Below, piece after piece: positions 1-23,262 of a stretch of DNA of 23,262 bases (position 1 is the stretch's first letter; each line of letters begins with the position of its first letter). Both the position numbers and the translations under genes were made by a program. The stretch is from a virus, in IMG/VR virus record IMGVR_UViG_3300042691_034692, positions 1 to 23,262 of that record. One strand, written 5' to 3'. Under the pieces are notes generated by a model. That model did no database searches, had not been told where the DNA came from, and saw nothing but the letters and a program-made list of their open reading frames with translations.

Positions 1-135
1 GGCGGGCAAAAGCTCGACTTGTATGGAGCCAGAATTTCCTGTCGGCTGGATGGCGTTGAGGCTGTAGAGGTGGAGCTTGTCGAATACCTTCGCGGGAACA
101 GGCTCCGTGGTTATGGGTGTTGGGTTGGTTAGCAT
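1..135 (-). CDS. Partial tail-associated protein (N-terminal 45 residues)
   Basis: An open frame starts at an ATG three bases after the stop of the upstream tail fibre gene and stays open to the window edge, giving 45 codons. The protein begins MLTNPTPITT and continues with a segment containing KVFDKLHLYSLNAIQ. I do not recognise a family. Its position as the next gene of the leftward structural operon suggests a tail or virion protein, which is inference from context only. The antisense frame over the same bases has no recognisable features. Confidence 0.6.
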   Translation of the reverse strand, partial: MLTNPTPITTEPVPAKVFDKLHLYSLNAIQPTGNSGSIQVELLPA

Positions 136-138
136 AAA

Positions 139-1650
139 TTACGTTGTAGCCATCAGGCCTAATTCTCGGAGACGGGCGCGTATTTCATACAGTGCGACTC
201 TTGCTTCAAGGTCTTCAGCATTATTAACATCTCCCATTGATCCGTCGTTTGACCACGACATGACAACATCATTAGGACGATCCACAGGTGTCGCGCCGTA
301 GAATCCAAGCAGCGAGGATGTCGCGGAGCCGATCTTGATGCCGCGCAAAGCGGTTCCCGTGCCGCCAAATTCGGCGTCAATTATGAACTCGCTGGACGCC
401 CAGCGGAAGTTGGCTCGTTCAAAGTTGACGTTGTTTGTGCCGCTGACGGTATTGTAGATGCGGAACGTCTGCCCATTCGCTCCGTTACGTTGAGCCAGCG
501 TATTGTCTGCGTCTCTTGTTAAGACAACTTGCCCCGTCTGACTTATGGAAACATTTGAATAGGTTCCAAAAACAAATTCATCTGCGCTAAAAAAACTTTG
601 AGCTCTTCCGTAATCCCGTCCGAATCTAAGTGTTAATCCGTTAGCGTCAAATCTCCAAGTGTTTGCATCGCTATTGGTAATGTGACCATTGTTTGGATCA
701 GTAGATCGCAGTGTTAAATGGCCCGTTGCCGCTATGATAATTTTTGTTTGTCCATCAGCCTGCAACTCCAAAGCCCTCGCGCTGCCCGTGCCCGCTTTCT
801 CCGTGCCGATCTGCAACACGTTGCTCGACCAGCGCAGGAAGCCGCGTTCGTGGTTCGTGGTGGAGGTGAAGGTGTTGTAGATGTTGAAGGTTTGGGCGTT
901 GGTTCCGTTGCGTTGGGCAAGGGTTCCTGCGGCGTCTCTGGCTAATAACACATCAACGCCAGTAACAGAGTTATTGCCAATGCCAAAACCAACTGGCATA
1001 TATAGATTTCCATTTATTACCCTCAACTGATCCGTCAACTGTTTTAGATCGGGGGAATAAGATGCAATGCGAAACTCAACATTACCTTCGCCATAGTAGA
1101 GACGAGCAGGCGTGCTGCCCCCTTGAGAGGATAAAACAAGGTCGCCTGATTTTAGAACCCTAAAACGGCTAGCTCCTCCAACTTTGAAGTTTGCTAGGGT
1201 GGAATACTCTCCCGAATTAGTGTCTACGGCATTTATTTCCGCGAGCGAAAATCGTTGCTTGGTTGTGAATGTGATATTAGTGCGAGTGCTGGTGGAGTTA
1301 ATTAAGTAAGTCCCAGTGCCTCCTACTCCAGTTCCCAATCCTGTAATTACAGTTCCTATGAGATCACCCGCCGCAATTTCTTGTCCCACTTTAATAACGC
1401 CAGAGATTATTGAAGTGACAGTCATGGTTCCACCAGAGGTGTTTGCCACAAAGACCGCTTGATCGTTCCAAGTCTGCGCCAGATCGAGCACAGGTGCGGA
1501 CGCCGTGAGCGTGCCGTTGTTGGCGGCGAGCGTGGTGAAAGTGCCTGCGGCGGGCGTGGTGCTCCCAATCGGCGTGTTCTGAATCGAGCCGAAGGTGACA
1601 TTACTCAAGGGTCCGGGGTTCAGGGGGAAAAATGTCGAGAGTTGGCTCAT
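139..1650 (-). CDS. Tail fibre protein with duplicated beta-rich module
   Basis: This 503-residue protein (start MSQLSTFFPL) is probably a tail fibre or spike that contacts the host. A start 27 bases earlier is possible, but the chosen ATG lies one base after the stop of the upstream gene, as expected in this tightly packed operon. The N-terminal third is rich in Thr, Gly and Ser. Two copies of a module beginning with LAQRNG and continuing QTF-IYNT, an ER--FRW-like stretch and a GTG-A segment lie roughly at bases 780-955 and 375-530. Such modules recur in phage fibre proteins. The last 30 residues are charged and helical (NNAEDLEARVALYEIRARL), like a coiled-coil trimerisation or chaperone tail. 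It follows the glycine-rich tail gene. The fold is inferred from composition and repeats. Confidence 0.75.
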   Translation of the reverse strand: MSQLSTFFPLNPGPLSNVTFGSIQNTPIGSTTPAAGTFTTLAANNGTLTASAPVLDLAQTWNDQAVFVANTSGGTMTVTSIISGVIKVGQEIAAGDLIGTVITGLGTGVGGTGTYLINSTSTRTNITFTTKQRFSLAEINAVDTNSGEYSTLANFKVGGASRFRVLKSGDLVLSSQGGSTPARLYYGEGNVEFRIASYSPDLKQLTDQLRVINGNLYMPVGFGIGNNSVTGVDVLLARDAAGTLAQRNGTNAQTFNIYNTFTSTTNHERGFLRWSSNVLQIGTEKAGTGSARALELQADGQTKIIIAATGHLTLRSTDPNNGHITNSDANTWRFDANGLTLRFGRDYGRAQSFFSADEFVFGTYSNVSISQTGQVVLTRDADNTLAQRNGANGQTFRIYNTVSGTNNVNFERANFRWASSEFIIDAEFGGTGTALRGIKIGSATSSLLGFYGATPVDRPNDVVMSWSNDGSMGDVNNAEDLEARVALYEIRARLRELGLMATT

Positions 1651-1651
1651 A

Positions 1652-3136
1652 TTAACGATAAGTGGTGATGACAACAACGCCGTTTGCTCCTGCGCCGCCG
1701 CTGTTGTCGCCTCCGGCAGCGTTCAGCGATCCGCTTCCGCCGCCGCCGCCAGCGCCATAGTTGCCGCCCGCGCCACCCTTGTTCGCCGCGCCGTTGGCGC
1801 TGTTGGGGCTGCCGCCGCTTCCTCCAAGGCCGTAGTAGAAAAATCCCGTGCCGTCTGTGCCCGCCGCGTTTGCGGTGGCCGAAATGCCAGTTCTGACTCC
1901 TGTTCCTGTCAGACCTATGGAAGCACCTGCACCTCCTGTGCCATAAGCTCCCGCTGCGCTTTTTCCCGCACCACCACCACCGCCAGACGGCATGGACATT
2001 CTGACTTCTCCGATTCCGCCTGTGGTTTCTGGAGAACCTGAGCCGCCGCCAGCACTGCTGTCTTGCGTGCCACCATAAAATGCTCCACGCGCAGCCGAAG
2101 GCGCACCGCGAGTTCCTGCTGTTGTTGTTCCGCCAGCGCCAGCCGTGCCGCCTCTGGCTTCTAGAAACGATCCAAAGCTGGTGTTGCCGCCCGCCACTCC
2201 ACTCTGTCCGTTGGTGTCTGACGCGGTTCTTGCCCCTCCACCGTTACCGCCTGCTCCGATTATTACCGTCTCGGTCGAGCCAAGAAAGTCGGCGTTAAGC
2301 CAACCTATCGACACGCCAGCACCGCTGCCACCGCCACCGCCAAACGCCGCCGTGGATGCGTCACTGCGGCGTCCGCCGCCGCCGCCACCACCGCCGCCGA
2401 TGAGCAGGTAGTGGACGAGCTTGGCGCCAGCGGGTTTTGTCCATGTGCCGTTGGCGGTGAAGATTTGGGTGTCGGTGAGTTGGGCCGTAGTCGCGTATCC
2501 CGTGAGGTCTGTCACGCTCCCGAAATAAGGCACCACCTTCCAACCAACCGTGGAGCCGACAAAGACGAGCGAGAAGGCGGCGTCCTCGATGTTGCAGTCC
2601 ATGTTTTCCGCGAGGCTTTCGATGTTGCTGCCGTTGCGGGCAATGGTCAGGTTGTTCGTGTCGAAGGTGCCCGCGTAGTCGAGGATTGATACCGTGTCGC
2701 CATTAGACGGCGAGGCGGGCAGCGTGAGGGTGAAGGCTCCGGCTGTGGTGTCGGCGGCGACCTTTGCGCCGTTGGCCAAGGTGGTGGCCGTGGTGACGAC
2801 GGTGTAGTCGATCGGCTCGGCGGCGACATCACTCGACCCCAAAGAAACATTCCCCGTCTGCCCGTTGACCGAATTGACCGGATAATCGCCGCCGTATTCC
2901 CAGTCCGTCGCACGGACGCCGGTATTGTTCTTACGAATCCAGATTCCTGCTTGTCGTCTGTTGACTAGCCAAACGCCCGTGGAACTTCTTACTAAGAAAC
3001 TAGCCCCGACCGCCGGATCGCCGACTGTCTCGGGAAGCTCGGCAAACGTCTCGACCTCCCCCTCGAAAACGACAGTGCCGCCGCCCGATCCGACCAAATC
3101 GAGGTTGCCGGTGAAGGGATTAAAGCTCCAAGCCAT
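1652..3136 (-). CDS. Glycine-rich tail fibre or adhesin protein
   Basis: The 494-residue product starts MAWSFNPFTGNLDLVG, an opening I recognise from many phage tail proteins. Residues 20-220 look like a beta-rich shaft, including a VNSVNGQTGNVSL segment. A short FTANGTWTKPAG segment follows at about 226-238. Residues 247-494 are extraordinarily glycine-rich, starting with nine consecutive Gly, and end in GVVVITTYR. Gly-rich domains of this type form receptor-contacting tips in some phage adhesins (polyglycine-II sheets in T-even gp38 are the known example). Homology to gp38 is not claimed. The start ATG overlaps the previous stop by one base (TAATG). A host-recognition role is inferred. Confidence 0.78.
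   Translation of the reverse strand: MAWSFNPFTGNLDLVGSGGGTVVFEGEVETFAELPETVGDPAVGASFLVRSSTGVWLVNRRQAGIWIRKNNTGVRATDWEYGGDYPVNSVNGQTGNVSLGSSDVAAEPIDYTVVTTATTLANGAKVAADTTAGAFTLTLPASPSNGDTVSILDYAGTFDTNNLTIARNGSNIESLAENMDCNIEDAAFSLVFVGSTVGWKVVPYFGSVTDLTGYATTAQLTDTQIFTANGTWTKPAGAKLVHYLLIGGGGGGGGGRRSDASTAAFGGGGGSGAGVSIGWLNADFLGSTETVIIGAGGNGGGARTASDTNGQSGVAGGNTSFGSFLEARGGTAGAGGTTTAGTRGAPSAARGAFYGGTQDSSAGGGSGSPETTGGIGEVRMSMPSGGGGGAGKSAAGAYGTGGAGASIGLTGTGVRTGISATANAAGTDGTGFFYYGLGGSGGSPNSANGAANKGGAGGNYGAGGGGGSGSLNAAGGDNSGGAGANGVVVITTYR
2372..2398 (-). repeat. GGN trinucleotide tract encoding nine glycines
   Basis: On the plus strand this is a run of CCG/CCA units; on the coding strand it encodes Gly247-Gly255 of the glycine-rich tail protein. 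A near-perfect trinucleotide tract at the start of a putative receptor-binding domain could change length by slippage without breaking the frame. Confidence 0.7.
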
Positions 3137-3369
3137 TAGCTTTTCAGAACGCGGGTCAGGTTCGTGCCGGTGTAAGAAAAGTTCCGGGTCTCAACGATCT
3201 GACCGTTCAACTTATACTCGACCTTGGTCAGGTTGCTGCCGGCATAGGTCAGCACGATGTCGTCCCAGGTCGGGCTGGCTGCATAGAGGACAGAATTGAT
3301 CTTCTGCAACGACCGCTCGGTGTAATCCTCGCGAAGTGGGACATCGCCCTCTGGATAATAAGCTGGCAT
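3136..3369 (-). CDS. Small tail-operon protein, function unknown
   Basis: The 77-residue protein starts MPAYYPEGDVPLREDYTERS. Its second half (TYAGSNLTKVEYKLNGQIVETRNFSYTGTNLTRVLKS) has alternating strand-like pattern with two similar TY/SYTGxNLT-V segments, suggesting a small beta structure. No signal peptide, membrane segment or catalytic motif is visible. It begins one base after the stop of the HNH-like gene and its stop overlaps the start of the glycine-rich tail gene (TAATG), so translation is probably coupled. A role as a tail adaptor or fibre-associated protein is inferred only from position. Confidence 0.65.
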   Translation of the reverse strand: MPAYYPEGDVPLREDYTERSLQKINSVLYAASPTWDDIVLTYAGSNLTKVEYKLNGQIVETRNFSYTGTNLTRVLKS

Positions 3370-3370
3370 G

Positions 3371-3583
3371 TTATTTTATACTCCGGTTCACGGACCTCGG
3401 CAACACGGCGAGGTTCGACATGTGGTTGCTCATGCCGCTGCGATGATGCACGTCCTTACCGTCGCCTTTGCTCACGTAGCCCGCTTTGGTCATCTTGCGA
3501 CGGGCGGCGTTGCGTTGAGCGCGGCGCTTCTTCTGGACCGGCGAAGCATGGTAGCTCTCGTATTCTCTTTTGTAGTCTCTCAT
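3371..3583 (-). CDS. HNH-like small phage protein
   Basis: This 70-residue basic protein reads MRDYKREYESYHASPVQKKR and then carries a run of Arg/Asn/Ala before GKDVHHRSGMSNHMSNLAVLP and NRS near the end. The spacing of VHH, a central N, NL and a final NR resembles the compact HNH-like proteins often found beside phage head and tail genes. No zinc-binding cysteine pairs are present, so it could be a reduced HNH fold or merely an architectural DNA-binding protein. The start overlaps the portal stop (ATGA), and it ends one base before the next gene. Nuclease activity is not shown by the sequence alone. Confidence 0.65.
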   Translation of the reverse strand: MRDYKREYESYHASPVQKKRRAQRNAARRKMTKAGYVSKGDGKDVHHRSGMSNHMSNLAVLPRSVNRSIK

Positions 3584-5901
3584 GGCATCATCGGTTGTGC
3601 AGCCGGGGCAATCTCGGCAGCGGTTTTGGCGTCTTTGAGCGCAAGCTCCTGCATCGTCTTGGCCTGCTTGGTCTGCATGTCGATCTGGTGCTTCTCGATC
3701 TGCATCTGAAGTTTGGCCCGACGTTCGGCGAGGTCGGCTTGCGCCTTCGGTGAAAGCATCTGAGCTTCGGCCAACTGCTGCTCCATCTGGGCGATCCGCG
3801 CTCTCTCGGCTTCGATCGCACGGGCTTGCTCGGCCTCTTGCGCTTTCGCTTGCTGCTCGGCGGCAGCTTGAAGCTCGTCGGCCAAACGCTGTCCCGAGGC
3901 ATTAAGCTGCTGGAACCGTTGGCGCATGAGCGCGATCTGATCCTGACGGGCGACATCGGGGGCAAGCAACTGCAAGTGTTCTCCGAGGTGCGGGAGCATG
4001 GTCTGGTAGGCACGAAGCGCGTTCTGCGGCTCGGCCTGACCCTGGGACACGGCTTGATCAAGTCCGTCGAGTGCGGTCAGGTGACGTGAAGCGTGGATGA
4101 AATGGTTCTCGCCCGAGGAGACCGGCAATCCGGTGCCGCTGGTCATCGTGGCGTTTTCGAGCAGCGCGATCTTGTCGTCGATCGGGGTGCGAAGAGTCGT
4201 GGACGGTGACGGTAGATAGCGGTCGACCACTTCCTGACCGAAGCGGGCAGCAATGCGGTCGCGGAGAAGGTTGATCCGGCCCGCCTCATCGAGCGACCCG
4301 AAGATCTGCATGGTCTCGTCGATCGCCGCACTCCGCATCCCAGGGCTTCCGTAACCGATGGCCCGGACAGGCTCGACCGAGGAGAAGCGGTGGATCGCCT
4401 CCTCCGGGACTCCACGCGCCATACAACGACGCTTGAACTCGATCGCCTCGCGACCGCCGGGTTCGTTAGCGGCATAATCACGCGACACTAAACGCCTGTA
4501 TGCCTCACGAAGGAGACGTTTCCAAGGATGGTAGAAGAGATTGATCGCGGCTGATCCGAGCACCGCTTCCTGCTGCAACTGGGCGCGAACCTCATAAGCC
4601 GTCCGTGACTGACCATCCGGCGTGACCGCACGCGACTGGTAGCCGACGGTGCGGTTCTGCATATTCATCGTCAGGTCGTTCAAGACCGGGATGAGGTTCT
4701 GCTGGTAGTTCGGGATCGCCTTGTCGACGATCTTCAGCCCCGGAGGGAACAGCGCATAGGGGCCGTAATACGACAGTGTTAGGTCTTCGAGCGCACGGGA
4801 GCCGTTGTCTCCAGGCTGGACGATCAACGCGCTCGAAAGCAATGCCCCGTCGACCATGCCGCAGCGGAGGCGATTGAGTAGCTGGATGTGCGGATACACT
4901 TTGTATCCAAGGCCGCGGATGCCGTGATACGTGCCGTTGCCGACACCGTAGCAGAAGGTAACAAAGCAATTCGTCGGGGCGTCGAAACGATTCGGCTTTT
5001 TGAAGAGGAAGTCCTCTTCCTTGGCGTTCTCGTCAGAACCGATCGGGTCTTTGAGGAAGATGAGGTGGCTGACCTTCTTGTCGAACTCGCGCACCCACAT
5101 GTGGACGACATGGACTTTCTTCCCGCGGCTGTTGCCGTAGAGGAGGTCGTTATTCTTGAGTTCGACTTCGAGCTTCTCCCACTCACCGGCCTCTTGGAAG
5201 CTGGAGTCGCGGCAAGCGCGGATAAGCGCCTGCTTCACCATCTTTACATTCCAGCCGAGATCCTTCGCGACCTCCGGGTCTTCGATGAACTTGTAGAGTT
5301 GATGCGCTTGGTATTCCCGGTCGACCGTGGCGACCTCGATCTCCCACTCGGAGGCGCGTGTTCCACGGGGAATCCGGAACTCGGACAAGCCTGCCACACG
5401 CCAGCGCCAATCGACTTCGTCCTCGAAGTAGCAGACGCCAACGCCGTGCGAGACGAACTGATCGGCCAACATCTGATGGTTGAACTCAAATTCCTGCCAC
5501 TCTTTCAAAGTGCGGTGAAATTCTTCGGCCAAGACCCGCTCCCACTCGACGCGCTGCTCGGGTGAGCCGTAGTCGATCGTGATCCGCGCCATGACATCGA
5601 CCGAGGAGGTAAGGTCGTAGTATCCGGCGAGGGCTTGCTCCTTGAGTGAAGCAGCTTCGCCGAAGTCGAGGTTGGTCCGTTCCCCCTGCCCCATCTCAAT
5701 AAGATCCTGCTGATTGAAGGGAGCCGCGCCATTGAACATGGCGTCGACCAAGGCGCGGTTCTTGGACGATCCTTGGTCGGAGTCCTTGATCGCTTTATAT
5801 ATCGAGCGGGCCGAATTGACGTTGTCGACGCGCATCTTCGGCGCTTTGCCGTTTTCGTCGAGGCCGAGGATTTCGAGGGGTGCTAGTTCGGAATTTGTCA
5901 T
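3580..5901 (-). CDS. Portal (head-to-tail connector) protein
   Basis: The 773-residue protein is probably the dodecameric portal through which DNA enters and leaves the capsid. Its length fits large podovirus-type portals. The N-terminal half is mixed alpha/beta with Trp- and Tyr-rich stretches. The middle contains QLLNRLRCGMVDGALLSSAL followed by a stem-like region (NMQNRTVGYQSRAVTPDG), and an FYHPWKRLLREAYRR helix follows, all typical of head-tail connectors. Residues from about 660 form a long Gln/Ala/Glu/Lys coiled coil, probably the barrel or crown. It lies downstream of terminase, separated by three enzyme genes, and overlaps both neighbours by four bases. The assignment rests on pattern and context rather than a single signature motif. 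Confidence 0.8.
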   Translation of the reverse strand: MTNSELAPLEILGLDENGKAPKMRVDNVNSARSIYKAIKDSDQGSSKNRALVDAMFNGAAPFNQQDLIEMGQGERTNLDFGEAASLKEQALAGYYDLTSSVDVMARITIDYGSPEQRVEWERVLAEEFHRTLKEWQEFEFNHQMLADQFVSHGVGVCYFEDEVDWRWRVAGLSEFRIPRGTRASEWEIEVATVDREYQAHQLYKFIEDPEVAKDLGWNVKMVKQALIRACRDSSFQEAGEWEKLEVELKNNDLLYGNSRGKKVHVVHMWVREFDKKVSHLIFLKDPIGSDENAKEEDFLFKKPNRFDAPTNCFVTFCYGVGNGTYHGIRGLGYKVYPHIQLLNRLRCGMVDGALLSSALIVQPGDNGSRALEDLTLSYYGPYALFPPGLKIVDKAIPNYQQNLIPVLNDLTMNMQNRTVGYQSRAVTPDGQSRTAYEVRAQLQQEAVLGSAAINLFYHPWKRLLREAYRRLVSRDYAANEPGGREAIEFKRRCMARGVPEEAIHRFSSVEPVRAIGYGSPGMRSAAIDETMQIFGSLDEAGRINLLRDRIAARFGQEVVDRYLPSPSTTLRTPIDDKIALLENATMTSGTGLPVSSGENHFIHASRHLTALDGLDQAVSQGQAEPQNALRAYQTMLPHLGEHLQLLAPDVARQDQIALMRQRFQQLNASGQRLADELQAAAEQQAKAQEAEQARAIEAERARIAQMEQQLAEAQMLSPKAQADLAERRAKLQMQIEKHQIDMQTKQAKTMQELALKDAKTAAEIAPAAQPMMP

Positions 5902-6653
5902 TTTTGCAGGGCTTCAATTAAGCTGCCGTCTTTACAGCCATGAACGACGGCGGCATCGGCGGGCACCGGACCGTAGACCGAGAGGTCGTCGATCGGGTCG
6001 CAGTAGATCTCGCCTTTCGGGCCGATCTCGTAGTTCTTGGTGCGCCAGTTGTTGTGAATCAGTTTGGAGACCGCCGTGTTCGGACGCATCTCGTGGCGGA
6101 GGTAAACGTCGAAGGGTTCGACATTCGGACCGTCGTCGATCCGGACATAGCTCCAGAGGAGCGAGCGGTGATGAAAATCGGCGGGATAAACACACGTCCC
6201 GATGACATGCTCGCCATCGACTTTGACGAATTCGCGGGTCTTGCGGTCCAACATCCGGGTCGGCTGGACCGCTCCCAGAAAGAGCTTTTGCGCTTGGTTG
6301 TATTCGACCTCGATCGCGTCGAGCCAATCTTCCCGGATCGGGGTGCAGTCGGCCTCGAACCAATACCAAACGTCCTTATTCCCGCTGTGCTGAAGGTATC
6401 GCACCGTGCGAGCCCATAGATGGTTGGCCGACTGGGGCCAGCCGAGCTCGCACTCGGAATCCGGAACAAAGAGGGTGGCTTCGGCGAAAAGCGGAGCCAG
6501 CCGATCCTTCAGGGCGGCGGCTTCATCCTTAGTCTGGAGCGTGCCGACCACGAGGAGCTTGTGGCGCGACAAGACGCCCAAAAGCTCAAGATGGCCAGCC
6601 AGAGCGGTGGCGAGCTTCAGGTCGGCCTTGCTGACGGGAAGGACAAGTAGCAT
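5898..6653 (-). CDS. GT-A-like glycosyltransferase
   Basis: The product has 251 residues from MLLVLPVSKADLKLA. The frame opens 45 bases further upstream, but that start lies inside the previous gene, and the chosen ATG follows a TATAATAAC element, so I prefer it. Residues 95-110 read WYWFEADCTPIREDWLDAIE. This matches the acidic DxD-like centre and the following W-D-I of GT-A-type enzymes that use nucleotide sugars and a metal. Downstream are EHVIGTCVYPADFHHRS and RHEMRPNTAVSKLIHNNW. It ends with a four-base overlap into the portal. The target could be DNA bases, capsid protein or host surface sugar; the sequence does not say which. Confidence 0.7.
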   Translation of the reverse strand: MLLVLPVSKADLKLATALAGHLELLGVLSRHKLLVVGTLQTKDEAAALKDRLAPLFAEATLFVPDSECELGWPQSANHLWARTVRYLQHSGNKDVWYWFEADCTPIREDWLDAIEVEYNQAQKLFLGAVQPTRMLDRKTREFVKVDGEHVIGTCVYPADFHHRSLLWSYVRIDDGPNVEPFDVYLRHEMRPNTAVSKLIHNNWRTKNYEIGPKGEIYCDPIDDLSVYGPVPADAAVVHGCKDGSLIEALQK

Positions 6654-6684
6654 ACGCGGTTGTGCGGTTATTATAGCCGAATAA
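6654..6684 (-). promoter_or_regulatory. TATAAT-containing gap upstream of the GT-A gene
   Basis: The 31-base gap holds, on the minus strand, TATAATAACCGCAC about 16 bases before the ATG. TATAAT is a perfect consensus -10 hexamer. No good -35 is evident. The core TATAATAAC matches the element before the small gene starting at 8238. Confidence 0.35.
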
Positions 6685-7092
6685 CTAAGGGGCAACAAAC
6701 TGTTCGAGGAGTTTCCAGTTATCGGGCTGTCTGTGAAGACGCGGGGTGTAGCTGATCTTGCCGCGGTTCTTGATCTCCTTGAATTTCCACAAGACGAACT
6801 GGTTCACGTCGGGCAGATAAGCAGCAAGGATGTCGAAATCGCCGGTCTTATATTTGATCCCCTTCTTCTTGCGCGTCCCGCGGCGGGAAACCTTTACTTG
6901 GTAAAGACGGCGCTTCGTGTCGAGCCAAGCCCGTTTGACTTGGACACTGATCGGCCGACCCGCCGCCGCGACGATCCAAACATCGACCGTGCTGCTGGTC
7001 GGACCCATCGGGATCAATACATTGAATTTTTTGGACGTGGCCTCGGCAGCAAACAACAATTCGGCGTGCGTGCCTTTTTCGCAGTTGGTCAT
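6685..7092 (-). CDS. PD-(D/E)XK nuclease, intron-homing (I-Ssp6803I) type
   Basis: This 135-residue protein has the layout I recognise from the PDDEXK_5 family, whose known member I-Ssp6803I is a group I intron homing endonuclease. KGTHAELLFAAEA gives Glu11 in helix 1, SSTVDVWIV gives Asp37, and ISVQVKRAW gives Gln51 and Lys53 in the QxK form of the motif. A basic stretch (RRGTRKKKGIKYKTGDFDILAAYL) follows, with the conserved D-D-A-Y strand. It is free-standing between two glycosyltransferases, not inside a visible intron. Its start overlaps the upstream stop (ATGA). It may be a mobile nuclease or a recombination or packaging accessory. Confidence 0.68.
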   Translation of the reverse strand: MTNCEKGTHAELLFAAEATSKKFNVLIPMGPTSSTVDVWIVAAAGRPISVQVKRAWLDTKRRLYQVKVSRRGTRKKKGIKYKTGDFDILAAYLPDVNQFVLWKFKEIKNRGKISYTPRLHRQPDNWKLLEQFVAP

Positions 7093-8066
7093 TTGGAGAC
7101 CGCCTCCACCAGCGGCTTAACTTTCCCAAAGATTTGAAATGCACTGTCGCGCCGGACGAGGTGCGGGATGCGGACCGCATTCTGCCGGTCGACCTCTTGG
7201 GCGGCGGATTCGTCGTTGAGATAGCGGTCGTAACCCTTGAGGTGCTTGGTCGCCAAGCGGTGCGATTTGAAGCTGACCCGCTCGCCCGTGCGGCGTGAGA
7301 TAACTTGCCATCCGCCCGGAGGCAGGACGTTGCGGTCGACATCCGGCGGCGGGATAAACTCGGGGATATCCAGGCTCGGGATTCCGCCGTTGTAGGAATA
7401 GAAACCATTCTTTCGCGGGTAGAGGCAGTCGGGCGTCCAGAGGCATGTCTCTTGGATAAACGGCACCCCGAGGCCGATCGCCAAGCCCATCGGACTCGAT
7501 TGATTGCCGATGAAGAGATCCGCGCCCGCGATCAGCCGGGCGAGTTCGAGGTAGTCATGGGTGATCGCATACTCCGCGTGAACCTTGCTGACCCGTCGCA
7601 GTTCCTCGACCTCGTGCGGCAGACCGACAAAGAGAAGCTGTGTGCCGAACTTCTCGCCGATCTCATCCCAGCGGAAGTAAGGATTGTGATATCGCGGGCT
7701 GCGATGACAAACGATGCGGCCTCGGGATTTAACCGACGGCGCAACCTTCAACCAAGGTTCCGGCCCCGCGTTGGCATTGACCCAATCGCTTTGAAGCTCC
7801 ATCAGGTTGACCCCGTAGATCAACCCGCCGTTCCGGAAGGTGGAGAAGTTGACTACGTATTCGGATTTCGGCGCATCCCCGTGGAACACCTTGCCGATGT
7901 AGTCCTGGGATTCCAAAAGCGGACGAAGCACGCTGGCCCGCTCGGGTGTCATCTTCGCCGTCCAAGGACGGGAGTTCAGATACAAATCACCTTTACCCAG
8001 CGCCCTGATCGCGGGCAGGGCATAAATTACATCTCCCAGATCGCCGCTATGAAAGTAATTCATCAT
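7089..8066 (-). CDS. GT-B-like glycosyltransferase (heptosyltransferase-like)
   Basis: The 325-residue protein starts MMNYFHSGDLGDVIYALPAI. That SGxLGDVIxALPAI opening is characteristic of GT-B enzymes related to the ADP-heptose glycosyltransferases of family 9. In the C-terminal Rossmann half, ARLIAGADLFIGNQSSPMGLAIGLGVPFIQE matches the usual nucleotide-sugar binding loop, and GRIVCHRSPRYHNPYFRWDEI precedes it. The final 70 or so residues are an extension rich in charged residues with GGWQVISRRTGERVSFKSH. It overlaps the small upstream gene by 20 bases and the nuclease by four. A role in virion or host-surface glycan modification is possible; DNA modification cannot be excluded. Confidence 0.72.
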   Translation of the reverse strand: MMNYFHSGDLGDVIYALPAIRALGKGDLYLNSRPWTAKMTPERASVLRPLLESQDYIGKVFHGDAPKSEYVVNFSTFRNGGLIYGVNLMELQSDWVNANAGPEPWLKVAPSVKSRGRIVCHRSPRYHNPYFRWDEIGEKFGTQLLFVGLPHEVEELRRVSKVHAEYAITHDYLELARLIAGADLFIGNQSSPMGLAIGLGVPFIQETCLWTPDCLYPRKNGFYSYNGGIPSLDIPEFIPPPDVDRNVLPPGGWQVISRRTGERVSFKSHRLATKHLKGYDRYLNDESAAQEVDRQNAVRIPHLVRRDSAFQIFGKVKPLVEAVSK

Positions 8067-8238
8067 CCGGCTCGGTGGCCGTGTTGTCTTCCTCGTCTTG
8101 GTTGAAGTAGGTGTCCTCCCGCGAAAGCACCTCCGTCACCGCGTCGATCGCCTGGAGCCAATCCGCGCCCGTGAGCGAAATCATCCGCAAGGGCGGTGCG
8201 CCTTTGCGAAGTTCTTCAACCGTGACTCGATATGACAT
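8047..8238 (-). CDS. Small acidic protein, function unknown
   Basis: The 63-residue product (MSYRVTVEELRKGAPPLRMI) has a short N-terminal strand-helix pattern and a strongly acidic tail (NQDEEDNTATEPDDELLS). I recognise no family. It begins just downstream of terminase and overlaps the glycosyltransferase gene by 20 bases, so the acidic tail is encoded over the next start. The ATG follows TATAATAACTCCAC directly, which could be a leaderless promoter. Confidence 0.55.
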   Translation of the reverse strand: MSYRVTVEELRKGAPPLRMISLTGADWLQAIDAVTEVLSREDTYFNQDEEDNTATEPDDELLS

Positions 8239-8252
8239 GTGGAGTTATTATA
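8239..8252 (-). promoter_or_regulatory. Putative leaderless promoter TATAATAACTCCAC
   Basis: On the minus strand the ATG at 8238 is preceded immediately by TATAATAACTCCAC. A perfect -10 hexamer eight bases before the start codon would place transcription at or next to the ATG. ATAATAACTCCACATG is identical, 16 of 16 bases, to the start region of the plus-strand gene at 12236. No convincing -35 is present. Confidence 0.4.
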
Positions 8253-8256
8253 CGCC

Positions 8257-10035
8257 TCAGAAAGAACTGAGCAAATTGGCCGTGCGTCTCGGAGCAAACT
8301 TACCCGTCGTCATCGTCTGCTTCCATTTCGTCTGACCTCCCCGTTTCCCACTGCCACCTTCCTGCGGAGGACGCATCCCAAACCGCTCACGGACGACATC
8401 GAGCATGACAAAGGCGGCATCGGCCACGTCCGGCGACCGACCGATCCTGGCTTTCATGTCGGTCTTGCTCTCGACTACGACCTTCATCGATCCGGACTTG
8501 CGGGTGTCGTAGTTCCGGCTGGTCATCTCCCGCGCCAGATCCGGACCGATCCCGCGAAGCTGACCGCTCGACAGGAATTCTTTTGCCCCGAACCAAAGCT
8601 CGGTGACCTTGTTGACATACTTCTCGTCGCCCGGCGTGGAATCGTAAGCCGAGAGCGATCGGCTCGACGGGGCTCCGCCGAAGTGGACACGTTGAAATTC
8701 ATTCGAGCCACACACCGTGGCCAGCGCATCGCAGAATGGCACCCCGCCGCCCGTCACGTCGACACCGACGTTCCGCCAAGGCACGCCCGCCTCGTTGACG
8801 ATCTGCTGGATCTTCCGTGCGATCTGGAAGGTGCGCGGCTCGGGGTTGCTCGCCTCTTCGTCTAGGAAGTGGAAGGTATCAAATGATACCTGGTCGGCCC
8901 CGTCTTTGTTCTGGCCAAAACTCCCGAGATAAAGCACACATCTGTCCCCGCCGCTCACAAAGGAAGGGTCGATTCCGGCCACGCGCTCGACTCGGCCCTT
9001 CCAGATCGGCTTCTGGTCCGCTTGAAAGCGGACGATCTCGGCCTCGCTGTAAATCGCCTTACTGACTGCCTGCGGGGGCCAAAAACCCCGGTAGTCGCGC
9101 CAGAAGATCGGGTTGTCCTCCCCGAGCCGCTCACGGGCCTCGTCGATCTTTTCGAACTTTTGGATCGGCCACTTGTTCTCGCCGGCCAAATAGTTCGGAT
9201 TTTTCAGCGCGTCGAGGTGCAGACAGACCCCACCGATCTTCGTCTCCCAGCGGTCGTCGTTGACTGAAATACTCCCCCACCCGTTGACTGGCTCCACGAA
9301 CCGCCCGAACGGATCGTAGTAAGAGACAGGGTTCGCTGCCGCGGAGATGTGAAGCTCGGGGTTGTTGGAAAGGTTCGAAAGCGCCGTATCGAGGAAAGCA
9401 TGGCCAAGCTCCGAAAGCTCATCGGCCGCGACAATGACCCGGTGGGCCTTCATGCCTCGCATTTTTCCAGTCACTTCTGAGGTCTTCTTTGCTTCGGCCG
9501 GAATCAAGTAAACCCCAGCCTGCTCCATCCGCTCGCCGTTGCGGATCGCGTAGATCGCCGGAGTCGGAGTATCGGCCAGCTTGCCGGGGGCTACGGATTT
9601 AATGCACGGCCAATACCGCTGGATGGCTCCCCAGACCCGCTTCTTGGCATCACGGATCGAGGTGCTGGTGACCAGCGAGAGCGTATGGAACGGAGCCGAA
9701 AGCCAGTTGAGCAAAGCCCACACCGCCATGAATTCCGACTTGCCAGAAGAACCGCAACCGGCGAAACCCACGAACTTGTGATGACAGCACTCGTAGAGCA
9801 TGTCCTCGGCCCACGGATGCCAAATGAAGTTCTCCGACTTCTTGTGGAAGAACATCTGGGCGGCATTTTTGAAGTGATGTTCCTTCGAAAGAACCTCCAT
9901 CCCCGCGGTGTCCATCCCGCGAAAACAAAACAACTCAATCGCCCAGTCCGCGGTGTGTTGAGGCCACCATGCGCCGTAGCGTTGGAACGAACCGGCCGGC
10001 GGCTGAATGCCGGATTTCACTAAAATCAAAGACAT
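8257..10035 (-). CDS. terL: Terminase large subunit
   Basis: The 592-residue protein is the DNA-packaging motor. The N-terminal ATPase has Walker A FAGCGSSGKS (residues 91-100, Lys99) and Walker B VIVAADE (Asp205, Glu206), followed by a SAAANP segment like a coupling motif. The C-terminal RNase H-like nuclease has AGIDPSF (Asp356), VGVDVTGGG (Asp426) and SPDVADAAF (Asp536, Asp539), the three acidic positions expected for the metal site. The length is usual for large terminases. The basic C-terminal tail (GKRGGQTKWKQ) may contact the portal. It is the first gene of the leftward operon. No small terminase subunit was recognised in the window. It acts in the cytoplasm, docked on the portal. Confidence 0.93.
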   Translation of the reverse strand: MSLILVKSGIQPPAGSFQRYGAWWPQHTADWAIELFCFRGMDTAGMEVLSKEHHFKNAAQMFFHKKSENFIWHPWAEDMLYECCHHKFVGFAGCGSSGKSEFMAVWALLNWLSAPFHTLSLVTSTSIRDAKKRVWGAIQRYWPCIKSVAPGKLADTPTPAIYAIRNGERMEQAGVYLIPAEAKKTSEVTGKMRGMKAHRVIVAADELSELGHAFLDTALSNLSNNPELHISAAANPVSYYDPFGRFVEPVNGWGSISVNDDRWETKIGGVCLHLDALKNPNYLAGENKWPIQKFEKIDEARERLGEDNPIFWRDYRGFWPPQAVSKAIYSEAEIVRFQADQKPIWKGRVERVAGIDPSFVSGGDRCVLYLGSFGQNKDGADQVSFDTFHFLDEEASNPEPRTFQIARKIQQIVNEAGVPWRNVGVDVTGGGVPFCDALATVCGSNEFQRVHFGGAPSSRSLSAYDSTPGDEKYVNKVTELWFGAKEFLSSGQLRGIGPDLAREMTSRNYDTRKSGSMKVVVESKTDMKARIGRSPDVADAAFVMLDVVRERFGMRPPQEGGSGKRGGQTKWKQTMTTGKFAPRRTANLLSSF

Positions 10036-10048
10036 CGAATTAAAAAGC

Positions 10049-10060
10049 TGGGTAGAATCG
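10049..10060 (+). repeat. Left arm of 12-bp perfect inverted repeat
   Basis: TGGGTAGAATCG here is the exact reverse complement of CGATTCTACCCA at 10238-10249. The two copies bracket the putative attP core at roughly 80-100 bp on each side. This is a layout compatible with integrase arm-type sites. Confidence 0.7.
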
Positions 10061-10127
10061 GGTTGACGATTTTTTGATAATTCACATTTCTCTTACTATT
10101 AATCCTTTACGAAACATCACACACCGC

Positions 10128-10149
10128 TTCGAATCCCGTGCGCGCTGCA
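10128..10149 (+). other. Putative attP core resembling a tRNA 3' end
   Basis: TTCGAAT (10128-10134) matches a tRNA T-loop. It is followed by CCCGT as a T-stem 3' half, GCGCGCT as an acceptor 3' half, then G and CA. The 5' half of the tRNA is absent, as expected when only the 3' end of a tRNA gene is carried in attP. It lies about 120 bp upstream of the integrase. The match is by pattern; the host tRNA is not known. Confidence 0.5.
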
Positions 10150-10171
10150 TATTTTCATATTGTCCATTTCT

Positions 10172-10182
10172 CTGTCGGACAG
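10172..10182. promoter_or_regulatory. Palindromic operator candidate CTGTC-G-GACAG
   Basis: A perfect 5+1+5 palindrome lies in the divergent region, nested with a looser TGTCC/GGACA pair at 10161-10165 and 10176-10180. It could be an operator for one of the nearby ribbon-helix-helix proteins or an excisionase site. No regulator binding is proven. Confidence 0.3.
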
Positions 10183-10237
10183 TGGTTTACGAAGAATCTT
10201 TTAGTTATTTTTATGTGGGGTTATGTCGATTTTTGAA

Positions 10238-10249
10238 CGATTCTACCCA
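10238..10249 (-). repeat. Right arm of 12-bp perfect inverted repeat
   Basis: CGATTCTACCCA is the exact reverse complement of 10049-10060. It lies between two possible integrase starts (10223 and 10268), which supports the later start if the arm is a DNA-binding site kept free of coding constraint. Confidence 0.65.
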
Positions 10250-10267
10250 ATTCTGGTCATAATCCTC

Positions 10268-11482
10268 ATGGACAATTTTAAGGTTCTCGATTCGAAAAAA
10301 GGCACGGAGGTTCGGCTTGGCGATTCGGTCGTTAAGATAAACCCGATCCAGACCGGACGCTACACGACCTACCGCTTGACGTGGTATGTGGGAGACAAAC
10401 GCTTCCGGGTCACACGCGCCGACAAGAACGAGGCGATCGAACTGGCGAAGCAAAAAGTGCGGCACCTCTCCCGCGCCGAGGGTGAGCACACCAGGGTCGA
10501 CGCGGCTCGGCTGGTCTATCTGCTGGAGTGCGAGAAAAGCGTGGCTCCGCATCAACTCCACAAGGCGTGTGAGTTCTTCCGAAAGTTCCACGTCTTGAGT
10601 TCGAAGGGCAAAAAATTCAGCGAGATCTGTGATGACTTGGTTGCCGACATCAAAGCAAAGAATCTCTCGAAAGACCACGAGCAGACGGTCAGTTCCCAAG
10701 TGAAAACCCTGAAGTCATGGTTTCCCAAGGAAACGATGCAGCAGATCACTCCGCAAAGCCTGGAGCGCCGATTGCGTGAATCGCACTTCGCCCCCTACAC
10801 CCAGCACAAGTTTCTGAGCTTCTACCGGACAATCGAGAATTTTGCCAAGAAACGGCGCTACCTAACCGACGACCACCAGACGATCGCCGACCAAGTCACG
10901 CTCATGGCGATACCGGAAGGGAACTACCCTGTATTCACGCCGGAGCAGTTGATGAGGTTCCTCATCGCAGTGAAGCCCAAGGAATTGGCTTATGTCGCGA
11001 CAATGGCGTTCGGCGGGGCAAGACGCAACGAATGCACTCAGATGACCAAAACGCACTTCAACTTCGAGGAAAAGACCGCGCACGTTGACCGAGTCATTGC
11101 CAAGAAGACCCTGCCGCGCCACATCTTCACTCCCGATTGCCTATTCGAATGGCTCAATCTGGCGACCTTCCCGGAGGCCGGTCCGATAATGACCGAGCGC
11201 AAAGTCGGAAATATTTCCCGCGACGTGGCCAAACTCAAGCAAGTCGGTCTGGCTGGTTGGGAGGACAACATCCTCCGACATTCGTTCTTGAGTTATCACC
11301 TCGCAGCTTACCAGAATCCGCACAACACCGCCTACCACGGAGGAACCTCGATCAAGATGCTATCAAAACACTACGTAGCCTTGGTGAGTAAACGTGCCGC
11401 CGAGGAGTGGTTTAATATCACACCAATATCAGTGCGCGAATATGCGGAGAAACAAGGATTGACGCATTTAATAACTTGGTAA
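10268..11482 (+). CDS. int: Tyrosine recombinase (phage integrase)
   Basis: The 404-residue protein (start MDNFKVLDSKKG) catalyses site-specific integration and probably excision. An N-terminal strand-rich DNA-binding region is followed by a helical core-binding domain (HVLSSKGKKFSEICDDLVADI). The catalytic domain has AFGGARRNECTQM (box I Arg, about residues 252-253), ILRHSFLSYHLAA (Arg337) and a box ending SIKMLSKHYVALVS with nucleophile Tyr369. The His of the usual HxxR is replaced by Asn, and the pattern LRHSF-SYHLA plus AAEEWFNITP resembles PVC-group integrases as I recall them. An upstream ATG at 10223 would add 15 residues. I prefer 10268 because the upstream segment covers the inverted-repeat arm. 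Confidence 0.9.
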   Translation: MDNFKVLDSKKGTEVRLGDSVVKINPIQTGRYTTYRLTWYVGDKRFRVTRADKNEAIELAKQKVRHLSRAEGEHTRVDAARLVYLLECEKSVAPHQLHKACEFFRKFHVLSSKGKKFSEICDDLVADIKAKNLSKDHEQTVSSQVKTLKSWFPKETMQQITPQSLERRLRESHFAPYTQHKFLSFYRTIENFAKKRRYLTDDHQTIADQVTLMAIPEGNYPVFTPEQLMRFLIAVKPKELAYVATMAFGGARRNECTQMTKTHFNFEEKTAHVDRVIAKKTLPRHIFTPDCLFEWLNLATFPEAGPIMTERKVGNISRDVAKLKQVGLAGWEDNILRHSFLSYHLAAYQNPHNTAYHGGTSIKMLSKHYVALVSKRAAEEWFNITPISVREYAEKQGLTHLITW

Positions 11483-11522
11483 ACGATCACTTTTGTTAAG
11501 ACAAAGAAAGGAAACACACACA

Positions 11523-11819
11523 ATGAGCCAAGGAAACCCAAAACCAGGAATGAAGCGGGTGTCATACATCGAGGAAAACGCCACCTACAAGGCACTCGAT
11601 ATCATGGCCGCAGCACGGGACAGCAACCTGTCTGCCCTCGTGCGCGAAGCAACCGCTGAATATCTGGCAAAACACGATGTCGATGGTGATTTACGAAAAA
11701 TCTCGAAATCACTCACCGCATCGCTACCAGACGAAAGAAGCGAGAGAGCCGGAGAAGTCATCGATGAAGAAACCCAACGCGCCCTCGCCAAAGTCCTGGG
11801 GAAACTCAGGAATAAATAA
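11523..11819 (+). CDS. Ribbon-helix-helix DNA-binding protein
   Basis: The 98-residue product (MSQGNPKPGMKRVSYIEENA) has a strand RVSYI, helix A (NATYKALDIMAAARD) and turn plus helix B (SNLSALVREATAEYLAKH), the layout of Arc/MetJ/CopG-type repressors. The C-terminal half (DLRKISKSLTASLPDERSERAGEVIDEETQRAL) is a charged helix that may serve oligomerisation or partner binding. An A-rich AAAGAAAGGA lies about 10 bases before the ATG and could be a weak ribosome site. Position next to integrase suggests control of lysogeny or of the integrase promoter. An antitoxin role is possible, but no toxin is recognisable beside it. Confidence 0.65.
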   Translation: MSQGNPKPGMKRVSYIEENATYKALDIMAAARDSNLSALVREATAEYLAKHDVDGDLRKISKSLTASLPDERSERAGEVIDEETQRALAKVLGKLRNK

Positions 11820-11822
11820 TCA

Positions 11823-11848
11823 GGGGGGGGGGGGGGGGTAATCCCCCC
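11823..11848 (+). terminator. G16 homopolymer with G6-TAAT-C6 hairpin
   Basis: Sixteen consecutive G (11823-11838) are followed by TAAT and six C (11843-11848). The last six G can pair with the C run to make a six-pair all-GC stem with a four-base loop, only a few bases after the stop of the ribbon-helix-helix gene. There is no U-run after it, so it is an atypical terminator. Quadruplex formation by the G run is an alternative. The tract length should be treated with caution because such runs are error-prone in sequencing. Confidence 0.4.
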
Positions 11849-11916
11849 TCATCCCACCGATCAATTTCACTACGCCATCATAAAACCACAACTACCCACA
11901 ATAGTAAGCAAGACCC

Positions 11917-12084
11917 ATGCAAATTGAAATAAATGAAACCGCCAAAAACCAACTGATCGAAGCCTCCCACTACTGCTCTCTCCCCCCAGAGAAATTGGCG
12001 GCTCTGTTTGTCGAAGACGGCCTCGCGTTGTATCGTAGAGAACCTAATGAATTCAGAGGCACCCTTGACGCAGAAGCTGACTAG
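11917..12084 (+). CDS. Small ribbon-helix-helix-like protein
   Basis: This 55-residue product reads MQIEINETAKNQLIEASHYC, then SLPPEKLAALFVEDGLALYRRE and an acidic tail. The order strand (MQIEINE), helix, short turn, second helix ending in LALYRR fits a minimal ribbon-helix-helix fold, but no residue is diagnostic. No clear Shine-Dalgarno sequence is present. It overlaps the next gene by 38 bases in a different frame, which suggests coupled expression of two small regulators, perhaps as a hetero-oligomer or regulator pair. Confidence 0.5.
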   Translation: MQIEINETAKNQLIEASHYCSLPPEKLAALFVEDGLALYRREPNEFRGTLDAEAD

Positions 12085-12223
12085 TCTTCGCAACCCGAAG
12101 CTGATCCGCAGCTTCGCGAGCGACCCCGAACTCGAAGATCGCCTGAAAAAGGAATCCGAGAGTTCGGGGCGCTCGATGAGCGCGGTCATTCGCAAAGCCT
12201 TGCGAAACTTCTTCGGGCTGTAA
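12047..12223 (+). CDS. Small ribbon-helix-helix DNA-binding protein
   Basis: The 58-residue product starts MNSEAPLTQKLTSLRNPKLI. Its C-terminal part, SDPELEDRLKKESESSGRSMSAVIRKALRNFFGL, is a clear helix-turn-helix pair of the CopG/Arc type (helix A with RLKKES, turn SGRSMS, helix B AVIRKALRNFF). The start lies within the previous small gene. It stops 12 bases before the excisionase-like gene, with TAATAACTCCAC between. It is likely a repressor acting on a promoter in this lysogeny block; the target is unknown. Confidence 0.65.
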   Translation: MNSEAPLTQKLTSLRNPKLIRSFASDPELEDRLKKESESSGRSMSAVIRKALRNFFGL

Positions 12224-12235
12224 TAATAACTCCAC
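12221..12235 (+). promoter_or_regulatory. TAATAATAACTCCAC start-proximal element
   Basis: The element overlaps the stop of the preceding gene and abuts the ATG at 12236. Sixteen bases through the start codon (12223-12238) are identical to the minus-strand region at 8236-8251. An AT-rich hexamer eight bases before the ATG would fit a leaderless -10, or it may be a translation-initiation element. A related TAACTCCACCAC follows the stop at 15536. Confidence 0.35.
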
Positions 12236-12526
12236 ATGACCACCATGACGATCGAGTGCTCGTCGTTTACGGCGACACCGATAGGCGAAGGTCGGGTCCG
12301 GCTGGAGATAGCCGAGCCCGCGCAACCGCGTAAAGCGGTCTACAGTGCCGGCGAAGCTGTCGCCCGGATCAGCGAACTTCTCGGTAAACAATTCAGCCAC
12401 GGTTCGCTCAACTACTGGCGTAAGCAAGGTCTCCCCTTCGTCCGGATCGGGGACAAGAAGATCGTCTACAACGACGATGATCTCGTGCTGTGGGCGCAAG
12501 GGCGGACGGGGAGCGCGTTTCCATGA
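12236..12526 (+). CDS. Excisionase-like HTH protein
   Basis: The 96-residue product has an N-terminal strand-rich part (TIECSSFTATPIGEGRVRLEI). A compact helix-turn-helix of the MerR/Xis type follows: YSAGEAVARISELL, SHGSLNYWRKQGLPFVRI and a wing GDKKIVYNDDDLVLWAQ. The phrase YWRKQGLPFVRIGDKKIVY is close to the usual Xis/HTH_17 pattern. It sits after the integrase and regulator genes, and its stop overlaps the nuclease start (ATGA). It could be an excisionase or a transcriptional regulator; the presence of an integrase and attP-like core favours the former. Confidence 0.6.
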   Translation: MTTMTIECSSFTATPIGEGRVRLEIAEPAQPRKAVYSAGEAVARISELLGKQFSHGSLNYWRKQGLPFVRIGDKKIVYNDDDLVLWAQGRTGSAFP

Positions 12527-13002
12527 ACTCCAGGCAGAAGGGTAAACGTGTCGAGCGGCTCTGGCGGGATCAACTCCGCGAGGCCGGCTTCCTCAAAGCG
12601 TTCCGAGGCCAGCAGTATTGCGGTGCCGCGGGGAATGCCGATGTCGTCTGCCCCGAACTGCCGGGCTTCCACTTCGAGGTCAAAGGCGTTCAAAACCTCA
12701 ACGTGCTGGCCGCGATGAAGCAGGCGATCAATGACTGTGCTGTACATGCTAACGATGGTAGAAAGCAGACACCGATCGTCGCGCACAAGAAAAACGGCGA
12801 GCCGTGGTTAGTCACGATGCTCGCCGCTGATTGGTTGGAGTTGGTGAAAGAAACCGACCGCGTGGTCAGTCCAGACCTTCCGTCAGAAGCTTGTGCAGAA
12901 GCGGAAAGCGTTCCGAGTCCGGCTTGCACCGTTCCCGATAGAACGGCCCTGGATCTCCACCCGAGCGATACAGAACATTGTTGTATCGCTGGTAATACGT
13001 AG
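12523..13002 (+). CDS. PD-(D/E)XK nuclease, Holliday-junction-resolvase-like
   Basis: The 159-residue product has a compact nuclease core. KGKRVERLWRDQLREAGF gives Glu11 in helix 1, GNADVV gives Asp40, and FHFEVKGVQ gives Glu52 and Lys54, completing the PD-(D/E)XK pattern. ALL of these are in the first 60 residues, followed by NLNVLAAMKQAINDC and a basic HKKNGEPWLV strand. Such small nucleases in phage replication modules process recombination junctions or nicks. The last 45 residues (from about SPDLPS) are low in predicted structure and coincide with an antisense gene, so they may be carried only because the bases code on the other strand. It opens the replication block. Confidence 0.65.
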   Translation: MNSRQKGKRVERLWRDQLREAGFLKAFRGQQYCGAAGNADVVCPELPGFHFEVKGVQNLNVLAAMKQAINDCAVHANDGRKQTPIVAHKKNGEPWLVTMLAADWLELVKETDRVVSPDLPSEACAEAESVPSPACTVPDRTALDLHPSDTEHCCIAGNT

Positions 13003-13102
13003 AGGTGCCGGTTTCGGTGTCGACCACGTAGAACCCGTCATTTGCCCATGCACTTCCACAAAGCAGAAGAGCTACGATTGCTGAGTTAATAATTTTCATC
13101 AT
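12866..13102 (-). CDS. Small secreted protein gene antisense to the nuclease
   Basis: The 78-residue product starts MMKIINSAIVALLLCGSAWA and then NDGFYVVDTE. This is a textbook signal peptide: basic n-region, hydrophobic core and AWA-ND cleavage site after residue 20. The mature 58 residues (with STYYQRYNNVLYRSGGDPGPFYRERC) contain one Cys and many Tyr/Arg. I do not recognise a family. The frame is closed by an ATG at 13102 and a stop at 12866. It overlaps the last 137 bases of the plus-strand nuclease gene. No Shine-Dalgarno is visible. Its leftward direction against the operon suggests separate expression, perhaps from the prophage, as for lysogenic-conversion genes. Confidence 0.6.
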   Translation of the reverse strand: MMKIINSAIVALLLCGSAWANDGFYVVDTETGTSTYYQRYNNVLYRSGGDPGPFYRERCKPDSERFPLLHKLLTEGLD

Positions 13103-13115
13103 ATTTTTAGACGTT

Positions 13116-15536
13116 ATGACGACCAAGTCGTTCAACCTTTTCCCATACCAAAAGGAAGCAGTCGAACGCCACCTCAAGATCCTCGATTCGGTCGGCTCGT
13201 CACTCGACGGGACCGGATGCGGAGGAGGTAAGACAGTCATCGCCTCCAGTGTAGCTGCCAAGTTCGCTTTGCCTATTGGGGTGATCTGCCCAAAGAGCGT
13301 GGTCGCCAAGTGGACAGATACCCTGTCCAGCTTCGGGGTCGAGCCCCTCTTCGTCCTGAACCCCGAAAAGTTACGGAACGGGAACACGCCACACCTCAAG
13401 AAAGTCTCCAAGGGAGGGAAAAAGGCGGTCTTCGAATGGCAGGTTCCCGCTCGGTGTCTCTTCATATTCGATGAAGTCCACATGTTCGGAGCCTACAACT
13501 CACAGAACGGCAAGATGCTCGAAGCCGCGGCCGGGCACTATGTCCTCATGCTTTCGGCCACCGCCGCCGAGAACCCACTCCGGATGAAGGCGATTGGCGT
13601 CAACCTGCGGCTATTCACTCCGAATTATTTTTGGAAATGGGTGCGCGAGATGGGAGCCGAAGAATCACGCTGGGGTGGCCTCGAATGGAACCCCAAGCTG
13701 CCGGCCAACAAGGTCGCGATGGAGCGGCTACACAATTCGATATTCGTGAATAGAGGATACCGGGTCTCCGAAGAAGTTCTCCGTGAACAGCTTCCGGAAC
13801 TGATGACCGAGGACGATCCGCTGTGGCTGAGTGCCAAAGACAAAGCGACGATCAAGGAACTCTACGATGAGATGGCCGACCCGGACGATCCTGGTGGGGT
13901 CAAGAACCTGCGGCAGCGCCAGGCGATCGAACTGGTCAAAGTTCCCTACATCGTTGAACGCGCCAAGGAGATCGTCGAGTCCGGTGGCTCGGTTGTCCTC
14001 TTCCTGAATTTCCATGAAAGCATCGATCAAGCACACAAACAATTCCCCGAGGCTGAAGTCATCGACGGTCGCGTCTCGGCTGATAAACGACGAGCCATCC
14101 AAGACCGCTTCCAACGAAACGAGTTACGGGCCGTCGTTGTTCAAATCGCAGCAGGAGGACAATCCATCGACCTCCATGACCTCGACGGAAGTTATCCGCG
14201 AGTTGCTCTTCTTTGCCCCCAGTTCTCCGGCACCGTCGAAGAACAAGCCGTCGGACGGATATGTCGCGTTGGTGCGAAGTCTCGTGCTCTCGCCATTCGC
14301 CTCTACGCGGGAGGCACCGTTGAGCAAGCTGCGTTGAAACTGACCGCCGAAAAACGGGAAAATGTGGCGATATTAAATCGTGGGGAAAATATTTTGAACG
14401 GGAGTCAATGGGGTGATGTCTGTATTTCCATGTCTAGTGGAATAACCCCACAACTGCCCGAAGAAAAAGAGCACAGCGAGCACTCCCCCTCCTCTCTCAA
14501 GGAGAAAGCGAAATGCCCTGGTTTTCGCAACGATCAGACCCGCGACAACACCGCGGCGAACCGAGGAACCCTCGGCCACCTTGCGGTGGAGAAAGAAAAT
14601 CTCGATGTCATACCGCCGGATGACCCGAAGCTGCGGGAAGCGGCCGACATGTGCCTCAAATACCTAGCCTCACTCCGCAAACAAGTCGGCCCACACAAGG
14701 AGCTCCGCGAGCAAAAATATCACATGCAGGACCAGTTCGGTCACGTCGACCACATCATCCTGCACGGCGACAAAGCCGAGTTGATCGATTACAAGTTTGC
14801 CTTCGGCGAATACGTGGCCGATTCACCGCAATTTTGGGCGTATGCCGTCGGTCTCTGGGATGCCCATCCCGAGGTCAGTGAGATAACTGTGCATGTGCTT
14901 TTGCCCTTTCGCGGGGTCATCGATCGAGAGTCGTTTTCTCGGGAAAAAGATTACGACAGACTCTCAGCGCAAATCACCGCCATCATCGCTGCTGCGAGGC
15001 GGGATGACCCCGCGACCTATTTGACCGGATCGCATTGCGCTTGGTGCGCGAAACAGGCGAGTTGCCCGAAGCTGTCGTCACTCGCACTGACGATCGCCAC
15101 CGAATACAAGGCCGACGAACTCGCACTACCGGCGCAATACGATCCGGCGAACATCACTGACCCGCACGTTATTGCGCTCGCCAAACGGGCCGCGCCGATA
15201 ATGAAAAGCTGGGCCGATAAAGTTGACCAACGCGCTCTCCAGATGCGCCTCGAAGAGGGCATCGAAATCCCCGGCTACGAACTGGCCGAGCGTGCCCTCC
15301 CCTTCAAGGTCACCGACGCCCAGAAAGCATGGGACGTGGTCCGCGACCGGATCAGCCCCGAGGCATTTGCTGCCTGCGCCGAAGTATCAATCGGTGCGCT
15401 AGAGAAAGCCATCGCCCGCACCGCACCTCGCGGTGAGATGAAACGGGCCAAAGACAACCTTCGTGACGCATTGGTTGACGCCGATGCGGCCCGCTCAGAG
15501 GGAGCGTATCACTACCTCAAGAAACAGAAATCATAA
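13116..15536 (+). CDS. SF2 helicase fused to Cas4/RecB-like Fe-S nuclease
   Basis: The 806-residue protein joins two enzymes. Residues 1-450 are a SNF2/DEAD-type helicase with Walker A TGCGGGKT (Lys39), DEVH (119-122), LSATAAENP near 146 and a motif VI QAVGRICRVGAK near 377. Residues 460-660 are a PD-(D/E)XK nuclease of the DUF2800/Cas4 kind, with GHVDHIIL (Asp545) and AELIDYKFA (Asp558, Lys560). Cys467 in KCPGF and Cys641, Cys644 and Cys650 in CAWCAKQASC are placed as for a 4Fe-4S cluster. The final 150 residues are helical. In other phages the two activities are often separate genes. Residues 440-465 form an AT-richer, Glu/Ser-rich linker. It probably unwinds and resects DNA during replication or recombination. 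Confidence 0.82.
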   Translation: MTTKSFNLFPYQKEAVERHLKILDSVGSSLDGTGCGGGKTVIASSVAAKFALPIGVICPKSVVAKWTDTLSSFGVEPLFVLNPEKLRNGNTPHLKKVSKGGKKAVFEWQVPARCLFIFDEVHMFGAYNSQNGKMLEAAAGHYVLMLSATAAENPLRMKAIGVNLRLFTPNYFWKWVREMGAEESRWGGLEWNPKLPANKVAMERLHNSIFVNRGYRVSEEVLREQLPELMTEDDPLWLSAKDKATIKELYDEMADPDDPGGVKNLRQRQAIELVKVPYIVERAKEIVESGGSVVLFLNFHESIDQAHKQFPEAEVIDGRVSADKRRAIQDRFQRNELRAVVVQIAAGGQSIDLHDLDGSYPRVALLCPQFSGTVEEQAVGRICRVGAKSRALAIRLYAGGTVEQAALKLTAEKRENVAILNRGENILNGSQWGDVCISMSSGITPQLPEEKEHSEHSPSSLKEKAKCPGFRNDQTRDNTAANRGTLGHLAVEKENLDVIPPDDPKLREAADMCLKYLASLRKQVGPHKELREQKYHMQDQFGHVDHIILHGDKAELIDYKFAFGEYVADSPQFWAYAVGLWDAHPEVSEITVHVLLPFRGVIDRESFSREKDYDRLSAQITAIIAAARRDDPATYLTGSHCAWCAKQASCPKLSSLALTIATEYKADELALPAQYDPANITDPHVIALAKRAAPIMKSWADKVDQRALQMRLEEGIEIPGYELAERALPFKVTDAQKAWDVVRDRISPEAFAACAEVSIGALEKAIARTAPRGEMKRAKDNLRDALVDADAARSEGAYHYLKKQKS

Positions 15537-15550
15537 CTCCACCACTATAT

Positions 15551-16294
15551 ATGGGAAAAGTATCATTCGAAGAGGCCGTTGAGGCCACAGTCATCGAGGA
15601 GAGCAACGCTGTTGCCGTTCGCCCCGAATCACAGGTCGCCATCCAAGGCGAAGCACCGGAAAAAGGAATCTTTGGCGAGTTCGGTTCGGACGACATCAAG
15701 TTGCCCCGCCTCAACCTCGTCAACAAAGTCGGGGATCTCTCCAACCTATTCACGCCCGGCGCATGGGTGCTCAAGAAAGAGCATCAACTCACCGATGTCG
15801 TGAAAGGTGAAGCAGGGTCTCTCAAGGTCATCGCGGTCAGACTCAAGGTGGAATACCAAGAGTCCCTCCCCTACGACCCGAACGTGCGTCCTCGTGTCTT
15901 CGCGACGGCCGAGCAAGTTCGTATGAACGGCGGTCGTGTCGCCTATGGCCGCGGTGAAGGCATCTTCGCCAAGGTTGGTCACATCGAGTTCCTCATCGAG
16001 AAACCGGAGAAACTGAGTGAGGAAGCATCCTCCGAGTTCTTCTACGTGCTCGGCGACAAGGAATACGCTCGCGTGCTCTACACGGCGTCCTCCACCGCTT
16101 ACGCGGAAACGGCACAAATCCTCTACAGCGACTACCGCGTCGGGCATCTGAACAAGACCGGCCTTATGGGCGGGTTCTATTCACTCGGGGCGAAGACCAA
16201 GACCGGAGACAAAGGCTCTTGGTGGGTTCCCGCCCTCAAGACGGCCGGAGAAGTTCCGGAAGCTATCCAGTCGGAAATCAAAGCTCTCATTTAA
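15551..16294 (+). CDS. Conserved replication-module protein, possible ssDNA-binding
   Basis: The 247-residue product starts MGKVSFEEAVEATVIEESNA and has a flexible acidic N-terminus to about residue 40. A beta-rich body follows with LPRLNLVNKVGDLSNLFTPG, then SLKVIAVRLKVEYQESLPYD and KVGHIEFLIEKPEKL. The C-terminal half is rich in Tyr and Ala and ends near KGSWWVPALKTAGEVP. No catalytic motif is seen. Position right after the helicase-nuclease and before the polymerase suggests an ssDNA-binding or annealing partner, as such genes often sit beside DUF2800-type nucleases, but I cannot name a family. The stop overlaps the next ATG (TAATG). Confidence 0.55.
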   Translation: MGKVSFEEAVEATVIEESNAVAVRPESQVAIQGEAPEKGIFGEFGSDDIKLPRLNLVNKVGDLSNLFTPGAWVLKKEHQLTDVVKGEAGSLKVIAVRLKVEYQESLPYDPNVRPRVFATAEQVRMNGGRVAYGRGEGIFAKVGHIEFLIEKPEKLSEEASSEFFYVLGDKEYARVLYTASSTAYAETAQILYSDYRVGHLNKTGLMGGFYSLGAKTKTGDKGSWWVPALKTAGEVPEAIQSEIKALI

Positions 16295-16500
16295 TGAGCT
16301 TCTACAACCTCCGCTTTCGCGACCCGAAGGCGCTCAAAGACGAAGGGTTCTCCAGCTTGGCCGGTCATTACCGACTGAGCCAGGAGGACTGGATGATGCG
16401 TGTCGTGGCCGACGCGAAACGCGCAAACAAAGACGTGGCTTTCAGCGGGGACATCTCCCGCGTGGAAGTCTGGCAACGAAGCAAATCGAAAGTTGCCTAA
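16294..16500 (+). CDS. Small hypothetical protein
   Basis: The 68-residue product reads MSFYNLRFRDPKALKDEGFS and contains SQEDWMMRVVADAKRANKD and a basic end (VWQRSKSKVA). It is probably helical in the middle. I recognise no family and see no membrane segment. The ATG overlaps the preceding stop by one base, so translation is probably coupled to the 247-residue gene. It ends immediately before the structured interval at 16509-16578. Confidence 0.55.
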   Translation: MSFYNLRFRDPKALKDEGFSSLAGHYRLSQEDWMMRVVADAKRANKDVAFSGDISRVEVWQRSKSKVA

Positions 16501-16508
16501 ATGAATTA

Positions 16509-16578
16509 CCCCGGAGTGGGTCTTAGCGGGTCTCATTGCCCGCCCGGCGAGTGCCGGCCTTTTCTTCCCGCTCCGGGG
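16509..16578 (+). ncRNA. Candidate three-way-junction structured RNA
   Basis: The interval folds by inspection into three helices. The outer helix pairs 16509-16520 (CCCCGGAGTGGG) with 16567-16578 (CCCGCTCCGGGG), 12 pairs with one G-U. The first inner hairpin pairs 16526-16531 with 16538-16543 (six pairs, one G-U, six-base loop). The second pairs CCGGC at 16544-16548 with GCCGG at 16553-16557 around the loop GAGT. The two inner hairpins abut, and a pyrimidine-rich strand (CCTTTTCTT) closes the junction. No U-run follows, so it is not a standard terminator. It lies between two gene blocks, 20 bases before the DUF1599 ATG. A regulatory leader or processing signal is possible. Confidence 0.5.
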
Positions 16579-16597
16579 ACTTCATCTAAATAATTTT

Positions 16598-16915
16598 ATG
16601 AATTCACAAACAGATATAATCGATAACACCGCCGAAGCTCTCGGCATTAACACTGCGATGGGCCGCGCCGCATTCGCATACTTCTGTGAGGCTGCTGTTC
16701 TCCTCGATAGCAAACAACGCGACTACGGAAGCTCCAACATCTCCGCCTTCGGCGAGCGCGGCATCGTCGTCCGCATGAACGACAAGGTCGAGCGACTCAA
16801 GACGCTCGTCTGGAATGGCGCGGCACCGGAGCATGAGAAGGTCTCCGACACCTGGCTCGACATCGCGAACTACGGGATCATCGGTCTCCTTTGCCATCGC
16901 GGAGAATGGAAATGA
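16598..16915 (+). CDS. DUF1599 (nucleotide-modification-associated, Nmad1-like) protein
   Basis: The 105-residue product has DSKQRDYGSSNISAFGERGIVVRMNDKVERLKTL and then SDTWLDIANYGIIGLL. This matches the DUF1599 pattern I know: KxxDYG, FGERG, R-xDK-ERLK and D-LxDxANY. The family occurs in phages and is linked by context to modified nucleotides (Nmad1). It resembles all-alpha nucleotide pyrophosphatases with acidic helices. Residues Glu, Asp and Lys in FGERG--VRMNDKVERLK and DTWLDIANY probably form the active site. The start follows AAATAATTTT. Its stop overlaps the next gene (ATGA), opening a chain of coupled small genes. A substrate cannot be named. Confidence 0.75.
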   Translation: MNSQTDIIDNTAEALGINTAMGRAAFAYFCEAAVLLDSKQRDYGSSNISAFGERGIVVRMNDKVERLKTLVWNGAAPEHEKVSDTWLDIANYGIIGLLCHRGEWK

Positions 16916-17118
16916 AGCCTGACGATTTTGTCGGCATGGCCGCGATCGCCATCGGAGCCGCTATTTTAGTCGGATCGATCATGGCGGTTGTCGAACACCG
17001 CGAACGCGAATCACTCACCCGCCAACTCGAAGAGTGGCAGCGGCAAGAGTGGGTCGACAACCTCTTGGAGACACGCCGGCAGGAAATGCTCAACCAGATC
17101 AAATACAAACCACTATGA
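16912..17118 (+). CDS. Small single-pass membrane protein with coiled tail
   Basis: The 68-residue product (MKPDDFVGMAAIAIGAAILV) has one hydrophobic segment at about residues 7-28, followed by a Glu/Arg/Gln-rich helix (HRERESLTRQLEEWQRQEWVDNLLETRRQEML). This topology is like small spanin or membrane-anchored accessory proteins, but no family is recognised. The start overlaps the previous stop and the stop overlaps the next start (ATGA both). A lysis function is only a guess, since lysis genes usually sit in late operons. Confidence 0.55.
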   Translation: MKPDDFVGMAAIAIGAAILVGSIMAVVEHRERESLTRQLEEWQRQEWVDNLLETRRQEMLNQIKYKPL

Positions 17119-17204
17119 TTGTCGGAATCATCGGCATCTTTTTATCGTGGCTGGGGCTTATCGGCTTCGGCATGTGGCTCGCACGGGAGGAATCGAAGAA
17201 ATGA
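17115..17204 (+). CDS. 29-residue membrane microprotein
   Basis: The product MIVGIIGIFLSWLGLIGFGM then WLAREESKK is a single hydrophobic helix with a short charged C-terminus, so a membrane peptide with a cytoplasmic tail is likely. It is bounded on both sides by ATGA overlaps, the same coupling as its neighbours, which is the main reason to believe it is a gene. Function unknown. Confidence 0.45.
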   Translation: MIVGIIGIFLSWLGLIGFGMWLAREESKK

Positions 17205-17473
17205 GATCCTTCACCGTTGTCATTGACGAGGATGTTCCGGTCTCGGAGAAACGCTCGACCGAACGCTCCCGCTACCAGCACCCGCTCTCTTGGCTTCTCC
17301 CGAAGCTGAACATCGGAGACTCGTTCATTTATCCGGCCTCGACCGGAGAGAAGATAAACGGACTACGCGGCATCGTCTCAGGCTACGCGAAATCACGGAA
17401 AGTGAAGTTCGCTACCAGGACCGTGCAAGACCATGAGGGCGTCGACCGCCTTCGCATCTGGAGGACTGCATGA
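17201..17473 (+). CDS. Conserved small phage protein
   Basis: The 90-residue product starts MRSFTVVIDEDVPVSEKRST. It contains LLPKLNIGDSFIYPAS, GIVSGYAKSRKVKFATRTV and ends GVDRLRIWRTA. The order GDSF, a basic AKSRKVKFATR strand, and R-WR at the end is a pattern I recall from many short phage proteins of unknown function. No membrane or catalytic motif is seen. The ATG at 17201 overlaps the previous stop (ATGA), which decides this start over a longer upstream reading. Its stop overlaps the next gene. Confidence 0.6.
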   Translation: MRSFTVVIDEDVPVSEKRSTERSRYQHPLSWLLPKLNIGDSFIYPASTGEKINGLRGIVSGYAKSRKVKFATRTVQDHEGVDRLRIWRTA

Positions 17474-17598
17474 CCGCGGGCTCGTTTCTCCTCGGCATGG
17501 CCGTTGGGCTGATCCTTGGCGGACTCGCAACCTACGGGGCGATTTTCGCCTGGGCGCTGGGCTACAAACTTCGGGAGGACGAAGAAGATGCCGAGTGA
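17470..17598 (+). CDS. 42-residue membrane microprotein
   Basis: The product MTAGSFLLGMAVGLILGGLA continues TYGAIFAWALGYKLREDEED. It has one long hydrophobic stretch (residues 5-31) with small residues, then an acidic tail. It looks like a single-pass membrane peptide. It overlaps both neighbours and is the third small membrane protein in this gene chain. Function unknown; a holin-like or membrane-anchoring role cannot be judged. Confidence 0.45.
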   Translation: MTAGSFLLGMAVGLILGGLATYGAIFAWALGYKLREDEEDAE

Positions 17599-17749
17599 TC
17601 CAGACCAAGACTACGACGAGGGTCGTTCGCTCGAAGCGGAAGACGCCCGCTACTGGAGACGACGCTCCGATCCAGCCGAAGACTGGTGCCAGGAATGCGA
17701 CCGCTTCGGTTCGGAGTGCCGGTGCGATCCCGACAACTTACATGAATAG
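17588..17749 (+). CDS. Small acidic protein with CxxC zinc-binding pattern
   Basis: The 53-residue product starts MPSDPDQDYDEGRSLEAEDA and contains Cys34, Cys37, Cys44 and Cys46 in DWCQECDRFGSECRCDPD. Four closely placed Cys suggest a small zinc-binding knuckle. The protein is otherwise acidic and hydrophilic. It overlaps the microprotein before it by 11 bases and the gene after it by eight. It may be a protein-binding adaptor; no family is recognised. Confidence 0.5.
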   Translation: MPSDPDQDYDEGRSLEAEDARYWRRRSDPAEDWCQECDRFGSECRCDPDNLHE

Positions 17750-17939
17750 CGACTACACAATCGGTCGCATCAACTTCGGGCCGCGTGATTCTTTCACAAC
17801 GCTCGGACAACTGATCGACGAAATCGCAGCCCAGGAGGAATTGGTCGACGACCTCTGTCTCTTTGCCGGCGAACAACTCACCAAGGTCGAACTCCTCAAA
17901 GAGTGCCTGCCCCCCGTCACCGAACCCTACGAACTATGA
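17742..17939 (+). CDS. Small hypothetical protein
   Basis: The 65-residue product (MNSDYTIGRINFGPRDSFTT) has a helical region LGQLIDEIAAQEELVDDLCLFAGEQLTKVELL that could form a coiled coil. No family is recognised. Its stop overlaps the exonuclease start (ATGA), so translation is likely coupled to the polymerase genes. Its constant position in the overlapping chain supports it being real. Confidence 0.5.
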   Translation: MNSDYTIGRINFGPRDSFTTLGQLIDEIAAQEELVDDLCLFAGEQLTKVELLKECLPPVTEPYEL

Positions 17940-18433
17940 CCACCACTTTTCCGGTTCCCGAGACCAAATCAACGCTACAACCGTCTGAGGGGGCGGTGCG
18001 CCAACCAGTCCTCGGGAGCCGGTGCTCTTCCGTCGCGATCGATTTTGAATCGTATTACGACACCGACTGCTCAGTCACCACGATGGGTGCGTGGCACTAC
18101 GCCCGCGCCACCGACATCTACATGGTGTCGATGTATTTCGAGGACGGTGATGCCTACGTAGGTTCCCCGTTCAAAGCGCCGTGGGACGAGTGCGACGGGC
18201 TGAACTGGATCATGCACAACGCTGCCTTCGACCTGACGCTCCTCGACGCGCTCATCGAGTCCGGCACCGTGCCCCCAGTGAAACCACGGTTCGTCTTCGA
18301 TACCGCCGACCTCGCTGCCTACCTGGGCTACCCCAGGTCGCTCAAGGAAGCCGCCTCGGAGCTCCTCGGAATTCAGATGAGCAAGGCCACCCGAACCAAC
18401 ATGAAAGGGATGATATGGACAAAGGACTCCTGA
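17936..18433 (+). CDS. Family A DNA polymerase, 3'-5' exonuclease fragment (exo I and II)
   Basis: The 165-residue product is the first part of a split polymerase. VAIDFESYYDT gives exo I (Asp36, Glu38) and IMHNAAFDLTLL gives exo II (Asn95, Asp99). FDTADLAAYLGYPRSLKEAA and ELLGIQMSKATRTNMKG follow, as in intact phage polymerases just before exo III. The frame then stops at 18433 after WTKDS, and the exo III motif is absent. It appears instead at the start of the gene at 18780. The stop is a TGA with another frame already begun 18 bases earlier. The two halves must associate, or be joined by another mechanism, for proofreading to work. Confidence 0.8.
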   Translation: MTTTFPVPETKSTLQPSEGAVRQPVLGSRCSSVAIDFESYYDTDCSVTTMGAWHYARATDIYMVSMYFEDGDAYVGSPFKAPWDECDGLNWIMHNAAFDLTLLDALIESGTVPPVKPRFVFDTADLAAYLGYPRSLKEAASELLGIQMSKATRTNMKGMIWTKDS

Positions 18434-18624
18434 AAGTATTCACCGCGATCAGCGGATGGCAGACGCCCGAAGACTTCGGCAACGAGAACGAGGGCTACGT
18501 GACCTTCGAACGCGATCCAAAAACCCAACGCAAATCGGCGTTCCTCTGGAGGGCCGACATGTCACACGAGCACCTCCAAGCGATGTGGCTCAGTGACCAG
18601 ACATTTGTCAGATATGAATCCTAA
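18415..18624 (+). CDS. Inserted small frame within split polymerase
   Basis: The 69-residue product MDKGLLKVFTAISGWQTPED continues GNENEGYVTFERDPKTQRKS and a WRADMSHEHLQAMWLSDQTF segment. It is not similar in any way I can see to a polymerase or to a known intron-encoded nuclease. It starts inside the end of the exonuclease gene and overlaps the following small gene by 11 bases, the same arrangement as the neighbouring real genes. It occupies the place where the exo domain should continue. It could be a real insert gene or a remnant. Confidence 0.5.
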   Translation: MDKGLLKVFTAISGWQTPEDFGNENEGYVTFERDPKTQRKSAFLWRADMSHEHLQAMWLSDQTFVRYES

Positions 18625-18787
18625 AATCAAAAAGCTCATCGACCAAGGCCGGCTGCTGCCGATCTTCGCCAAGTCCGGCGAGGACTTCGCCCTGGTCGGT
18701 TACCGCCGCAAGCCCGGTAGCCGGAAGTCGCATCTGCGGCCTTACCTGCTCCCCCAACCTATCCGGATTCCCAAGCCCAGTGCCTAA
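18614..18787 (+). CDS. Second inserted small basic frame within split polymerase
   Basis: The 57-residue product (MNPKIKKLIDQGRLLPIFAK) is basic, with GEDFALVGYRRKPGSRKS and a Pro-rich end (LLPQPIRIPKPSA). It overlaps the preceding insert gene and the GTG start of the polymerase gene by eight bases. The high Lys/Arg content would suit nucleic acid binding, but no motif is diagnostic. Together with the previous frame it forms the block between exo II and exo III. Confidence 0.5.
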   Translation: MNPKIKKLIDQGRLLPIFAKSGEDFALVGYRRKPGSRKSHLRPYLLPQPIRIPKPSA

Positions 18788-20156
18788 GTCACCCTACATG
18801 ACCAACGACTTCAAAAAAGAAGTCGCCCGCTACGCGCTCTATGACGCGAAGGCCACCTTCCTGCTCTGGAAGGAGCACGGCCACAAGATGCCCGATCACG
18901 AGTGGCGTATCTCAGCCATGACCCGCAAGATGGGAATGCGCGGGGTGCCGGTCAATATGGAGAAGCTCAAGGCCGCGGAAGCCAAGCTCATCGAGGAGAA
19001 GCGCCGAGCCGAAACACTCCTACCTTGGATCGGCGGCGAGTATCCTCCGTTGTCGCTACAGGCGATCCGCGACCAGTGCGAGAAGGAGGGCATCCGCTCG
19101 CCGAAGTCCTTTGCCGAGAAAGATCCGGAAGGTGCGGCATGGGAAGCAGAGTTCTCCGACACAATCCCGTGGGTCCGGGCGGTGCGTGAATACCGCAAAG
19201 CCAACAAACACCTGAAGACCGTGCAGGCGATGATCGCCCGGACGCGGCCGGATGGTCGCATGGGCTACGAACTCAAATACTTTGGTGCCACAACCGGACG
19301 TGATTCCGGGGGCGGTGGCTGGAACGCCCAGAATATCCCGAAGGGCGAAGTGGCCGGCGTGGACATCCGCAACCTCATCGAGGCTCCCGCGGGGAATACA
19401 CTCGTCATCTGCGATCTTGCCCAGATCGAGGCGCGGTGTCTGCCTTATCTCGCCAAAGACTTTGATCTTCTCAAACTGATCTCTACTGGAATCGACATCT
19501 ACGAGGCGCACGCCAGGGCGACGATGGGATACAACGATCCCCGTCCGCTCAAAGATGTGGATCCGAAGATGCGCTTTCTGGCCAAGGCCCGTGTGCTCGG
19601 TCTCGGTTACGGCTGCGGGGCCGTGAAGTTCCAACTAGTCGCCAAGATGCTGGCCGGACTCGACATATCCCTTACCGAATCGCAATCGATTGTGAAGTCC
19701 TACCGGGAGTCTTCCCCGAAGATCACCGCATTCTGGGCCAAGCTGGATCGTTTCCTGCGGATGTCGACCGACCCGAACGATGGAGAATTGACCGTTCCCC
19801 TACCCTCCGGACGAGAACTTGTTTACCGCAACGTGCGACGGATCACCGGCAACATCGTCGCCAAGCTCCCGCGGCTCGGGAAGCTCATGGACGTGAAGCT
19901 CTACGGCGGACTGCTCGCTGAAAATGCCACGCAGGCACTTGCCCGCGATGTCTTCATGGACCGCTGCATGGCACTGGAAGACGCTGGTTATGAAATCCTC
20001 ATGCGTATCCACGACGAAGTCGTCGTCTTGGTCGATGAATATGACGCCGAAGATCACCGCCAAGTGATCGAAGAAATCATGTCGACCCCACCCATTTGGG
20101 CCTCGGACCTCCCGCTGGGAGCCGAAGCCATTGTCTCCAAACATTACAGAAAATAA
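18780..20156 (+). CDS. Family A DNA polymerase, exo III and polymerase domain
   Basis: The 458-residue product supplies the rest of the polymerase. VARYALYDAKAT (Tyr18, Asp22) is the YxxxD exo III motif missing from the upstream fragment. The polymerase domain has TTGRDSGGGGWNAQNIP (Arg174), motif A ICDLAQIEARC (Asp212), motif B RFLAKARVLGLGYG (Arg265, Lys269, Tyr277) and motif C MRIHDEVVVL (His411, Asp412, Glu413), so it is expected to be catalytically complete. Motif A has Ala where Ser is usual (DLAQIE for DYSQIE). The start is GTG, overlapping the previous gene; an ATG at 18798 is an alternative. It probably replicates the phage genome with the downstream primase-helicase. Confidence 0.88.
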   Translation: MPKSPYMTNDFKKEVARYALYDAKATFLLWKEHGHKMPDHEWRISAMTRKMGMRGVPVNMEKLKAAEAKLIEEKRRAETLLPWIGGEYPPLSLQAIRDQCEKEGIRSPKSFAEKDPEGAAWEAEFSDTIPWVRAVREYRKANKHLKTVQAMIARTRPDGRMGYELKYFGATTGRDSGGGGWNAQNIPKGEVAGVDIRNLIEAPAGNTLVICDLAQIEARCLPYLAKDFDLLKLISTGIDIYEAHARATMGYNDPRPLKDVDPKMRFLAKARVLGLGYGCGAVKFQLVAKMLAGLDISLTESQSIVKSYRESSPKITAFWAKLDRFLRMSTDPNDGELTVPLPSGRELVYRNVRRITGNIVAKLPRLGKLMDVKLYGGLLAENATQALARDVFMDRCMALEDAGYEILMRIHDEVVVLVDEYDAEDHRQVIEEIMSTPPIWASDLPLGAEAIVSKHYRK

Positions 20157-20162
20157 TAACTG

Positions 20163-22481
20163 ATGAATCCCACACCTGAAGAACTCGGACTCAACCCCTG
20201 CCCAACCTCCGGCCAAGGATGCCACACCTGGATGTTCGGGGCAGCGCACGCGCTGGTTGCTAACGCCTATGATGACCAATTTATTGACTCATGGGTGACT
20301 CATTACTTGGGGCGTGACCCGCAGCCCCGTGAGATCGGCGACACGATCGCCAATGTCCGCGCCGAGGCCGAAGGTCTCATCGAACCGCGGGCAAAGGTTT
20401 CGCTCAAACGGGATCGGGACGAAGACCGTCTCAAGGCGGCTACCGCCGAAGGTCCGCTTTCGATCGAGGATTTCAAGGCCACCTCCCCTATCCCGCCGGC
20501 TGATGTCTCGACTTCCGAGTTCCTGCGCCATCTCTACGGCGGCAAGCACAACATCGTCTTCGTCGATCAGCAGACCCAAGGGAAGCTGGTGTGGCACGAG
20601 AAAGTGCCGGACATCGCCGTGGATCAAGCGATCACCAACAACACCGAGGGTGCGTGGATCATGGTCAATCCGGTCGATGGCCAATTCAAAGCGATCGAAC
20701 GACTCGGCAAGAAGTCGCGCCGGGCCGAGGAGAATCTTGTCGCCTACGAATACCTACTCATCGAATCGGATTCGGTTGAACTGGAACTCTGGCTCCGCGT
20801 CCTCTCCAAGCTCAATCTCCCGATCGTCTCGGTCACTACCTCCGGATCCAAATCGGCCCACGCCCTCGTTCGGGTCAGCGCCAAGGATCGTGCCGAGTAT
20901 CTGGAGAAAGCCTCCGAGATCGCCGATGTCCTCGTCCCGCTCGGTGCCGACCCCGCCGCAATGTCGGCCGTGCGCCTGACCCGGGTTCCAGGCTGCATGA
21001 GGAAAGATACCGGAAAGGCCCAAACCCTTATCTACTTCAACCCGGAAGCTGGCCGCGCCACCGATCAAGAGGGAGGGGGACAATCTGCCACCCCCCTTGC
21101 CGATAACTGTCAGGATTCGCCAGATAGCAACAATTCGTCATCCAAGACGAATAAGAGCGGACAGTTTGAAGACATCTACTACGACGGCAAAACTTTCTTT
21201 ATGAAGGCCGACGACGGGATCTGGCGCTACGAGATGGTCGCCATGCTCAGTTCCGAACTCAAATGCCGCGGGTTCAGTGACCGCGCCCCGAAGGGTGCCG
21301 CCATGTCACCGATGGACCGCGCCAAAGCCTTCATCCGCGAACACCGTCGCGTGGACGGTGCAGGCCCAAGCCTCTACAACAAAAGCGAACTCTGGTTCGA
21401 GGGCGGCAAGAAGTTCCTCAACACCGCCAAGAACATCAAACTCGTCAAAGCGGCCGACACCGCCGGGGCTTGGGGTGAAGGATTCCCCCGCTACGCGGCG
21501 ATCTTCGACAACGTCTTCCTCTCCGACGGCTACAAGGACATCTTCCTCGCTTGGTTCAAGAGGTTCTACGAGTCCGCGGAACGCGGCAAACTCTCGATGG
21601 GCCAAGCGATGATCTTGGTCGGCCCGGTGCATTGCTTCAAAACCTTTATGATCGAGAAGCTGCTCAAGCCGGCAATGGGCGGCTACGCGGATCTTTCCTC
21701 GATCGTCTCGGGCGAAGGAAACGGATTTAACGCCGACCTCTTTCAAAGCCCGCTGGCCATCATCGACGACTCCCGTGCCGCGGAATCCGAAGCCCAACTC
21801 AACCGCTACGCTTCGGCAATCAAGAAGCTGGTCGCCCACGGCACCCACAAATACCACGAGAAGTATCTGACCCCGATCATGGTCGAGTGGCGCGGCCGTG
21901 TCGTCATCGCAGCCAACGACGACCCCGTGTCGATCAAAGCCGTGCCGGCGCTCAACATCTCGAATGAGGACAAGATCATCGCCCTCGCCATGAGAACCTT
22001 CGAGGACGGCCCGACGGTCGAGACCCTCAAGGACGTGGAGTCTGAACTCCCGGCGCTGCTCGCTTGGCTCAAGGCGTGGGAAATCCCACCGCGCTACATC
22101 GACGCCCCGAACCGCTATTACATCCGCAGCTACATCGCTTCGGAAGTCCGCGAGAAGATCGAAGCCGCTTCACCGGCCGCAGTGCTCCGCGATGTCCTCC
22201 TCTCATGGTGGGCACGGCGCGGGACAACCGATCCGTGGGAAGGCACCGCGGTCGAACTCCACCAGTCCTTCAGCGACACCTTCGACAACTCCGGGATCAC
22301 CCGCGAGTGGACGGCAAGGGCGATCGGACGCCGCCTCTCCGAGTTGGAGAACCAAGGCGACCCGAACGTGAAGCTCATCGCCAAGCGGTCGGGCAAGGCC
22401 AAGGTCCACAAATACCGCCTCACCTGCCCGAACCTCGAACCCGACGAGCCCGAGGAAGAAGACGCGAACAATCCGTTTTGA
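20163..22481 (+). CDS. Primase-helicase (AEP-type primase plus SF3-like helicase)
   Basis: The 772-residue product joins priming and unwinding. Residues 1-70 are a helical segment (GCHTWMFGAAHALVANAY) like PriCT domains. Residues 195-280 match an archaeo-eukaryotic primase pattern: LLIESDS (201-204), VTTSGSKSAHALVRV with the S-G-x-K-S-x-H motif, then RLTRVPGCMRK. Residues 300-335 are a Ser/Asn/Asp linker. The helicase part has ILVGPVHCFKTFMIEK (Lys493, Thr494) and AIIDDSRA (Asp535, Asp536), as in SF3/D5-type proteins, but Phe492 replaces the usual second Gly of Walker A. It starts after TAATAACTG following the polymerase stop and should act at the replication fork. Confidence 0.78.
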   Translation: MNPTPEELGLNPCPTSGQGCHTWMFGAAHALVANAYDDQFIDSWVTHYLGRDPQPREIGDTIANVRAEAEGLIEPRAKVSLKRDRDEDRLKAATAEGPLSIEDFKATSPIPPADVSTSEFLRHLYGGKHNIVFVDQQTQGKLVWHEKVPDIAVDQAITNNTEGAWIMVNPVDGQFKAIERLGKKSRRAEENLVAYEYLLIESDSVELELWLRVLSKLNLPIVSVTTSGSKSAHALVRVSAKDRAEYLEKASEIADVLVPLGADPAAMSAVRLTRVPGCMRKDTGKAQTLIYFNPEAGRATDQEGGGQSATPLADNCQDSPDSNNSSSKTNKSGQFEDIYYDGKTFFMKADDGIWRYEMVAMLSSELKCRGFSDRAPKGAAMSPMDRAKAFIREHRRVDGAGPSLYNKSELWFEGGKKFLNTAKNIKLVKAADTAGAWGEGFPRYAAIFDNVFLSDGYKDIFLAWFKRFYESAERGKLSMGQAMILVGPVHCFKTFMIEKLLKPAMGGYADLSSIVSGEGNGFNADLFQSPLAIIDDSRAAESEAQLNRYASAIKKLVAHGTHKYHEKYLTPIMVEWRGRVVIAANDDPVSIKAVPALNISNEDKIIALAMRTFEDGPTVETLKDVESELPALLAWLKAWEIPPRYIDAPNRYYIRSYIASEVREKIEAASPAAVLRDVLLSWWARRGTTDPWEGTAVELHQSFSDTFDNSGITREWTARAIGRRLSELENQGDPNVKLIAKRSGKAKVHKYRLTCPNLEPDEPEEEDANNPF

Positions 22482-22509
22482 CACGGATAGCTTAGAAATT
22501 AAGGCATTT

Positions 22510-22971
22510 ATGGACGCCAAGTGGATCGAGCGGTTTATTAACTTAGCCGCACTCGTCGCGACCTGGTCGAAAGATCCCAGCATCCAAGTAGGCGCGGTTA
22601 TTATCCGGCCCGACCGCACCGTGGCCTCCCTCGGCTTCAACGGCCTCCCCAGGGGCGTAGACGACGATCCGGGACGGTTGGGCGACCGTGACACGAAACT
22701 CCGCTACACGGTCCACGCAGAGCTTAACGCGATCCTCGCAGCCCGTGAGCCGCTCCACGGTTACTCGATCGTGGTCTACCCACTCCAGCCCTGTGCCGCC
22801 TGTGCCGCGGCCATCATCCAGGCTGGGATCTCCGAGGTCATCTGTCCAAGGATGGGCGATTCTTCGACACGTCCCAGTAATGTGTCGACGGCTCCGACAC
22901 GTTGGGGTGCCTCGTTCGAGGCAGCACGCACCATGTTCCATGAAGCGGGAACCGTGGTCCGTTGGTTCTAG
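22510..22971 (+). CDS. dCMP deaminase
   Basis: The 153-residue product is a zinc-dependent deoxycytidylate deaminase converting dCMP to dUMP for thymidylate synthesis. The zinc site is TVHAELNAI (His69, Glu71) and LQPCAACAAA (Cys95, Cys98). WSKDPSIQVGAVII and FNGLPRGVDD upstream are typical of the family. The length is usual. It begins after GAAATTAAGGCATTT with no strong ribosome site. It is the last gene of the rightward block seen here, consistent with supply of DNA precursors; no thymidylate synthase is in the window. Confidence 0.88.
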   Translation: MDAKWIERFINLAALVATWSKDPSIQVGAVIIRPDRTVASLGFNGLPRGVDDDPGRLGDRDTKLRYTVHAELNAILAAREPLHGYSIVVYPLQPCAACAAAIIQAGISEVICPRMGDSSTRPSNVSTAPTRWGASFEAARTMFHEAGTVVRWF

Positions 22972-22997
22972 GTTCCCGAAGCGGGTTTCGGGGAGCC
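22971..22997 (+). terminator. Hairpin after dCMP deaminase
   Basis: GGTTCCCGAA (22971-22980) can pair with TTCGGGGAGCC (22987-22997), giving ten pairs with one G-U and a bulged G around a six-base loop. It sits directly on the gene's stop. No U-run follows, so termination would need a factor. Confidence 0.4.
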
Positions 22998-23262
22998 AGT
23001 CTTGTTGACGCCGAAAACGCCCGGCGCATAGTTTTTGCTGAGTTGATGTTCTCATTTGCCCTTTAGTCGCAAAAACTTCTCAGCAGTTTCTACTCCGCGG
23101 TCACGTTTCTCTGTAAATGGAACAAGCTACAGTGGAACATGATACATGGTGCTCTGTTGTCTGTCTAGGTGGGGGTTGAGGGGTTTTGGAAAAAATCGTA
23201 ACCCCCCACGTTAAGTGGTTACCGCCGAGTGGTTTACGTCCAAAAGGGGGTTGGGGGGTTAG
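22998..23262. other. Non-coding right end with palindromes and G-rich repeats
   Basis: No convincing gene is seen in these 265 bases. GTTTTTGC (23031-23038) is perfectly inverted at 23069-23076, and GCTGAG (23037-23042) at 23079-23084, so the two pairings compete. The last 95 bases are GC-skewed: GGGGGTTGAGGGGTT (23171-23185) is echoed by GGGGGTTGGGGGGTT (23246-23260), and GTAACC/GGTTAC (23198-23203 and 23217-23222) encloses CCAC-GTTAA-GTGG. AGTGGTTAC and AGTGGTTTAC are repeated 14 bases apart. It may be a regulatory or replication-origin region. Confidence 0.45.
23031..23076. repeat. 8-bp perfect inverted repeat GTTTTTGC/GCAAAAAC
   Basis: GTTTTTGC at 23031-23038 and GCAAAAAC at 23069-23076 are exact inverted copies, 30 bases apart. 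A second overlapping inverted pair (GCTGAG/CTCAGC) shares bases with the first. The structure could be a weak bidirectional hairpin or a protein-binding site. Confidence 0.45.

What the first reader, a model, noticed from the sequence alone, without database searches (positions are those of the whole stretch)
17936..20156. Family A DNA polymerase split inside its proofreading domain, with two small frames wedged between
Seen: exo I (Asp36, Glu38) and exo II (Asn95, Asp99) lie in a 165-residue gene that stops after WTKDS. Exo III (YALYD) and polymerase motifs A, B and C lie in a separate 458-residue gene. About 350 bases with two overlapping small frames (69 and 57 residues) sit exactly where the domain should continue. 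Known: in family A enzymes exo I-III build one active site, so the pieces must reassemble for proofreading. Inference: trans-association of halves, RNA-level joining, or a proofreading-defective enzyme supported by the inserts. The inserts show the same start-stop coupling as their neighbours, which argues against simple decay.
Basis: partly seen in the sequence, partly recalled or inferred. Interest (0 to 1): 0.82.

Follow-up and report, generated by a model that had tools for sequence, protein, structure and literature searches.

The report
Phage polymerase split within proofreading domain
In one clade of phages, probably of Verrucomicrobiota, the DNA polymerase gene was cut once, in a surface loop of its proofreading domain, so two proteins made from neighbouring genes must meet to complete one exonuclease site; split phage polymerases are known, but not, as far as I found, cut here and in this way.

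Summary
Exo I/II (17936-18433) and exo III plus polymerase (18780-20156) are separate genes with two small overlapping genes between. It is not decay, misassembly, an intron, an intein or a frameshift. All split loci (15 distinct sequences from independent metagenome records) form one well-supported clade; intact relatives lie outside it. Every exo I/II/III residue is kept and both halves are under purifying selection. The gap is 349 to 3446 bp, in all three relative frames, filled with different genes. In a confident model of a nearest intact relative the break lies in a surface loop just before the exo III helix. The first small gene (P2) is not a foreign wedge: in the nearest intact relatives it sits directly after polA, so the fission reordered exo-pol-P2 into exo-P2-(cargo)-pol. 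In 15 of 16 loci the pol start (ATGCCTAA) supplies the upstream gene's stop codon, whichever gene that is: pol is made as its own chain by coupled translation. Best reading: a two-subunit family A polymerase whose proofreading site reassembles in trans. Precedents exist (T4-like 43A/43B, NrdA of Aeh1, OM43-phage PolA), so this is a new variant of a known kind. Trans-assembly is inferred, not shown.

The parts
17936..18433 (+). exo half of family A DNA polymerase: exo I (D36, E38), exo II (N95, D99); 165 aa; start overlaps the previous gene by ATGA
   Evidence: (PHROG_17 DNA polymerase 7e-9)
18415..18624 (+). P0002 (P2), 69 aa, no known family; first gene after exo in nearly all split loci; lies directly after intact polA in the nearest intact relatives
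18614..18787 (+). P0003 (P3), 57 aa, no known family; in most split loci, position varies, absent from L003 and from intact relatives
18780..20156 (+). pol half: exo III (Y18, D22) and polymerase motifs A, B, C; 458 aa, GTG start; its first residues (VPK) match the loop of the nearest intact relatives
18780..18787 (+). GTGCCTAA coupling overlap: start codon of pol and stop codon of the gene before it; same arrangement in 15 of 16 loci whichever gene lies upstream
20163..22481 (+). primase-helicase gene directly after pol (context; in the nearest intact relatives it follows P2 and a methyltransferase)

Best explanation
A resident family A polymerase gene of a phage lineage (hosts probably Verrucomicrobiota) was broken once, in a surface loop between exo II and the exo III helix, by a rearrangement in its own operon that turned exo-pol-P2 into exo-P2-(variable genes)-pol. 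The two halves are translated as separate chains from one overlapping, translationally coupled gene string and associate non-covalently, so that the exo III helix on the pol chain completes the DEDD proofreading site on the exo chain. Shown: the split, its single origin, its site in the predicted fold, the conserved catalytic residues, purifying selection, the reordered P2, the conserved start-stop overlap. Inferred: association in trans, active proofreading, and the rearrangement path (tandem duplication with complementary deletion, or a block shift).
For: Split clade monophyletic with 100/99 support, one change on the tree, against 45 intact sequences; a wider scan of pol relatives added no further split. 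All exo I, II and III residues invariant in 14 split loci; dN/dS exo 0.24 whole gene or 0.18 domain only, pol 0.12. Nothing homologous lost at the junction: KGM.W | VPK...MTNDF against GRHYHLPPGVIVPKRKRMDNDF in L057. Intact L057 model pLDDT 92.4; the junction loop (residues about 126-145) is a local confidence minimum (block mean 78) between H120-125 and the exo III helix H146-173; best PDB matches are PolA/Klenow, best E 2.7e-24. The exo half alone is predicted to keep the central sheet (block means 84 or above for residues 31-150) and matches DEDD exonucleases weakly. P2 directly follows intact polA in L057, L060, L066, L063, L065. Start-stop overlap kept whichever gene precedes pol. The family A polymerase is single in each of 8 split and 10 intact records, and no DnaQ-type (PF00929) substitute was found in 15 records.
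Against: No binding or activity data, and no complex model could be run. The exo half evolves relatively faster in the split clade (exo/pol distance ratio 1.51, 95% CI 1.06-2.06) than in four intact clades (0.53-0.92), though the nearest intact clade (1.32, 0.87-1.95) overlaps; some relaxation is possible. The duplication-deletion path has no surviving intermediate.
Confidence: 0.8

Rival explanations
1. The polymerase works but proofreading is weakened or lost: the pol chain acts alone and the exo chain is vestigial or has taken another role.
For: Exo half evolves relatively faster in the split clade; its N-terminal 30 residues are poorly conserved and predicted disordered.
Against: All exo I, II and III residues kept in 14 loci at synonymous divergence near 0.5-1 per site; exo dN/dS about 0.2; exo is never missing where the contig reaches it.
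Confidence: 0.13
2. Rival for the origin only (compatible with trans-assembly): a foreign mobile gene (homing endonuclease-like) inserted into polA and split it, as with seg or mob genes in T4-like phages; later genes piled in.
For: Gap is a gene-turnover hotspot with 349-3446 bp of varying genes; precedents in PMC2988022.
Against: No endonuclease family in the window inserts or in seven cargo proteins tested; two of these match only PHROG 18407, function unknown. The gene common to the gaps, P2, is a neighbour of polA in intact relatives. Independent insertion of a mobile P2 beside and inside polA is not excluded.
Confidence: 0.25
3. The halves are joined at RNA or protein level by an intron, trans-splicing or split intein.
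For: Phage polymerase genes often carry group I introns or inteins (PMC10580990, PMC6892783).
Against: No intron family found; gap in all three frames and without common non-coding sequence; exo stops within about 10 residues of the break and pol starts at its own codon, leaving no intein halves; the gap is fully coding in the shortest loci.
Confidence: 0.03
4. Misassembly, sequencing error or recent pseudogene.
For: Intact relatives exist.
Against: Same split in 18 further records from different metagenomes, with purifying selection on both halves.
Confidence: 0.01

Closest known systems
Split gp43 (43A/43B, family B) of T4-like Aeromonas phages 25 and 44RR
   Same: Phage replicative polymerase encoded by two adjacent genes; the halves of phage 25 co-purify and have polymerase activity (PMC2988022)
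   Different: Family B; separated by an untranslated stretch or a seg endonuclease gene rather than by a resident gene plus varying cargo
Split PolA of OM43 phages MEP401/MEP402 and relatives
   Different: Break lies inside the polymerase domain (ORF13 holds the exo domain and the N-terminal polymerase part), not between exo II and exo III; origin of the small gene not traced
Split NrdA of phage Aeh1 (mobE insertion)
   Same: Enzyme split in a functionally critical region, assembled in trans and active (PMC2988022)
   Different: Other enzyme; insertion is a homing endonuclease
Intact PolA of nearest phage relatives (L057, L063, L016) and Klenow fragment
   Same: Same fold, domains and catalytic residues
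   Different: Single chain

Membership tests
Family A DNA polymerase (PF00476) | polymerase domain with motifs A, B, C | tested here: met
   PF00476 98.9 bits against cut-off 34.3; D212, R265, K269, H411-D412-E413 invariant
Family A 3'-5' proofreading exonuclease (PF01612) | exo I, II, III residues D,E / D / Y,D | tested here: met
   all present across the two chains in 14 loci
Family A 3'-5' proofreading exonuclease (PF01612) | domain on one polypeptide, Pfam score over cut-off | tested here: not met
   exo chain 20.9 bits against cut-off 23.6, profile 75-136 of 173; the domain is shared by two chains
Split phage polymerase assembled in trans | two adjacent genes that together cover one enzyme, conserved in relatives | tested here: met
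Split phage polymerase assembled in trans | halves bind and restore activity | not testable with these tools
Group I or II intron | ribozyme core between the halves | tested here: not met
Split intein | intein N and C parts fused to the halves | tested here: not met
   exo ends within about 10 residues of the break; pol has no in-frame start upstream in the window; no family hit
Homing endonuclease insertion | endonuclease gene in the gap | tested here: not met
   no such family in the window inserts or in seven cargo genes tested; other cargo genes not scanned

The most novel reading that the evidence does not exclude
The proofreading domain has become a separable subunit whose joining to the polymerase is set by translation coupling and by the small proteins between, so that these phages can tune replication fidelity; P2 and P3 would be assembly or switch factors rather than bystanders.
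Probability: 0.08. Interest if true: 0.8.

Novelty: new variant of a known kind. Interest (0 to 1): 0.52.

Why it matters
It is a natural case in which one catalytic site (DEDD: exo I/II on one chain, exo III on the other) is divided between two gene products and kept that way across a diverse phage clade. It offers a ready-made split-proofreading polymerase for testing how domains reassemble and whether fidelity can be supplied in trans. The reordering of a neighbouring gene, with variable cargo then held inside the former gene, points to gene fission by rearrangement within an operon rather than by a parasitic insertion. It also shows how such an enzyme escapes annotation: the exo half falls below the Pfam cut-off.

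Tried and rejected
Intron, intein, frameshift or readthrough, misassembly, decay, foreign endonuclease in the window inserts or tested cargo, a second polymerase or DnaQ exonuclease that would make the split one dispensable. A microhomology between the exo 3' end and the pol 3' end/P2 start (ATGAAATG) was considered as a deletion joint, but the KGxxW it rests on is also the ancestral loop sequence, so it was not used. Five apparent splits in my first table (L058-L060, L108, L109) were artefacts of match starts upstream of the true start; L088 is a frameshifted contig; none belongs to the clade. No exo-half relative was found in the annotated phage collection. Literature searches found no report of this split, within an open-access library only.

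Full report
Observation. The window holds four overlapping + strand genes: exo 17936-18433, P2 18415-18624, P3 18614-18787 and pol 18780-20156. Exo carries exo I and II, pol carries exo III and the polymerase motifs. P2 and P3 match no family in Pfam or PHROGs.

Relatives. A scan with pol found 24 phage loci, a scan with exo 80, and a scan with a pol alignment 69. Eighteen further records are split in the same place; the others are intact, apart from loci cut by a contig end and one frameshifted contig. On a maximum-likelihood tree of 60 pol sequences the 15 distinct split ones form one clade, support 100/99, one change of state. Relatives in bacterial genomes, all intact, are in Verrucomicrobiota, which suggests the hosts.

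Where it is cut. Exo ends at ...KGM(K/I)W (KGL(K/R)W in L003 and L055) plus a few residues that differ between loci; pol begins VPKSPYMTNDF or MPKSPYMTNDF. In the nearest intact relatives the chain reads GRHYHLPPGVIVPKRKRMDNDF, in others GKKWEEMTDDF. So the pol start codon stands where the valine of VPK stood, and at most about seven residues of a lineage-specific loop are gone. In a model of intact L057 (mean pLDDT 92.4) this loop is a local confidence minimum between helix 120-125 and the exo III helix 146-173; the fold is PolA/Klenow. The exo half alone is predicted to keep the sheet of a DEDD exonuclease. By established knowledge of the Klenow fragment, the exo III aspartate takes part in catalysis, so the exo chain alone should be inactive (not tested here).

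Selection. Exo I, II and III residues are invariant in 14 split loci; median dN/dS is 0.24 (exo), 0.12 (pol), 0.19 (P2) and 0.18 (P3). The exo half changes somewhat faster relative to pol than in most intact clades, so mild relaxation is possible. Each of 18 records examined has one PolA locus and, in the 15 examined, no DnaQ-type exonuclease.

How it arose. P2 follows exo in the split loci (in L004 one more gene stands between; L053 is spaced likewise). In the nearest intact relatives P2 follows pol, in L057, L060 and L066 with an ATGA overlap, and is followed by a C5 methyltransferase and the primase gene. In split loci pol lies directly before the primase gene. Gene order thus changed from exo-pol-P2-X-primase to exo-P2-X'-pol-primase, taking the intact order as ancestral because all other relatives are intact. 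Tandem duplication with complementary deletion, or a block shift, would give this; an independent insertion of a mobile P2 is the alternative. P3 is absent from the intact relatives, and no other cargo match was found between the two intervals.

How it is expressed. In 15 of 16 loci the pol start ATGCCTAA or GTGCCTAA supplies the stop codon of the gene upstream, although that gene is of at least four kinds: P3, TPET-type coiled proteins, a PHROG 18407 protein and the L012 protein. This points to translation of a separate pol chain by termination-reinitiation (inference). Gap lengths fall in all three frames, no intron family is present and the sequence before pol differs between loci, so joining by splicing, frameshift or intein is very unlikely.

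Comparison. Split phage polymerases are known: 43A/43B in T4-like phages, where the halves of phage 25 co-purify with activity (PMC2988022), and PolA of OM43 phages, cut within the polymerase domain (PMC10580990). What differs here is the cut inside the proofreading site, the neighbouring gene moved into the gap, and the variable cargo. I found no report of this form, within the limits of the library.

Verdict. A real, stable, single-origin gene fission; most likely a two-chain polymerase with a proofreading site assembled in trans. New variant of a known kind. The association itself remains to be shown at the bench.

Noticed in passing
window 18780-18787 and pol starts of L004, L006, L009, L012, L013, L022: Different genes upstream of pol all end in the same overlap, so new genes join exactly at the pol start codon; the joint looks like a recombination or selection hotspot.
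   Followed up: partly
window 13116-15536: 806-residue protein with a helicase part (PHROG 62) and an exonuclease part (PHROG 69) in one chain.
   Followed up: no
window 10223-11482 and 8257-10035: Integrase and large terminase genes: the phage may be temperate.
   Followed up: no
window 17433-17939, 17470-17598, 17516-17749: Three overlapping frames that all have matches in relatives; in L063 the short 17470 frame is far better conserved (69%) than the long one (36-46%).
   Followed up: no
L014 5297-5500: P2 carries an internal stop codon in one relative, so it may be dispensable there or the base is an error.
   Followed up: no
L115, L116, L119 (Pontiella and relatives): Intact PolA frames in these bacterial genomes contain in-frame extra stretches of repeat-like composition.
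   Followed up: no
L004, L008, L013, L022 gaps: Cargo gene of PHROG 18407 (unknown function) recurs in the gap between exo and pol.
   Followed up: partly
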